From the NCBI GenBank assembly GCA_030149325.1, contig JASBRS010000059.1, positions 1-58,797 on the forward strand: 58,797 nucleotides of DNA, given 5' to 3'. The stretch is from Deinococci bacterium. Its GTDB lineage: Bacteria > Deinococcota > Deinococci > Deinococcales > Trueperaceae. Positions 1 through 58,797 of this stretch are shown here, piece by piece; position 1 is the first letter of the stretch; every line of letters starts with the position of its first letter. The notes under the pieces are model-generated. The model made no database searches. It was not told the origin of the DNA and saw nothing but the letters and a program-made list of their open reading frames with translations. The position numbers and the translations under genes were made by a program.

Positions 1-150
1 CCCCACGACAAGAGCCAGCACGTGTTCCTGTCCGGCACCAAGGTCCGAGAGATGCTCGCCAACGGCGAGCTGCCGCCGCCCGAGTTCAGCCGGCCCGAGG
101 TCGCGAAGATCCTCGTTCAGGCCCAGCGCAGGAACGGGAAGGCGGCATGA
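1..150 (+). CDS. sat: ATP sulfurylase, C-terminal end only
   Basis: The frame is open from the first base and ends at TGA 148-150, giving 49 residues. They contain the C-terminal signature of prokaryotic sulfate adenylyltransferase: SGTKVREML followed by [16 protein letters not shown]. The enzyme makes adenosine 5'-phosphosulfate (APS) from sulfate and ATP in the cytoplasm. The stop overlaps the cysC start (ATGA), so the two are translationally coupled and form the PAPS-producing pair. The N-terminal portion lies outside the window, so active-site motifs cannot be checked. Confidence 0.85.
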
Positions 151-770
151 GCGGCAACGGCAAGGCCACCACGGCGAAGGACAACAACCTCACCTGGCAC
201 GACCACAAGGTCACCAAGGAGGTTCGGGCAGCGCAGAAGAAGCAGAAGCCGTGCGTCATCTGGTTCACGGGTCTCTCCGGAAGCGGCAAGAGCACCCTCG
301 CCAACGCGCTCGAGGCCAAGCTGGTCGAGATGGGGCATCACACCTACCTCCTCGACGGCGACAACGTGCGGCACGGCCTCAACAAGGACCTGGGGTTTAG
401 CGACACCGATCGTATAGAGAACATCCGGCGAATCGGCGAAGCCGCCAAGCTGTTCGTCGACGCCGGCATCATCGTCATCACGGCGTTCATCAGCCCCTTC
501 AAGAGCGACCGTCAGATGGCGCGGAATCTCCTCGGCCAAGGCGAGTTCATCGAAGTCCACGTCGACGCCCCGCTTGCCGTCTGCGAACGACGCGACCCCA
601 AGGGCCTATACGCCAAAGCACGCGCCGGGCAGATCCGACAGTTTACTGGCATCGACAGCCCCTACGAGCAACCGGAATCCCCAGAACTTCGATTGAACAC
701 GGGAGAACTCGACGTCGCGTCTTGCACTGCACTCCTGGCTTCAGAACTCTCCAAGCGGGGCCTCATCTAG
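147..770 (+). CDS. cysC: Adenylylsulfate (APS) kinase
   Basis: This 207-residue protein phosphorylates APS to PAPS, the sulfate donor. The P-loop GLSGSGKS is at residues 42-49, and the APS-kinase motif [16 protein letters not shown] follows at about 69-84. ISPF at 115-118 is also typical. The length matches stand-alone CysC. The ATG overlaps the sat stop. The first 80 or so codons are strongly GC-ending, but from about base 390 A/T-ending codons (ttt, ata, cgt, gaa, caa, cta) become common, so the gene may be a recombination joint with the less GC-rich glycan cassette that follows. A sulfotransferase sits two genes downstream and would use its product. Confidence 0.95.
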
Positions 771-1501
771 GAGGTCCTGAGTGTGGCGAGTGCGTTGGGG
801 CAAGAACCGCCCATTCGGCGTTTGGATGGGACGTGTGCGTGCGCGCCAGGCGACAAGGAGCGGGCGTGTCGCTGGTCCACGTGGAACTGGCGCTGCCGCA
901 CTGGTACGGTCTCGGACTTCCGTCTTTCGGCGAGTGTTTGTGCCCCCAACCGTTCGATGCTGACCTCGCTAGCCTGGCATCCCGGATCGTCGGTTGGCCG
1001 TCCGGGTACTGCACCGTCCGCGCCTGGCATCGAGCATGCGCATAGAAGGCGGGTATGCCGTACGCAGGTGCGCCGCCGGGCGACGTCTGTTGCGAGCAGG
1101 CTGTCCTCGACGCTGCGTAGTGGCACTGGAGTAGCTGCTTCGGCCTACTTGCCGCACGAGTCGGCCAGTCTCCGCTGCTCTCGCTTGGAGCCGCTGTCGA
1201 TATCGCGCGGCGTGATTTTGGTTCATCATGGGAGTCTGTACGTGGGCGGCGGCGGAATCGCAAGCATTGCAGCGGCCCGCTTGGTGGCGGACGTGAGTGA
1301 TGGCGCTGTTGCCGTTGGTCACGGTTGGCCAATCGCGCTGGAGATCGCACCCGCCACCATGCGCGAGAGGCAGGAGGAATGGATGCCCACGGAGAGAAGT
1401 AGGTTGTGCCGCATGCCAAGCGCTCCGGATACCTCTCGCTTCAGATGGCCCGAGGAGCGGCTGCTACCACCGCCTTGTCCTTGGTTCGCTACGAACTGTC
1501 G
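771..1501 (+). other. Gene-free stretch at the start of the glycan cassette
   Basis: There are 731 bases between cysC and the flippase. The open frames here translate to Arg/Ser/Pro-rich sequence without recognisable motifs on either strand. Base use is less GC-biased than upstream of base 390. I see no clear hairpin, promoter or repeat. It could hold the cassette promoter, an RNA leader or a fully decayed gene. Confidence 0.5.
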
Positions 1502-2824
1502 ATGAATAGCGGTCGCGACTTCTGGAGCCTAGCAGGCGACTCTGCTGCAGCGTTCGCGCTCAAGGCTACGGGAGCAGCACTGGGCTTCGTCTTCAGCATC
1601 CTTGTCGCGCGCGAACTGGGAGTCGCACCTACCGGTACCTACTTCCTTGCGGTCACGGTCGCGACTGTAGTCTCCGTTGTGGGCCGCGTTGGCCTAGACC
1701 AAGTCGTTGTCCGCAAGATCGCAGCATCGGTTCGGCACGGAGATGATGCGCGAGTCCACGGGGTACACCGTACGGCGATACGTGTCGGGTTGCTTGGCTC
1801 GGGGATCGGCCTGGGCATCGTGGCCGCTATCGCCATACCGCTATACACTGCCCTTGACCCAGTCCTACGGCGTCCGCTCCTGATTGCGCTGTCATCGGTA
1901 ATGCCACTCTCGCTCTTGAACCTCAACGCCGAGGCCCTTCGTGGCCTGGGCCGCGTCGTTCGGGCGATGGCCCTCCAAGGAGCCCTGCTGCCACTCGGGA
2001 CGCTAGTCTTCTTCTCCGCCCTTCTGATGGTCGCTCCGGCGTCTGCTTCGTTGGCGGCAGTCGCCTTCTCCGCGTCGAGCCTGACCACGGCCGCAATCTC
2101 CTATGTGATGTGGCGTGGGGCAGCACCCCGGTGCGGTTCGGCGGAGGGAACCACGACCCTCGGCACGGAGTTGCTCGCGGCCAGCCGCCCGCTCTTCTGG
2201 GTCTCAGTCCTGAACATGGCCATGGTCTGGGGCCCAACCCTCCTGCTGGGGCTCCTGTCCGACAACCGAAGCCTCGGCGAGTTCGCCATTACAAATCGGA
2301 CCGCGATGCTCGTCGGATTCGTGCTCGTAGCCGTCAACGGGACCATCGCCCCGAGGATCGCAAGTCATCATTCGGCCAACGAGATCCAAGCACTGGAACG
2401 CCTCGTACGGCGGACGGCATCCGCTGTATTGCTGGTGGCTGGGCCCGCCGTCATCGTTGTGGCAGCCGCTCCAGGTTCTGTGCTCTCGCTGTTCGGTTCG
2501 GGGTTCGCCGGAGCCAGTTGGACCATGACAGTCCTTGCGCTCGGTCAGCTCGCGAACATCGCCACCGGATCGGCGGGGACGATTCTCATGATGACGGGGC
2601 ACGAGCGCGCGCTGCGATCCAACGTCTTGATCGCGACCTCGATTGGCCTCTTGCTCTGTGTTCTTCTGATTCCCCTATGGGGTAGTCTTGGGGCAGCCAT
2701 CGGAGCCGCGGTGGGCGTCGCAACGCTCAACGTTGCGTCCGCATTCGCGGTGAAGCGGCTCCTACGGATCTCAGCTCTTCCGTCGTACGCGCGAATTCTC
2801 GGGATCAGGAGCAGGACCCAGTGA
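1502..2824 (+). CDS. Polysaccharide flippase (Wzx/MATE-like)
   Basis: This is an integral membrane protein of about 440 residues with a dozen or so hydrophobic segments. It begins SGRDFWSLAGDSAAAFALKA and contains ILVARELGVAPTGTYFLAV, the usual opening of oligosaccharide-lipid flippases of the MOP superfamily. Such proteins move undecaprenyl-linked repeat units across the inner membrane. I chose ATG 1502 because the family motif starts directly after it. An upstream ATG at 1406 would add 32 non-homologous-looking residues. Its TGA overlaps the GTG of the sulfotransferase. Codon use is less GC-rich than in the flanking housekeeping genes. Confidence 0.8.
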   Translation: MNSGRDFWSLAGDSAAAFALKATGAALGFVFSILVARELGVAPTGTYFLAVTVATVVSVVGRVGLDQVVVRKIAASVRHGDDARVHGVHRTAIRVGLLGSGIGLGIVAAIAIPLYTALDPVLRRPLLIALSSVMPLSLLNLNAEALRGLGRVVRAMALQGALLPLGTLVFFSALLMVAPASASLAAVAFSASSLTTAAISYVMWRGAAPRCGSAEGTTTLGTELLAASRPLFWVSVLNMAMVWGPTLLLGLLSDNRSLGEFAITNRTAMLVGFVLVAVNGTIAPRIASHHSANEIQALERLVRRTASAVLLVAGPAVIVVAAAPGSVLSLFGSGFAGASWTMTVLALGQLANIATGSAGTILMMTGHERALRSNVLIATSIGLLLCVLLIPLWGSLGAAIGAAVGVATLNVASAFAVKRLLRISALPSYARILGIRSRTQ

Positions 2825-3714
2825 ACGGTACCGCTCCAACTCTCATCATAGGGATGCATCGGTCTGGCACGAGCCTCGTCGCGCGCGTTCTGGAGGATCT
2901 TGGGTTGTTCCTCGGCCGCCGACTCCAAGGCGACCACGAATCCACGTTCTTCTTGCGACTCAATGATTGGCTGTTGCACGAAGCCGGGGCGTCCTGGGAT
3001 CGGCCGGAAGGCATCGATGCCGTGCTCGAGGATCAGGCGGCGCGGGAAAGCATCGTCCGGTTCCTGCGCTCCTACATCAGGGGTCCGCGAAGCGTGGAGT
3101 ACCTGGGCTGGTCAAGCGTTCGGCTTGGACGCGGCTTCTGGCAGCCTCCAGCCAACTGGGGGTGGAAGGATCCAAGGACAACCTTCACGGTACCGCTCTG
3201 GGCTTCCGTCTTCCCGGGGATCCGACTCATCCACGTCGTGCGCAATGGCGTCGACGTAGCCGAATCCCTACTCGTTCGTGAGAAGCACCTGCGGGAACTT
3301 GCTGCAGGGCGGCTGCGAAGCAGGCGCCTTCTATACCAACTACGTGAGCGGCCTCCCCAATTGGTGAGCAGCGCGAGGTGCAGCGACATCGGGGAGGCCT
3401 TCGAGCTCTGGAAGCTCTACTACGATAGAGCCGAGTCGGAGATCGTGTCCGCGGAAGAACGCGGTATGTCGATACGCTATGAGGACTTCGCGGCCGAGCC
3501 GATACAGTGGGCGGCGCGGCTGGCAGCTCACTGTGGGCTAGATGTGAACGGAGCTGCGATCGAGAGGGCAACCCGCCGCATCGACACCTCCAGGTCCTTC
3601 GCGTACCTGAAGAACGAGGTCCTCCTGGGGCGCTCCCTTGGCGAATGGGCGAACGACCTGGCCGTGCGTGGCTACCCGAACACTGGTACCCGGACCGCCG
3701 CGCATCCGAGGTGA
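2821..3714 (+). CDS. PAPS-dependent sulfotransferase family protein
   Basis: A 297-residue protein. The N-terminus carries the 5'-phosphosulfate-binding loop IIGMHRSGTSLVARVL (residues 9-24), and residues near 134-145 (IRLIHVVRNGVDV) match the 3'-phosphate-binding strand and helix with the conserved Arg-Asn. Both motifs define the sulfotransferase_1/3 fold. It would transfer sulfate from PAPS to a sugar or lipid-linked glycan. It starts with GTG overlapping the flippase stop and overlaps the next gene, so it is embedded in the glycan operon. With cysC and sat just upstream, a sulfated surface polysaccharide is the simplest reading. The acceptor sugar cannot be told. Confidence 0.82.
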   Translation: MNGTAPTLIIGMHRSGTSLVARVLEDLGLFLGRRLQGDHESTFFLRLNDWLLHEAGASWDRPEGIDAVLEDQAARESIVRFLRSYIRGPRSVEYLGWSSVRLGRGFWQPPANWGWKDPRTTFTVPLWASVFPGIRLIHVVRNGVDVAESLLVREKHLRELAAGRLRSRRLLYQLRERPPQLVSSARCSDIGEAFELWKLYYDRAESEIVSAEERGMSIRYEDFAAEPIQWAARLAAHCGLDVNGAAIERATRRIDTSRSFAYLKNEVLLGRSLGEWANDLAVRGYPNTGTRTAAHPR

Positions 3715-4718
3715 TGTCCTTGGACACCGCCAAGGTTCGAACGCCGCCAGAGTCACGGGAGTCGACGCCCCTCGTTAGCGTTGTGGTGCTGAACTGGAAT
3801 GGACTCGAAGACACCCTCGAGTGCCTGGAGTCGCTGGAGAAGTGCACGTGGGACAATCTGGATATCATCGTCGTGGACAACGGCTCAACGGACGGCAGCG
3901 CAGCGGCGCTGGCGAAGACCTTTCCTGGCATCAGACTGATTCGGAGCCACTCGAATCGCGGGTACGCCGGGGGAAACAACCTCGGCCTTCAGGATGCTTT
4001 GGCCCGAGGCGCAGACTTCGTCTGGATTCTCAACAACGACACCGTAGTGAGACCCGACGCCGTGGGTTGGCTTGTTGCGCGCATGCTCGAAGACGTTCGA
4101 ATCGGTGTTTGTGGGTCCACGCTCCTTTACTTCGACCAACCTGACACCGTTCAGGCGTACGCAGGGGCAAGCTACAACCCATGGACGACGCGAACGCAGA
4201 TGATTGGCCAGGCAGTGGCCTTCGATCCCTTCCGTATCGATCACGTCGGTGTCGAGGAACGGCTTGACATGGTTAGCGGAGCCGCGATGTTCGTCCGTCG
4301 CGAGTTCGTGGAAGCCGTAGGACTGATGTGCGAGGACTACTTCCTATTTTTCGAAGAACTCGACTGGGTAGCACGTGCTGGGGGCCGTTTTCGCCTGGCC
4401 TGGGCCCCACGGAGTGTTGTGATGCATAAGGAGGGACGTGTTTCTGGCGCCCATCGCGTTGCGTCGCGAAGATCGCGCCAGGCGGACTACTACAGTATTC
4501 GAAGCCGCTTCCTCTACACGCGGCGCCACGTTCCGTGGGCGCTCCCGATATTGTGGTGGACACTGCTCGTAGTGCTCGCGAACCGCATCCGCCGCCGCCA
4601 AGTGGGCCGTATCCCGCTCCTTGTGAACGCCGCCCTGGATGGCGTGAGAGCCGCGACCGCAACGAACCAGCGGCCCGCAAGGAGTGACGACCGGTGGACT
4701 CGAGATGCATGGCGCTAG
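3714..4718 (+). CDS. Glycosyltransferase family 2 (rhamnosyltransferase-like)
   Basis: 334 residues from ATG 3714, which overlaps the previous stop (TGATG). The GT-A motifs are VSVVVLNWNG (21-30), VDNGSTDGS (54-62) for nucleotide-sugar binding, and LNNDT (106-110) as the metal-binding DXD-like site. The later EDYFLFFEELDW and HKEG motifs are typical of dTDP-rhamnose and related GT2 transferases. A hydrophobic segment near 275-295 probably tethers it to the membrane. The frame is open further upstream to 3507, but that part overlaps the sulfotransferase and lacks family similarity. Sugar specificity is not predictable. Confidence 0.87.
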   Translation: MSLDTAKVRTPPESRESTPLVSVVVLNWNGLEDTLECLESLEKCTWDNLDIIVVDNGSTDGSAAALAKTFPGIRLIRSHSNRGYAGGNNLGLQDALARGADFVWILNNDTVVRPDAVGWLVARMLEDVRIGVCGSTLLYFDQPDTVQAYAGASYNPWTTRTQMIGQAVAFDPFRIDHVGVEERLDMVSGAAMFVRREFVEAVGLMCEDYFLFFEELDWVARAGGRFRLAWAPRSVVMHKEGRVSGAHRVASRRSRQADYYSIRSRFLYTRRHVPWALPILWWTLLVVLANRIRRRQVGRIPLLVNAALDGVRAATATNQRPARSDDRWTRDAWR

Positions 4719-4730
4719 CTGTGTTCATGG

Positions 4731-6119
4731 ATGCCCGGGGCCGCGAATCTGTGGCCCGCCCTCAGCGATTTCGATCCATGGTGCTTCATGAGTCCTGATC
4801 TCCTGCTAAGGCTGGCCGTGTTCGTTTGCATGGCTCTCTGTAATGCGATCGTGTTCCTACGTGGGTATGGGGCCACCAACCCAGTAGCCATCCTGTCAGT
4901 TACGTTCTTCTTGCCGATGGCAATCGCAACTCTGCGCCTTTCGGGCCTCCAACATCCGTCCTGGACCCAAGACACCTATCTCCTGCTCTATGAGGCCGTT
5001 GCAGTTTGGCTGGTCCTGCCTACCCTCGTACTGTCGCTCGCCCCCCACGTCCGCCGGTCGAAGACCTCACGGCGATTCCTGACCCGTCGACTACAGAAGT
5101 TCTATGGGGCGGCCCTCGTCGCCGTTGCCCGCGGGTTCGCGTTCTGCATCGTCGCAGCGTACGTCGCGTCAAACCTGGTCCAGGCAGGAACACCGCTTCC
5201 ATTGGTCGAGCCCGACATCATCCAGAGCCTCCACTCCAACTGGCTACCGGGCCTTCGATCCATCGTGGTCCAGGTACCGCTTGGTGCGGTCCTGATGCTG
5301 CTTGCATTCAGCGTCAGTCGCTCACCCGCGGACTTCATCCTCTTGCTCGTCGTCGTCGCCCTACCGCTATCGCGTGGTGGGCGGATCGCGACGTTCGAGG
5401 CCATAGTGGCGTTGACGGTCATCCAGTACTCGATTCCCGTGGTCCGCATGAGTCGAAAGTGGCTGCCCGCGGTGTTGCTCGCGGCAGTACTAGCGGCGGG
5501 ACTGCTCACGTCCTTCGGCACGCAACGGATGAACCGGTTTGGTCGCTACGACGTCCGCTATCAGACAGTCATCCAATGGCACGGGCCCATTGACCGATTC
5601 GACATCCTGCCGGCCCTGTATGCCTACTTCCCCCTGAGCTTCGAGAACCTCGATCGCTTCGTCCGCGCTAGCCCGGCGTCACCCCTTCCCGGGACAGCCA
5701 GTCTCGCCTGGCTGTTCGTCGGAATCACCAAACTAAACGCGGTGTTCCCGGTGCTGGATGCGCCGTCCTATACCAGCCTCTATACTCCGGTTTCGACGGG
5801 TGCAACGGTCACAACTGCGCTCTCCGCCTTCTTTCTCGACTTCGGCCCCTACCTCGCATTCATTCCAATGCTCGTTACGATGCTCGCCTGGCTCTATGTC
5901 TATTGGCAAGCTGCCCGTAGCGTTCAGATGGCCATCTTCAACGCTGTCGTAGCATCTGCGTTCGCGCTCGCAGCGTTCCAACCGGTCATCGTATCCGGGG
6001 CCTTCGGCCAGGTCGCCATGGCGGCACTGCTCGCCCCTCCTCTTGCCCGATCCGTCGGGGCCATCGTGTCACGGAAGCGTGCAACCTCTAGCGAGGGGTC
6101 CGATACCCGTGAGACCTAG
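4731..6119 (+). CDS. Polytopic membrane protein, probable repeat-unit polymerase (Wzy-like)
   Basis: This protein of 443-462 residues (ATG 4731, or ATG 4788 before MSPDLLLRLAVFV) has ten or more hydrophobic segments. A short cytoplasmic or periplasmic loop, LPLSRGGRIA, resembles the SRG loop of oligosaccharide repeat-unit polymerases. A long loop around 270-340 (RYDVRYQTV onward) contains no transmembrane stretch. Wzy proteins diverge strongly, so the call rests on topology and on the position between glycosyltransferase genes. It overlaps the next gene by 11 bases. Confidence 0.62.
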   Translation: MPGAANLWPALSDFDPWCFMSPDLLLRLAVFVCMALCNAIVFLRGYGATNPVAILSVTFFLPMAIATLRLSGLQHPSWTQDTYLLLYEAVAVWLVLPTLVLSLAPHVRRSKTSRRFLTRRLQKFYGAALVAVARGFAFCIVAAYVASNLVQAGTPLPLVEPDIIQSLHSNWLPGLRSIVVQVPLGAVLMLLAFSVSRSPADFILLLVVVALPLSRGGRIATFEAIVALTVIQYSIPVVRMSRKWLPAVLLAAVLAAGLLTSFGTQRMNRFGRYDVRYQTVIQWHGPIDRFDILPALYAYFPLSFENLDRFVRASPASPLPGTASLAWLFVGITKLNAVFPVLDAPSYTSLYTPVSTGATVTTALSAFFLDFGPYLAFIPMLVTMLAWLYVYWQAARSVQMAIFNAVVASAFALAAFQPVIVSGAFGQVAMAALLAPPLARSVGAIVSRKRATSSEGSDTRET

Positions 6120-7218
6120 CGTGTTGTTTCAAATCCGAAGGGACCACCGACGCCGAGCCGGAGGCGACGTCGTGCAGCTCCATCGAACGATGGACGAACT
6201 CCAGCGGCTCGGGCTCGCTCATGCGCGCTTTGACGACACGCACAACTTGGATCTGGCCGGAGTAGACATCGTACACATCTTCAACCTCACACGGCTTCAT
6301 GACACCTATCTGCACGCTCGGAATGCGTGGAAGCAGGGCGTGCCCTACGTCCTCACACCCATCTGGCACTCGTTCCGAGATCTATCGGCCTTCTACAGGT
6401 CGTCCGGCGGCCTCGCAGGCGCCGTCGTCCGTACGCGGGGCATCGCAGGCTACTTGGCGCTCAAGGAAGTCATGTATGCGCTTGCTTCTGGTGGACCGCC
6501 CCCTCCAAGGGTCGTCCTGTCCTGGATGAGCATGGCCCGATGGGTGGCCCGCAATGCTGCGGCTGTCTTGCCCAATTCCTCGGCAGAACAACGAGCGATG
6601 GAACAGGATCTGTCTGTCGTCACCAGAAGAACGCATGTTGTCCCAAATGCGGCCGAGATCGCGCATGTCGACCGCCAGGGTCCTCGCCAGCGTATGGTGA
6701 TCTGCGCAGGTCGAATCGAACCGCTGAAGAACCAGATCGCGATCCTAGACGCGTTCCTCAGCGCTCCCGCGATGAGTGGCCACCAACTCGTCTTCGTGGG
6801 TCCCCCCAATCCGGGGCACCGGAGCTATTTGCGCAGGTTCGAAGGCCGCCTTGACGGGAATCGCACGAAGTGGCTCGGCGCCCAACCCAGAGAGAAGCTG
6901 TTGGACCTATTCTCGAGAGCTGACATTGCAGTCCTCGCATCGTTCTTCGAGACCACGGGATTGGCCGCTCTCGAGGCACTTGCGACAGGCGCCAGCGTCG
7001 TGGTCACGGACCGGGGGTACACCCGCGACTATTTCGGAGGACATGCGACGTACTGCGATCCGTATGACATCGCCTCCATTCGCCAAGCGATGACCTCGGC
7101 GAGCTCGACGCGACACCGTCCGCCGCAGGAGTTCTTCCGTCACCACTCATGGGAGACCGCCGCCCATCAGACCCGGGCAGCCTACGATGTTGTTCTTGGC
7201 GAAGCAGAGGGGCAGTGA
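6109..7218 (+). CDS. Glycosyltransferase family 4 (GT-B fold)
   Basis: I place the start at GTG 6109, preceded by GAGGGG at 6094-6099; this gives 369 residues. It opens with GGDVVQLHRTMDELQRLG, the usual N-terminal glycine-rich loop region of GT4. The C-terminal donor domain has CAGRIEPLKNQ and the E-x7-E motif, ETTGLAALE at residues 281-289, which binds the nucleotide sugar. It retains the sugar configuration during transfer. The frame extends further upstream but would overlap the polymerase by 77 bases. The stop is immediately followed by the next GTG start. Donor and acceptor unknown. Confidence 0.86.
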   Translation: MRPSVLFQIRRDHRRRAGGDVVQLHRTMDELQRLGLAHARFDDTHNLDLAGVDIVHIFNLTRLHDTYLHARNAWKQGVPYVLTPIWHSFRDLSAFYRSSGGLAGAVVRTRGIAGYLALKEVMYALASGGPPPPRVVLSWMSMARWVARNAAAVLPNSSAEQRAMEQDLSVVTRRTHVVPNAAEIAHVDRQGPRQRMVICAGRIEPLKNQIAILDAFLSAPAMSGHQLVFVGPPNPGHRSYLRRFEGRLDGNRTKWLGAQPREKLLDLFSRADIAVLASFFETTGLAALEALATGASVVVTDRGYTRDYFGGHATYCDPYDIASIRQAMTSASSTRHRPPQEFFRHHSWETAAHQTRAAYDVVLGEAEGQ

Positions 7219-8133
7219 GTGGCGCGCACACGGATCTTCATCCCCACGCTCAATGCCGGACCGGCCTTCGCTGATACGCTGAGGGCGGTTTCCCGTCAGT
7301 CGATGTCAGCTGAGGTCGTCGTCGCAGACTCCGGGTCTAGTGATCGCACGGTCGACATCGCGAGGCACTTCGGGGCCCGGATCATCATGGTCGCCCCCGA
7401 GGATTTCGACCATGGGGGTACCCGGAACCTCGCCTTGGTCGACTTCGCTGGCGATGTCTTGGTCTTCCTTTCGCAGGATGCCATTCCCGTAGGAGTTCAT
7501 TGGCTCGACTCGCTAATCGCTCCCATCCTGTCCGGTGCGGCGGCAGCTTCCTACAGCAGACAGGTGGCTCATGCTGGCGCGACACCGATCGAAGCGTTCG
7601 CGCGATCCTTCAACTACCCGGCGACGTCAATCGAACGCTCTTGGGAGAGTGTTGAGCGAGAAGGCGTCCGTGCCGTCTTCTTCTCCAACGTGTCATCCGC
7701 CGTCTCTGTCGCTGCATTCAAGGCGGTAGGCGGCTTCCCGGCACGTGCCATCATGAACGAGGACATGGCACTTGCGGCGAGACTCCTGCGAAGCGGTCAC
7801 ACGGTTCGGTATTCCGCCGAATCCGAGGTACACCACTCCCACGACTACTCGCTTGGGCGCCAGTTCTCTCGCAGCTTCGACATCGGCGTCTTCTTCTCAG
7901 ATCTTCCAGAGGGCTTTCCTCAGGTCGCACCGAGTTCTGAGGGCACGACATACGTTGTCAGACTCACTCGTCACCTTGTGAGCGAAGGTTACTGGGGCGC
8001 GCTTCCCCGTGCCCATATCGAAACGGGTCTGCGATTCCTCGGCTACAAGCTCGGCCGGGCCCACAGGGCCTTGCCAAGAAGGTTGAAGCTACGGATGACC
8101 ATGAACAAGCGGTACTGGGCACGGAGCTCCTGA
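7219..8133 (+). CDS. Glycosyltransferase family 2 (rhamnosyltransferase-like)
   Basis: 304 residues, GTG start directly abutting the previous TGA. Motifs in order: IFIPTLNAGPAF (6-17), VVADSGSSDRTVDIA (34-48), FDHGGTRNLAL (63-73) and FLSQDAIP (83-90). FDHGGTRN plus SQDA is a combination I associate with rhamnosyltransferases of the RfbF/WbbL type. NEDM further on supplies the catalytic-base region. It is a soluble or peripheral cytoplasmic enzyme that adds one sugar to the lipid-linked repeat unit. Five bases separate it from the ligase-like gene. Confidence 0.86.
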   Translation: MARTRIFIPTLNAGPAFADTLRAVSRQSMSAEVVVADSGSSDRTVDIARHFGARIIMVAPEDFDHGGTRNLALVDFAGDVLVFLSQDAIPVGVHWLDSLIAPILSGAAAASYSRQVAHAGATPIEAFARSFNYPATSIERSWESVEREGVRAVFFSNVSSAVSVAAFKAVGGFPARAIMNEDMALAARLLRSGHTVRYSAESEVHHSHDYSLGRQFSRSFDIGVFFSDLPEGFPQVAPSSEGTTYVVRLTRHLVSEGYWGALPRAHIETGLRFLGYKLGRAHRALPRRLKLRMTMNKRYWARSS

Positions 8134-8138
8134 TTGCC

Positions 8139-10031
8139 ATGCTGCGCAGGCTCATCAGAGCCGCCGGCGTCGTCGCGCTCACCCTCATGCCGGGTGGGGT
8201 TCTTCTCGCAGCAGCAGCCTCTTGGCGGACGTGTTACGGCCGTCGCGCCAGAAGTCGCATGCGCTTCTCGCTGATCGCATGGGGCGGATTCCTCTTGCTC
8301 CTCCTGCCAACGTTGGTGTTGACGGATCCCAACGCGTCGAAGACGGTGCTTCTCGAAGCCCTTCTGGGCCTGGGAGCGACTGCAGCGCTCTGTTTCAGGC
8401 AGGAGGACCTGGTAGCCGGCTTCATCTCAGCCTTGCTGGTCATGGCCGTCGCCGGTTCTGCTGAGAATCTTCTGGTGACCGGGTGGCGGCCGAGCCTTTC
8501 GGATGCCGTCCAGGTGCGAGGGATCAGCCCGCGCGGCCTTGTCGACGAGATCCGTGGCGCCGGTGCCCACGAGAGTGGGTTCTTGGAGCTCAAGCGGCCC
8601 CCAGGCTCGACGAACGTCTTGAATATCACAGTTCAATCACGGGCCGGTCGAGGTACTCAAGATTGGGACTTCATCAGGTCTCCAGCCGTCCTGTCCGTGG
8701 TGCCGATGGAAGGCGGTCATGGCGTCCGGATCTCGACATCCGATCGTGGCGATCCCTATCTCGTGCGCCGATATCCGATAGATGCACCGCACGGCTACGC
8801 AAGCTACCGCGCCCAGCTCCGACTTCGGATCGTATCCCCCAACCCGGCATGCGGCGAAATCTTCGTGGGCTCCCGGGGCGGCGTTGTTGGTACGCACCAG
8901 AACGTTTGCCTGACGGCCAGCTGGACGTCCTACGAGATCTCGTTCGCGCCCCGCCAGGAAGGCCTACACGCCATCGACGTTGTCGTCAGCGGCTTCCAGA
9001 ACGCCACCTACGAGCTGGACCGCCTGATCCTGCAGGAGTCCGCCCAGCCTGCAAGCAAGTCGTGGGAGACCCTAAAGGGCTTCCCGGCAGGGGGCTGGCT
9101 CGTAACGTCTGCTTCTTCTCGGAGTGATGACCGCCTCATGCACTCTCTGCCACTGCGTGCGGTATGGACGCCATCCAGCTTCTCCGTGCCGGTGCCCCCT
9201 GCGGCAACCAGTATTCGAATCGGCGCCTACATCGATGAGGGTACGTCCATGCAGCTGCGCCACTTGGAGGCAATAGACTCCAGCGGCCGTCGATGGAGAC
9301 CGATTCCCCCTACCAGACGGGCGAGCCTCTGGTTCCCGTCCCCGAACGTGGTCGGTCAGTCGGCTGTGATCTCAACGATCGTGGCCATGTCGGCCGCGGG
9401 CTCGTTCGGCGCTTCTACACTGGCCCTCCTGCTTGGTTCGCTGGTCGTGGGCCTCTCCGGGTCCCGAGCCGCCGCCACAATCCTCGTACTCGCAGGCCTG
9501 GCGCACCTCCTCCTGAGATCCCGCAACACACCCTCTGGCCGCGGTCGGATCTCTTCTCGGTTCTATCTTGTTGCCATCGCGTTGGCAGCCCTCGCCATGG
9601 TCTTCGTATTCCGAGGCGTGTCGAGCCGCCCTGGTAGCACACCCGAAGTCACACGTCCAGCCATCTGGCAGGCAGCGATTTCGGCCATCCAAACGTACCC
9701 GCTGTCTGGGCTCGCAGGTCACCACGTCTCCTTCAGGGACTGGTTTGCTGCGCAGCACGTTGGGCTCGCGCAAACGGTCACCCACGCTCACAACTTCTGG
9801 CTCCAGTTGGGAGCGCAGTTCGGTGTGCTTGGTCTTGTGGCGTCCTTGTGGCTGACAGCGTCGATGTTCGCCTATGCTCTGCGCCAGAAACGGCCCGGGC
9901 CTCTTCTTCTACTCGTGGGTTCCGCAACTCTTCTGAGTCTCGTGGACTACACCCTGTTCTCCTATGGAGTGGTCCTGCCCCTCATCGCGGGACTGACCTC
10001 CCTGGCAGAGGATCACGCGACCGACGCCTAG
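8139..10031 (+). CDS. O-antigen ligase-like membrane protein with a large extracytoplasmic insert
   Basis: 630 residues. Hydrophobic N-terminal segments (about 1-120) are followed by roughly 270 mostly non-hydrophobic residues (about 125-395) with beta-rich character. Further membrane segments then carry GLSGSRAA and TVTHAHNFWLQLGAQFGV (about 546-563), the Wzy_C/WaaL signature. WaaL-type proteins transfer undecaprenyl-linked glycan to lipid A core or another acceptor in the periplasm. The insert is unusual and looks like a carbohydrate-binding sandwich. It could be a ligase, or a polymerase alongside the product of 4731-6119. The downstream 176 bases contain no gene. Confidence 0.72.
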   Translation: MLRRLIRAAGVVALTLMPGGVLLAAAASWRTCYGRRARSRMRFSLIAWGGFLLLLLPTLVLTDPNASKTVLLEALLGLGATAALCFRQEDLVAGFISALLVMAVAGSAENLLVTGWRPSLSDAVQVRGISPRGLVDEIRGAGAHESGFLELKRPPGSTNVLNITVQSRAGRGTQDWDFIRSPAVLSVVPMEGGHGVRISTSDRGDPYLVRRYPIDAPHGYASYRAQLRLRIVSPNPACGEIFVGSRGGVVGTHQNVCLTASWTSYEISFAPRQEGLHAIDVVVSGFQNATYELDRLILQESAQPASKSWETLKGFPAGGWLVTSASSRSDDRLMHSLPLRAVWTPSSFSVPVPPAATSIRIGAYIDEGTSMQLRHLEAIDSSGRRWRPIPPTRRASLWFPSPNVVGQSAVISTIVAMSAAGSFGASTLALLLGSLVVGLSGSRAAATILVLAGLAHLLLRSRNTPSGRGRISSRFYLVAIALAALAMVFVFRGVSSRPGSTPEVTRPAIWQAAISAIQTYPLSGLAGHHVSFRDWFAAQHVGLAQTVTHAHNFWLQLGAQFGVLGLVASLWLTASMFAYALRQKRPGPLLLLVGSATLLSLVDYTLFSYGVVLPLIAGLTSLAEDHATDA

Positions 10032-10207
10032 CATCATGGCCGCGTCGCATCCACCCATTCCTTCCGGACGTCATACCCGGACTTCACAGTGGAGAACGCA
10101 GCCATGCTGGCCCCCAAAGACCATACGGATACAGATCCAGCCCTTGTGCGACGCAAGCATGAGAATTGCTTCCCGGTCGCGCTCGAGAATGACGCCATAC
10201 TAGGATC

Positions 10208-13200
10208 GTGCCCCGTCTGCCGGTCACCCGTCTCATCGCGTTTCTACTTGGTTTTGCGGTTGCCTTCCTACCTTCTTTTGGCCCGTTCGCCGCGATACTG
10301 TTCATCCTCACCGCCCGCCTAAGACTGCGCAGGTCGGATCTTCCGTGGTTACTTGGGGCGATCGTCTCGGCCGTGGCCACAGGCGATCATGGGGGCCTCG
10401 CGAGTGCGGCCTTCGGTGCCCTGCAGATTCTAGGACCGTGGGCCGTCTTCCGTGCGTTCATGGAAGTCCGACATCTCCACTCCCGGAGGCTCAAGAGTGC
10501 CGAGGTGCTGACTGGCCTCTTCGTCGGCTTCCTCGCTGTCATCGTCCTCGGCTTCAGCAGTGTCCGTTGGAATCTGGCCTACCCCTCGTTCACACAGGTG
10601 GTCACCTGGGGCGGGAATCCCGCGCTCTTCGCTCACATGACCCTCGTGGTTGGCAGCGTGATTGCCCTGCTCGCGAACGATGGCTGGCTTCCTGTCGCAA
10701 CGCTCTCGCTCGCTACGGTCGGAACACTCGCGTCTGGAACCCTAGAAGCCGCCATCGGACTCGTGATGGTCATTGCGTACCTAGCGATACGATCCTTGAC
10801 GCGACGTAGGTGGCGAACGGCAATCCCACTTGGATTCCTGGGCCTGCTCGTCGGAGCACTGGTGCTTCTCGGTCCGAAGATAGGTCTCGGCACGATTGGT
10901 TTCGTCGTCGATCCTGCGCCCCACACAGCGGGCATCAACTTGGTTCGAGGTTCGGAACTGCCGACCGGCGACTGGTGGGATCATCGGAACGTAGCTGTTG
11001 AGACCTCCCATACCGAACTGGCTGGACGCCGGTTGACGGCATATCGGATTACCAAACGTGGACAGGCTGGCTGGCTTCGTCTTCAACAGGTTATCCAGCT
11101 CCAGGCTGATACCACATACACCGCAAGTGCTTGGATCCTCGACGACGGGCCCTCGCAGGCAGGCATCCAGGGCTGGGGGAAGATCGGGGCCAACCATGTG
11201 TTCGCTCTCACCATGGCGCTCACCGACCACCGCGTTCAGGCGGAAGTCGTCGGCCCAGGCGCGGTCATACAGCATGGCATCTTGGCTCGTGAGGGCCACT
11301 GGAAGCGCGTCTACGCAACCTTCCGTTACGGGGGCGATCGTCCTCTCAATTGGTACGTCGGGCTAGCTCCCGACGCCCGCTCAGTACCAGATACCACAGC
11401 CACCTTCGCAGGATTCCAGGTCGAACCGGGAGGTCCGACGGCCTATCAGCCCGGGCCCGCTGATCGTGGGCTGAGTTTGGCTGCGGGTCGCCTCACGATG
11501 TGGCGCGTGGCGTGGGAAGGGATCAGGCAAGACCCCTGGTTCGGTCATGGCCCAAAGACGTTCGCCGAGTTCTATCAACACTCGGATCTGAGAGAATCGG
11601 CCCTCGCCGGCTTGGTGCCAGCTCACGCTCACGACTTGATCCTCGAGGTGCTCTTCGAACGCGGAATCGTAGGGCTGGCCGGTTTCTTGCTCCTCCTGAC
11701 GGGGTTGGCCTGGGCGGCCGTGCGCAACCGAGACGTCGGCTATCTCGTCGTTCTCGGCGCCATCTTGTTGGCAAACGTCTTCGACGTCAGCTTCTACTTC
11801 GGAGGCGTGCTCTACCCTCTCGCGGCCGCGGCCGGTTGGCGGTCTCGAGAGCTAGCTGCCGGAAAACCTGCCGCCGACTCGATGTCTCGACAGGTTGCCG
11901 TCCGCCTGGTGCTCGCGGGAACGGACTTCGGACTCGCCTACCTTGCATTGGCAGCATCAGCTGGGATCTTGGGGTGGGTTGGCCCCAGCGTACCCGGCTC
12001 CGTTGCACTTCCTTCCGATCTTGGTGGCATCCTCGTCTTCCTTTGGCCCGCGATGAGCTGGCGCGAGGCTCTTTACCCCGGCTACGGCATGACGGAACCA
12101 GAGGAGCTCCGGCGTCAGATCTTGGCCGCCACCTATTCTGGCGCGTTCTACCTTGTGGGGGCGATCGCCTTCACAGGTGATAGCTCCACACAGCTCCCAA
12201 TCGCCGTACTCACGACGATCTTCGCCTGTGTCTTGCTCCCTCTCGGGCGCGCGACCGCGAAGCGCGTGTTGAGGGCGCTTGGGCTCTGGGGCCGCGCAGT
12301 CGTAATTCTGGGCTCCGGCTTGGTGGCATCGACCATCGCAAGGACCTTGACCCACCGTTCCCTCGACGGCCTCAATCCCATCGCGGTATTCGCCGACGAC
12401 GTCCACGGGACCTCTGCCGAAATGGTGGGGGGAGTTCCCCTCATCGGCCCCATTTCTGCAGCGAACACGTTCGCCCGCCGCGAGGGCGTCCACCACGCCA
12501 TCGTGGCCATGGATCCTGTCACGTCGTCGAGCCGCCTGACCAAGCTCGATCCCAAGGACAACCCCTTCACCATCGTCCAGTACGTCCCCGATCTCCCGGG
12601 ACTCCCGGTCCTGGGCGTCCGCGCGGCCTCGCTCGACAACCTCCTCGCCCTCCAGGTCCGCAACGAGCTGGCCTCCCCCTTCAACCGCGCGGTCAAGCGC
12701 GCCCTCGATCTGACGGGCGTCGTGGTCGGCGGCCTCCTCATCAGCCCGCTCCTCCTCGCCCTGGCCCTGGCCGTCGTGCTCGACTCGCGCGGGCCCGCCC
12801 TCTTCGCCCACACCCGCGTCGGACGCAACGGCCGCAGGGTCCGCGTCTGGAAGTTCCGCACCATGGTGGCGGACGCGGCGACGCAGCTCGAGCGCCACCT
12901 GGCCGCCGACCCGGCGCTGCGCGCCGAGTGGGAGGCCACCCACAAGCTCAAGGACGACCCGCGGGTCACGCGGGTCGGGCGCTTCCTCAGGCGTTTCAGC
13001 CTCGACGAGCTGCCGCAGTTGTGGAACGTATTGATCGGCGAGATGAGCCTGGTCGGACCCCGTCCGATCGTCGACGACGAGGTCGCGAAGTACCGCGACG
13101 CCTTCGACCTCTACACCATGGTCCGCCCCGGCATGACCGGCTACTGGCAGATCTCCGGCCGGTCCGACACCGACTACGACCAGCGGGTCGAGCTGGACAG

Positions 13201-13291
13201 CTTCTACGTCCGCAACTGGTCGGTGTGGCTCGACGTCATCGTGCTGATCAAGACGGTCTCGGCCGTCCTCAAGCGCGACGGCGCCTACTGA
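10208..13291 (+). CDS. Fusion: O-antigen ligase/polymerase-like module plus priming phosphoglycosyltransferase (WbaP/WcaJ type)
   Basis: 1027 residues in one uninterrupted frame from GTG 10208 (a CATACT hexamer lies 6 bases upstream). Residues 1-230 are membrane segments. About 235-420 is an extracytoplasmic domain resembling a carbohydrate-binding module (TYTASAWI, HWKRVYATFRY, FAGFQVEPG). About 420-545 holds the ligase motif AHAHDLILEVLFERGIVGL. From about 555 a second set of membrane helices begins, then a nucleotide-binding-like region (VVILGSGLVASTIA). The catalytic domain from about 825 to 1027 has KFRTM, SLDELPQLWN, SLVGPRP and PGMTGYWQISGR, which are conserved in polyprenyl-phosphate sugar-1-phosphate transferases. 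Codon use turns GC-rich at about base 12,400-12,600, inside the transferase half. Confidence 0.85.
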   Translation: MPRLPVTRLIAFLLGFAVAFLPSFGPFAAILFILTARLRLRRSDLPWLLGAIVSAVATGDHGGLASAAFGALQILGPWAVFRAFMEVRHLHSRRLKSAEVLTGLFVGFLAVIVLGFSSVRWNLAYPSFTQVVTWGGNPALFAHMTLVVGSVIALLANDGWLPVATLSLATVGTLASGTLEAAIGLVMVIAYLAIRSLTRRRWRTAIPLGFLGLLVGALVLLGPKIGLGTIGFVVDPAPHTAGINLVRGSELPTGDWWDHRNVAVETSHTELAGRRLTAYRITKRGQAGWLRLQQVIQLQADTTYTASAWILDDGPSQAGIQGWGKIGANHVFALTMALTDHRVQAEVVGPGAVIQHGILAREGHWKRVYATFRYGGDRPLNWYVGLAPDARSVPDTTATFAGFQVEPGGPTAYQPGPADRGLSLAAGRLTMWRVAWEGIRQDPWFGHGPKTFAEFYQHSDLRESALAGLVPAHAHDLILEVLFERGIVGLAGFLLLLTGLAWAAVRNRDVGYLVVLGAILLANVFDVSFYFGGVLYPLAAAAGWRSRELAAGKPAADSMSRQVAVRLVLAGTDFGLAYLALAASAGILGWVGPSVPGSVALPSDLGGILVFLWPAMSWREALYPGYGMTEPEELRRQILAATYSGAFYLVGAIAFTGDSSTQLPIAVLTTIFACVLLPLGRATAKRVLRALGLWGRAVVILGSGLVASTIARTLTHRSLDGLNPIAVFADDVHGTSAEMVGGVPLIGPISAANTFARREGVHHAIVAMDPVTSSSRLTKLDPKDNPFTIVQYVPDLPGLPVLGVRAASLDNLLALQVRNELASPFNRAVKRALDLTGVVVGGLLISPLLLALALAVVLDSRGPALFAHTRVGRNGRRVRVWKFRTMVADAATQLERHLAADPALRAEWEATHKLKDDPRVTRVGRFLRRFSLDELPQLWNVLIGEMSLVGPRPIVDDEVAKYRDAFDLYTMVRPGMTGYWQISGRSDTDYDQRVELDSFYVRNWSVWLDVIVLIKTVSAVLKRDGAY

Positions 13292-13345
13292 GCAACGCCC
13301 GCAGCGGCGTGAGATGCTTGGACGTGCCGGGCTGGAGCGCTGCAG

Positions 13346-13361
13346 TAGACTGACCCCGGTG
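13346..13361 (+). promoter_or_regulatory. -10 element placing a leaderless start at uppS
   Basis: TAGACT at 13346-13351 ends 7 bases before GTG 13359, so transcription would begin at or next to the start codon. No good -35 sits at 17 bp. The same hexamer occurs ahead of manC (14247-14252) and, on the minus strand, ahead of the EtfD-like gene (33422-33427). Confidence 0.4.
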
Positions 13362-14198
13362 AGCACCCAGGCCCAGGCCGCCCCGGGCACGCGACAGCGT
13401 CGTGCCCTAGGACTCGTGAGCAACCTCGCGCGGCCGCTGTACTGGCTCTACGAGCGGCGCCTGCTGCGTGTGGTCAAGGGCTCGCACCTGCTCCCCCGCC
13501 ACATCGGCATCATCATGGACGGCAACCGCCGCTTCGCCCAGGCCATCGGCATGGACCTGGAGGCCGGCCACGACTACGGCGCCACCAAGGCCCGCGAGGT
13601 GCTCGACTGGTGCCTGGAGCTGGGGATCCGGCACGTGACGCTGTGGGGGTTCAGCACCGACAACCGCGGCCGCGCGCCGCAGGAGGTGGCGCACCTCCAC
13701 CGCATCTTCGGGCAGCAGGCGCGCGACCTCCTCACCGACGAGCGCATCCACGCCAACCGCGTGCGGGTGCGCGTCATCGGCGACATCGAGGACTTCCCCG
13801 CCGAGGCCAAGGAGGCGTTGCGCGCCATGGAGGCCGCCACCGCCGACTACGACGGCATGCAGGTCAACGTTGCGCTGGGCTACGGCGGCCGCGAGGAGAT
13901 CGTGGCGGCCGTGCGCAGCCTGCTCGCCGAGAAAGCGGCGGCGGGATCCGACCTGACGGCCGCCGCGAAGGGGCTCGATGCCGACGCCATCGGCCGGCAC
14001 CTCTACACCGCCGGCCTGCCCGATCCCGACTTCGTCATCCGCACCAGCGGCGAGGTGCGGCTCTCGGGCTTCCTGCTGTGGCAGAGCGCCTACAGCGAGT
14101 TCTACTTCTGCGACGCCTTCTGGCCCGAGTTCCGCAAGCTCGACTTCCTGCGCGCGGTCCGCAGCTTCCAGGCACGCGAGCGGCGCTTCGGTCGCTGA
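13359..14198 (+). CDS. uppS: Undecaprenyl diphosphate synthase (isoprenyl transferase)
   Basis: A 279-residue cis-prenyltransferase that condenses isopentenyl diphosphate onto farnesyl diphosphate to make the C55 lipid carrier. HIGIIMDGNRRFA carries the catalytic Asp (about D54). STDNRGR, then GYGGREEI and RTSGEVRLSGFLLWQ near the C-terminus, are the other conserved blocks. I chose GTG 13359 because of the TAGACT at the leaderless distance; ATG 13314 would add 15 residues with no similarity. The wording of the C-terminus (FYFCDAFWPEF, FQARERRFG) reads like Deinococcus homologues. It supplies the carrier used by the glycan locus and by peptidoglycan synthesis. Confidence 0.93.
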   Translation: MSTQAQAAPGTRQRRALGLVSNLARPLYWLYERRLLRVVKGSHLLPRHIGIIMDGNRRFAQAIGMDLEAGHDYGATKAREVLDWCLELGIRHVTLWGFSTDNRGRAPQEVAHLHRIFGQQARDLLTDERIHANRVRVRVIGDIEDFPAEAKEALRAMEAATADYDGMQVNVALGYGGREEIVAAVRSLLAEKAAAGSDLTAAAKGLDADAIGRHLYTAGLPDPDFVIRTSGEVRLSGFLLWQSAYSEFYFCDAFWPEFRKLDFLRAVRSFQARERRFGR

Positions 14199-14297
14199 GC
14201 ACCCCAGGGCCTCCCCCTTCCCGCGCAGCGCATCCGTTCTAGACGGTAGACTGGGCCCTACCGAGCTGGAGACGCTCACCCGGAGAAGGGGGAAGGT

Positions 14298-15374
14298 TTG
14301 AGACCGTTCGTCGCCGTCATCATGGCCGGGGGCAAGGGGCAACGCTTCTGGCCGCTGTCCACTCCCGAGCGCCCCAAGCAGTTCCTCGACCTCAGCCACT
14401 CGGGCCAGACGCTCATCCAGGCCACCTACGATCGCGTCCTGCACCTCACCGGCGACCCCGAGAGGGTGTTCGTGTCGACCGGGCGACGCTACGTGGATCT
14501 GGTGCGCGAGCAGCTCCCCGGCATCCCCACCGTCAACCTGCTCATCGAGCCCGAGGGGCGCGACTCGGCCCCGGCCGTGGCGCTCGCGGCCCTCACGGTG
14601 CACGCCCGCTACGGCGACGTCATCATGGGGCTGTTCTCGTCCGATCACGAGATCGGCGACAGCGACGCCTTCGAGGCCACCCTCCGGGGCGCCATCGAGC
14701 TCGCCGACGCGCGCGAGGGCCTGGTGACCATCGGCATCCAGCCCACGCGCCCGGCCACCGGCTACGGCTACATCGAGAAGGGGGCCGAGGCCGACGGGGG
14801 TTTCGAGGTGGCGCGCTTCGTGGAGAAGCCCAACCGCCGCACCGCCGAGTCGTACCTGAGCTCGGGGCGCTACGTGTGGAACGCCGGCATCTTCGTGTGG
14901 CCCACCGGGGCCATCCTCGATGAGCTCGACCGGCACGTCCCCGAGCTCATGACGCCGCTGCGCGACGCCTTCCACCACGGCGAGATCGGCAGGGTCTTCC
15001 CGACGCTCACCAAGATCTCCATCGACTTCGCGGTCATGGAGCGGACCGACCGCGCCTTCGTGGTGCCGGGCAGCTTCGACTGGGACGACGTCGGCGACTG
15101 GGTGGCGCTCGAACGCCTGTTGCGCCAGCACGCCGGCGAGCACGGCGTCGAGGCGAGCGACACCAACACCGTGGTCGGCCGTCACGTCGGCATGGACACC
15201 TCGGGGAACATCATCTACACCGAGGATCCCGACGACGTGATCGTCACGCTCGGGGTCGAGGGGCTGGTCGTGGTGAAGCGCGGCAACACCGTCCTGCTGG
15301 TCCGCAAGGACCGCGTCCAGGACATCAAGACGCTGCTCCAGGACGAGCGTCTGCACGAGCTCATCGACGGCTGA
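14298..15374 (+). CDS. manC: Mannose-1-phosphate guanylyltransferase
   Basis: 358 residues starting at TTG 14298, with a strong Shine-Dalgarno (GAAGGGGGAAGG, 14284-14295) just upstream. The nucleotidyltransferase signature VIMAGGKGQRFWPLS (8-21), then PKQFL, YGYIEKG, FVEKPNR (about 173-179) and FDWDDVGDW, match GDP-mannose pyrophosphorylase. It makes GDP-mannose from mannose-1-phosphate and GTP. Its length fits a single-function enzyme without the fused isomerase domain. It probably feeds the glycan locus but lies in GC-rich housekeeping-style DNA. It converges with the aldehyde dehydrogenase gene only 19 bases downstream. Confidence 0.92.
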   Translation: MRPFVAVIMAGGKGQRFWPLSTPERPKQFLDLSHSGQTLIQATYDRVLHLTGDPERVFVSTGRRYVDLVREQLPGIPTVNLLIEPEGRDSAPAVALAALTVHARYGDVIMGLFSSDHEIGDSDAFEATLRGAIELADAREGLVTIGIQPTRPATGYGYIEKGAEADGGFEVARFVEKPNRRTAESYLSSGRYVWNAGIFVWPTGAILDELDRHVPELMTPLRDAFHHGEIGRVFPTLTKISIDFAVMERTDRAFVVPGSFDWDDVGDWVALERLLRQHAGEHGVEASDTNTVVGRHVGMDTSGNIIYTEDPDDVIVTLGVEGLVVVKRGNTVLLVRKDRVQDIKTLLQDERLHELIDG

Positions 15375-15393
15375 AGCCCGACCGGGCCGACCC

Positions 15394-16989
15394 CTAGAAG
15401 AGCTCCTCCACCGCCACTGGCGGCTTGGGCTCGACGTAGGCGGTCTCCATCTGTGCCAGTTGCAGCTTGCCCGAGATGTCGTCGTTGACGGCGTGCCAGC
15501 GGGTATAGAACTCGATCACCCAGATGCCAGACTCGCGCGTGCCGTTGCCCGAGCCCTTCACCCCGCCGAAGGGCATGTGGGCCTCGGCCCCCACGGTGGT
15601 GTTGTTGATCGAGGTCATCCCCGCCTCGATGCCGTCCTTGAAGGCGTACGCCCACTCGCGGCTGTCGGTGTAGATGGCGCTCGAGAGGCCGTAGTCGACG
15701 GCGTTGGCGGTGCGGATGGCGTCGGCGATGCCGTCGACCTTCACCAGATTGATGGTGGGGCCGAAGATCTCCTCCTGGAACTGCCGCATCCCCGGCCGCA
15801 CGCCCTCCCACACCGTGGGCCAGCCGTAGTAGGCGGCCTCGGGGTCGCCCACGAAGCCGGCAGGGCGGCTGTCGGCGGTGATCCGGCCCTCGCCGTGGAG
15901 CAGCGTGGCGCCGTCCTCCCGCCCCCACTGGTAGTGCTCCTCCCAGCGCTCGAAGAAGCGGCGGTTGATGAACGGGCCGTAGAGCACCTCGGGATGCTTG
16001 TTGGGGTCGCCGATCTTCAGGGAGCGCACGCGCTCCAGGAAGCGCTCCTTGAAGGCGTCGTAGATGGGAGCGTCGACCAGGATGTTGCCGGCCGAGGTGC
16101 AGCGCTGGCCACCGGTGCCGAAGGCGGAGAAGATGGCCCCCTCGACGGCGTTGTCGAGGTCGGCGTCGCGCAGGATCACCAGCGGGTTCTTGCCGCCCAG
16201 CTCGAGCGTGGGGTGGATGAGGTTGCGCCCCGCCACCTCGCCGATGTGGCGTCCGACCCGGGTGCTGCCGGTGAAGGCGAACTTGTCGATCAGGCCCTCG
16301 TCCATCATGTCGACCAGGTATTCGCCAGCGGCGTCCTTGCCCTGCCCGAACACCACGTTGAGCACGCCCGCCGGCAGGCCGGCCTCCTCCATCAACCGGG
16401 CGAAGGCGTAGGCGACCGCCGGGGCGTCCTCGCTGGGCTTCCACACGATGGTGTTGCCGGTGAGCAGGGCGGGGATGATCTTCCAGCTCGGCACCGCGAT
16501 GGGGAAGTTGCCGGCGGTGACGATGGCGACCACGCCGAGCGGCCGGCGGTAGGTGAGGAGCTCCTTGTTGGGCATCTCCGAGGGCACCGTCTGCCCGTAC
16601 AGGCGCCGGCCCTCCGACTGGAAGAAGTGGCAGGTGTCGATGGCCTCCTGGACGCTGCCGCGCGCCTCCTTGAGGGTCTTGCCCATCTCGCGCGTCACCA
16701 GCCGGCTGAGCGCCTCCTTCTCGCGCTCCAGGGCCTTGCCGATGGAGCCGATGAGTTCGCCGCGGATCGGTGCCGGCGTCTTCGACCAGGCGGGGAAGGC
16801 GCGCTTCGCCGCCTCGCAGGCCGCGCGCACCTGCTCGCGGGTGGCCTCCGGGAACACGCCGACGACGTCCTGCAGGTCGCTCGAGTTCCTCGACTCGAAG
16901 GTGCGCTGGCTGGTCACGACGGCGCCGTCGATGAGGTGACCGAGGGTCGTTCCGGGGGCCGCCTTCTCGGCCGTGGGGGTGTCGGACAT
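15394..16989 (-). CDS. NAD(P)-dependent aldehyde dehydrogenase
   Basis: 531 residues of the ALDH superfamily. TAGNFPIAVP (158-167) holds the catalytic-site Asn, NTIVWKPSE (179-187) the cofactor-binding Lys, LELGGKNP (262-269) the general base E263, and GGQRCTSAG (293-301) the nucleophile C297. All key residues are present, so it should be active. The start is preceded by GGAGGGAGGAA. A TAGGCT hexamer about 40 bases upstream could be its -10. Substrate is not clear; the wording resembles semialdehyde-type ALDHs of thermophilic bacteria. It appears to be transcribed separately from the upstream dehydrogenase gene (149-base gap). Confidence 0.88.
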   Translation of the reverse strand: MSDTPTAEKAAPGTTLGHLIDGAVVTSQRTFESRNSSDLQDVVGVFPEATREQVRAACEAAKRAFPAWSKTPAPIRGELIGSIGKALEREKEALSRLVTREMGKTLKEARGSVQEAIDTCHFFQSEGRRLYGQTVPSEMPNKELLTYRRPLGVVAIVTAGNFPIAVPSWKIIPALLTGNTIVWKPSEDAPAVAYAFARLMEEAGLPAGVLNVVFGQGKDAAGEYLVDMMDEGLIDKFAFTGSTRVGRHIGEVAGRNLIHPTLELGGKNPLVILRDADLDNAVEGAIFSAFGTGGQRCTSAGNILVDAPIYDAFKERFLERVRSLKIGDPNKHPEVLYGPFINRRFFERWEEHYQWGREDGATLLHGEGRITADSRPAGFVGDPEAAYYGWPTVWEGVRPGMRQFQEEIFGPTINLVKVDGIADAIRTANAVDYGLSSAIYTDSREWAYAFKDGIEAGMTSINNTTVGAEAHMPFGGVKGSGNGTRESGIWVIEFYTRWHAVNDDISGKLQLAQMETAYVEPKPPVAVEELF

Positions 16990-17138
16990 GGGGTTCCTCC
17001 CTCCGGGGCGCCGTGACGACCGTGGAACGAGCCTAGACTCGTCAGGGACGGCGCTCCCGCGATGTCACGAGGATACCACGGCGGTCCCCGCGGGCCCGCA
17101 TCCGGCGGCCCGCGCCACGACACCCGGCCCGGCCCGCC

Positions 17139-18107
17139 TCAGTAGCCGCGTCGCTTGTCGACCACGTTCCGTAGCGGCTGGCCGGCGACGTAGCGCCGCA
17201 GGTTGTCCAGCGCCAGCGCCATGGCACGCTCGCCGTAGCGCGGCGTGGCCCCGGCGTAGTGGCCGGTGATCAGCAGGTTGGGAGCGTCCCAGAGCGGGTC
17301 GTCGGGCGGCAGGGGCTCGCGCTCGAACACGTCGAGCGCCGCGCCGCGCAGGCGCCCCTGGCGCAGCGCCTCCGCCAGCGCCACTTCGTCCAGCGTGCCG
17401 CCGCGGCCGATGTTCACCAATACCGCCCCGCCCTTCATGCGGCCGATGCGCGTGGCGTCCAGCATCCCCCGCGTCTCGTTGGTGAGCGGGACCGTGACCA
17501 CCACGGCGTCGGAGTCGGGCAGGACCTCGTCGAGCGCGTCGGGGCCCAGCATGCGCGCGACCCCGGCGACGCCGCGCGTGGGATCGCGCCGCACCCCCGT
17601 GACGCGCATGCCCAGGGCGTGCCCGAGCTCCGCCACGCGCGCACCGATGGCGCCGACGCCGAGCACCAGCAGCTCCTTCTCGTAGAGCTCGAAGGGGGTG
17701 ACCTGGTTGAAGTCGCGCCAGCGGTGCTCGTCCTGCGCCCGCACGGCCTCGGGGATCTCGCGCGCGAGCGCCAGCAGGCAGGCCATCACGTGCTCGCCGA
17801 TCTGCACGGCGTGGATGCCGACCGCGCTGGTGAGGGTGAAATCGGCGGCGACCAGGTCGGGATGGCCGCGCAACCAGTCGGCTCCCGCCGCCCACTGCTG
17901 GAACCACCGCAGCTTCGGCATGGACGCCAGCAGGTCGCGCGGAGGGAAACCGATGACCACCTCGATCTCGGCGGCGCGGTCCGCGATCGCCTGGCGGTCG
18001 CGACCCACCACCAGCTCGAGCTCGGGAGCGGCCGCGCGCAGGCGCTCCTCCACCCCTTCGGGGAGACGGGAGGGTTCGATGGCGAGCAGCAGGACGGGCA
18101 TGGACAA
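17139..18107 (-). CDS. D-isomer-specific 2-hydroxyacid dehydrogenase
   Basis: 322 residues. The NAD-binding Rossmann motif is GVGAIG (150-155). The catalytic triad of the family is visible: Arg in NIGRGG (R235), Glu in FEREPLP (E264) and His in TGHYAG (H283). It reduces a 2-oxoacid or oxidises a D-2-hydroxyacid in the cytoplasm. Sequence alone does not choose among glyoxylate/hydroxypyruvate reductase, phosphoglycerate dehydrogenase-like and other members; the short C-terminus rules out the ACT-containing SerA type. ATG 18107 and ATG 18101 are both possible starts. Confidence 0.88.
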   Translation of the reverse strand: MSMPVLLLAIEPSRLPEGVEERLRAAAPELELVVGRDRQAIADRAAEIEVVIGFPPRDLLASMPKLRWFQQWAAGADWLRGHPDLVAADFTLTSAVGIHAVQIGEHVMACLLALAREIPEAVRAQDEHRWRDFNQVTPFELYEKELLVLGVGAIGARVAELGHALGMRVTGVRRDPTRGVAGVARMLGPDALDEVLPDSDAVVVTVPLTNETRGMLDATRIGRMKGGAVLVNIGRGGTLDEVALAEALRQGRLRGAALDVFEREPLPPDDPLWDAPNLLITGHYAGATPRYGERAMALALDNLRRYVAGQPLRNVVDKRRGY

Positions 18108-18145
18108 GGATAGCGCGCCGTGCGCAGGGGCTCCGGTGCCCGGCG

Positions 18146-19432
18146 TCAGCTCGCCTCCATCTCGGCTTCCAGGCTGGGCAGCACCACGATGAAGGTGGCC
18201 CCCTGGCCGGGGCGCGAGCGGACCCCCACCGCGCCGCCGTAGGTCTCGACGATGCTGCGCACCACGGTGAGCCCGATGCCGCTGCCGCCCACGGCGCGTC
18301 GCCGGGTGAAGTAGCGCTCGAAGACGCGTCGCTGCGCCTGCTCGTCGAGGCCGGGCCCGTCGTCGCTCACCGACACCAGCACCCTGGCCCCGTCGCCGCG
18401 CACCTGGACGTGCACGCGCTCGGGGGCGCTCGCCGCCTGCAGGGCGTTGCGGACCAGGTTGCGCAGCGCCTGCGAGAGGCGTTGGGGGCTCGCCAGCACC
18501 CAGGCCGCCCCCTCGACCTCCAGCTCGACACCCGGGTACTCGTTCACGACGCGCCCGGCCACCTCGGCGAGATCGGTCGCCTCCAGGTCGAGGGCGCGGT
18601 CGAGCTCCCCGCGGGCCAGCGTCAGCAGGTCCTGCGAGGTGTAGAGCAGCTCGCGCGCCGCGTCGCGCGCGGCATGCACCTGCGGGTCGTCGTCCCGGGC
18701 CGCCAGCGCATCGAGCTGGCCCGCCACCACCGACAGCGGAGCCGCCAGCTCGTGGGCGACCTCCGCGAGGGCGTCGCGCTCGGCCTGCTGGCGCTCGCGG
18801 ATGGCGTCCAGCGCGCGTTGGAGTGCCTCCTGCACGCGGCCGACCTCATCGTCGCGACGGGTGACGGCGGTGAGGTGCGGATCGCTGGGATCCAACGCGT
18901 CCGCTTGCTCCGCCAGCGACACCAGCGGACGAAGGGTGCGTCCCAGCACCAGCAACCCGGCCAGCACGGCGGCCAGCGTGATCAGCGCGCCGGAGGTGAG
19001 CAGGCTGACCCGCAACGTCCGCCGTGCCGCCATCGCGTCGCCGATGTCGAGCCCCAAGCGGATGGTCCCGAGCGTTGTGGCTCCACCGATGCGCCACGGC
19101 GCCGACGTCACCATCAGGGTGCTCTCCCCGACCTGGACGACGGTCGGCGTGGCCTCGAGGGGGAGCGGTCGGGGGTCGCCGCTGGGGATGGCCACCTGGC
19201 CGCCGCGCGTCACGAACTGCAGGGTCATGGACTGGCCCGGCGTGTCGAGGAACTGCTCGCCCACCGCCTGCTGATCCAGCAACGACTGGACCCGCACCAG
19301 CTCCCGCTCGAGCAGTTGGCTCAGCTCCCGGTCCTGGATCTGGGAGAAGAGGGTCCCCGCCAGCGCGGCGAAGCCCACCAGCGCCGCCAGCAGGGCGCCC
19401 CCCAGGAGCAGGCTCAGGCGGACGCGCAGCAT
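18146..19432 (-). CDS. Membrane sensor histidine kinase
   Basis: 428 residues from ATG 19432. The membrane helices are 5-27 and about 143-165. Between them lies a periplasmic sensor of about 110 residues. A HAMP-like linker follows the second helix (TLRPLVSLAEQADAL). The dimerisation/phosphoacceptor helix has AEVAHELAAPLSVV with H227. The ATPase domain shows the N-box LRNLVRNALQAA (N329), DDGPG (357-361) and GSGIGL (383-388). The usual Arg-Thr after VAHEL is replaced by Ala-Ala. No response regulator is adjacent. The OmpR-type regulator at 22067-22753 is a candidate partner, about 2.6 kb away on the same strand. Confidence 0.88.
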   Translation of the reverse strand: MLRVRLSLLLGGALLAALVGFAALAGTLFSQIQDRELSQLLERELVRVQSLLDQQAVGEQFLDTPGQSMTLQFVTRGGQVAIPSGDPRPLPLEATPTVVQVGESTLMVTSAPWRIGGATTLGTIRLGLDIGDAMAARRTLRVSLLTSGALITLAAVLAGLLVLGRTLRPLVSLAEQADALDPSDPHLTAVTRRDDEVGRVQEALQRALDAIRERQQAERDALAEVAHELAAPLSVVAGQLDALAARDDDPQVHAARDAARELLYTSQDLLTLARGELDRALDLEATDLAEVAGRVVNEYPGVELEVEGAAWVLASPQRLSQALRNLVRNALQAASAPERVHVQVRGDGARVLVSVSDDGPGLDEQAQRRVFERYFTRRRAVGGSGIGLTVVRSIVETYGGAVGVRSRPGQGATFIVVLPSLEAEMEAS

Positions 19433-19729
19433 CGGGCCCCTAGAACCGCAGCGACCCGCCGGCCGGCCATGAAGTTGAGGAGCTCCGGCGTCGGGTGCTC
19501 CCTGCCGGCCTGCGCCATCTCGACCTCCGCTCCGTCCCGGTACGGCGTCCCTCGACCGGTCCCACGGTCCCCGACGGGCGCCAGCACGCATGCACGGACG
19601 CCCCCAGCCTACCGTGCCGACCCGGCGGGGGCATCCGACCCTGGCGGGTCGGTCGCCGGGCACGCGATGCTGCATCCCGAGGGCGCGCCCGGGGATCTTC
19701 CCGGCGCGTCCGGACGGGACCCCGCGATC
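19433..19729. other. Divergent intergenic region, histidine kinase / cytochrome c
   Basis: This 297-base spacer must hold promoters for both divergent genes. I see no convincing -35/-10 pair and none of the CTGAA repeats found at 23963-24000. On the minus strand TAGGCT (complement near 19607) is a possible -10. Confidence 0.35.
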
Positions 19730-20191
19730 ATGGACCAGCCTCCCTCGCACGCCCTCCACGACGTCGCCCGTCGGCTGCGCCTAGGTGCCCTGCTGGCCGC
19801 CGCCGCGTTCGCCCTGCTGGCGCTGGGATGGCAGGCCGTCCGCGCCGATGGCGCGCCCGCGTCCCCCGCCGCTTCGGCCCCGCTCGACGAGGCGCAACTC
19901 CAACGCGCCCAGACGCTGTTCCGCGACACCTGTGCGAGCTGCCACGGCCCCACCGGCGGCGGCGCCGGGATGCCCGGCCTGGGGCTTCCCCCCCTCGACG
20001 CCAGCAGCCCCACCTGGCAGAAGAGCGACGTCGAGCTGATCCTCACCATCCGCAACGGCGCCGGCGTGATGCCCGGGGTCGGACGGAGCTGGACCGACGA
20101 CGAGATCGCCCTGGTCCTGGCCCTGATCCGGTCGTGGTGGACGCCCGAGCAGCAGGCGCAGCACGCCACGCTGTCGGGCACCGCCCCCTGA
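19730..20191 (+). CDS. Membrane-anchored c-type cytochrome, single haem
   Basis: 153 residues from ATG 19730. A basic start and a hydrophobic segment (about 18-36) give an uncleaved anchor or signal peptide. CASCHG (C68, C71, H72) is the covalent haem site. M114 in AGVMPG is the likely distal ligand, and a C-terminal helix follows. This is the small cytochrome c / cbb3 subunit III fold. It would carry electrons in the periplasm, for example to a terminal oxidase, but no oxidase genes are adjacent. The following small membrane protein gene may be cotranscribed. Confidence 0.85.
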   Translation: MDQPPSHALHDVARRLRLGALLAAAAFALLALGWQAVRADGAPASPAASAPLDEAQLQRAQTLFRDTCASCHGPTGGGAGMPGLGLPPLDASSPTWQKSDVELILTIRNGAGVMPGVGRSWTDDEIALVLALIRSWWTPEQQAQHATLSGTAP

Positions 20192-20291
20192 CCCCGGCCT
20201 CGGCAGGCGGCGGCCGAACCCGCGACCCGCAGGGCGCACATGCCGTATCGTGGGCCGACGTGATCCCTGCGACGCGAAGGGCGGCCGGCCG

Positions 20292-20507
20292 ATGACTTCG
20301 GGCGGCGTCATGCCCCACCCCTGGTGGCAGTTCTGGCAGATCGCCGACTTCCTGATCATGCTGGCGGTGGTGGTGTTGTTCGTGCGCTACGTGCGCCGAT
20401 CGGACGCCCGCCAGGACGCCCCGCCCGAGAGCGGCGACGCCGACGCGCCGGCGAGCGAGGCTCCCCCTGCGGCGCACCCGGATACAGGGGACGCCCCCGG
20501 ACCGTGA
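20292..20507 (+). CDS. Small single-pass membrane protein, unknown function
   Basis: A 71-residue open frame from ATG 20292. The sequence runs HPWWQFWQIADFLIMLAVVV, then LFVRYVRR, so one transmembrane helix of about 20 residues is followed by positive charges (cytoplasmic) and an acidic, Pro/Ala-rich tail. An AAGGGCGG stretch lies about 9 bases before the ATG. It follows the cytochrome c gene by 100 bases and precedes a perfect hairpin, so the two may form a short transcript. I do not recognise a family. Confidence 0.55.
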   Translation: MTSGGVMPHPWWQFWQIADFLIMLAVVVLFVRYVRRSDARQDAPPESGDADAPASEAPPAAHPDTGDAPGP

Positions 20508-20556
20508 GCCCGTCGGAGGCCTGAGCGCCGACACCGACACCGATCCCACATCGAGA

Positions 20557-20587
20557 GCGCGCGCTCGGGACCCTCCCGAGCGCGCGC
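20557..20587. terminator. Perfect 14-bp GC-rich hairpin
   Basis: GCGCGCGCTCGGGA (20557-20570) pairs exactly with TCCCGAGCGCGCGC (20574-20587) across a 3-base loop. It lies between the end of the cytochrome/small-protein unit (+) and the end of the rhodanese gene (-), so it could stop both transcripts. Neither side has a clear T-run. Confidence 0.6.
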
Positions 20588-20700
20588 CCTAGGACTCCGC
20601 CAGTCGTGGGTAGCGGGTCGTCGTCAGGGCAGGGATCCGGGCACACCGGGGCCGGTGGCTGGGTCCGGCCGGAACGATGGTGCCGGGCGAGAACCTGGGC

Positions 20701-21564
20701 TCAGGGCTGCGTGCCCTGCGCGATGGGGACGCCGACCATGTTGCCCCACTCGGTCCAGGAGCCGTCGTAGTTGCGCACGTGGGCGAAGCCCAGCAGGTAC
20801 TTGAGAACGAACCAGGTGTGGCTGCTGCGCTCCGCGATGCGGCAGTACGCCACCACGTCCTTGTCGTCCGTCACGCCCTTGGAGGCGTAGAGCTTGCGCA
20901 GCGCGTCGGCGCTCTTGAAGGTGCCGTCAGAGTTGACGGCGCTCGCCCAGGGGATGCTCACCGCGCCCGGGATGTGACCGGCGCGCAGCGCCCCCTCCTG
21001 GGGGTACTCGGGCATGTGCAGCTTCGCGCCGCTGTACTCCTCGGGGCTGCGGACGTCGACCAGGGCGCCCACGCCGTCCTTGACGGCCATGAGGTGGCGC
21101 AGCACGTCGGGCGAGAAGGCGCGGATGGTGGCGTCGCGGTAGGGCACGCGGTAGCGCCCGGCGGGCACGGCGGGGACGGTCGACGAAATCGCGCGCTTCT
21201 CCGCCACCCACTTCTGGCGACCGCCGTCCATGAGGCGCACGTCGGCGTGTCCGTTGTACTTGAGGAACCACAGCGCGTAGGCGGCCCACCAGTTCGACTT
21301 GTCGCCGTAGAGGATCACGGTGGAGTCGTTGCTGACCCCCTTGGATGCCATCAACGCCGCGAAGGCCTCGGCATCGATGAAGTCGCGGACGTCGGAGCGC
21401 TGGAGCTCGGTGTGCCAGTCGAGCTTGACGGCCCCGGGCACGTGCCCCTGCTCGTAGAGCAGGACGTCCTCGTCGACCTCCAGAACGCGTACGCCGTCGT
21501 CGCCGCCGTGCTCCTCGACCCACGCCGTGCTGACCAACACCTCGGGATGCGCGTACTCGCTCAT
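20701..21564 (-). CDS. Thiosulfate/3-mercaptopyruvate sulfurtransferase (two rhodanese domains)
   Basis: 287 residues from ATG 21564, with an excellent Shine-Dalgarno (GGAGGAGGT). The inactive N-terminal rhodanese domain (about 1-135) includes DGGRQKWV. The catalytic C-terminal domain has [10 protein letters not shown] and the active-site loop [11 protein letters not shown] with C241. CRIxERSSHTW is the loop typical of bacterial and actinobacterial thiosulfate sulfurtransferases. It transfers sulfane sulfur to cyanide or a thiol acceptor in the cytoplasm. The thioredoxin gene lies 116 bases upstream on the same strand; thioredoxin can act as the acceptor, so joint function is plausible. Confidence 0.92.
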
Positions 21565-21680
21565 CGCTACCTCCTCCGGGCTCGCGAACGTCCCCTTGTG
21601 GGGGCACGATGCTACCATCCTGCACGCCCGATCGGCGTCCGGGGGGTCGTCCCGGTGACGGCGAGGCGTCCGGACGCGGC

Positions 21681-22004
21681 TCAGCTCAGGTGCTTCTGGA
21701 CCGCGCTCAGGTAGTCGCCCTTGCGGCGCGCACCCACGATCGCCTGCTGCAACTGGCCATCCTTGAGCACGAGCACCGTGGGGATGCTCTGGACCTTGAA
21801 GTACTGAGCCGTCTTGGGATTGTCGTCGACGTTGAGCTTCGCCACCAGCACGCGGTCGCCGAGCTCGCCCGCGAGCTCCTCGACGATGGGGCCGACCATG
21901 CGGCACGGGCCGCACCAAGGGGCCCAGAAGTCGACCAGCGCCACGCCCGACTTGGTGGCGCGCCGGAACGAAGCGTCGGTCAGCTTGACGGGGTGCTTGG
22001 CCAT
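21681..22004 (-). CDS. trxA: Thioredoxin
   Basis: 107 residues from ATG 22004. The redox site WCGPC is at 30-34, preceded by LVDFWAP, and the cis-proline block [11 protein letters not shown] follows. No signal peptide, so it is the cytoplasmic thiol-disulfide reductant. The leader is short: a TTGGAC/TATAGG promoter sits directly upstream, so it is transcribed independently of the response regulator that ends 63 bases upstream. Frames extending upstream have no similarity. Confidence 0.96.
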
Positions 22005-22013
22005 GGACCCTAC

Positions 22014-22041
22014 CCTATACCCCGGGACGGTATCTGTCCAA
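22014..22041 (-). promoter_or_regulatory. Promoter of trxA
   Basis: Read on the minus strand: TTGGAC (22041-22036), 16-base spacer, TATAGG (22019-22014), ending 9 bases before the ATG. The mRNA would be leaderless or nearly so. Confidence 0.65.
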
Positions 22042-22066
22042 TCGCCCCCGCGACCCGACCCCCACC

Positions 22067-22753
22067 TCACAGCACCATGTAGCCGCGGTTGCGTACCGTG
22101 CGGATGAGTTCCTTCTGTCCCAGCTTGGCGAGCTTCCGGCGCAGGTTGTAGACGAACACCTCGACGGTGTTGGAGTCCGGCACGTCCGGACCGTAGAGCG
22201 CGCGTTCGATGTCCTCGCGCGAGAACAGCCGGCCGCGGTGGCGCACCAGCAGCCTGAGCAACTCGAACTCCCGCTCCGGGAGCACGATCATCCCCTCCTC
22301 GCTGCGGCAGCTCAGGGCGTCGGGGTCGAGCTCGAGCCCGCCGTGCCGCAGGACCCCCGTGGCCTGGCGCTCGCGCAGCCGTACGTGCACCCGCGCGAGC
22401 AGCTCCTGAACGCTGAACGGCTTGGCCAGGTAGTCGCTGGCGCCGGCGTACAGCCCCTCGACACGGCTCTCCACGTCGGCGCGTGCGGTGAGCATGAGGA
22501 TGGCGGCCTCGCTGACCTCGCGCAGCCGTTCGGCCACCTCGATGCCGTCGATGTCGGGCAGGTTCAGGTCGAGCACGACCAGGTCGAAGGACTCGGTCTC
22601 GGCCCGTCCCAGCGCCTCGCGCCCGAGCCCCACCGCGTCGGCTCGGTAGCCGGCGTGGCCGAGCTGTTCGGCGATCAGCCGGGCGAGCGAGGCATCGTCC
22701 TCGACGACCAGGATGCGCGCCCTGCCGTTGCCGGCGGTCGGGTCAGTTGCCAT
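22067..22753 (-). CDS. OmpR/PhoB-family response regulator
   Basis: 228 residues. The receiver domain (about 12-125) has the acidic pair EDD (18-20), phosphoacceptor D62 in VVLDLNLPD, T89 in MLTAR and K111 in AKPFS. The C-terminal winged helix (about 135-228) has EREFELLRLL and the closing TVRNRGYMVL, typical of the OmpR class. It binds DNA as dimers on direct repeats when phosphorylated. Its start overlaps the upstream secreted-protein gene by 11 bases, so they are coexpressed. The CTGAA array at 23963-24000, ahead of that operon, is a good candidate for its own binding site. No kinase gene is adjacent. Confidence 0.95.
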   Translation of the reverse strand: MATDPTAGNGRARILVVEDDASLARLIAEQLGHAGYRADAVGLGREALGRAETESFDLVVLDLNLPDIDGIEVAERLREVSEAAILMLTARADVESRVEGLYAGASDYLAKPFSVQELLARVHVRLRERQATGVLRHGGLELDPDALSCRSEEGMIVLPEREFELLRLLVRHRGRLFSREDIERALYGPDVPDSNTVEVFVYNLRRKLAKLGQKELIRTVRNRGYMVL

Positions 22754-23351
22754 CCGTGACGCTGGTGCCGCTATCGCTGCCGTCCGAGGTGTCGATCGAG
22801 ACGCTGTTGCCGGTGATCACCGTGACGGTGGTGCCGGAGCTGCTGCCGGTGCCGGAATCGGAGCTGCCGTCCGGGCTGCCGTCGGAGCTGCCGTCGGAGC
22901 TGCCGCTGCCATCGGAGCTGCCGCTGGAGTCGGAGCTGCCGTCGGAGCTCGACGCGCCGCCGCCCGATCCGCTGTCGTGCGACGCCCCCGCGACCGAGCC
23001 GCTGCTGGACCTCACCACCTGGACGCCCACGTTGGCGCGACCCAGGTAGGACGTCAGCGTCTCGCGGCCCCCGTCCTGCAGGTCGATCAACAGCGCGCCC
23101 CCGGCCCCGCGAACGCCGTCGAAGCGCTGGATGGAGCCGTCGGGCGCGATGAGCAGGAGCACGAAGCTCTCGGGCGCGTCCCCCATGCGCAGCAGGAGCA
23201 GCCCGTTGTTGATCACGCCGTAGCCCACCAGTCGATGCCCCGCCGAGTCCGTCACGACGGCTTCCGTGCCGTCGAGCGGCTCCGCGGCCGCCGCGTGCGC
23301 CACGACCAGCGCCGCGACCAGCAGCATCATCCAGCGGACCCACGCCTTCAT
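22743..23351 (-). CDS. Secreted protein with Ser/Gly/Asp-rich tail, unknown family
   Basis: 202 residues. A signal peptide (about 1-23, ending AHAAAAEP) leads into a domain of about 90 residues. The domain has beta-strand-like hydrophobic alternation, VTDSAGHRLVGYGVINNG and FVLLLIAPDGSIQRF. From about 115 to 175 the chain is a low-complexity SSDGS repeat, then a short TVTVITGNSVSI segment. The domain resembles that of the neighbouring 133-residue protein in spacing of G, V and DGS residues. It is coupled to the response regulator gene by an 11-base overlap. It could be an exported sensor or surface protein; no function is assignable. Confidence 0.72.
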   Translation of the reverse strand: MKAWVRWMMLLVAALVVAHAAAAEPLDGTEAVVTDSAGHRLVGYGVINNGLLLLRMGDAPESFVLLLIAPDGSIQRFDGVRGAGGALLIDLQDGGRETLTSYLGRANVGVQVVRSSSGSVAGASHDSGSGGGASSSDGSSDSSGSSDGSGSSDGSSDGSPDGSSDSGTGSSSGTTVTVITGNSVSIDTSDGSDSGTSVTDGN

Positions 23352-23525
23352 CGTTCCTCACTACCTCCCGTTCGGGCTCCCCTATTGTGCACCTCTCGGG
23401 CCTCCAGGGGAAGCCCGAGCGCACGCGGGGGCCCGATCCCGGCTGCGGCGGCGCGACCCGCCGCCGTCGATCGGCTCGCGGGACGCCCGCCGAGCCGACC
23501 CAGCGCCGGGCCTGCCGGATCGCTG

Positions 23526-23927
23526 CTAGTCGGTGCTACCGTCGAACACCTCCGGCGCCGAAGGCGCCGACTGCGCCTCGACCGCCCCGCGGCTGTGGAC
23601 CTCCAGGGCCAGTGCGTTGTCGGCCGCGAACGCCCGTGCGGGCACGGCTCCGCCGGACCGCACGATATGCAGCGAGCCGTCCTGAGGTATGAGGGCCTGC
23701 ACCCGGACCACGTGTCCGAGGGCGTCCGTGAACTGGAGCGTGACGAAGCCGTCGGCGGCGTCGCTCAGCACGATCTCCAGGGTACCGTCGTGGATGCTGC
23801 CGGTGCCGACCAGGACACCGAGGTCGTTCACCACTGCCACCGTGGCCTGCTGAGGCAGGCCCCGCGCCATCGCGCTGCCGAACAGCGCGACGATCGCGAT
23901 CAGAGCTCCCATTGCAGTGCGCTTCAT
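23526..23927 (-). CDS. Small secreted protein, paralogue-like to the next gene, unknown family
   Basis: 133 residues from ATG 23927, preceded by GGGAGG. The signal peptide is about 1-22 (MKRTAMGALIAIVALFGSAM). The mature domain has VVNDLGVLVGTGSIHDG, FVTLQFTDALGHVVRVQALI and QDGSLHIVRSGG. Aligned by eye with the 202-residue neighbour, both share the order VxDxxGxLVGxGxIxxG, FVxL, DGS, GG, so they probably arose by duplication. It is the first gene behind the CTGAA repeat array. The 174-base gap to the next gene holds nothing I recognise. Confidence 0.7.
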   Translation of the reverse strand: MKRTAMGALIAIVALFGSAMARGLPQQATVAVVNDLGVLVGTGSIHDGTLEIVLSDAADGFVTLQFTDALGHVVRVQALIPQDGSLHIVRSGGAVPARAFAADNALALEVHSRGAVEAQSAPSAPEVFDGSTD

Positions 23928-23962
23928 GTCGTACCTCCCGAGGTCCAGGATGCCCGCAGGCG

Positions 23963-24000
23963 CTGAAGGCGCACTGAACGCCGGCTGAAGCGAAGCTGAA
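23963..24000 (-). promoter_or_regulatory. Four 11-bp-phased CTGAA repeats, probable response-regulator operator
   Basis: On the + strand CTGAA begins at 23963, 23974, 23985 and 23996, exactly 11 bp apart; on the minus strand this is TTCAG four times. OmpR/PhoB regulators bind tandem direct repeats with 11-bp spacing. The array ends 10 bases before CATCCT (23952-23947, minus strand), a possible -10, as in class of activator-dependent promoters lacking a -35. It sits 36 bases upstream of the 23927 start codon. Confidence 0.7.
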
Positions 24001-24021
24001 CTCGGTCGGCCGCGGAAGCGC

Positions 24022-24774
<753 letters not shown>

Positions 24775-24775
<1 letters not shown>

Positions 24776-25737
24776 TGGCCACGGTCCAGATCGAGGTGCC
24801 CACCAGCGCCCGCGAGCGCAAGCGCAACCTGCTCGACTTCGCCGACTGGACGGCCGACGAGATCGGCGCCCTGTTCGACACCGCCGACGTGATGGCGCAG
24901 GTGCTGACGCGCACCATCAAGAAGGTGCCCGCCCTCCAGGGCTTCACGGTGGGCACCCTGTTCTTCGAGGACAGCACGCGCACGCGCCTCAGCTTCGAGC
25001 GCGCGGCGCGGGCGCAGAGCGCCGACGTCATCAGCTTCGCCTCGGGCGGCTCGAGCCTCTCCAAGGGCGAGAGCCTCAAGGACACCCTGCGCACCATCGA
25101 CCAGATGCAGGCCGACCTCTACGTGGTGCGCCACGCCTGCGCCGGCGTCCCCCACCAGATCGCCCGCTGGACCGAGGCCTCGGTCGTCAACGCCGGCGAC
25201 GGCCGCCGCTCGCACCCGACCCAGGCGCTGCTCGACGCCTACACCTTCCGCGGCCGCTTCCCCGGCTTCGACGGCTTCGCCGGCAAGCGCCTGGCGATCG
25301 TCGGCGACGTCATGCACTCGCGCGTCGCCCGTTCGAACGTGGAGCTGTGGCGCAAGCTCGGCGGCGAGGTGGTGCTGTGCGGACCGCCCCCGCTGCTGCC
25401 CCCCGACGTGGCGCCGGGCGTGGCCCGCACCCATCGCCTGGAGGAGGCCCTCGAGGGCGCCCACGCCGTGATGGCGCTGCGCCTGCAGCGCGAGCGCATG
25501 GCCTCGCCGCTGCTCCCGTCGGCGACCGAGTACGTCGCTCGCTACCAGGTCACCGAGACGGCCCTGGAGCTGGCCCACCCCGACGCGCTGGTGATGCACC
25601 CGGGGCCCCTCAACCGCGACATCGAGATCGCCTCGGAGGTCGCCGACGGCCCGCGCAGCGTCATCGAGGCGCAGGTGGCCGCCGGCGTCCCGATCCGCAT
25701 GGCGGTGCTGTACACGCTGCTGGTGGGCAAGCGATGA
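24775..25737 (+). CDS. pyrB: Aspartate carbamoyltransferase catalytic chain
   Basis: 320 residues, ATG overlapping the pyrR stop. The carbamoyl-phosphate site is FFEDSTRTRLSFE (63-75; Asp replaces the usual Pro before STRTR). SSLSKGESLKDT holds the Lys that completes the site from the adjacent subunit. HPTQALLD and MHPGPLNRD are also conserved. It makes carbamoylaspartate in the second step of pyrimidine synthesis. No pyrI regulatory chain is nearby. The stop overlaps the pyrC ATG (ATGA). Confidence 0.96.
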
Positions 25738-27044
25738 GCCGCCTGGTGATCCTCGACGCCCGCCTGGTCGACGGCTCCGGCGAGCTGGGCCGCGGCGACG
25801 TGGTGGTGGAGGACGGCCGCATCGCGGCGCTGGGCGAGGGCGTCGGCGCCGGCGTGCAGGCCGACCGCACCGTGCTCGCCGGCGGACGCACCCTCACGCC
25901 CGCGCTGATCGACCTTCACGCCCACCTGCGCGAGCCCGGGCAGGAGGTCAAGGAGGACCTGGCCAGCGGCCTCGCCGCCGCCGCCGCCGGAGGCTTCGGC
26001 ACCGTGGTCAGCATGGCCAACACCTCCCCGGTGGTGGACGAGCCCGGCCTGGTCGCCGACCTGGTCGCCAAGGCGGACGCCCTCCGCGTGGGCGGCCGCG
26101 GCGCCGCCCGATTGCGCCCCGCTGCGTCGCTGAGCCACGGGCTGCGCGGGCAGGCGCTCACCGACTTCGCGGCCCTGCAGGCGGCCGGGGCGGTGATGAT
26201 CACCGACGACGGCATCCCGGTGGCGGACGGCCGCCTGATGCGCAGCGCCTGCGAGTACGCCCGCGACCTCGGGCTGGTGGTGCAGACCCACTCGGAGGAT
26301 CCGAGCCTTCGCGGCGACGGCGTCATGAACGAAGGGATCGTCAGCCAGGAGCTGGGGCTGCCCGGCAACCCGACCGCAGCCGAGGCGGTCATGGTGGCGC
26401 GCGACTGCGAGGTGGCGCTGCTCACCGGCGCCCGCGTGCACATCGCGCACGTGAGCTGCAAGCGCGCCATGCAGGTGATCGAGCACTACAAGGCGCTGGG
26501 CGCGCCCGTCACCTGCGAGGTCACGCCGCACCATCTGACGCTGACCGACGAGGCGCTGCGGAGCTTCGATCCGGTGTTCAAGGTGGCGCCGCCGCTGCGC
26601 ACCGCCGACGACGTCGCCTACCTCCGCGATGCGGTGCGTCGTGGCGTGGTCGACAGCATCGGGACCGACCATGCGCCCCACACCCGGGCCGAGAAGGAGC
26701 TCGACCTGGGGTCGGCGCCGTTCGGCCTGCCGAACATCGAGGTGGCCCTGCCACTGCTCTACACCCGCCTGGTGCTCGCCGGCGAGCTCGGGGAGACCGA
26801 CCTCCTACGCCTGCTCCAGGACGGTCCGGCGGAGGTGATGGGGTGGCCCGCGCCGCGTCTGGAGGTCGGGGCCCCCGCCGACCTGGTGCTGATCGACCTC
26901 GAGGACGAGCGCGCGGTGGAGCCGGAGCGCTTCCGCAGCAAGGCCAAGTTCAGCCCCTGGGCGGGCGAACGCCTGCGCGGCTGGCCGTGGCTCACGCTGA
27001 TCGACGGCGAGGTGGCGTTCGAGGCGCCGGAGGCGGTGGTCTGA
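25734..27044 (+). CDS. pyrC: Dihydroorotase
   Basis: 436 residues of the class I amidohydrolase type. The metal-binding HxH is in IDLHAHLREPG (H62, H64). ITDDGIPVADG, THSEDPSL, HIAHVSCKRAM and IGTDHAPHTRAEK supply further metal ligands and the catalytic Asp. It cyclises carbamoylaspartate to dihydroorotate. Third gene of the PyrR-controlled operon, coupled to pyrB. The usual Asn-Thr-x-Pro substrate segment appears as MANTSPVVDEP. Complete and probably active. Confidence 0.95.
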   Translation: MSRLVILDARLVDGSGELGRGDVVVEDGRIAALGEGVGAGVQADRTVLAGGRTLTPALIDLHAHLREPGQEVKEDLASGLAAAAAGGFGTVVSMANTSPVVDEPGLVADLVAKADALRVGGRGAARLRPAASLSHGLRGQALTDFAALQAAGAVMITDDGIPVADGRLMRSACEYARDLGLVVQTHSEDPSLRGDGVMNEGIVSQELGLPGNPTAAEAVMVARDCEVALLTGARVHIAHVSCKRAMQVIEHYKALGAPVTCEVTPHHLTLTDEALRSFDPVFKVAPPLRTADDVAYLRDAVRRGVVDSIGTDHAPHTRAEKELDLGSAPFGLPNIEVALPLLYTRLVLAGELGETDLLRLLQDGPAEVMGWPAPRLEVGAPADLVLIDLEDERAVEPERFRSKAKFSPWAGERLRGWPWLTLIDGEVAFEAPEAVV

Positions 27045-27122
27045 GCGCGGGGTCGGGGTCCCCCGACCCCGCGAGCCTGGGCCCGTGCCAAGCATCGAAC
27101 AGCCGACGCGCGACCCGGACGC

Positions 27123-27137
27123 TATGATGACCGTGTG
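27123..27137 (+). promoter_or_regulatory. -10 element at a leaderless GTG start
   Basis: TATGAT (27123-27128) ends 6 bases before GTG 27135. No clear -35 was found. The regulator gene thus seems to have its own start, separate from the pyr operon that ends 78 bases upstream. Confidence 0.5.
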
Positions 27138-27800
27138 ACGCCGAGCTTCGACGGCCAGCTCCACAGCGGCTGGCACAGCCCGCCACCCCCACCGCGAGGG
27201 TTGGACGCCTTCCCGCAGCGCGAGCTGGGGAAGGGGGAGGTACTGTACCGCGCCGGCGACCGCGCCGACACCGTCTACCGGGTGGTGCACGGCCTGGTCA
27301 AGCTGGCCATCGACGTCGCCTCGGGCCGCGAGCGCATCCTCGGGGTGGCCGGCCCCGGCGACCTGATCGGCGCGTTGGCGCCCGGTCCGGCCCTCCTGCG
27401 GGAGAGCGCGGCCGCGCTCAGCGCCAGCGTCGTCGTCACGGTGGTGCCGCGCTCCGACGCCGCCGCCTTCGAGCCGGCCCTGTTCCGCGCCGCCGGCGAC
27501 CGGCTGGCGCGGCTGACCGACGTCCTCGAGGACGTCGAGTTGCCGGTCGGGGCGCGCCTGGCGCGAACGCTGCTCCGCCTCGGCGAGCGCTTCGGCCAGC
27601 TCTCCGACAGCGGCGAGATCCGCATCACGTTGCCCGTTACCCACGAGATCCTGGCGTCGTTGGTGGGCGCCGCTCGCGAGACCACCACCGCGGCCCTGGG
27701 CGAGCTCCGCAGCGACGGGCTGCTGGTGGGCACCCGCGGCAGCTACCGCTTCCGCCCCGGGCCCCTGCTCGACTACGCGCAGCGCGCCGCGCTCGACTGA
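27135..27800 (+). CDS. Crp/Fnr-family transcriptional regulator
   Basis: 221 residues from GTG 27135. The N-terminal cyclic-nucleotide-binding-like beta barrel (about 25-135) has KGEVLYRAGDRADTVYRVVHG and VAGPGDLIGAL. A dimer helix follows, then the winged helix (about 150-215) with LPVTHEILASLVGAARETTT, where ETTTAALGEL is the recognition helix. No N-terminal Cys cluster, so not an FNR-type oxygen sensor, and the cAMP-contact residues are not obviously conserved. Ligand and targets unknown. It converges with the SCO1 gene. Confidence 0.88.
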   Translation: MTPSFDGQLHSGWHSPPPPPRGLDAFPQRELGKGEVLYRAGDRADTVYRVVHGLVKLAIDVASGRERILGVAGPGDLIGALAPGPALLRESAAALSASVVVTVVPRSDAAAFEPALFRAAGDRLARLTDVLEDVELPVGARLARTLLRLGERFGQLSDSGEIRITLPVTHEILASLVGAARETTTAALGELRSDGLLVGTRGSYRFRPGPLLDYAQRAALD

Positions 27801-27820
27801 ACCCCCGCACGCACGCCCCA

Positions 27821-27847
27821 CCCACCGTCCCGACCCACCGTCCCGAC
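27821..27847. repeat. Tandem 13-bp repeat, two copies
   Basis: CCCACCGTCCCGA occurs at 27821-27833 and again at 27834-27846, in the gap between two convergent genes and next to a hairpin. Probably replication slippage in non-coding DNA. Confidence 0.6.
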
Positions 27848-27863
27848 CGCGCTCCGCGCGGTC
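27845..27863. terminator. Hairpin between convergent genes
   Basis: GACCGCGC (27845-27852) pairs with GCGCGGTC (27856-27863) across TCC. It lies between the Crp-like gene (+) and the SCO1 gene (-) and could serve both. No T-run. Confidence 0.5.
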
Positions 27864-27867
27864 CCGG

Positions 27868-28473
27868 TCAGGACCCGCGCTGGGCGCGCAGGCGCGGCAG
27901 GTCGTCGGCGAGCCTGACGATGTCGCTCTGGCCGTAGATGTAGCGGATGTGCGAGTCCCGGCCGACCACCTCGACCACGGCGGTGTGGTCGCTCGGCTCG
28001 CCCGTCGTGTCGTAGCCGATCATGAAGGTCTTGGCCGCGGCCGCGACCTGGCTCTCGCTGCCCGTCAAGCCCAGGAAGCTGGGATCGAACTTCCGCACCC
28101 AGGGGCCGAGGACGCCCGGGGTGTCGTGCTTCGGGTCGACGCTGATCATGGCGACCTTGACGTCGCTGGGGGAGCCGGCGTCGCGGTAGGCCTTGGCCAG
28201 CCGCTGCATCGTGAGCGGGCAGGTGTCGGCGCAGCGGGTGTAGCCGAAGTAGACCAGCAGCAGGTCCCCGCGGAACTGCGAGAGCCTCACGGTCTGGCCA
28301 TGGCTGTCGACGAGGGTGACGCCGCCGGCGTCCGGCGGCTGCTGCAGCGCCTGCCCCGCCAGCGGCGGGGAGCGGTGCAGCACGATCCCGACGCCGTAGG
28401 CCACGATGCCTGCGGCGAGGAGGCCGACCGTCCACAGCAGCGTCCGTTGGGCTCGCGTCACGGGCGCCAGCAT
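27868..28473 (-). CDS. SCO1/SenC-family copper protein
   Basis: 201 residues. An N-terminal membrane anchor (about 11-31) leads into a periplasmic thioredoxin-like domain. The copper site is CADTC (C81, C85) in FGYTRCADTCPLT plus H163 in SDHTAVVEVVG. MISVDPKHDTP is also typical. SCO proteins deliver copper or electrons to the CuA site of cytochrome c oxidase. No oxidase genes are in the window, though a cytochrome c gene lies 8 kb away. Forty bases separate its start from the end of the HD-GYP gene. Confidence 0.93.
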   Translation of the reverse strand: MLAPVTRAQRTLLWTVGLLAAGIVAYGVGIVLHRSPPLAGQALQQPPDAGGVTLVDSHGQTVRLSQFRGDLLLVYFGYTRCADTCPLTMQRLAKAYRDAGSPSDVKVAMISVDPKHDTPGVLGPWVRKFDPSFLGLTGSESQVAAAAKTFMIGYDTTGEPSDHTAVVEVVGRDSHIRYIYGQSDIVRLADDLPRLRAQRGS

Positions 28474-28513
28474 AGCCTACGCCCCGGCCCTCCGCGGCCA
28501 GGACCGGCGGCCC

Positions 28514-31132
28514 TCAGCCCTCCCCGGGCGAGCCCGCGCCCGCGACCTGCGCGAAGAACGCCTCCACCACGCGCGGATCGAAGTGGCGGCCGGACTCGCT
28601 GCGGATGTACGCCAGCGCCCGCTCGCGCGGCCACGCCGGCCGGTAGGGCCGGTCGCTGACGAGGGCATCGAAGACGTCGACCACGGCGAAGATGCGCGCC
28701 GCCAGGGGGATATCCTCGCCGGCCAGGCCGCGCGGGTAGCCCCCGCCGTCCCAGCGCTCGTGGTGGCAGTAGGGGATGTCGAGCGCCGGCCTCAGGAAGT
28801 CGATGGGCGACAGCAGCTCGTAGGCATAGATGGTGTGGCGCTTCATGAGCTCGTACTCGTCGTCGGTGAGCTCCTCGCCCTTCAGCAGGATGTGATCGGG
28901 GATGCCCATCTTGCCGATGTCGTGGAGCAGCGCCCCGCGCTGCACGTGAACCAGCTCCGCCGGCGCCATGCCGAGGCTGCGCGCCAGGCGCACCGCCATG
29001 TCGGTGACGCGCTTGCTGTGGCCCGCCGTCTCCTCGTCCTTGAGGTCGAGCGCGAACGCCCAGCCCTCGATGGTGCGGTCGTAGGCGCGCTGCAGCTCCA
29101 CGTTGCTGCGCTCCAGCGAGCGCAGCAACTGCGAGTTCTCGATGGCGATGGCGCCCTGGTCGGCGTAGGTCTCGAGGAACTCCAGCCAGTCGCCGTCGGG
29201 CTCGAGCCGCTCGCTGGCGTAGAGCTCGATCACCCCCTGGAGCTGCCCCTTCGCCAGCATCGGGACCGCCAGGTAGCTCAGGTACGACCGCTGCCGCTCC
29301 GGATCCACGGCGGCACCCGCCTCGTCCTCCGCCGTCAGGTCGGGCAGGTAGACGGTGCGCTGCTCGAGCGCCGCCCGCCCCGCCGGCCCGCTGCCGAGCG
29401 GGGTCCGCAGCTCCGGGTCGATCCCGCCTTCGAAGCCGCGCCCTACGAAGGGGCTCAGCTCGCCGCCGGCGGCGTCGAACAGCAGCACCGCCACCGCGTC
29501 GACATCGAGGTCGGCGCACACCTGCTCCATGAAGATGTCGAGCACCAGCCGCACGTCGACGCTGTTGGTGATGGCCATGTCGATGCGGCGCAGCGACTGC
29601 ACGTGGGCGAGACGGCGACGCAGCTCGGCGTTGAGATCGGAGATCTTCTCCATGGCGCGCACGCGGTCGGTGATCTCGCGGAAGTTCAGGACCATGGCGC
29701 CGACGTCGGGATCGTGCTCGAGGTTGGTGACGGTGCCCTCGAACCAGCGCCACACCCCCTCGGCGTCGCACAGCCGGAAGCGCACCACCTCGCTCGAGCC
29801 CGCCTTGGCCTCCACCAGGTCGAGGGCGTCGAGGAAGGCGTCGCGGTCGTCCTCGTGGATGAGGTCGCTGCGCTCCTCGCCCTCGAGCTCGTCGGCGTCG
29901 TAGCCGAGCAGTCGCAGCACGAACCCGGAGATGCGCCTCAGGCGCCGGTCGGGCGAGATCAGCACCACGCCCTCCAGGCTCTTCTCGAACAGCGCCCGGT
30001 AGTAGGCCTCGCTGGCGCGCAGCCGGCGCTCCGCCTCGACGCGCTCGGTGACGTCGCGGACGTTGAGCACCAGCCCCTCGACGTTGGGGTCGGCGAGGCG
30101 GTTGGAGCCCATCACCTCGAGCCAGCGCCACCCCCGGCCGGTGCGGAAGCGGAAGGTGGACGCCTCGGTCCCCCCCTCGGCCACCAGCCGCTGCAGCACG
30201 TCCTCGACCGCCGCGCGATCGCGCGGGTGCACCCCGGCGCGCAGATCGACGCCCTCGGCCGGCGGCTCCTCCAACCCCATGCGCGCGGCCGAGGGCGACA
30301 GGTAGACCAGCCGGAACTCGGCGTCGAGCAGCGCGATGACGTCGTTGCTGTTCTGGATCAGCGCGCGGAAGCGGCGCTCGCTGCGGGCCAGTGCGCGTTC
30401 GGCGGTGCGCTTCAGGGTGACGTCGCTGATCAGCGCCAGCGCGCGACCGTCGGGCAGCGGCTTGAGCACCATCTCGGCGGGGACGCGACCGCCGTCGAGC
30501 CGCTCCAGCTCGATCTCGGCGCGTACCGGGTCGCCGGCGCCGCCGGCGGTGGCGATCAGCGCCGGCGTGAGGGCGTCGCCGGGCGGCAGCAGCCGGCCCA
30601 GCTCGAGCCCTTCCAGGTCCCGCCCGGCAGCCCCCAACAGCACCCGGGCGCGCGGGTTGTAGTCGGTGACGCGGCGCTCCTCGTCGAGCAGCAGCACCGC
30701 GTCGGAGCCGAGCTCGAGCAGCGCCCCGGCCAGCCCGTCGCCGTCGGCGCCGGCCGCCAGCGCCGAGGGATCGGGGGTGGCGGTGACCAGCAGGCGTTGG
30801 GTGCCGCTGCCGGCAAGGGCTCGGGCCTCCACCCGTACCGCCAGCACCGAGCCGTCGCCGCGCCGGTGCAGCGCGGGCCCGCTGACGGCTCCGGCCAGCA
30901 CGTGGGGATCGGCGGTGGCGGCGGTGAGCCGCGGCGCCCCGGCCAGCCACATCTCGGGCAGGGTACGGGCCAGGAAGGCGGGGCGTTCGAGGCGGTAGCG
31001 CTCGAGGGCGGCCAGGTTGACGTCGATCAGTCGCAGGTTGGCGACGTCCACGACCCACATGGGGTGGGGGTGGTGCCGGAACAGGGCGTCGGGATCGAGA
31101 TCGTCCGGCTTCCTCGCCGGTTCGGCGCACAC
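28514..31132 (-). CDS. [20 protein letters not shown] protein, probable c-di-GMP phosphodiesterase
   Basis: 872 residues from GTG 31132 (AGGAGG upstream), without membrane helices. By eye there are four PAS-like segments: about 15-120, 130-245, 250-375 and 380-500. They include ALFEKSLEGVVLISPDRRL and end in ITDR or VTER. A GAF domain (about 520-680) follows with VAVLLFDAAG and LAVPMLAKGQLQGVIEL. The C-terminus (about 695-865) is an HD-GYP domain with GHSKRVTDMAVRLA, HDIGKMGIPD and HHERWDGGGYPRGL. These residues are the metal ligands of c-di-GMP hydrolases. It is a cytoplasmic multi-input sensor. Confidence 0.92.
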   Translation of the reverse strand: MCAEPARKPDDLDPDALFRHHPHPMWVVDVANLRLIDVNLAALERYRLERPAFLARTLPEMWLAGAPRLTAATADPHVLAGAVSGPALHRRGDGSVLAVRVEARALAGSGTQRLLVTATPDPSALAAGADGDGLAGALLELGSDAVLLLDEERRVTDYNPRARVLLGAAGRDLEGLELGRLLPPGDALTPALIATAGGAGDPVRAEIELERLDGGRVPAEMVLKPLPDGRALALISDVTLKRTAERALARSERRFRALIQNSNDVIALLDAEFRLVYLSPSAARMGLEEPPAEGVDLRAGVHPRDRAAVEDVLQRLVAEGGTEASTFRFRTGRGWRWLEVMGSNRLADPNVEGLVLNVRDVTERVEAERRLRASEAYYRALFEKSLEGVVLISPDRRLRRISGFVLRLLGYDADELEGEERSDLIHEDDRDAFLDALDLVEAKAGSSEVVRFRLCDAEGVWRWFEGTVTNLEHDPDVGAMVLNFREITDRVRAMEKISDLNAELRRRLAHVQSLRRIDMAITNSVDVRLVLDIFMEQVCADLDVDAVAVLLFDAAGGELSPFVGRGFEGGIDPELRTPLGSGPAGRAALEQRTVYLPDLTAEDEAGAAVDPERQRSYLSYLAVPMLAKGQLQGVIELYASERLEPDGDWLEFLETYADQGAIAIENSQLLRSLERSNVELQRAYDRTIEGWAFALDLKDEETAGHSKRVTDMAVRLARSLGMAPAELVHVQRGALLHDIGKMGIPDHILLKGEELTDDEYELMKRHTIYAYELLSPIDFLRPALDIPYCHHERWDGGGYPRGLAGEDIPLAARIFAVVDVFDALVSDRPYRPAWPRERALAYIRSESGRHFDPRVVEAFFAQVAGAGSPGEG

Positions 31133-31293
31133 GAGGGATCGGCCTCCTAGAACGACGCAGGACGCCGGGCGGCCTCACCCCCCGCCGAGCGCGCCGCCGT
31201 CCCTAGGCCCACCAGCATACGGGACCGCGCCGAGCCCTCCCTGCCGACAATGCCACTCCGCCGGAGCCCCGACCCACCGCCGCTGCCGGGTCC

Positions 31294-33396
31294 TCAGTCG
31301 CCCGCCGGACCGCCGCCAGAGTCGAGTCGGGACTGGATGGCGTCGAGCTGCGAGGCCACCAGTTGCGCCACGTCCAGCACCTCGGGCGCGCCCTCGCGCT
31401 CGGCGCTCTCACTGCTGGAGAGCATCACCTTGCAGAACGGGCAGGCGGCCGCCACCACCTCGGCGCCGGTGGCCTGCGCCTGGCTGAAGCGCAGCTCCGA
31501 GACGCGCCCGTCGCCCTCTTCCTCTTCCTTCCAGAACTGCGCGCCGCCGGCGCCGCAGCACAGCGCGTCCTCGCGGTTGTGCGCCATCTCGCGCAGCTCC
31601 CCGCCGCCTCCGGTGAGCACCGCCCGCGGGGCGTCGAACTCGCCGTTGTGGCGCCCGAGGTAGCAGGGGTCGTGGTAGGTGACGCTGCGGTCCAACGCGA
31701 GCCGCGGCAGCCGCCCCTCGTCCATCAGCCGTTCGATGAGCTGGGTGTGGTGCACCACGTGGTAGCTCCCGCCGAGCTGCGGGTAGTCGTTGAACAGCGC
31801 GTTGAAGCAGTGCGGGCAGGTGGTGAGCACCAGCTTCTCGCTGCCGGGCTCGAGGTTCTCGGACAGCAGCGTCTCGTTCAGCACGGCCACGTTCTCGCTG
31901 GCGAGCTGGTAGTAGAGGTACTCGTTGCCGGCGCGGCGGGCGGGATCGCCGGTGCAGGTCTCGGCCTTGCCCAGCACGGCGTAGTTGACGCCCGCCTGCT
32001 CGAGGATGCGCACCATGGCGCGGGTGGTCTGCTGCGCCGCCGGGTCGTACGAGCCGGCGCAGCCCACCCAGAACAGCACCTCGAAGTCGGGGCGCTCCTC
32101 GACGGTCGGCACCGAGAGGCCGTCGGCCCAGTCCATGCGCTTGTCCTTGCCGAGGCCCCAGGGGTTGCCGGTGCGTTCCATGCCGCGGAAGGCGGTCTGC
32201 AGCTCGGCCGGGAACTCGCCCTGCATCATCACCAGGTCGCGCCGGATGTCGACGATGTCGATCATCTGCTCGCAGCCGACCGGGCATACCTCCATGCACG
32301 CCCCGCAGGTGGTGCACGCCCACAGCGCCTCGGCCGGGATGGCGAACTCCAGGAGCGGCCGCGGGCTGGCCTCGCCGGCGGCCAGCGCCGCGCCCACGCG
32401 GTTGAGCTCGTAGCGCTTGTTGATCTCGAGGGCGGCGGGGCTGAGCGCCTTGCCGGTCTGGTTGGCCGGGCACACGTTGGCGCAGCGGTTGCACTGGATG
32501 CAGGCGTAGGGGTCGAGGAGCTGCGCGAAGCCCAGGTGCTCGAGGCTGGCGGCACCGAACTGCTCGGCGGACTCGTCCTCGAAGTCGATGGGCTCGAGCA
32601 CGCCGCTGGGCGTCCGGGTGCCGTCCTCGCGGCGCCGCTCGAAGGCGAAGTTGAAGGGCGCCGCGATCAGGTGCAGGTGCTTCGAGCGCGGGAAGTACGG
32701 CAGGAACGCCAGGATCAGCCCCAGGGCCACCCACCAGCCCAGGTGCCAGCCCCAGATGCGCCCGGGGCCGTACCCGACCAGCGCGGCGAAGGCGCTGGCG
32801 AAGGGTTGGAAGGCGTCGGGGTGGCCTTCGGAGGCGAGCAGGAAGCTCTCGCCGAGGAAGCGGAAGCCCACGTGCAGGAGGATGAACACGCCCACCACCA
32901 GGCTGTCGCGCTGGATGCCTCCCTGGCGGACGTCCTCGTGGAGCAGGGTGCGCGGATTGTGCTGGAGGCGGCGGTCGCGCGCCAGGAAGCGGCGCACCAG
33001 CATGTACGCCATGCCCACCAGGATCAGCACCGTGAGCACGTCGGCGAGCAGCCGGTAGGCGTCGCCGACGACGCCGAGACGCAGCCCCTCGGTCCAGGCG
33101 CGGGGCAGGTAGCCGTTGAGGAGGTCGATGGCGTTGACCAGCAGATAGAGCACGAAGCCGTAGAAGATGAAGGCGTGGAAGAAGCTCACCCACGGGCGCG
33201 CCCGGAAGACGGTGCGCTGCGAGAGCACCCTTAGCAGGCCCTCGCCGAGGCGGCTCGGCAACCGGTCGAGGCGCCGGGAGCTGCCGCGTGGACCGCGCGC
33301 CACCACGCGCACCAGGCGCGCGAAGCCGCCGTAGGCCAGCCCCACCGACACCAGCGCCAGCACCAGGAAGACGAGTTTCTCGAGCGAGCTCAGCAC
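31294..33396 (-). CDS. EtfD-like membrane iron-sulfur oxidoreductase
   Basis: 700 residues from GTG 33396 (GGAGGG upstream). The N-terminal third has about six membrane helices of the nitrate-reductase-gamma / haem b type. Two 4Fe-4S sites follow: CIQCNRCANVCP and CTTCGACMEVCP. The C-terminal half carries two CCG-type cysteine-rich domains (VGCAGSYDP, CTGDPARR, CPHCFN; then HDPCYLGRHNG, LCCGAGGAQ, CPFCKV). This order matches EtfD and HdrD-like proteins, which pass electrons from electron-transfer flavoprotein to the quinone pool. No etfAB genes are in the window. An AGTCTA (TAGACT on the minus strand) at 33422-33427 may be the -10. Confidence 0.85.
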   Translation of the reverse strand: MLSSLEKLVFLVLALVSVGLAYGGFARLVRVVARGPRGSSRRLDRLPSRLGEGLLRVLSQRTVFRARPWVSFFHAFIFYGFVLYLLVNAIDLLNGYLPRAWTEGLRLGVVGDAYRLLADVLTVLILVGMAYMLVRRFLARDRRLQHNPRTLLHEDVRQGGIQRDSLVVGVFILLHVGFRFLGESFLLASEGHPDAFQPFASAFAALVGYGPGRIWGWHLGWWVALGLILAFLPYFPRSKHLHLIAAPFNFAFERRREDGTRTPSGVLEPIDFEDESAEQFGAASLEHLGFAQLLDPYACIQCNRCANVCPANQTGKALSPAALEINKRYELNRVGAALAAGEASPRPLLEFAIPAEALWACTTCGACMEVCPVGCEQMIDIVDIRRDLVMMQGEFPAELQTAFRGMERTGNPWGLGKDKRMDWADGLSVPTVEERPDFEVLFWVGCAGSYDPAAQQTTRAMVRILEQAGVNYAVLGKAETCTGDPARRAGNEYLYYQLASENVAVLNETLLSENLEPGSEKLVLTTCPHCFNALFNDYPQLGGSYHVVHHTQLIERLMDEGRLPRLALDRSVTYHDPCYLGRHNGEFDAPRAVLTGGGGELREMAHNREDALCCGAGGAQFWKEEEEGDGRVSELRFSQAQATGAEVVAAACPFCKVMLSSSESAEREGAPEVLDVAQLVASQLDAIQSRLDSGGGPAGD

Positions 33397-33498
33397 GGTG
33401 GCCCTCCAGGAGACGTGCCCCAGTCTAAGCGCCCGGCGGGACGAGCTCGCCGGGCGATCTTGGACCTGGTACAAGTTCGAGGTAGCGGCGCCGCCGGG

Positions 33499-34227
33499 TC
33501 ACGCCTCCGAGACGGTCGTGCCGAGGTAGAGCCGTCCGATCTGGGGGTTGCCGAGCACCTCGTCGTGCGAGCCCTCCAGCCGGACCCGTCCGCTCTCCAG
33601 CACGATGCCGTGGGTGGCGATGCCCAGGCCCGCCCGTACGTTCTGCTCCACCAGCAGGATGGTCCGTCCGCCCTCGTGCATGCGGGCGACGGTCTCGAAC
33701 ACCGACTTAAGGGTGCGGGGATCGAGCCCCATCGACGGTTCGTCGAGCAGGATCAGCTCGGGATCCAGCATCAGGCAGCGCGCGAACTCGACCAGCCGCT
33801 GCTGGCCGCCGGAGAGGTTGCCCGCCCGCTCGCTCGCGCGCTCGCGGACGATGGGGAACATCGCCTCGACCTCGCGCATGCGCGCGTCGACGATGGCGGG
33901 GTCGGAGACGGTGAAGGCGCCCAGCCGGACGTTCTCCCGCACCGTCATGGCCGGGAAGAGGCTGTGGTTCTGGGGCACCTGCACGATCCCCAGCGCCAGC
34001 GCCCTGCGCGGGTTGAGGCCCGTCATCGGCCGGTCCCGGTACCGCAGCTCGCCGCGGCGCGCCCTGAGCAGACCGCTGATCACCTTGAGGACGGTGGACT
34101 TGCCGGCGCCGTTGGGCCCCACGATGCAGGTGATCGAGCCCTCCTCGACGTCCAGGTCCAGGGACTTCAGCACGTCGCTGCCGTCGTAGCCGGCGGTCAC
34201 GTTGCGCATCGACAGGATCATGGTCAT
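33499..34227 (-). CDS. livF: Liv-type ABC transporter ATP-binding protein (copy 1)
   Basis: 242 residues. Walker [10 protein letters not shown] (37-45), Q-loop VPQN, signature NLSGGQQRLVEFA (137-149), Walker B LILLDEPS, and the LivF-specific [12 protein letters not shown] 34227 overlaps the livG stop (ATGA). With LivG it forms the nucleotide-binding pair of a branched-chain-amino-acid/amide-type importer. Liv transporters also import amides, urea and aromatic acids, so the name gives the family, not the substrate. Last gene of a five-gene minus-strand operon running from 38199. Confidence 0.93.
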   Translation of the reverse strand: MTMILSMRNVTAGYDGSDVLKSLDLDVEEGSITCIVGPNGAGKSTVLKVISGLLRARRGELRYRDRPMTGLNPRRALALGIVQVPQNHSLFPAMTVRENVRLGAFTVSDPAIVDARMREVEAMFPIVRERASERAGNLSGGQQRLVEFARCLMLDPELILLDEPSMGLDPRTLKSVFETVARMHEGGRTILLVEQNVRAGLGIATHGIVLESGRVRLEGSHDEVLGNPQIGRLYLGTTVSEA

Positions 34228-34955
34228 GCCCCCAGGTAGGCCTCGAGGACCTTGGGATCGCTGCGGACGGCCTCGGGCTCCCCCTCGGCGATGATCTCGC
34301 CGTGGTTCATGACGACCACCCGGTCGCACAGCCCCATCACGAACTCCATGTTGTGCTCCACCATCAGGAAGGTGACGCCCCGCTGGTTGAGCTCGCGGAT
34401 GCGGTCGGTCAGGTAGTGGATCATGGTCGGGTTGACCCCGCCGGCCGGTTCGTCGAGCAGGATGACGTCGGGCTCGGCCACCAGGACGTAGGCGAACTCG
34501 AGCAGCTTCTTCTGACCGTAGGAGAGGTTCCCCGCCGGCACGTCCTGGAGCCGGGTCAGGCCCACGAAGTCGAGGAGCTCGAGCGCCCGTTGGTGCTCCC
34601 GCGATGAGCTCCAGCGGCCGAACAGCGAGCGCCAACCCTCGCGTTGCGCCGCCACGTGCATGTTCTCCAGCACCGTAAGGCGCGGGAAGATGCGGGTGAG
34701 CTGGAAGGTGCGGCCGATCCCGAGCTGGAACACGCGGTCGGGCGTGGCGTTGGTGATCTCGTGGCCGTCGAAGGTGACGGTGCAGCCGTCGACCGCCTCG
34801 TAGCCGGTCATGACGTTGAACAGCGTGGTCTTGCCGGAACCGTTGGGGCCGATGAGGCCGGTCAGGCTGCCGCGCTCGACGCCGAGCGTGCACCCGTCGA
34901 GCGCCTGCACCCCGCCGAAGGCCTTGGACACGGCTCGGGTCTGCAGCAGGCTCAT
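34224..34955 (-). CDS. livG: Liv-type ABC transporter ATP-binding protein (copy 1)
   Basis: 243 residues. Walker A GPNGSGKT (36-43), GIGRTFQLTRIFPRLTV, signature NLSYGQKKLLEFA, Walker [14 protein letters not shown] and FLMVEHNMEFVM identify the LivG subtype. It overlaps livM by 4 bases and livF by 4 bases, so translation is coupled along the operon. Confidence 0.94.
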   Translation of the reverse strand: MSLLQTRAVSKAFGGVQALDGCTLGVERGSLTGLIGPNGSGKTTLFNVMTGYEAVDGCTVTFDGHEITNATPDRVFQLGIGRTFQLTRIFPRLTVLENMHVAAQREGWRSLFGRWSSSREHQRALELLDFVGLTRLQDVPAGNLSYGQKKLLEFAYVLVAEPDVILLDEPAGGVNPTMIHYLTDRIRELNQRGVTFLMVEHNMEFVMGLCDRVVVMNHGEIIAEGEPEAVRSDPKVLEAYLGA

Positions 34956-36004
34956 GCTCCGCCTCCGCGCTCGCCGTCGCCGACGTCGCCGGCCCAGGCC
35001 ACCGCCGCTGCGACGTCACCGTCGTCGCCCGATCGCACCGGCCCCGCCAGCGTCTCCGCCTTGGTGAAGCGCCCGCGCAGCGCCGGCACGATGCCCTGGG
35101 GGAGCAGCAGGATGATGGCCAGGAACATGGCACCGTAGATCATCAGGTAGAAGCCGGGCTTGTTGAACCAGATGGTGAAGAACTGCTGCGCCGGCACCAG
35201 GATGACCGCGCCGAGCAGGGGCCCGGAGATGGTCCCGAGGCCGCCGAGGAAGGCCATCAGCGCGACCATCAGGTCGATGAGCGGGTCGAACGCGAAGGCC
35301 GGGAAGATCGACTCGACGAAGTAGGCGTGGAGCCCTCCGACCATGCCGAAGAAGAAGGCGGCGAGGACGAAGGCGGTGAGCTTGAACGCGCCGGTACGAA
35401 CGCCCAGCCCGCGCGCCCGGTCCTCGTCGTCGCGGATCGCCAGCAGGCCGAGCCCGTACTTGGAGTTGCGGATCCACCACGACAGTGCCACCGCCACCAG
35501 CAGCAGCGCCAGGCCCACGTAGTAGAACGGCAGGTCGTAGAAGGCGCCGCTCCAGCTCACCGGGATCGGCAGGCTCATGCCGCGCGAGCCGTTGGTGACG
35601 CTGCGAAGGTTGAAGGCCATCAACTGCATGATGAAGAACATGGCGATGGTGAGGATGACGAAGGTGTGCTTGCGCGTCCGAAGCGCGATCCAGCCCATGG
35701 GGATGGCGAACGCCACGGCGATCAGCCCCGCCAACGGCAGCAGCAGGAACGGCAGGTAGCCGCCGGGGACGTGCCAGTCCTGACAGAGGATGGCGACGGC
35801 GTACGATCCGATGCCGAAGAAGGCGGCGTGCCCGATCGAGATGTAGCCGCTGTAGCCCGAGAAGGTGTTCCAGGCGGTGACGGCGGTAGCGAAGAGCACC
35901 GTCAGCACCGCCACCGTGTCGACCGCCGGGTTGGGGAACAGCAGCGGGAAGAGCACGGCCAGCGCCAGCAGCGCCAGCAACCCCAGCGGACGGAGCGCCT
36001 TCAT
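34952..36004 (-). CDS. livM: Liv-type ABC transporter permease (copy 1)
   Basis: 350 residues from ATG 36004, which overlaps the livH stop. About eight to ten membrane helices. GYSGYISIGHAAFFGIGSY and the coupling-helix region IRDDEDRARGLGV are LivM hallmarks, and GGLGTISGPLLGA follows. An extra hydrophilic tail of about 35 residues, rich in Asp, Gly and Ala, follows the last helix. Long upstream frame extensions overlap livH and carry no similarity. Confidence 0.93.
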   Translation of the reverse strand: MKALRPLGLLALLALAVLFPLLFPNPAVDTVAVLTVLFATAVTAWNTFSGYSGYISIGHAAFFGIGSYAVAILCQDWHVPGGYLPFLLLPLAGLIAVAFAIPMGWIALRTRKHTFVILTIAMFFIMQLMAFNLRSVTNGSRGMSLPIPVSWSGAFYDLPFYYVGLALLLVAVALSWWIRNSKYGLGLLAIRDDEDRARGLGVRTGAFKLTAFVLAAFFFGMVGGLHAYFVESIFPAFAFDPLIDLMVALMAFLGGLGTISGPLLGAVILVPAQQFFTIWFNKPGFYLMIYGAMFLAIILLLPQGIVPALRGRFTKAETLAGPVRSGDDGDVAAAVAWAGDVGDGERGGGA

Positions 36005-36876
36005 TGGCGCCTGCTCTCGAGCCGGCCGAAGAGCCCTTGCGGGCGGAGCACCAACACCACCACCAGCAGCATGTAGAACACCGTGCTCGCCCACACCGGC
36101 GACCACACCACCGAGGTGACGTCCTCGACGATCAGCATCCCGAAGCCGGCCACCACGGCACCGCGCAGGCTGCCCATCCCCCCGAGGATGATGATGACCA
36201 GCAAGCGCGAGATGAGGTCGTACTGGCTGTTGGGGTTGAAGGCGGAGGTGGCGCCGTAGGCCATGCCGCCGGCCGCGGCCAGGGCGACGCCGATCCCGAA
36301 GGTGATGGCCGACACGCGCTCGACGTCGATGCCGATGAGCTGTGCGGCGGTGCGGTTCTGCATCGACGCCCTCAGGCCGGCGCCGAACTTGGTGTGGTTG
36401 AGCACCACGTACAGCGCCGCGACCAGCACCACGCTCAGCAGGAAGTCGAAGATGTAGACCCACGCGAGATAGAAGCTGCCGATCTTGAGGGAGTGCGAGA
36501 CGTACCAGGCATGCATCTGCACCAGGTTGGTGGAGAACGTGAGCGACAACGCGCCCTGGATGAGCAAGGCGATGGCGAACGTCACCAGGATCGACAGGGT
36601 GGTGCGCTCCCAACGGATGGGGCGGATGAACGCCGCCTCCAGGCCCACGCCCAGCGCGAACATCACCGGCATGGTGAGGATCAGGCCGACGAAGAGGTCG
36701 ATGTGCAGGTGCTGCTGCAGCAGGTAGCTGAGATAGGCACCCAGGATCACCAGCGCACCCTGACCGACGTTGATGATGTCCATCACGCCGAAGATGAGGG
36801 TGAGACCGAGGGCCATCAGCACGTAGATGCCGCCGGACAGGACCCCTGTGATGACGGCGTCGACGATCAATCGCAT
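36001..36876 (-). CDS. livH: Liv-type ABC transporter permease (copy 1)
   Basis: 291 residues from ATG 36876 (GGAGTCC upstream). Eight or so membrane helices. GGIYVLMALGLTLIFGVMDIINVGQGAL is spread over the first 45 residues, and ASMQNRTAAQLIGIDVERV and IIILGGMGSLRGAV are the other LivH blocks. Pairs with LivM as the translocation channel. Confidence 0.93.
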   Translation of the reverse strand: MRLIVDAVITGVLSGGIYVLMALGLTLIFGVMDIINVGQGALVILGAYLSYLLQQHLHIDLFVGLILTMPVMFALGVGLEAAFIRPIRWERTTLSILVTFAIALLIQGALSLTFSTNLVQMHAWYVSHSLKIGSFYLAWVYIFDFLLSVVLVAALYVVLNHTKFGAGLRASMQNRTAAQLIGIDVERVSAITFGIGVALAAAGGMAYGATSAFNPNSQYDLISRLLVIIILGGMGSLRGAVVAGFGMLIVEDVTSVVWSPVWASTVFYMLLVVVLVLRPQGLFGRLESRRQ

Positions 36877-36912
36877 GGAAGGACTCCGATGGTGACGCCC
36901 GTGACGGCGGCC

Positions 36913-36977
36913 GTCGCCCGCGCGGGCGGGCGACACCACCGCCCCGGGCGGGGGGACGACGCCAGCGCGCCGTCCCC
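36913..36977 (-). terminator. Two hairpins between livK and livH (copy 1)
   Basis: GTCGCCCGC (36913-36921) pairs with GCGGGCGAC (36926-36934) over 4 bases, and GGGGACG (36952-36958) pairs with CGTCCCC (36971-36977). Hairpins after a binding-protein gene often terminate part of the transcript or protect it, giving more binding protein than permease. Confidence 0.5.
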
Positions 36978-36999
36978 TCCGGGACCGGGGGATCTCACG

Positions 37000-38199
37000 T
37001 CAGTGCCAGGCCGGCTTCGGGTACTCGAACGGAGCCACGGCCGCGGCGAGCGGGTACACGGGCAGGTACTGGCCCTGCTGCCACTGGAACAGGTAGGCCT
37101 TGGCAGCGGTGTTCTCGCCCACGCTGTTGAACGTCACGGGACCCAGGATGCTCTGGAAGGTATCGCCGGAGTGCAGCTCCGCGATGATCTTGGCGTTGTC
37201 GAGGCTGCCGACCTTCTCCACCGCCTGCTGCAGCACCTGGCCGGCGGCGTAGCCTTCGGCCGCGTCGCCGTTGATGTCGGCGGCGGCGCCCCCGAACTTG
37301 GCGAGGTAGGCCTTCACGAAGGCGGCGTTGCCGGGGTTGTCGGCGCCCGGGTACCAGGTGTTGGGCACGAGGATGCCCTCGGCCACCTGGGCCCCGCCGA
37401 CGGCCTTGGTGAACTGCGACCCGAGGTCGGGGCCGGCGGTGGCGATGAGCGCCTGCGGGTTGTAGTGCTGCTGGCGGAAGCGCTGCACGAAGGCCACGAT
37501 GTCCGGCATGAAGGTGCCGGCCACCACGATGTCGGCCTTGGACTGGATGATCTTGTCGGCGATCGGGTTGAAGTCGGTCGTCTCCGACGGGTAGGTCTGG
37601 TACGACACCGTCTTGAGGCCGGCGGCCTCGAAGAGCTTCCGCGAGCGCTCGATCTGCGGCTGCGTGAAGGGGTCATCGTTGGTGGCGTAGGCGACCGTCG
37701 ACGGGCGCTGGCCCGGCGGCAACGACAGGATGTACTGGGTGAAGCTGTCGAGGTCGTTGATCACCGGCAGCGCCACGTCGAAGACGTTCTTGAGGCCGCG
37801 GTTGAAGACCGACGGCGCGCCGCCCGCGCCCTCGACCATGGCGTAGCCGTAGCGGTTGGCGACCACCGAGGCGGGCTTGGTGAGCAGCGTCGAGAAGGGC
37901 CCGAGCACCAGCGGCACCTTGTCCACGGTGATGAGCTTCTGGTAGTTGGTCTGGACCTGGTCGGGGCTGGAGTTGTCGTTGACGATGTCGAGCTTCACCT
38001 GGCGGCCCAGCAGCCCGCCGGAGGCGTTGACCTGGTCCGCCCACAGCTCGTACCCGTTCTGGAAACCCTGGCCATCGGCCGAGAAGTCGCCCGAGAGCGA
38101 CAGCGAGATCCCGATCTTGATGGGGCCCTGCGCCGCCGCCAGGCCGGCACCGACGAGCAGGACGGCCGCGGCGACGAACGCCACGATTCTCCTATGCAT
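37000..38199 (-). CDS. livK: Liv-type ABC transporter substrate-binding protein (copy 1)
   Basis: 399 residues from ATG 38199 (GGGAGGC upstream). A signal peptide (about 1-23, ending GAGLAAAQ) has no lipobox Cys. GPIKIGISLSLSGDFS opens the mature periplasmic-binding-protein type I fold, and GGLLGRQVKLDIVNDNSSPD follows. It is similar to the second LivK at 50014-51204 in the same places (GPIKIGIS, SGGLLGRQV, DDPFTxP, LSLPxxQRP). The ligand could be an amino acid, amide or aromatic acid. A leader of about 435 bases follows the mapped-by-eye minus promoter at 38642-38670. Confidence 0.93.
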   Translation of the reverse strand: MHRRIVAFVAAAVLLVGAGLAAAQGPIKIGISLSLSGDFSADGQGFQNGYELWADQVNASGGLLGRQVKLDIVNDNSSPDQVQTNYQKLITVDKVPLVLGPFSTLLTKPASVVANRYGYAMVEGAGGAPSVFNRGLKNVFDVALPVINDLDSFTQYILSLPPGQRPSTVAYATNDDPFTQPQIERSRKLFEAAGLKTVSYQTYPSETTDFNPIADKIIQSKADIVVAGTFMPDIVAFVQRFRQQHYNPQALIATAGPDLGSQFTKAVGGAQVAEGILVPNTWYPGADNPGNAAFVKAYLAKFGGAAADINGDAAEGYAAGQVLQQAVEKVGSLDNAKIIAELHSGDTFQSILGPVTFNSVGENTAAKAYLFQWQQGQYLPVYPLAAAVAPFEYPKPAWH

Positions 38200-38477
38200 G
38201 GTTGCCTCCCACGGCAAGCTCAACGCTTGGGTTCGGTGTTCCGTGCGGCGCTCGCGTCGGACCCCACGTTCTCCGCGGCGCTCGGCACTCAGGTGGTCCC
38301 GCTCACCTCCTCGGATCGGGCCGCGATCCTCGCCGCTCGCGGGCGGCGGGCCTCGGCTCGGGACTCGAACACCTCCAGGGAGAACACGCTGGGGAACGAC
38401 CGCGTGGCGGCCGGCAGGGGCCCCGCGCGCAGCCCACCGCGGCCCTCGGGCCGCGGGCCGCGTCGACGGTCCCGAAT

Positions 38478-38512
38478 TCGATAACTATTAGTGGTGTGGT
38501 GGTCATACCACC
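38478..38512 (-). repeat. Conserved 35-bp block, copy 1, with GntR-type operator
   Basis: The 35 bases are identical to 53815-53849. The right end is the perfect palindrome GGTGGT-CAT-ACCACC (38498-38512) with core TGGTNNNACCA used by FadR/PdhR-type GntR regulators. The other 20 bases are AT-rich for this genome and include, on the minus strand, TAATAGTTATCGA. That strand also reads an ATG followed by codons for TTTPLIVIE. Confidence 0.85.
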
Positions 38513-38641
38513 TTGGAGAGGCGAACGCCACGTCCACCGCGACAGCTCCTTGATCCGACACCGCGCCCTCGTGGAGGGCGCTCGACCCCCGCGCGTCGAT
38601 CCGCTCGCGAGAGCCAGGCAAACGAGTTGTGGACGATGGAC

Positions 38642-38670
38642 AACCTACCACAACGCCCCACCCGTGTCAA
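38642..38670 (-). promoter_or_regulatory. Minus-strand promoter of livK operon 1
   Basis: On the minus strand TTGACA (38670-38665), 17-base spacer, TAGGTT (38647-38642). The initial transcribed region CGTCCACAACT, 12 bases after the -10, is shared with the second control region. The 35-bp block lies 130 bases downstream. Confidence 0.65.
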
Positions 38671-38692
38671 ACCGCGCAGGGCGGGCGTTTCC

Positions 38693-38722
38693 TTGACGGA
38701 GCGCGCTCGGCCGTGCTACCTT
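38693..38722 (+). promoter_or_regulatory. Plus-strand promoter of the aldehyde dehydrogenase gene
   Basis: TTGACG (38693-38698), 18-base spacer ending GTGC, TACCTT (38717-38722). The preceding CGTTTCC and the spacer end GTGC are shared with 54032-54061. Confidence 0.65.
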
Positions 38723-38735
38723 CGGGGCGTTCCCG

Positions 38736-38750
38736 AGAGGTATGACCACC
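38736..38750 (+). promoter_or_regulatory. GntR-type operator downstream of the + promoter (region 1)
   Basis: AGAGGTATGACCACC, a near-match to the reverse complement of the perfect palindrome at 38498-38512, with one weaker half-site. It starts about 7 bases after the expected transcription start, where a bound repressor would block initiation or clearance. Confidence 0.75.
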
Positions 38751-38757
38751 ATACTTC

Positions 38758-38792
38758 TTGCAATAGATTGCATCCGATGTATGCGCTTGCAG
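38758..38792 (+). repeat. Nested 35-bp dyad, copy 1
   Basis: Half-sites in order: TTGCAA, 4 bases, TTGCAT, 3 bases, ATGTAT, 4 bases, TTGCAG. The 6-4-6-3-6-4-6 layout is the same as at 54097-54131. It lies in the 5' leader of the aldehyde dehydrogenase mRNA, about 100 bases before its ATG. Confidence 0.7.
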
Positions 38793-38892
38793 CACCGCAG
38801 CGGACCCGGCGCCCCGGCCGCCTCGCCGGGGGGCGGACGGGTGGCCGTGCCCTGACGCGCAGCGCGCCGGTCCCCCGGGAGGAGAGCGACTG

Positions 38893-40356
38893 ATGGCCCA
38901 GCACCCGTTCATGGATCGTCCGGCCTGGAAGATGCTGATCGGCGGCGCGTTCGTATCGGGCAGCGGGTCGACCTCGCTGCCGGTGACGAACCCGGCCACC
39001 GGCGAGGTCCTGGGCGAGGCGCCCGCCGCCGGGCAGGCCGACGTCGATGCGGCCGTCACGGCCGCCCGCGACGCCTACCGGAGCTGGCGCTGGATCCAGC
39101 CCGAGAAGCGTGCCGCCATGCTCTTCGAGATCGCCGAGCGCATCCGCCGTCACCACGACGAGCTCGTCGACCTCGAGACCTGGGAGAACGGCAAGCCCCG
39201 CGTGCAGTCGGCCCGCGACGTCACCAACGCCGAGCGCACCTTCCGCTTCTACGCCGGCGCGACCGACAAGTTCTACGGTCAGGCGGTGCTCGACGCCCCG
39301 GGCGAGATGCGCAAGATCGTCTACGAGCCCTACGGCGTGGTGGCCGTCATCATCCCCTGGAACTGGCCGCCTATGCACACCGCCGACTTCGGCGCCCTGG
39401 CCCTCGCCACCGGCAACACGGTGGTGCTGAAGCCCGCGCCCGAGACGCCACTGTCGTCGCTGCGCATCGCCGAGCTGGCCGCCGATGTGCTGCCTCCCGG
39501 CGTGCTCAACGTCATCCCCGGCGGCGTGGACACCGGCGTGCAGCTGGTGGCCCACCCCGGCATCGACTTCATCGCCTTCACCGGCAGCGACCGGACCGGC
39601 GAGAAGATCCTGGCGGCGGCGGCGACGCGCATCCTGCCGACGATGATGGAGCTGGGGGGCAAGAACGCCTCGATCATCTTCCCCGACGCCGACCTCGACA
39701 AGGCCGTGCAGGGGATGGTGCGCAGCGCCTTCTTCAACAGCGGGCAGGCTTGCTCGGGAAGCGAGCGCGTGCTGGTCCACCAGGATGTCTACAAGGCGTT
39801 CCTCGAGCGCTTCACCTCGGCCGTGGCCGGGCTGGTGGTCGGCGACGGCTTCGACGAGCGCTCGATCGTAGGGCCGATGGTGAGCCGACGCCAGCAGGAG
39901 AAGGTGCGCGAGGCGCTCGAACGCGCCACCGCCGAGGGTGCGTGCATCCCCGCGCAGGCCCCGCTGCCGACCGAGGGCCGCTACACCGGCGGCTTCTGGA
40001 TCCCGCCCACCGTGGTCACCGAGGCCGCTCCCGACGCGACCATCATGACCGAGGAGGTCTTCGGTCCGGTCGCCGGCATCCTGCCCTTCTCCGACGAGGA
40101 CGAGGCCGTCCGCATCGCCAACGCCGTCGACTACGGGCTCACCGCCGGGGTATGGACGCGCGACCTGGGCACCGCCCACCGCATGGCCAGCCGCATCGAG
40201 GCCGGCGTGGTGGCCGTCAACCGCGTCAACACCGGAGAGCTCGGGTTGCCCTTCGGCGGCTACAAGCGCAGCGGCGTCGGACGCAAGAAGGACTTCACCG
40301 AGGCGATGCGCAGCTTCAGCCGGGTGAAGGCGATCCAGATGAACTTCGAGGACTGA
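38893..40356 (+). CDS. NAD(P)-dependent aldehyde dehydrogenase
   Basis: 487 residues, GGGAGGAGAG upstream. Active-site residues are all visible: N157 in IIPWNWPP, K180 in VVLKPAPET, E253 in MMELGGKNA and C287 in SGQACSGSER. VNTGELGLPFGGYKRSG near the C-terminus is common in betaine-, 4-hydroxymuconic- and succinate-semialdehyde-type enzymes. It is the only gene driven by the plus side of control region 1, so it should respond to the same GntR signal as the transporters. Substrate not predictable. Confidence 0.93.
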   Translation: MAQHPFMDRPAWKMLIGGAFVSGSGSTSLPVTNPATGEVLGEAPAAGQADVDAAVTAARDAYRSWRWIQPEKRAAMLFEIAERIRRHHDELVDLETWENGKPRVQSARDVTNAERTFRFYAGATDKFYGQAVLDAPGEMRKIVYEPYGVVAVIIPWNWPPMHTADFGALALATGNTVVLKPAPETPLSSLRIAELAADVLPPGVLNVIPGGVDTGVQLVAHPGIDFIAFTGSDRTGEKILAAAATRILPTMMELGGKNASIIFPDADLDKAVQGMVRSAFFNSGQACSGSERVLVHQDVYKAFLERFTSAVAGLVVGDGFDERSIVGPMVSRRQQEKVREALERATAEGACIPAQAPLPTEGRYTGGFWIPPTVVTEAAPDATIMTEEVFGPVAGILPFSDEDEAVRIANAVDYGLTAGVWTRDLGTAHRMASRIEAGVVAVNRVNTGELGLPFGGYKRSGVGRKKDFTEAMRSFSRVKAIQMNFED

Positions 40357-40359
40357 GGC

Positions 40360-40385
40360 GGCGCGCCCGCCAAGGCGGGCGCGCC
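40360..40385. terminator. Perfect 12-bp bidirectional hairpin
   Basis: GGCGCGCCCGCC (40360-40371) pairs exactly with GGCGGGCGCGCC (40374-40385) with a nominal AA loop. It fills the gap between the convergent aldehyde dehydrogenase and AhpD-like genes, ending one base before the latter's stop codon. Confidence 0.7.
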
Positions 40386-40386
40386 C

Positions 40387-41016
40387 TCAATCCCGCGCCC
40401 AGTAGTCCTCCGAGGAGCGCGTCTCCTCCATCGCCTCCTTCGTCTCGAACCCCGGGGCCAGCGAGGCGTCGCCCAGGTCCAACACCTCGTGGTGCCCGAT
40501 GTTGAGCAGGCGCAGGAAGCTCTGCTGCCCGAGCGTCAGGCCGATGAAGTAGCCCAGCTCCACCAGCTCCGGCTCGCTGAAGTGGCGGTGGAGTCGGTCC
40601 CAATCGTCGTCGGTCAGGTCGGAGTGCCAGGCGATCGCCTGCGCCAGGGACAGCGCCGCCTTCTGGCGCTCGTCGTAGCGCTCGGAGCTCTCGAACTCCA
40701 TCAGCGCCCGGTAGTCGTCCTCGGCCAGGCCGTCGCGCGCGGCCGCCATCGAACGCTGGTTGCCGCAGTACTCGCACTTGACCGAGCGCGACACGTACAC
40801 CCGGCACAGCTCCTTGATGGCGTGGTCGCACACCCCGTGCTTGAAGGTGTCGCGCCAGGCGTTGGCGAACGACCAGAACACCGCCGGCACGTGCGCCCGC
40901 ACCGCCGAGCTCTCGGGGCGCGGCGTACCCTCGCGCGCGCAGCGCTTGAGCTCCTCCAGCATGGCGGCGTCGTCCAGCGTCGACGGATCCACGTAGCTGA
41001 TGCGTTGCTTCTCCAT
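40387..41016 (-). CDS. AhpD / carboxymuconolactone-decarboxylase-like protein
   Basis: 209 residues, AAGGAGAG upstream. The all-helical CMD core has a CxxC in SVKCEYCGNQR (C81, C84). In AhpD the residue four after the second Cys is His; here it is Arg (R88), so the alkylhydroperoxidase proton-relay is incomplete. Members without the relay act as decarboxylases or have unknown redox roles. Last gene of the long minus-strand unit that begins at 53713, after a gap of 87 bases from the Gfo/Idh gene. Confidence 0.78.
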   Translation of the reverse strand: MEKQRISYVDPSTLDDAAMLEELKRCAREGTPRPESSAVRAHVPAVFWSFANAWRDTFKHGVCDHAIKELCRVYVSRSVKCEYCGNQRSMAAARDGLAEDDYRALMEFESSERYDERQKAALSLAQAIAWHSDLTDDDWDRLHRHFSEPELVELGYFIGLTLGQQSFLRLLNIGHHEVLDLGDASLAPGFETKEAMEETRSSEDYWARD

Positions 41017-41103
41017 GGCTCTCCTTCCCGCGCGCCGTGCGCGCCGCCGGGTCCGTTCCGGACCCGCCCCCGTCCCCCGATGCCTAGCGCGGCCCGCGCT
41101 CCT

Positions 41104-42138
41104 TCACGGTCCGCTGCGCGACGCCAGCTCCACGTCGCGCCTGCCGTCGTCGGCGGCCTCCACGAGCGAGCGCACGACGCGGAGGGCCGCCAGCCCCTCC
41201 GCGCCCCCGGTCTCCGGTGCCGAGCCGTGGCGCACGCAGCGTCCGAACTCCGCCAGCTCGTCCACGACCATGTCGCGCACCTCGAAGGGCACGCGCCGCG
41301 TCTCGCCGCCTCGGTCCAGCGTCAGCGTGGTGGCGTGGTCCATGCGCTCGGCCTGCGGCCACACCTCCATGGCGGTGCGGAGCTCCAGGTTGGCGTGCGT
41401 GCCGTAGAGCCTGAGCGCGTACGCCTTCGGCGAGACGTAGCTGGTGGCGACCACCGAGCGGGCGCCCGAGGCATGCTCGAGCACGGCCACGGCCACGTCG
41501 TCGATGTCGGCATCGGCCGCCACGTGCCCCAGCGACCCGCGCACCGCGGCCACCGGCCCCAGCCACGAGATCAGGGTGTCGACGTGGTGGATGCCGAGCT
41601 GCATCATCGGGCCCCCCGGCAGGCTGCGCCGGCTGGCACGCCAGCCCCCGCTCGCGAACGCCCCCGGCAGGGCGAAGGTCGCCTCGGCCAGGACCACCTC
41701 GCCGAGCGCGCCCGAGCGCAGCAACCGACCCACCGCCCGCGACGATCCCAGCCGCCGGAAGGCGTGGCCGACCTGCAGCGTCACGCCGGCGGCCCGGCAG
41801 GCGTCGACGATGCGCCCGGCGGCGGCCTCGTCGGAGGCGATCGGCTTCTCCACGAAGACGTGCAGGCCGCGCTCGGCTGCGGCCACGCAGACCGCCTCGT
41901 GGAGGTCGTTGGGCGTCGCCACCACCACCGCCTCGACGGCGGGGTCGTCGAGCATGGCCTCCAGGCTCTCCGCGACACCACAGCGCAGCTCGCGGGCCGC
42001 GGCCGATCTGGCCTCCTCGGACCGCGAGGTGCAGCTCACCAGACGCACGCCCTCGGCGCGGCGCAGCGCCGCGCCCAGGCGCCGGCCCCAGCGCCCGACC
42101 CCCACCAGGCCGACACCCACCTCGGGCGGCGCGCTCAC
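41104..42138 (-). CDS. Gfo/Idh/MocA-family NAD(P)-dependent oxidoreductase
   Basis: 344 residues from GTG 42138, overlapping the upstream M24 stop (GTGA). The Rossmann motif is LVGVGRWGRR (11-20). The catalytic EKP is in HVFVEKPIA (K98), and GIHHVDTLISWLG supplies the substrate-binding His pair. These enzymes oxidise or reduce a hydroxyl or keto group on sugars, inositols or related compounds. Placement with a C-C hydrolase and an amidohydrolase suggests a catabolic intermediate, not a sugar, but this is inference. Confidence 0.87.
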   Translation of the reverse strand: MSAPPEVGVGLVGVGRWGRRLGAALRRAEGVRLVSCTSRSEEARSAAARELRCGVAESLEAMLDDPAVEAVVVATPNDLHEAVCVAAAERGLHVFVEKPIASDEAAAGRIVDACRAAGVTLQVGHAFRRLGSSRAVGRLLRSGALGEVVLAEATFALPGAFASGGWRASRRSLPGGPMMQLGIHHVDTLISWLGPVAAVRGSLGHVAADADIDDVAVAVLEHASGARSVVATSYVSPKAYALRLYGTHANLELRTAMEVWPQAERMDHATTLTLDRGGETRRVPFEVRDMVVDELAEFGRCVRHGSAPETGGAEGLAALRVVRSLVEAADDGRRDVELASRSGP

Positions 42139-43340
42139 GGTGCGGTCACCAGCGGCTCGAGCGGCACCTCGTGGAGCGAGCGCGCGCCCTCGTCCGTCAC
42201 GATCGTCAGCGCGCCCAACTGCAGCCCCATGCGCTCGTCGGGGGTGATGGGGTTGGGTTGGACGACGATCGCCATGTCGCGCTCGAAGGCGCGTCCCGCG
42301 GGCGCGGGACGCGCCTCGTCCCAGGGCCAGTAGCGCGCGCACGAGCGATCGATGAGGGGCGGATGGATGTCGACCCCGTAGCCGTGCACGAGGTCGTCGT
42401 AGATGTCGTAGCCGCGCTCGCCGAGCACCGAGGCGGCCCGCACGGCGTCGCCCTCGACGGCTCCGGGGCGGATGGCCTCGAGCATGCGCCGGTAGGCCTC
42501 GAGGGCGGCGTCGAACATGCGCTGCCAGGGTGCCGTCGGTTCCCGACCCACGAACACCGGCCGGTGGATTTGCCCCGAGTAGCCCCAGTACGAGGCGCTG
42601 ATCTCGGTGATGATGACGTCGCCCTCCTCGATGCGCCGCGCCGACGGGTTCTGGGCCGGCAGGCAACCGTTGGGCGCGTCCATCGGCATGGAGCGCAGGA
42701 AGGCGATGTGGGGCTGCCCCCCGAGGGGCCGGTAGGCGTGCTCGATGAGGTCGAGCAGCGCGTACTCCGGCATCCCCGGACGGACGTCGCGCCACAGCGC
42801 CTCCACGGCCCGGTCGGTGAAGGCCGTCGCCTTGCGCAACCAGGCGATCTCCTCGGCCGACTTCACCGCCCGGAGGCGCGCGAAGTCGCGCGTGACGTCC
42901 ACGAGCTCCAGCTCCGGCAGCGCCTCGCGGAGCGTCCGGTGGTGCTGGTACGGCATGCCCATCCCGAACCCGGCGTTCACGCCGACCAACCCCAGGCGAG
43001 CGCGGGCCAGCCCCTGGGCGCGCAGGCGCTCGGCCACGGTCGTCGCGGGATCGTAGCCGCCCCAGGCCACGTCCTCGATGTCGCTGACCTGACGGGCGTT
43101 GGGCACGTGGTTGGTGAGGCCGGTGTAGAGCGCGGGCGGCAGCGCCTCGTCGGCCGGGGCCACCAGGTAGCAGTGGTGCAGGTCGAGGTGGTTCGACAGC
43201 CAGAAGACGTTGGCCTCGTTGTGCCGGTTCACCCCCGAGTTGCCGAACAGCAGCAGGCCGTCGAGGCCGTGCTCGGCCATGAGGCCGCGGGCCGAGCGCC
43301 AGCGGCGGGCCATCTCGTCGGGCGTGAAGCGGTCCACCAT
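42135..43340 (-). CDS. M24 (creatinase/aminopeptidase P fold) protein lacking the metal ligands
   Basis: 401 residues. The N-terminal creatinase_N domain (about 1-150) is followed by a pita-bread fold (about 160-395). The catalytic-type His of HGYGVDIHPP is kept (H319). The five metal ligands of metallo-aminopeptidases are altered: the first Asp aligns with E246 (VIITEISAS), the second with Q257 (GYSGQIHR), the Glu of IEPG with Q361 (VVQPN) and the final Glu with G376 (LQLGALTIV). Creatinase, a C-N hydrolase, has likewise lost metal binding. A metal-free hydrolase of an amide, amidine or similar substrate is plausible. It is separated from the hydrolase gene by 3 bases. Confidence 0.82.
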   Translation of the reverse strand: MVDRFTPDEMARRWRSARGLMAEHGLDGLLLFGNSGVNRHNEANVFWLSNHLDLHHCYLVAPADEALPPALYTGLTNHVPNARQVSDIEDVAWGGYDPATTVAERLRAQGLARARLGLVGVNAGFGMGMPYQHHRTLREALPELELVDVTRDFARLRAVKSAEEIAWLRKATAFTDRAVEALWRDVRPGMPEYALLDLIEHAYRPLGGQPHIAFLRSMPMDAPNGCLPAQNPSARRIEEGDVIITEISASYWGYSGQIHRPVFVGREPTAPWQRMFDAALEAYRRMLEAIRPGAVEGDAVRAASVLGERGYDIYDDLVHGYGVDIHPPLIDRSCARYWPWDEARPAPAGRAFERDMAIVVQPNPITPDERMGLQLGALTIVTDEGARSLHEVPLEPLVTAP

Positions 43341-43343
43341 CGC

Positions 43344-44408
43344 TCAGCCCGCCTCGGCCAGCCGCTCCGCCATCCAGTCGCCGGCGAGCGGCCGGTAGCG
43401 GTAGGGCAGGTTGTTGCACACGTGGTTGCCGTCCTCGTACATCACCAGCTCCGCGTTCGGGGCCTCGGCGGCCACGCGCTCGGCCTGCCGGTAGGGGATC
43501 AACCGATCGAGCTTGCCGAAGATCACCAGCAGCGGCTGCGTCACCCGCTCGAGCACCCCGGCCAGGCTCAGCCGCCGCGCCAGCTCGCGGGCCTCGTCGA
43601 GGTCGGCCGCGCCGGAGTGGTGCACGAAGGTCTCGCGCGTGATGGGGGGCAACTCGTCGAAGCGCTCCCCGAAGTCGTAGGGCCCGCCGATGGCGCACGC
43701 CGCCTTGATGCGCGGCTCGAAGGCGGCCGTGCGCGGCGCGTAGTAGCCGCCCAGCGACACCCCCGCCACCCCGACGCGCCCCAGGTCGAGGTCGTCGCGG
43801 CCGGCCAGGTGGTCGAGCACGGCGGCCGGGCCCACCTCGTAGTCGGGGTGGATGACGCTGAAGTAGCCGGTCTCCCCCTGGCCGGGGCCGTCGAGTGACA
43901 GCGTCGCCATGCCGCGGGCCAGGAACACGTTCTCCCAATGGAAGAACTCCTCCTTGGTGGAGTCGAGACCGGGCAGCAGCAGCACCAGCGGAGGCCTCGC
44001 CACGCCGGCGGGCCGGCGCAGGTTGGCCGTCATGGCGCCGCCCTCGAACGGCACCTCGAGGCGCTCGGCCGTGGGGTCGAGCAGGCGGTGGGCGCTGCGC
44101 ATGGCGTTCACGGCGTGGTCGGCCGCCGTGCGGTGCTTGGCGGGGTCGACCATCCACACGAACTTGGCGAAGTGGTAGCTGAGCGCGGCGCGCACCCACG
44201 CCTCCCCCGCCGTGAGCGCACGTCCGCGCGCCTCGGCCTGGGCGGCCAGCTCGGCGTGGGCGTCGCCGTTGGCGCACCAGGCGTCGAGCCACTCCTCCCA
44301 GCGCTCGAGCCCCGCGGTGACGCGCACGAAGTCGTTGGGATCGACCCCCTGCGAGGTGAAGCGCGGCGCCCAGTTGGCGACGGCGGACGCGATCCTGGCA
44401 TCGGCCAT
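43344..44408 (-). CDS. Alpha/beta hydrolase resembling 2,6-dihydroxypseudooxynicotine hydrolase (C-C bond hydrolase)
   Basis: 354 residues. A helical N-terminal cap region (about 1-115, with RAALSYHFAKFVW) precedes the hydrolase core. Nucleophile S218 is in GVAGVSLGGYY, D301 in FGKLDRLIP and H329 in EDGNHVCNN. E248 in GGPYDFGERF is also present. In the nicotine-pathway hydrolase the triad and an essential Glu sit at nearly identical positions, as I recall. That enzyme cleaves a C-C bond next to a ketone. The FrsA/DUF1100 esterases are the alternative family. It lies between the M24 and amidohydrolase genes in one operon. Confidence 0.83.
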   Translation of the reverse strand: MADARIASAVANWAPRFTSQGVDPNDFVRVTAGLERWEEWLDAWCANGDAHAELAAQAEARGRALTAGEAWVRAALSYHFAKFVWMVDPAKHRTAADHAVNAMRSAHRLLDPTAERLEVPFEGGAMTANLRRPAGVARPPLVLLLPGLDSTKEEFFHWENVFLARGMATLSLDGPGQGETGYFSVIHPDYEVGPAAVLDHLAGRDDLDLGRVGVAGVSLGGYYAPRTAAFEPRIKAACAIGGPYDFGERFDELPPITRETFVHHSGAADLDEARELARRLSLAGVLERVTQPLLVIFGKLDRLIPYRQAERVAAEAPNAELVMYEDGNHVCNNLPYRYRPLAGDWMAERLAEAG

Positions 44409-44447
44409 GGCGGTGACCTCCTCGGCGTTCTCCGGGGCTCCCCCGGC

Positions 44448-45455
44448 TCAGCTCGGGGCGCGGTCGGCGGCCCCGAGCCCCAGCAGTCGCTCGGCGTTGC
44501 CGCCCAGCAGGGCTCGCTCCTGCTCGGCCGGCAGGCGCAGGGCGCGCACCTCCTCCACCGGCCGTTCCGTGCCCATGTCGAAGGGGCGATCGGAGCCGAG
44601 CAGCACCCGCTCCGTCCCCACGTAGTCCACCAGCGCCCGCAGCAGGTCGCGGTCGAAGGTGACGGTGTCGTAGTAGAAGCGCCGTAGCGAGTCGTCGAAG
44701 TCGCCCTGCAGGCGCGCGCGGGCCTGCTTCTGGAAGCCGGCGGCGTGGCGCAGCCGGCCGCGCAGCGCCAGCAGCGCCCCGCCGCCGTGGGCCAGCAGCA
44801 CCCGCAGCTCGGGGTGGCGCTCGAGCACCCCCGCCATCACCATGTGCGCCGCCGTCACGGCCGTCTCCAGCGGGTTGGCGACGGTGTTCCAGAGGTAGTA
44901 GTCGTCGAACACCGGCAGCCCGAAGCCGCGCGTGGTGGGGTGCACGAACACCAGCGCCCCGAGCCGCTCGGCCTCCGCCCAGAAGGGCAGGAAGCGATCG
45001 TCGCCGAGGTAGAGGCCGCGCACGCTGGCGCTGGTCTCGACCCCCACCATGCCCGGCAGCGCCATCACGCGCGCGAGCTCCTCGGCGGCGCGCTCGGGCT
45101 CCTGCAGCGGCACCGCCCCCAGGCCCGTCACCCGCCCCGGGTAGCTGCCGGCGGCGCGCGACAGCGCCTCGTTCTGCAGCCGGCAGACGTCGAGGGCCTC
45201 GTCGAGCTCGAGGTCGAAGGGCAGCAGGTTGACCCAGGGCGACAGCACGACGTGGTCGACCCCCTCGCGCGCCGCCTGCTCTAGGATGCGATCGACGCGC
45301 ACGAACTCGCGCAGCGCCGAGCGGATCTCGCGGCCACGGTAGCGCACCACCTGGGCGCCGTCCTGCCAGCTCACCGACGGGCGCCACGCCTCGTCGCCGC
45401 CCGCCTCGCGGGTGATCTCGGGGACGATCACGTGGCCATGCACATCGACGTTCAC
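44448..45455 (-). CDS. Amidohydrolase_2 family protein (ACMSD-type decarboxylase/hydrolase)
   Basis: 335 residues from GTG 45455 (GAGGAGT upstream), overlapping the permease stop. It opens NVDVHGHVIVPE with the HxH metal site. VFVHPTTRGFG, VLLAHGGGAL and LLGSDRPFDMG contribute the remaining His and Asp ligands. The family includes 2-amino-3-carboxymuconate semialdehyde decarboxylase, gamma-resorcylate decarboxylase and related non-oxidative decarboxylases, as well as hydrolases. In this setting a decarboxylation or hydrolysis step of a ring-derived acid is possible. A 39-base gap separates it from the C-C hydrolase gene. Confidence 0.86.
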   Translation of the reverse strand: MNVDVHGHVIVPEITREAGGDEAWRPSVSWQDGAQVVRYRGREIRSALREFVRVDRILEQAAREGVDHVVLSPWVNLLPFDLELDEALDVCRLQNEALSRAAGSYPGRVTGLGAVPLQEPERAAEELARVMALPGMVGVETSASVRGLYLGDDRFLPFWAEAERLGALVFVHPTTRGFGLPVFDDYYLWNTVANPLETAVTAAHMVMAGVLERHPELRVLLAHGGGALLALRGRLRHAAGFQKQARARLQGDFDDSLRRFYYDTVTFDRDLLRALVDYVGTERVLLGSDRPFDMGTERPVEEVRALRLPAEQERALLGGNAERLLGLGAADRAPS

Positions 45456-46360
45456 GGTTGACTCCTCACTCCCGGCGCCACCAGCACCAGCGCCCCGGCC
45501 ACCACCAGCGCCGAGCCGGTCACCACCGCCCGGGTGACGCGCTCCAACTGCCGTCCGGCGAGCATCGGCGCCAGCGCGATCACCGTCGGGACCGACAGCA
45601 GCCCCAGGCTCAGCACCACCGTCACCGGGTTCAGCGCCAGCGCCACCCAGCGCGCCCAGGTCGCGAACCCCACCAGCACGCCGGCGCCGACCTTCCAGGT
45701 CATGGCGGCCGCCGGCACGCCGCGCCAGGGCGAGCGCCGCCCGACCGCCAGGACGATGCCGTAGGCGACGGTGGCGGCGATCATCCCCACCGTCACGCCG
45801 GCCAGCGGGTCGTCGGCGAGTGCGAGCCCGCGCCGGATGAACAGCGGACTGATCGACCAGCACAGGGCCGCGCCCAGGCCGAAGCGCGCGGTCGCCAGCG
45901 CCCGCCACCAGGGGAGGTGAGCCCCGTCGGCGCGACGCGCGCGGCCGAGCTGCACCACCGCCACGCCGGCCACGATCGTCAGCATGCCGACGAGCGCCAG
46001 CAGGCTCGGCACCTCGCGCAGCACCGCCAGCGCCAGCGCCGTGCCGAACAGCGGCACGGTGGCCAGCAGCGGGCTGGTGCGGGCCGCGCCGAGGAGCTGC
46101 TGGCTGCGGTTGAGGAGCGTCCAGCCGCCCAGGAAGTGCACCAGGCCGGCGGCCGCGAACAGGCTCAGCGCCGCCGAGGGGAGCACCGGCACGCGCCCCT
46201 GGCGGGCGACGAGCACCAACCCGGCGAGCACCAGCGAGCTCACCAGCAACTGCACGAAGGTCGACTCCAGCACCCCCATGTCGATCAGGGTGCGGCGGTT
46301 CACGGCCTGGAAGACGCCGTACGCGACGCCCGCCACCACCGCCCACAGCACGGCGCTCAC
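45452..46360 (-). CDS. EamA/DMT-family permease
   Basis: 302 residues with about ten membrane helices in two five-helix halves. The repeats show GVAYGVFQAVNRRTL and a second-half counterpart, ALCWSISPLFIRRGL. DMT permeases move metabolites, often outward, without ATP. It is 69 bases after the livF2 stop and overlaps the amidohydrolase start by 4 bases. It could export an intermediate or import a related substrate. Confidence 0.85.
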   Translation of the reverse strand: MSAVLWAVVAGVAYGVFQAVNRRTLIDMGVLESTFVQLLVSSLVLAGLVLVARQGRVPVLPSAALSLFAAAGLVHFLGGWTLLNRSQQLLGAARTSPLLATVPLFGTALALAVLREVPSLLALVGMLTIVAGVAVVQLGRARRADGAHLPWWRALATARFGLGAALCWSISPLFIRRGLALADDPLAGVTVGMIAATVAYGIVLAVGRRSPWRGVPAAAMTWKVGAGVLVGFATWARWVALALNPVTVVLSLGLLSVPTVIALAPMLAGRQLERVTRAVVTGSALVVAGALVLVAPGVRSQP

Positions 46361-46429
46361 GACCGCGCCCTCGAGGGAGCGGACCCCCTCCCCTGCGCGA
46401 CGCGCGCCCGCCCGGACCCGCTGCGCGGG

Positions 46430-47164
46430 TCAGGCATCTCGCACCGTGCCGCCCAGGTAGAGGTCGGCGATCTCCGGGTGCTCGAGCACCTCGCGGGCGG
46501 GCCCGGCGAGCCGCACCCGGCCCCCCTCCAGCACCACCCCGTAGTCGGCGCCGCCCAGCCCCAGCCGCACGTTCTGCTCCACCAGCAGGATGGTCCTGCC
46601 GCGGTCGCGCATGGCGCCGATCAGGTCCCACACCTGCTTCAGGCTCTTGCGGTCGAGCCCCAGCGAGGGCTCGTCGAGCAGCACCAGGGTGGGGTCGAGC
46701 ATCAGGCTGCGGGCGAACTCCACCGCCCGGCGCTGCCCGCCCGAGAGGTTGCCGGCGCGGTCACCGGCGCGCTCGCGCACCAGCGGGATGAGCTCCTCGA
46801 CCTCGCGGTAGCGCTGGCGCACCAGCGCCGGCTTGCGGCGCAGGATGTAGGCGCCCATCAGCACGTTCTCCTTGACCGTCAGGCTGGGGAACAGCGCGTT
46901 CTGCTGCGGGACCTGGACCACGCCGCGGGCCAGGATCTCGCTCGGGCTGAGGCGCGTCAGGGTGTCCGCCCCGTTCAGTCGGATGCTCCCCTCGAAGGCA
47001 CGGCACACCCCGCTCACGGTCTTGAGCAGCGTCGACTTGCCGGCGCCGTTGGGGCCCACCACGCAGGTGATGGCGCCCGCCTCGATCTCGAGGTCCACCC
47101 CCTGCAGCACCCGGGCGCCGCCGTAGCCCGACACCACGTTCTGGAACTCCAGCATCGCCGGCAT
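46430..47164 (-). CDS. livF: Liv-type ABC transporter ATP-binding protein (copy 2)
   Basis: 244 residues from ATG 47164, overlapping the LivMG stop by one base. Walker [24 protein letters not shown], signature [13 protein letters not shown], Walker [13 protein letters not shown] and [12 protein letters not shown] identify LivF. Similar to copy 1 over the full length. Confidence 0.93.
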
Positions 47165-49020
47165 CAGGCGCTCGCCTCCTCGTCGACGGCCTCGCGGTTC
47201 CAGTCCTCGCCGAGGTAGGCGTCGAGCACCAGCGGGTTGGACTGGATGTCGTCGGGGCTGCCCTCGGCGATGACGCTGCCGCGCGCCATCACCAGCATGG
47301 TGTCGCACAGCTCCAGCACCATCGGCATGTTGTGCTCGACGATCACGAAGGTGAGCCCCTGCTTGTTCAGTGCCCGGATGGTGTCGGAGATGCGTTCGAT
47401 GAGGCCGGGGTTGATGCCGCCGGCGGGCTCGTCGAGCAGGATCAGGCGCGGCTCGAGCATGAGCAACTGCGCCAGCTCCACCAGCTTCTTCTGGCCGAAG
47501 GAGAGCTGCCAGGCGGGCTGCGGTCCGAAGTCGGCGAGCCCCACGAAGTCGAGCAGCTCGAGGGCGCGCTTGGCCTCGCGGCCGCTGACGGCGTCGGCCG
47601 GCAGCAGGTCCCACTGGAACCGCTTGAGCGGCGCCACCACGTTCTCCATGACGGTGAGCTTGGGGAACAGCCGCGTGCTCTGGAAGGTCCGCCCCAGGCC
47701 GCGGTAGGCGCGGTCCCAGGGCTGCAGGCCGTCGATGCGCTCGCCGTCCAAGAGGACGCGCCCTTCGTTGGCCCGCATCATGCCGCTGACGAGGTTGAAC
47801 ACGGTGGTCTTGCCCGAGCCGTTGGGGCCGATGAGCCCGGTGAGGCTTCCTTCGGCCACGGCGAACGAGCAGCCGTCGACGGCGGTCAGCCCTCCGAAGC
47901 GCTTCACCAGACCGTCGACCTGGAGCAGCGGCCGGCCCGACTCCGAGGCCCGCGGACCGAAGCGCCCGGCGGTCGCAGGCGGCGCGGTGAGCTCCACCAC
48001 GCGGGCCACCGCCTGGCGCCGCTCGAAGGCGACCTCTCCCCCGCGACGGCTCTCGATCCAGCCCCGCAGGGTGGGGATGAGGCCCCGCGGCAGGAACATC
48101 ACCACGGCCATCAGCACCAGTCCGAACACGAACAGGTGCACGCCCTGCGCCGCCACCACGTCGTTGGTGACCTCGTTCATGGGCACCACCAGGAAGGCGC
48201 CCAGCACCGGCCCCCAGATCGTCCCCAGGCCGCCCAGCAAGGTGGCCAGCACGATCTGCACGCTCACCAGGATGTCGAACATGCCGCGCGGATCGATGAA
48301 CGTCAGGAAGTAGGCGTAGATGCCGCCGGCGACGCCGATCAACACCCCGCTGGCGACCGTCGCCAGCACCTTGTAGACGCTGGTGCGCACACCGATGGCG
48401 GCCGCCTTGTCCTCGTCCTCCCGGATCGCCACCAGGCCCATGCCGAACTTGGTGCGTCGGATCCACCAGGTCATCCAGGTCGACAGCAACATCAGCGCCA
48501 GCAGGCTGTAGTAGAAGGGCATGTTGCCGATGTCGAGGGGCCACGGCGGGAGCGGCAGGGTGATGCCGTCGGATCCGCCGGTGAAAGCGGGCGCGTTCAG
48601 GCCGATCGCCTGCATCAGGAACAGGAACGCGATGGTGATGATGACGTAGGCGTGCTCGCGCGTGCGCATGATGGTCGAGCCCAGCAACGCTGCGATCACG
48701 GCGGCCGCGATGCCGCCGAGCGGCGCCAGCAGGAACGGCGACACGTGGACCTTGTGGACCAGCAGGCCCACCGTGTAGGCGCCGATGCCCAGGAAGGCGC
48801 TCTGGCCCAGCGAGACGTAGCCGGTGAAGCCGGCGATGACGTTCCAGCCGGTCGACATCACCCCCAGCACGAAGATCAGGATGAGCACGGTCTGGTGGTA
48901 CTGGTCGCCCGGCCGCAGCAGCGGGAAGGCGACCAGCGTCAGCCCCGCCAGCACGAACAGCGCGTTGCGGAGCGTCACCACGGGCTTGCGACCCACGGCC
49001 GCGTTGCTGGGAGCGGTCAC
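47164..49020 (-). CDS. Fused Liv permease and ATPase (LivM-LivG), copy 2
   Basis: 618 residues in one frame from GTG 49020, overlapping the livH2 stop. Residues about 20-335 are the LivM membrane domain ([45 protein letters not shown]). A linker of about 40 residues leads to a complete LivG ATPase (about 375-618) with [54 protein letters not shown] and [11 protein letters not shown]. In copy 1 these are two genes overlapping by 4 bases, so the fusion could have come from a small frame change at such a junction. Both halves look functional. Confidence 0.92.
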
Positions 49021-49898
49021 GCCACCACGTCCTTCCGCACGCGCGCTCCCAGGATGCCCTCGGGGCGGATCAGCAGCACCAGCAGGATCACCAGGTAGAA
49101 CACCACCACCGACCACTGCGTCGAGACGTAGGTGGCCGTCAGCGTCTCCGCGATCCCCAGGATCAGGGCGCCGATGACGGCGCCGGGGAGGCTCCCCATC
49201 CCGCCCAGCACAATGATGCCCAGCGTGCGCGAGATCCACACGTACTGCGACGCCGGGAAGATCGGGTAGAGGATGGCCATGATCGAGCCGCCCACGCCGG
49301 CGGTGGCGGCACCGATGGCGAACGTGAGCGCCGAAACCGTGCCGATGTCGATCCCCACCAGGTGGGCGCCCTCGGGGTTCTCCGAGGCGCTGCGGATGGC
49401 GCGGCCGATCCAGGTACGCGTCAGCAATAGATAGAGGAGGAACAGCACCACGACGGCAGCGGCGCAGCCGAAGACCTGGGCCTTGGGCACGATCACGGCT
49501 CCGACGTGGAACGCCTCGTTGAAATAGGAGGGCGTGACCGAGTGGAAGACGTTCTTCCAGGTCATGCCCATGAACCCCTCGAGCGCGATCGCCAGCCCGA
49601 AGGTCAGCACCACCGACATCGACACCGGTCCCGACCGAACCCTGGCGATCAGGCCCTTGTAGACCAGCCAGCCGAGCCCGAACATGACGGGCGTGGTGAC
49701 CAACGTCAACAGCAACGGATCGATGCCGAGCAGCGACCACAACTGGTAGGTGATCAGTCCGGCCAGCACCAAGAACGCAGGATGGGCGACGTTGACGATG
49801 CCCATCACCCCGAACACCAGCGTCAGCCCCGATGCGAACAGGGCGTAGACGCCGCCGATGAGCAACCCGAGAACGAGCGCCTGGGCCAGCAGTGTCAT
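49017..49898 (-). CDS. livH: Liv-type ABC transporter permease (copy 2)
   Basis: 293 residues, GAGGAGT upstream. About eight membrane helices. [39 protein letters not shown] and [14 protein letters not shown] are LivH blocks. Overlaps the LivMG gene by 4 bases. Confidence 0.93.
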
Positions 49899-49968
49899 GC
49901 GACTCCTCGTCGGTCGTGCGTGGGCGGCACGATGGGGTCGCCCGCCACCCCCGAGCGGGCCTCAGGGA

Positions 49969-50000
49969 CGGTCGGGGCCCCTGCTACGGGGCCCCGACCG
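49969..50000 (-). terminator. 13-bp hairpin between livK2 and livH2
   Basis: CGGTCGGGGCCCC (49969-49981) pairs perfectly with GGGGCCCCGACCG (49988-50000) over a 6-base loop, 14 bases past the livK2 stop. It occupies the same operon position as the hairpins at 36913-36977 in copy 1. Likely a partial terminator or mRNA-stabilising element. Confidence 0.65.
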
Positions 50001-50013
50001 GTCGAGTGGGAAG

Positions 50014-51204
50014 CTACTGCCATCCAGGCTTCGGGAAGGTGATGGTGGGCGAGGTCGCGACCGACCTCGGCAGCACGATCTCCGCCTTGCCGTTCTGCCA
50101 CTGGGCGAGCAGGAACGCCGACTGTGGCGCGCCCGTATCGTCCCACGACAGATCGCCGAGGATCGTCGGAACGGTGTGGCTGTGCAGGTAGTCCTTGATC
50201 TTGGTCTGGTCGAGGGAACCGACCGCCTTGACCGCGGTCTCCAGCACCTGCGCGGTGGCGAAGGCATCGGCGGCGTCCTCTTCGGGGATGGCGCCGGCGC
50301 CGTACATCTGCTGGTAGGTGCTCACGAACGCTTGGTTCTGCGTGGTGGGCAGGTCCTGGTGCCAGCTGACGGCGTAGAAGATGCCCTCGGTGTTGGCCAG
50401 TCCGATGGCGCTCGAGAACTCGCTGCTCTGCGAGGGAGCCGAGGTCTCGAACAGCACCTTCGGGTTGTAGCCGAGCTTCTGGAACGAGCGGATCATGCTG
50501 ACGCCATCCTGGAAGACCGCGCCCTCCGCCACCAGCTCGGCGCCGCTGGCCTTGATGGCGTTGGCGATGGTGTCGAAGTTCGAGGTGTCGGGCGGGTACA
50601 CGGTCTGGTAGACCGTCTTGATGCCGGCCGCCTCGAGCTGCGTGCGGATGCCGTCGATCACGGGCTTGGTGAAGGGGTCGTCCTGCGTCGGGTAGGCCGC
50701 CGTCTTGGGCCGCTGGTCGGCGGGCAACGACAGCACCCACTTCACGAACTGGTCGCCCTGGTGGTTCGCCGTCGCCTGCTGCGCGAAGAACAGGTAGTGG
50801 AAGCCGCGCTCGAACATCTTCGGCGCGCCGCCGGCGGGCTCCACGTAGACCATCTGGTACTTCTCGGCCACGGCCGAGGCCGGCAGGTTCAGCAGCGAGG
50901 AGAAGGTGCCGAGCAGCAAATCCACCTTGTCCTGCGTGATGAGGCGCTGGTAGTCGGCCACGATGGTGTTCTGATCCGAGGCGTCGTCGCGGATCACCAG
51001 GTCGACCTGACGGCCCAGCAGGCCGCCGGAGTCGTTGACGATCTTCTGCCAGACCTTGTAGCCCTTCTGCGCCGCGCCCCCGGGCTGCGAGAAGTCGCCC
51101 GTGAGCGGCAACGAGATGCCGATCTTGATCGGTCCCTGCGCCATGGCCAACCCGGTCGCCGCGAACAGCGCCACCAGGGCCATCGTCGCGAATCGTTTGA
51201 GCAT
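50014..51204 (-). CDS. livK: Liv-type ABC transporter substrate-binding protein (copy 2)
   Basis: 396 residues from ATG 51204 (GGAGGAGGT upstream). A signal peptide (about 1-22, ending TGLAMAQ) leads to GPIKIGISLPLTGDFS and the type I periplasmic-binding fold. Closely patterned on copy 1 (GGLLGRQV, LSLPADQRP, QDDPFTKP, PKPGW at the end), suggesting related but distinct ligands. It follows the aldehyde dehydrogenase gene by 137 bases with no obvious separate promoter. Confidence 0.93.
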   Translation of the reverse strand: MLKRFATMALVALFAATGLAMAQGPIKIGISLPLTGDFSQPGGAAQKGYKVWQKIVNDSGGLLGRQVDLVIRDDASDQNTIVADYQRLITQDKVDLLLGTFSSLLNLPASAVAEKYQMVYVEPAGGAPKMFERGFHYLFFAQQATANHQGDQFVKWVLSLPADQRPKTAAYPTQDDPFTKPVIDGIRTQLEAAGIKTVYQTVYPPDTSNFDTIANAIKASGAELVAEGAVFQDGVSMIRSFQKLGYNPKVLFETSAPSQSSEFSSAIGLANTEGIFYAVSWHQDLPTTQNQAFVSTYQQMYGAGAIPEEDAADAFATAQVLETAVKAVGSLDQTKIKDYLHSHTVPTILGDLSWDDTGAPQSAFLLAQWQNGKAEIVLPRSVATSPTITFPKPGWQ

Positions 51205-51341
51205 CGCTCTACCTCCTCCGTCCTCCGGTCGTACGTCGTGAGTATCGCCTTCGCTGCGGGTCGCCCCGCGATCGAACCGTTCGGCTGGGTGCCCTCACCT
51301 CCCTCCAGGGTCCGTCGTACGCAAGCCGACCTCGACCCCGC

Positions 51342-52832
51342 TCACCTGGGGTTGATCGTCAGCAGCTTCATCTCGCTCATCTCCTGGATGGCGTAGCGCA
51401 GCCCCTCGCGTCCCGCTCCGGACTGCTTCACGCCGCCGTAGGGCATGTGGTCGACCCGGAAGGTCGACACGTCGTTGACGTTCAGGCCGCCCACCTCGAT
51501 GCGGTCGAAGGCCTCGCGGATGACGCGCATGTCGTTCGTGAACAGCCCGGCCTGCAGGCCGAAGTCGCTGGCGTCGACGGCGGCGATGGCGTCGCCGACG
51601 TCGCGGTAGCGGTAGAGCCCGATCATCGGCGCGAAGACCTCCTGGGAGCACACCTTCATGCCGGGCGTGACGTCCTCGAGGACGGTCGGCGGCCACAGGT
51701 TGCCGCGGCGTTCGCCGCCGGCCAACAGGCGGGCGCCGTCGGCCACCGCCTCCGCCACCCAGCTCTCGATGCGGTCGGCGGCGCCTTCGTCGATCACGGG
51801 CCCCACGTCGGTGCTGTCGTCGAGCGGATCGCCCAGCTTGAGCGCCGCGACGGCCGGCACCAGGGCGTCACGGAAGGCGTCGTAGACGTCGTCGTGCACG
51901 TAGACGCGCTGCACCGACACGCACGACTGGCCGGAGTACTGGAACCCGCCCCACAGCACGCGCTCGGCCGCGAAGGCGACGTCGGCGTCGCGGTGGACGA
52001 TCACGCCGGCGTTGCCGCCGAGCTCCAGGGTGACCCGCTTGCGGCCGGCCCGCGCCTTCAGGGCCCAGCCCACGGCCGGACTGCCGGTGAAGGTGAGCAG
52101 CCGCAGGCGCTCGTCCTCCACCAGCGGGGCGGCGTCGGCGGTGCGGCTCGGCACCACGCTGAAGGCGCCCTCCGGCAGGCCGCACCCCTGGATGATGTCG
52201 GCCAGCGCCAGCGCCGACAGCGGCGTCTGACTGGCCGGCCTCAGCACGATGGTGTTGCCGGCGGCGAGCGCCGGCGCCACCTTGTGCGCCACCAGGTTGA
52301 GCGGGTAGTTGAAGGGGCTGATCCCCGCGACGGGGCCCAACGGCACCTGCCGTACCTGCGCCTCGCGGCCCTCCAGGCCGGGGATCCAGTCGAGGGGGAC
52401 GATCTCGCCGTAGACGCGCTTGGCCTCCTCGGCGGCGACCTTGAAGGTGAACACCGCCCGGTCGACCTCGCCGCGGGCGGCGGCGATGGGCTTGCCGGCC
52501 TCCAGCGCCAGGGTGCGGGCGAGCTCCTCGCGCCGCTCGGCGATGCCGGCGCTGACGGCCTCGAGCGCCGCCGCGCGCTTCCACACCGGCAGGTGCCGGG
52601 TCTCCTCGAACGCCGCGGTCGCCTGGGCGATGGCCGCCTCGATGTCGGCGGGGCCCGCCCGGTGCACGATCGCCACCAGCGAGCCGTCGTAGGGGCTGCG
52701 CACCTGCAGGCGGTCGCCGGTCTGCCGCCACGTGCCGGCCACGTAGCAGCCGAACTCGCCCAGCCGCGGAGCCTCGCCCGAGCTCGCGCCCTCGCGTTGG
52801 CCGGACTCGCGACGGAGCCGTTCGGCCGCCAC
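51342..52832 (-). CDS. NAD(P)-dependent aldehyde dehydrogenase
   Basis: 496 residues from GTG 52832, two bases after the upstream stop. N175 in ISPFNYPLNL, E270 in VTLELGGNAG and C304 in SGQSCVSVQR form the active site. The usual cofactor Lys of the LKPA motif is Arg here (R198, IVLRPAS). The wording resembles the lactaldehyde / phosphonoacetaldehyde / succinate-semialdehyde branch. Paired with a 3-hydroxyacid-dehydrogenase-like gene, it could oxidise the semialdehyde that enzyme makes. The frame is open far upstream, but that part overlaps the neighbour and has no similarity. Confidence 0.92.
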   Translation of the reverse strand: MAAERLRRESGQREGASSGEAPRLGEFGCYVAGTWRQTGDRLQVRSPYDGSLVAIVHRAGPADIEAAIAQATAAFEETRHLPVWKRAAALEAVSAGIAERREELARTLALEAGKPIAAARGEVDRAVFTFKVAAEEAKRVYGEIVPLDWIPGLEGREAQVRQVPLGPVAGISPFNYPLNLVAHKVAPALAAGNTIVLRPASQTPLSALALADIIQGCGLPEGAFSVVPSRTADAAPLVEDERLRLLTFTGSPAVGWALKARAGRKRVTLELGGNAGVIVHRDADVAFAAERVLWGGFQYSGQSCVSVQRVYVHDDVYDAFRDALVPAVAALKLGDPLDDSTDVGPVIDEGAADRIESWVAEAVADGARLLAGGERRGNLWPPTVLEDVTPGMKVCSQEVFAPMIGLYRYRDVGDAIAAVDASDFGLQAGLFTNDMRVIREAFDRIEVGGLNVNDVSTFRVDHMPYGGVKQSGAGREGLRYAIQEMSEMKLLTINPR

Positions 52833-52834
52833 CG

Positions 52835-53713
52835 TCAGCCCCCCGCCGAGAGGCGGGCGAGGACCTCGAACACCACGGCGAAGTCCTGCTCGGCCAGCCC
52901 CAGGCCGCGCGCCGCCGTGAGCATCTCGTTGGTGGCGGCGGTGGTGGGGAGGGGCACGTTGACCTCGCGGCCGAGCTCGAGCGCGAGGTTCATGTCCTTC
53001 TGCATCATGTTGACGTCGAACCACGCCTCGTCCGGCATCTTCAATACGAACGGTCCGCGGTACTTGACCATGGGCGAGGCGATGACGCTGTTGAGCAGCA
53101 CCTCGGCCGCCGTCTCCCGCGCGATGCCGCTGCGCTCGGCCAGCAGCAGACCCTCGCTGAAGGCCAGCATCTGCACCGCCAGGCTGAGGTTGGTGGCGAT
53201 CTTCATGGTGACGGCCAGACCGTGGCCGCCCACGTAGGTGGCCTTGGGGCCGACGTCGAGCAGGATCGGCTCGACGGCGTCGAAGTCGGCGCGCGCCCCG
53301 CCCACCATGTAGGTGAGCTTGCCCTGCTCCAGGGTCTCCACGCTGCCCGACACCGGAGCGTCGAGCATGCGCGCGCCGCGCGCCTCGACCTTCTCGGCCA
53401 GCGCCCGGCTGTAGGCGGGGCTGACGGTGCTCATGTCGACGTAGATCTTGCCCGCGCCCAGCCCGGCCAGCACCCCGTCGGGACCCTCGGTGACGGCCTC
53501 CAGGGCGCCGGTGTTGGTGACCATGGTGAAGACGACGTCGGAGGCCTCGGCCACGGCACGCGGGCTGTCGCCCCAGGCCATGCCGGCGTCGAGCAACCAC
53601 TGGGCCTTGGCGCGCGTGCGGTTGTAGCCGGTGACGGCATGCCCCGCATCGAGAAGGCGCTTGGCGACCCTCCCGCCCATCACTCCGAGTCCGACGAATC
53701 CTATCTGGGCCAT
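52835..53713 (-). CDS. 3-hydroxyisobutyrate dehydrogenase-family NAD(P)-dependent oxidoreductase
   Basis: 292 residues, GGAGGAG upstream. The N-terminal Rossmann motif is GFVGLGVMGGRVA (GLGVMG 8-13). The substrate motif DAPVSGS is at 118-124, and catalytic K171 lies in VTMKIATNLSL. The C-terminal helical domain is complete. The family oxidises beta-hydroxyacids to semialdehydes or reduces tartronate semialdehyde. First gene of the roughly 13-kb minus-strand unit 53713-40387, behind control region 2. Confidence 0.9.
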   Translation of the reverse strand: MAQIGFVGLGVMGGRVAKRLLDAGHAVTGYNRTRAKAQWLLDAGMAWGDSPRAVAEASDVVFTMVTNTGALEAVTEGPDGVLAGLGAGKIYVDMSTVSPAYSRALAEKVEARGARMLDAPVSGSVETLEQGKLTYMVGGARADFDAVEPILLDVGPKATYVGGHGLAVTMKIATNLSLAVQMLAFSEGLLLAERSGIARETAAEVLLNSVIASPMVKYRGPFVLKMPDEAWFDVNMMQKDMNLALELGREVNVPLPTTAATNEMLTAARGLGLAEQDFAVVFEVLARLSAGG

Positions 53714-53814
53714 GTCCTCGTCTCCTCCACCGCGTCCACCGCGGCTGCGCGGGCCTCCCGGACGCGCGGCCGGCCTGCGCCGGCGCGCCCGCCCGCGACC
53801 GTCCGTCCGCGCGC

Positions 53815-53849
53815 TCGATAACTATTAGTGGTGTGGTGGTCATACCACC
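53815..53849 (-). repeat. Conserved 35-bp block, copy 2, with GntR-type operator
   Basis: Identical to 38478-38512. GGTGGT-CAT-ACCACC is at 53835-53849. It is 102 bases upstream of the HIBADH-like start codon and 131 bases downstream of the minus-strand -10. Confidence 0.85.
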
Positions 53850-53979
53850 GGACGCTGTAGATCGCGTTGACCGCCTGGACCACCTCTCGGGTTCGAGCCG
53901 ACGCGCCCCCGGGAGAGGGCCGTCGCGACGGCGCGAAGGGAATCGCGGAGCCTGCAGAATCTAGTTGTGGACGGGCTCA

Positions 53980-54008
53980 ACGTTAGCATACCGGCGAGGG
54001 CGTGTCAA
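53980..54008 (-). promoter_or_regulatory. Minus-strand promoter of the HIBADH-like unit
   Basis: On the minus strand TTGACA (54008-54003), 17-base spacer, TAACGT (53985-53980). CGTCCACAACT follows 12 bases after the -10, as in region 1. Confidence 0.65.
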
Positions 54009-54031
54009 ACCCCGCGACCGTCGCCGTTTCC

Positions 54032-54061
54032 TTGACAGGCGCCTGAGGGACGTGCTACGTT
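54032..54061 (+). promoter_or_regulatory. Plus-strand promoter of the gntR-E1 operon
   Basis: TTGACA (54032-54037), 18-base spacer ending GTGC, TACGTT (54056-54061). Paralogous to 38693-38722. Confidence 0.7.
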
Positions 54062-54074
54062 CACCCTATCCCTG

Positions 54075-54089
54075 AGAGGTATTACCACC
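54075..54089 (+). promoter_or_regulatory. GntR-type operator downstream of the + promoter (region 2)
   Basis: AGAGGTATTACCACC, one base different from the region 1 site at 38736-38750, starting about 7 bases after the expected transcription start. This implies autoregulation of gntR. Confidence 0.75.
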
Positions 54090-54096
54090 ATACCTC

Positions 54097-54131
54097 GTGC
54101 AAGAGAATGCATCTTATGCATGGGTTTGCAC
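54097..54131 (+). repeat. Nested 35-bp dyad, copy 2
   Basis: GTGCAA, 4 bases, ATGCAT, 3 bases, ATGCAT, 4 bases, TTGCAC: both pairs of half-sites are perfect inverted repeats. As RNA it would fold into a hairpin ending one base before the gntR ATG at 54133, where no Shine-Dalgarno is present. Confidence 0.75.
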
Positions 54132-54132
54132 C

Positions 54133-54870
54133 ATGACCGATGTCCTCCAGCACCGCAAGCTCTACGAACAGGTCGTCGAGGTGATCCGTCGTCAGATCCT
54201 GGCGGGCGAGCTCACGAGCGGCGACCAGCTCCCCAACGAGCGCAGTCTCGGCGAGCGCTTCGGGGTGAGCCGCACGGTGATCCGCGAGGCCATGAAGACG
54301 CTCATCCACAACGGCCTGGTCGAGGTACGACGCGGCCAGGGCACCTTCGTCATCGACAGCACCGCCGACGCCCTCAAGGAGTCGCTGCGGCTGATGATGG
54401 GGCTGGCCTCGGAGGAGCACCTGGGTGAGATGGTGGAGGTCCGGGAGATCCTCGAGCCCGAGATCGCCGCGCGCGCCGCCGTGCGCCGCAGTGACGACGA
54501 CCTCGTCGCGCTGCGGGCCGCCGTCGCCGACATGGACCGCACCCTCGCCGACGCCCGGGCCTTCATCGAGGCCGACGATCGCTTCCACGTCGCCCTCGCC
54601 GTCGCCACCCAGAACCACTTCGTGCCGCGTCTGCTCGACTCGGTGGTGGACCTGCTGCAGGAGCTGCGGGGTCACATCTTCACCGTGAGCGGCGGCCCCC
54701 ACCGTGGCCAGCAACACCACCGCGAGATCCTCGCCGCCGTCGAGGCGGGCGACCCGGACGCCGCCCGGCGCGCCATGCTCGCCCACCTCGCGCAGGTGCG
54801 GGAAGACAGCCGACAGGCCCTCCGCGAGACGACCGGAGGCCACGACGAGACGGAAGGTGACACCGCCTGA
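54133..54870 (+). CDS. GntR/FadR-family transcriptional regulator (FCD domain)
   Basis: 245 residues. The N-terminal winged helix (about 5-75) has LYEQVVEVIRRQILAGEL, PNERSLGERFGVSRTVIREA and VEVRRGQGTFV. The all-helical FCD ligand domain (about 95-225) has the metal/ligand His residues in DDRFHVALAV, QHHREILAAV and AMLAHLAQV. ATG 54133 is chosen because the family's N-terminus starts there; GTG 54097 would add 12 residues encoded by the dyad. It heads the operon for a 2-oxoacid dehydrogenase complex, as pdhR does in enterobacteria, and the four TGGT-N3-ACCA-like sites in this window are its likely targets. Confidence 0.92.
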   Translation: MTDVLQHRKLYEQVVEVIRRQILAGELTSGDQLPNERSLGERFGVSRTVIREAMKTLIHNGLVEVRRGQGTFVIDSTADALKESLRLMMGLASEEHLGEMVEVREILEPEIAARAAVRRSDDDLVALRAAVADMDRTLADARAFIEADDRFHVALAVATQNHFVPRLLDSVVDLLQELRGHIFTVSGGPHRGQQHHREILAAVEAGDPDAARRAMLAHLAQVREDSRQALRETTGGHDETEGDTA

Positions 54871-54919
54871 GCCGCCCGCGCGGTTCCGACCGGGTCCCCC
54901 AGCGAGGAAGGAGCCAAGC

Positions 54920-55957
54920 GTGACGGGTCGATCCGCAGCCAGCAAGACCGCGTCGAAGAAGCGGCGTGGAAGGCGGGCGGCCCTCGAGGAGCCGTCCGTC
55001 GACGCCGCGCGCCACCTGGAGACGTACCGCCAGATGGTCCGCATCCGGGTGTTCGAGGAGCACGCCAACGACCTCTACCTCACCGCCAAGATGCCCGGCC
55101 TGACGCACATGTACGCCGGCGAGGAGGCGGTGGCCGTGGGCGTGTGCGACGCCCTGCGGCGCGACGACTACATCACCAGCACCCACCGCGGCCACGGCCA
55201 CTGCATCGCCAAGGGCGCCCGCCTCGACCTGATGTTCGCGGAGCTCCTGGGCAAGGCGGCGGGCTACAACCGCGGCAAGGGCGGCAGCATGCACATCGCC
55301 GACCAGGAGAACGGCAACCTCGGCGCCAACGCCATCGTCGGCGGCTCGGCCGGCATCGCCACCGGCGCGGCCCTGTCGGCCCGCCTGCGCGGCACCGACC
55401 AGGTGGTGGCGTGCTTCTTCGGCGAGGGCGCGCTGGGCCAGGGGCTGCTCTACGAGGTCATGAACATGGCGCAGCTCTGGAAGCTGCCCGTCATCTACGT
55501 CTGCGAGAACAACCTCTACAACGAGTACACCCACTTCGAGGAGACCACCGCCGGCACCATCCTCGACCGACCGCGCGCCTTCGGCATCCACACCGCCGAG
55601 GTCGACGGGCAGGACGTGATGGCGGTCGCCACCGTCACCGCCGAGCTGGTCGAGCGTGCGCGCCAGGGCGAGGGCCCCTCGTTCCTGCTGGCCCACACCT
55701 ACCGCTACTACGGGCACCACGTCGGCGACATCCAACGCGACTACTACCGCTCCAAGGACGAGGAGGCGCACTGGCGCAGCGAGCGCGACCCCATCGCCCT
55801 GTACGGGGCGTGGCTGCAGGAGCGCGACATCGCCACCGCCGACGAGCTGGGCACGATCGAGGCCGAGGTCCGCGACGAGGCCGAGAAGGCGGTCGCCTTC
55901 GGGCTCGACGCTCCCTACCCCGACGAGGGCGAGGTGACGTTGCATGTCTACGCCTAG
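54920..55957 (+). CDS. TPP-dependent 2-oxoacid/acetoin dehydrogenase E1 alpha subunit
   Basis: 345 residues from GTG 54920 (GAGGAAGGAG upstream). LTHMYAGEEAVAVGVCDAL and STHRGHGHCIAKG are E1-alpha hallmarks. The TPP-binding segment runs from GEGALGQG (about 168) to CENN; the usual GDG is GEG here. YRYYGHHVGD contains the phospho-loop-type His pair. The wording is nearest acetoin dehydrogenase AcoA, but pyruvate or branched-chain 2-oxoacids are possible. Basic Lys/Arg-rich N-terminus of unknown role. Overlaps the beta-subunit gene by 14 bases. Confidence 0.9.
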   Translation: MTGRSAASKTASKKRRGRRAALEEPSVDAARHLETYRQMVRIRVFEEHANDLYLTAKMPGLTHMYAGEEAVAVGVCDALRRDDYITSTHRGHGHCIAKGARLDLMFAELLGKAAGYNRGKGGSMHIADQENGNLGANAIVGGSAGIATGAALSARLRGTDQVVACFFGEGALGQGLLYEVMNMAQLWKLPVIYVCENNLYNEYTHFEETTAGTILDRPRAFGIHTAEVDGQDVMAVATVTAELVERARQGEGPSFLLAHTYRYYGHHVGDIQRDYYRSKDEEAHWRSERDPIALYGAWLQERDIATADELGTIEAEVRDEAEKAVAFGLDAPYPDEGEVTLHVYA

Positions 55958-56972
55958 CCGGACGGTCGAGCCGCGGGCCGCCGCCGGGGTGCGCACCATC
56001 ACCTTCGCCCAGGCGGTCAACGAGGCGCTGGCCGAGGAGATGCGTCGCGACCCCGCCGTGTTCATCCTCGGCGAGGACGTCGCCGAGGCCGGTACCCCCT
56101 TCAAGGTGCTGTCCGGCCTGGTGGACGAGTTCGGCCCCGAGAGGGTGCGCGACACCCCCATCAGCGAGGCGGGCTTCGCGGGCCTGGCGGTGGGCGCCGC
56201 CATGACCGGCATGCGGCCGGTGGTGGACCTGATGTTCGGCGACTTCCTGACGCTGGTGATGGACCAGCTCGTCAACCAGGCGGCCAAGACGCACTACATG
56301 TCGGGGGGCAAGCTCAAGGTGCCGATGGTGCTGCGCACCACGCTCGGCGCGACCCGCCGCAGCGCCGCCCAGCACAGCCAGAGCCTGCACGCCTGGGTCA
56401 GCCACGTCCCCGGCCTCAAGGTCGCTCTGCCCGCCACCCCCTACGACGCCAAGGGGCTGATGAAGGCCGCCATCCGCGACGACAACCCGGTGGTGATCGT
56501 CGAGGACAAGCTCAGCTTCCAGGACAAGGGGCCGGTGCCCGAGGGCGAGATCGTGATCCCGCTGGGCCAGGCCGACGTCAAGCGCGAAGGTACCGACATC
56601 ACCTTCATCGCCACCAGCAGCATGGTGGTCGTGGCGCTGCGCGCGGCCGAGACGCTGGCAGCGCAGGGCCTCTCCGCCGAGGTCGTCGACCCGCGCAGCA
56701 TGGTGCCGCTCGACACCGCCACCCTGGTCGAGAGCGCCAAGAAGACGGGGCGCGTGGTGGTGATCGACGAGGGGCACCAGAGCTACGGCGTCAGCGCCGA
56801 GCTGGCCGCGGTGGTCGCCGACGGCGCCTTCTACCACCTCGACGCCCCGGTGAAGCGCCTGGGCGCGATGGACGTGCCCGTACCCTTCTCCCCCGTCCTC
56901 GAGGACCTCACGGTCCCCACCCCCGAGCAACTCACCGCGCTGGCGCGCGAGATGTGCGGCGCCCGCAGCTAG
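55944..56972 (+). CDS. TPP-dependent 2-oxoacid/acetoin dehydrogenase E1 beta subunit
   Basis: 342 residues. FAQAVNEALAEEMRRDP, GEDVAE, DTPISEAGFAGLAVGAAMTG and MFGDFLTL form the N-terminal pyrimidine-binding domain. The C-terminal transketolase-like domain has VVDPRSMVPLD and VVVIDEGHQSYG. It pairs with the alpha subunit as an alpha2beta2 E1 and decarboxylates a 2-oxoacid or cleaves acetoin. The presumed E2 gene starts 1.4 kb downstream, after an interposed M24 gene. Confidence 0.92.
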   Translation: MSTPSRTVEPRAAAGVRTITFAQAVNEALAEEMRRDPAVFILGEDVAEAGTPFKVLSGLVDEFGPERVRDTPISEAGFAGLAVGAAMTGMRPVVDLMFGDFLTLVMDQLVNQAAKTHYMSGGKLKVPMVLRTTLGATRRSAAQHSQSLHAWVSHVPGLKVALPATPYDAKGLMKAAIRDDNPVVIVEDKLSFQDKGPVPEGEIVIPLGQADVKREGTDITFIATSSMVVVALRAAETLAAQGLSAEVVDPRSMVPLDTATLVESAKKTGRVVVIDEGHQSYGVSAELAAVVADGAFYHLDAPVKRLGAMDVPVPFSPVLEDLTVPTPEQLTALAREMCGARS

Positions 56973-57016
56973 CGCGCACCCGCGTCCGGCGCGCGCGCAA
57001 GGGAGGCTGAGCGAAC

Positions 57017-58393
57017 ATGGCCATTCACACACACGGCGTCATGGCAGTCGATTGGGAGGAGCGGATCAACTTCGAGCGCCTCCGCAACCAGCGCCTCGAT
57101 CGCATCAAGAGGGTGTTGGCGGCATCGGAGGCCGGCGCGCTGCTGTGCTTCGACATGAACAACGTCCGCTACATCACCGCCACCCACATCGGCACCTGGG
57201 CGCAGGACAAGGTGGCGCGCTTCACGCTGCTGCCCCAGAACGACGAGCCCATCCTGTGGGACTTCGGCTCGGCGGCCAAGCACCACCAGCTCTACGCCCC
57301 CTGGCTCGACGGCGCCGAGCGCTCGCGCCCCGGCGTGTCGATGCTCCGCGGCACCATCTCCCCCGAGATGGGGCGCGCCGAGAAGGTCGCCCGCTGGATC
57401 AAGGACGAGCTCGAGCAGCGCGGCCTGGCGCACGACCCGGTGGCCATCGACATCGTGGAGCCGCCGGTGCTGTTCGCCCTGCAGAAGGCGGGCATCACCG
57501 TCATCGACGGCCAGCAGATGATGCTCGAGGCGCGCAAGATCAAGACCGTCGACGAGATCAGCCTGCTCACCCACGCCGCCAGCATGGTCGACGCCGCCTA
57601 CGACCACCTCTACGAGAAGCTCCGCCCGGGCGTGCGCGAGAACGACCTGGTGGGGCTGGTCAGCGACTTCCTCTACCAGCACGGCAGCGAGATGGTGGAG
57701 GGCGTCAACGCCATCAGCGGCGAGCGCTGCAACCCCCACCCGCACGTGGCATCCGACCGCATGCTGCGCCCCGGCGACCCCGCCTACTTCGACATCCTGC
57801 ACAGCTACATGGGCTACCGCACCTGCTACTACCGCACCTTCGCGGTGGGCAGCGCCAGCCAGGCGCAGGTCGACGCCTACGCCAAGTGCCGCGATCTGCT
57901 CGACCACGCCATCAGCCTCATCAAGCCCGGCGTCACCACCGCCGAGGTGGTCGAGGTGTGGCCCAAGGCCCAGGAGTTCGGCTTCCCCGACGAGGAGCTG
58001 GCGTTCGCGCTGCAGTACGGCCACGGCCTGGGCCTCAACATCTGGGAGAAGCCGATCTTCAGCCGGCTGTTCTCGTTCGACCACCCCGAGGTCATCGAGG
58101 AGGGCATGGTGTTCGCCCTCGAGACCTTCTGGCCCGCCTCCGACGGCTGGTCGGCCGCCCGCATCGAGGAGGAGCTGGTCGTCACCAAGGACGGCTGCGA
58201 GATCATCAGCCGCTTCCCCGCCGAGGAGCTGATGATCGCCGGGCCGAAGTACTACACCGCCCTCGGCGACCTGCCGGGTGTGCGCGAGACCGAGTCGAAC
58301 TACAACAACGGCCGCGTCTTCCCCGACGGCAAGCCCGGCGTCCCGGGGGCGCCCGTGGCCGCCGACGCCGTCGGTCGGGACGGCAAGCGCTAG
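57017..58393 (+). CDS. M24-family (Xaa-Pro peptidase/DddP-like fold) protein with incomplete metal site
   Basis: 458 residues, AAGGGAGG upstream. The creatinase_N-like domain (about 15-170) has LLCFDMNNVRYIT. In the pita-bread domain D259 (YFDIL), H336 (YGHGLG), E369 (FALETF) and a Glu at 384-386 (RIEEELVV) match metal ligands, but the second Asp is replaced by Cys (C270, GYRTCYYRTF). The DMSP lyase DddP shares the fold and some of this wording, yet its own extra ligands are not conserved here. A long C-terminal extension (about 410-458) is unusual. It sits between E1 beta and E2, so its substrate probably feeds or follows that complex. Confidence 0.82.
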   Translation: MAIHTHGVMAVDWEERINFERLRNQRLDRIKRVLAASEAGALLCFDMNNVRYITATHIGTWAQDKVARFTLLPQNDEPILWDFGSAAKHHQLYAPWLDGAERSRPGVSMLRGTISPEMGRAEKVARWIKDELEQRGLAHDPVAIDIVEPPVLFALQKAGITVIDGQQMMLEARKIKTVDEISLLTHAASMVDAAYDHLYEKLRPGVRENDLVGLVSDFLYQHGSEMVEGVNAISGERCNPHPHVASDRMLRPGDPAYFDILHSYMGYRTCYYRTFAVGSASQAQVDAYAKCRDLLDHAISLIKPGVTTAEVVEVWPKAQEFGFPDEELAFALQYGHGLGLNIWEKPIFSRLFSFDHPEVIEEGMVFALETFWPASDGWSAARIEEELVVTKDGCEIISRFPAEELMIAGPKYYTALGDLPGVRETESNYNNGRVFPDGKPGVPGAPVAADAVGRDGKR

Positions 58394-58421
58394 CGAGCAG
58401 GCGATCGGGGAGAGGAGTTCC

Positions 58422-58797
58422 GTGGCCAAGGACGTCATCATGCCGGTGCTGGGGATGAACCAGGACACCGCCGTGCTCCTCTCGTGGCTCAAGCAGGAAG
58501 GCGAGCGCGTCGAGCAGGGCGAGCCCATCATGGAGGTCGAGACCGACAAGGCCACCATGGAGCTCGACGCGCCGGCCTCGGGCACGCTGGCGCGCGTGGC
58601 GGCCGCGGCCGGCGACGAGGTGAAGGTGGGCAGCGTGATCGCCGTGATCCTGGCCGACGGCGAGGCGGGCGCCGACGGCGTCCCTGCATCCGCGGCGGAC
58701 CGGGACGCGCCGCCGGCCGGCACGCCGTCCGGGCGCGCCGCACCCCATCCCGCACCCGCACCCGAGGTGCCCGAGCCGGCCGCTGCGCCGGCCCTGG
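58422..58797 (+). CDS. Lipoyl-domain dihydrolipoamide acyltransferase (E2), N-terminal part
   Basis: GTG 58422 with AGAGGAG upstream; the frame runs off the window (125 codons visible). Residues 1-80 are a lipoyl domain with VETDKATMEL carrying the lipoylated K43. An Ala/Pro-rich linker follows. It would shuttle the acyl group from E1 to CoA. The catalytic acyltransferase domain and any E3 gene lie beyond the window. Confidence 0.9.
   Translation, partial: MAKDVIMPVLGMNQDTAVLLSWLKQEGERVEQGEPIMEVETDKATMELDAPASGTLARVAAAAGDEVKVGSVIAVILADGEAGADGVPASAADRDAPPAGTPSGRAAPHPAPAPEVPEPAAAPAL

Follow-up and report, generated by a model that had tools for sequence, protein, structure and literature searches.

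One gene in the window, the 58,797-nt stretch of Trueperaceae DNA analysed here, encodes a Wzy_C/WaaL-like membrane module and a WbaP-type phosphoglycosyltransferase (PGT) within a single polypeptide (Table 1). Judged from the sequence, the ligase-type module and the PGT module are both complete; the fusion itself is genuine and of old origin. On balance, we favour the reading that it specifies a two-sided inner-membrane enzyme, which would initiate a glycan in the cytoplasm and transfer the oligosaccharide outside, more probably by ligation than by polymerisation.

Table 1. Features of the fusion gene and its surroundings (positions refer to the window; residues to the fusion protein unless stated otherwise)
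Feature	Position	Strand	Remarks
APS kinase	147-770		
Wzx-type flippase	1406..2824	+	
Sulfotransferase	2821-3714		
GT2 of the repeat-unit cassette	3507-4718	+	
Candidate repeat-unit polymerase, 462 aa, 11 TM	4731..6119	+	TIGR04370, weak, below cut-off
GT4 of the repeat-unit cassette	6043-7218	+	
GT2 of the repeat-unit cassette	7219-8133	+	
Second Wzy_C protein, 630 aa	8139..10031	+	large non-matching region before Wzy_C; without PGT
Fusion gene, GTG start, 1027 codons plus stop	10208..13291	+	Wzy_C/WaaL-like module, CBM-like insert, WbaP-type large monotopic PGT
WaaL-like (Wzy_C) membrane module, residues 1-548	10208..11851	+	about 12 TM (hydropathy, AlphaFold2 helices); insert in the long periplasmic loop
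L179-E180	10742..10747	+	L179 aligned with WaaL Arg191
Inserted CBM-like beta-sandwich, residues 243-412	10934..11443	+	11 strands (262-407); NF048003; CBM and phage fiber folds
R428	11489..11491	+	WaaL Arg265 equivalent (Und-PP phosphate binding)
H473-A-H475	11624..11632	+	H475, WaaL His313 equivalent (proposed acceptor activation; PMC10920833)
Cytoplasmic linker between the modules, residues 549-560	11852..11887	+	
Four-TM bundle of the WbaP module, residues 561-690	11888..12277	+	
Rossmann-like domain, residues 691-815	12278..12652	+	CoA_binding_3, the 'DUF' of large PGTs; 8t53 WbaP and Rex-like folds
PGT catalytic domain, residues 826-1027	12683..13288	+	
Asp933-Glu934 dyad	13004-13009	+	
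Undecaprenyl diphosphate synthase (UppS)	13314..14198	+	directly downstream of the fusion
Mannose-1-phosphate guanylyltransferase (ManC-like)	14298..15374	+	

The initial annotation had described one frame of 1027 codons that joins both modules, and this description holds: the frame is open throughout, and the domain profiles follow each other in the order Wzy_C, CoA_binding_3 and Bac_transf (Pfam, hmmscan). Wzy_C was matched at residues 425-494 (profile positions 81-149; 52.6 bits, cut-off 31.7), CoA_binding_3 at residues 647-770 with a score slightly below its cut-off (24.8 versus 25 bits), and Bac_transf (PF02397) at residues 830-1022 with 214 bits. Of the NCBIfam profiles, TIGR03022 (WbaP) covers residues 608-1027 (459.5 bits, cut-off 403) and the spike-fiber/CBM-like NF048003 residues 242-409 (44.2 bits, cut-off 36).

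Using a full-length profile (A2) on 111 Deinococcota genomes, the fusion was observed across one frame in 20 of the 39 Trueperaceae genomes, corresponding to 14 of the 17 genera, so that the domain order sought in related genomes was indeed recovered. Fourteen of these genomes carry full-length single-frame fusions, and six more carry frames that cross the junction and either end at contig borders or lack the insert. The other 72 Deinococcota genomes searched with the profile contain no fusion. Due to the draft state of the window genome (3.04 Mb in 102 contigs), an error in sequencing or assembly that joined two separate genes has to be considered. The same join is, however, found in 20 genomes from independent assemblies, among them the closed chromosome of the type strain Truepera radiovictrix RQ-24T (G013; 3,260,398 bp; PMC3072082), and we regard the probability of such an error as negligible. 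The stop that had been suspected to be hidden near position 11,880 does not exist, since the reading continues through the junction in all aligned relatives, and an error of this kind was ruled out as an explanation. Furthermore, two pairs of close relatives gave dN/dS values of 0.05-0.17 in every segment as well as at the junction, and a more distant pair gave 0.14-0.46. All segments are under purifying selection, and so is the junction.

The possibility that the homologues are always encoded as two genes is likewise contradicted by the single-frame join in the Trueperaceae, and two genes were observed only outside this family. There, wbaP is directly followed by a separate Wzy_C gene in the three loci examined (L062, L063, and L064), with a 4-bp overlap in two of them, and the gene order is the reverse of the domain order in the fusion. 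In a tree of the WbaP part, the solo proteins of the outgroup all form a single clade (94/95), and the distribution is explained if the fusion was gained once and lost once. Nested among the fusions is a solo WbaP of 480 aa (L061 8916-10358) of the Trueperaceae genome G016, which may have arisen by loss of the Wzy_C module or by replacement. In other phyla, the fusion was not found by a contig scan with two peptide patterns, which is a weak test, nor with profile A1 (E <= 1e-18) in phylum sets of 195, 7, and 40 genomes, where an empty result is uninformative; a similarly weak test of plasmids gave none either. Due to the weakness of the tests in other phyla, a restriction to the Trueperaceae is unproven.

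The two modules are connected by a linker of approximately 12-20 residues among the fusions, which ends in the conserved motif VRxxLxxxD. In the window gene, an ATG at 11882 (Met559) lies within the linker and is the sole local Met codon. Thus the gene might yield two ordinary enzymes, by separate translation or by cleavage, in which case the fusion would only ensure their equal amounts. As Met559 is not conserved among the relatives, they are unlikely to share an internal ATG start, and an internal start giving a separate WbaP was discarded. The conserved end motif and the shortness of the linker also speak against a two-enzyme product, which we consider very improbable.

The WbaP-type module is complete (residues 561-1027), with four-TM bundle, Rossmann-like domain and PGT catalytic domain, and it matches the WbaP structures 9s7s and 8t53. 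Foldseek returned WbaP 8t53 as the top match of the C-terminal part (E 1e-14), and PglC was matched as well. The Asp933-Glu934 dyad is intact in the alignment of all fusions with a complete PGT. Hydropathy and AlphaFold2 models fit a topology of approximately 12 TM with loop and insert outside, a cytoplasmic linker, a four-helix bundle, and the Rossmann-like and catalytic domains; the sides were deduced from how charges are distributed and from comparison with WaaL and WbaP. The domain content, the domain order and the two-sided topology proposed at the outset are thus backed by profiles, relatives, structure models and conserved PGT catalytic residues.

That a carbohydrate-binding-like domain is inserted in the first module is confirmed by the position of the Wzy_C match, which is found only after the insert, and by the naturally insert-less fusion of G012 (L066 8923-11406), in which Wzy_C is unbroken at residues 156-289. 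The insert is well predicted in the AlphaFold2 models and its fold matches phage tail-fiber and several CBM structures (Foldseek); the CBM_4_9 profile scored 17.1 bits, below its cut-off of 25.9. In a sister family, the Wzy_C protein adjoining wbaP (L062 7117-8745) carries an NF048003 domain before, not inside, Wzy_C.

The N-terminal module shows the hallmarks of WaaL, i.e., a Wzy_C domain, about 12 TM, a long periplasmic loop, and equivalents of Arg265 and His313. In a profile search, its only relevant solved relatives were WaaL 7TPG (E 1.4e-6) and the oligosaccharyltransferase 9rmk (E 1.6e-6). By Foldseek, the model of the module matches 7TPG with a TM-score of 0.58 by target length (E 0.006). 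The full-length model is of moderate quality (mean pLDDT 68), and that of the first module is better (78). H473 and H475 occur in every aligned fusion, R428 in all except L021, which has a gap at this position, and E180 is invariant across the aligned fusions. An exception is given by the equivalent of WaaL Arg191, which is absent from the window protein (Leu179) and present as Arg in 10 of the 17 fusions aligned.

Leu179, together with the long branch of the Wzy_C module of the window protein (1.31 versus 0.21 for its PGT domain), would agree with a product in which catalysis is confined to the PGT, the Wzy_C module being degenerate and serving in substrate binding or docking that places initiation beside flippase and polymerase. 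This is difficult to reconcile with R428, H473, H475, and E180 being invariant or nearly so among relatives of only 31-44% identity, nor is it expected from purifying selection in all segments, and we therefore judge it improbable. A catalytically competent outer module is not necessarily a ligase, as inverting polymerases have the fold and the arginines in common with ligases, and polymerases of clan GT-C1 carry Asp or Glu at the position of the WaaL His (PMC10920833). This position is His in the fusion, whereas short Wzy_C proteins encoded in these loci carry His, Glu or neither; those of L060 and L058 have His as well. Consequently, the catalytic His was rejected as decisive proof of a ligase. 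Due to the variable Arg191 equivalent and the difference between related polymerases and ligases at the His position, the module is not assigned to WaaL/GT121 in the strict sense; it is a member of the Wzy_C family whose mode of action is probably that of WaaL.

The genomic context bears on the choice between ligation and polymerisation, which the initial annotation had left as alternatives. The cassette upstream of the fusion encodes a flippase, glycosyltransferases and a candidate polymerase without Pfam match, whose TIGR04370 match extends over its length with 18 bits (cut-off 40) and which has a TIGR04370-like counterpart in G017 (L038 2935-4323). The presence of APS kinase and sulfotransferase genes suggests a sulfated glycan. 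A counterpart of the second Wzy_C protein adjoins the fusion or lies near it in several relatives, and short insert-less Wzy_C proteins are encoded in the fusion loci L057, L058, L059, L060, and L040. In these five loci, including that of T. radiovictrix (L057 2352-13068), three Wzy_C-family proteins per locus were counted, which is unusually many. The three types are a short variable one located among the glycosyltransferase genes, a longer one with an extra region upstream, and the PGT fusion. A single Wzz-type protein is encoded in the window genome, on a different contig, and a search of this genome for Poly_export gave no match. In at least five genomes (window, L058, L039, L042, and L043), the UppS gene is the next one 3' of the fusion; in others it lies in the vicinity.

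The fused module is assigned to ligation rather than to polymerisation mainly on account of the separate polymerase candidates in its loci, an indirect argument: the fused module is the conserved partner, and the polymerase-type protein appears as an extra, variable one. The original alternative is thereby narrowed towards ligation without being settled. Several observations count against a ligase. The second Wzy_C protein could take this role instead, the Arg191 equivalent is not conserved in the family, ligases and polymerases of these loci cannot be told apart by the His, and the candidate polymerase stays below its family cut-off. Accordingly, the Wzy_C module might represent the repeat-unit polymerase, with the second Wzy_C protein as ligase and another role for the candidate polymerase. 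The sister families, which have a single Wzy_C protein beside wbaP in a locus that may also encode Wzx, are in agreement with such an initiator fused to a polymerase, as is the similarity of inverting polymerases and ligases mentioned above. On the other hand, many fusion loci encode an extra, variable and insert-less polymerase-type membrane protein while the fused module is conserved, and its relatives of known structure comprise a ligase and an oligosaccharyltransferase. We consider the polymerase assignment rather unlikely and retain ligation as the preferred function of the fused module.

Assuming a ligase-type outer module, the following course is the most likely, based on the conserved frame, the complete modules, the PGT dyad, R428 and H475, purifying selection and the linkage to UppS. 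The cytoplasmic WbaP-type module with its Asp933-Glu934 dyad would move a hexose-1-phosphate onto undecaprenyl phosphate and thereby start the glycan, which would be extended by the separate glycosyltransferases of the cassette and flipped by Wzx. The flipped unit may be lengthened by a separate polymerase, for which the TIGR04370-like protein is a candidate. With R428 and H475 in its periplasmic loop, the N-terminal module would then cleave a sugar-diphosphate-undecaprenol bond of the kind formed at initiation and hand the glycan to the final acceptor, perhaps a protein or the cell wall, while the CBM-like domain may hold the glycan or the acceptor. Und-PP would be freed beside the initiating module, and UppS would feed the same carrier pool. 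That one protein carries out both the first and the last step, as the initial annotation had proposed, is plausible as a hypothesis. Deinococcota are commonly regarded as being devoid of lipid A-core, so that the acceptor used by WaaL is not to be expected here, a point against the ligase reading. More tentatively, one might speculate that a single enzyme that makes the sugar-diphosphate-undecaprenol bond inside and later breaks it outside controls loading and unloading of the carrier and can limit the amount of carrier held by the glycan pathway, both reactions perhaps being kinetically coupled.

The window fusion gene shows an upward step in third-position GC, with values of 0.65-0.75 at residues 1-690, 0.85 for the Rossmann domain and 0.95-0.98 for the PGT domain. 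Left of this step lies a foreign-looking cassette with 62% GC, right of it the backbone with 71.5%. Thus the cassette boundary lies within the fusion gene, for which cassette exchange by homologous recombination inside the gene would be the simplest reading; the two-sided proposal does not depend on it. A step of this kind is absent from the fusion genes of G013, G003, and G021. The relatives form two PGT subtypes, 'PI..E' and 'PY..E', which are cleanly split in the PGT tree, and this split is not forced by the Wzy_C tree; the distances of the two modules correlate at 0.74-0.92. The outer module is therefore apparently compatible with two or more types of initiator, and this speaks mildly against a strict matching of the first sugar.

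Cells have to match the start of a glycan to its end with a scarce undecaprenyl carrier, and a conserved fusion of initiator and ligase-type module suggests that the first and last steps can work as a unit. If the proposal is true, the fusion is the first candidate for a ligase with its own initiator in the Deinococcota, a phylum with little-studied envelope glycans. Its occurrence in the cultivable and non-pathogenic T. radiovictrix, for which a closed genome is available, makes the proposal testable.

Compared to known systems, the C-terminal module resembles WbaP and other large monotopic PGTs (TIGR03022; 8t53, 9s7s) in the four TM, the Rossmann-like domain and the Asp-Glu dyad, but it is preceded by a complete Wzy_C module of 548 residues in the same chain. 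WaaL (CAZy GT121; 7TPG) and O-oligosaccharyltransferases of the PglL/TfpM type share Wzy_C, the periplasmic loop, the equivalents of Arg265 and His313 and about 12 TM with the fusion, which differs from WaaL by the CBM-like loop insert, the unconserved Arg191 equivalent and the fused PGT. The wbaP-wzy pairs of the other Deinococcota encode both enzymes side by side, but as two genes with wbaP first. Bi-PGTs, in which an extra functional domain is fused to a monoPGT, are a known class (PMC10942596). Another Bi-PGT, a GT2-type and PGT fusion of 707 residues with domains read by eye, is encoded in the Trueperaceae genome G025 (L067 2263-4386). A Bi-PGT with a Wzy_C/WaaL-like membrane module was not described in the literature searched, a scope that did not extend to the main survey of the monoPGT family. 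Within that literature, the initial statement that a characterised example is lacking stands for the exact pair of PGT and Wzy_C. It does not stand for the principle, which is represented by the experimentally studied WadA of Brucella, a chain of cytoplasmic glycosyltransferase and periplasmic O-antigen ligase (PMC9938171) whose cytoplasmic enzyme was assigned to GT25 (PMC10920833). Like the fusion, WadA combines a ligase-type module with a cytoplasmic sugar transferase. Its GT25 domain, however, is N-terminal, adds the last core sugar and thus prepares the acceptor, whereas the transferase of the fusion is an initiating PF02397 PGT, located C-terminally, that would prepare the donor.
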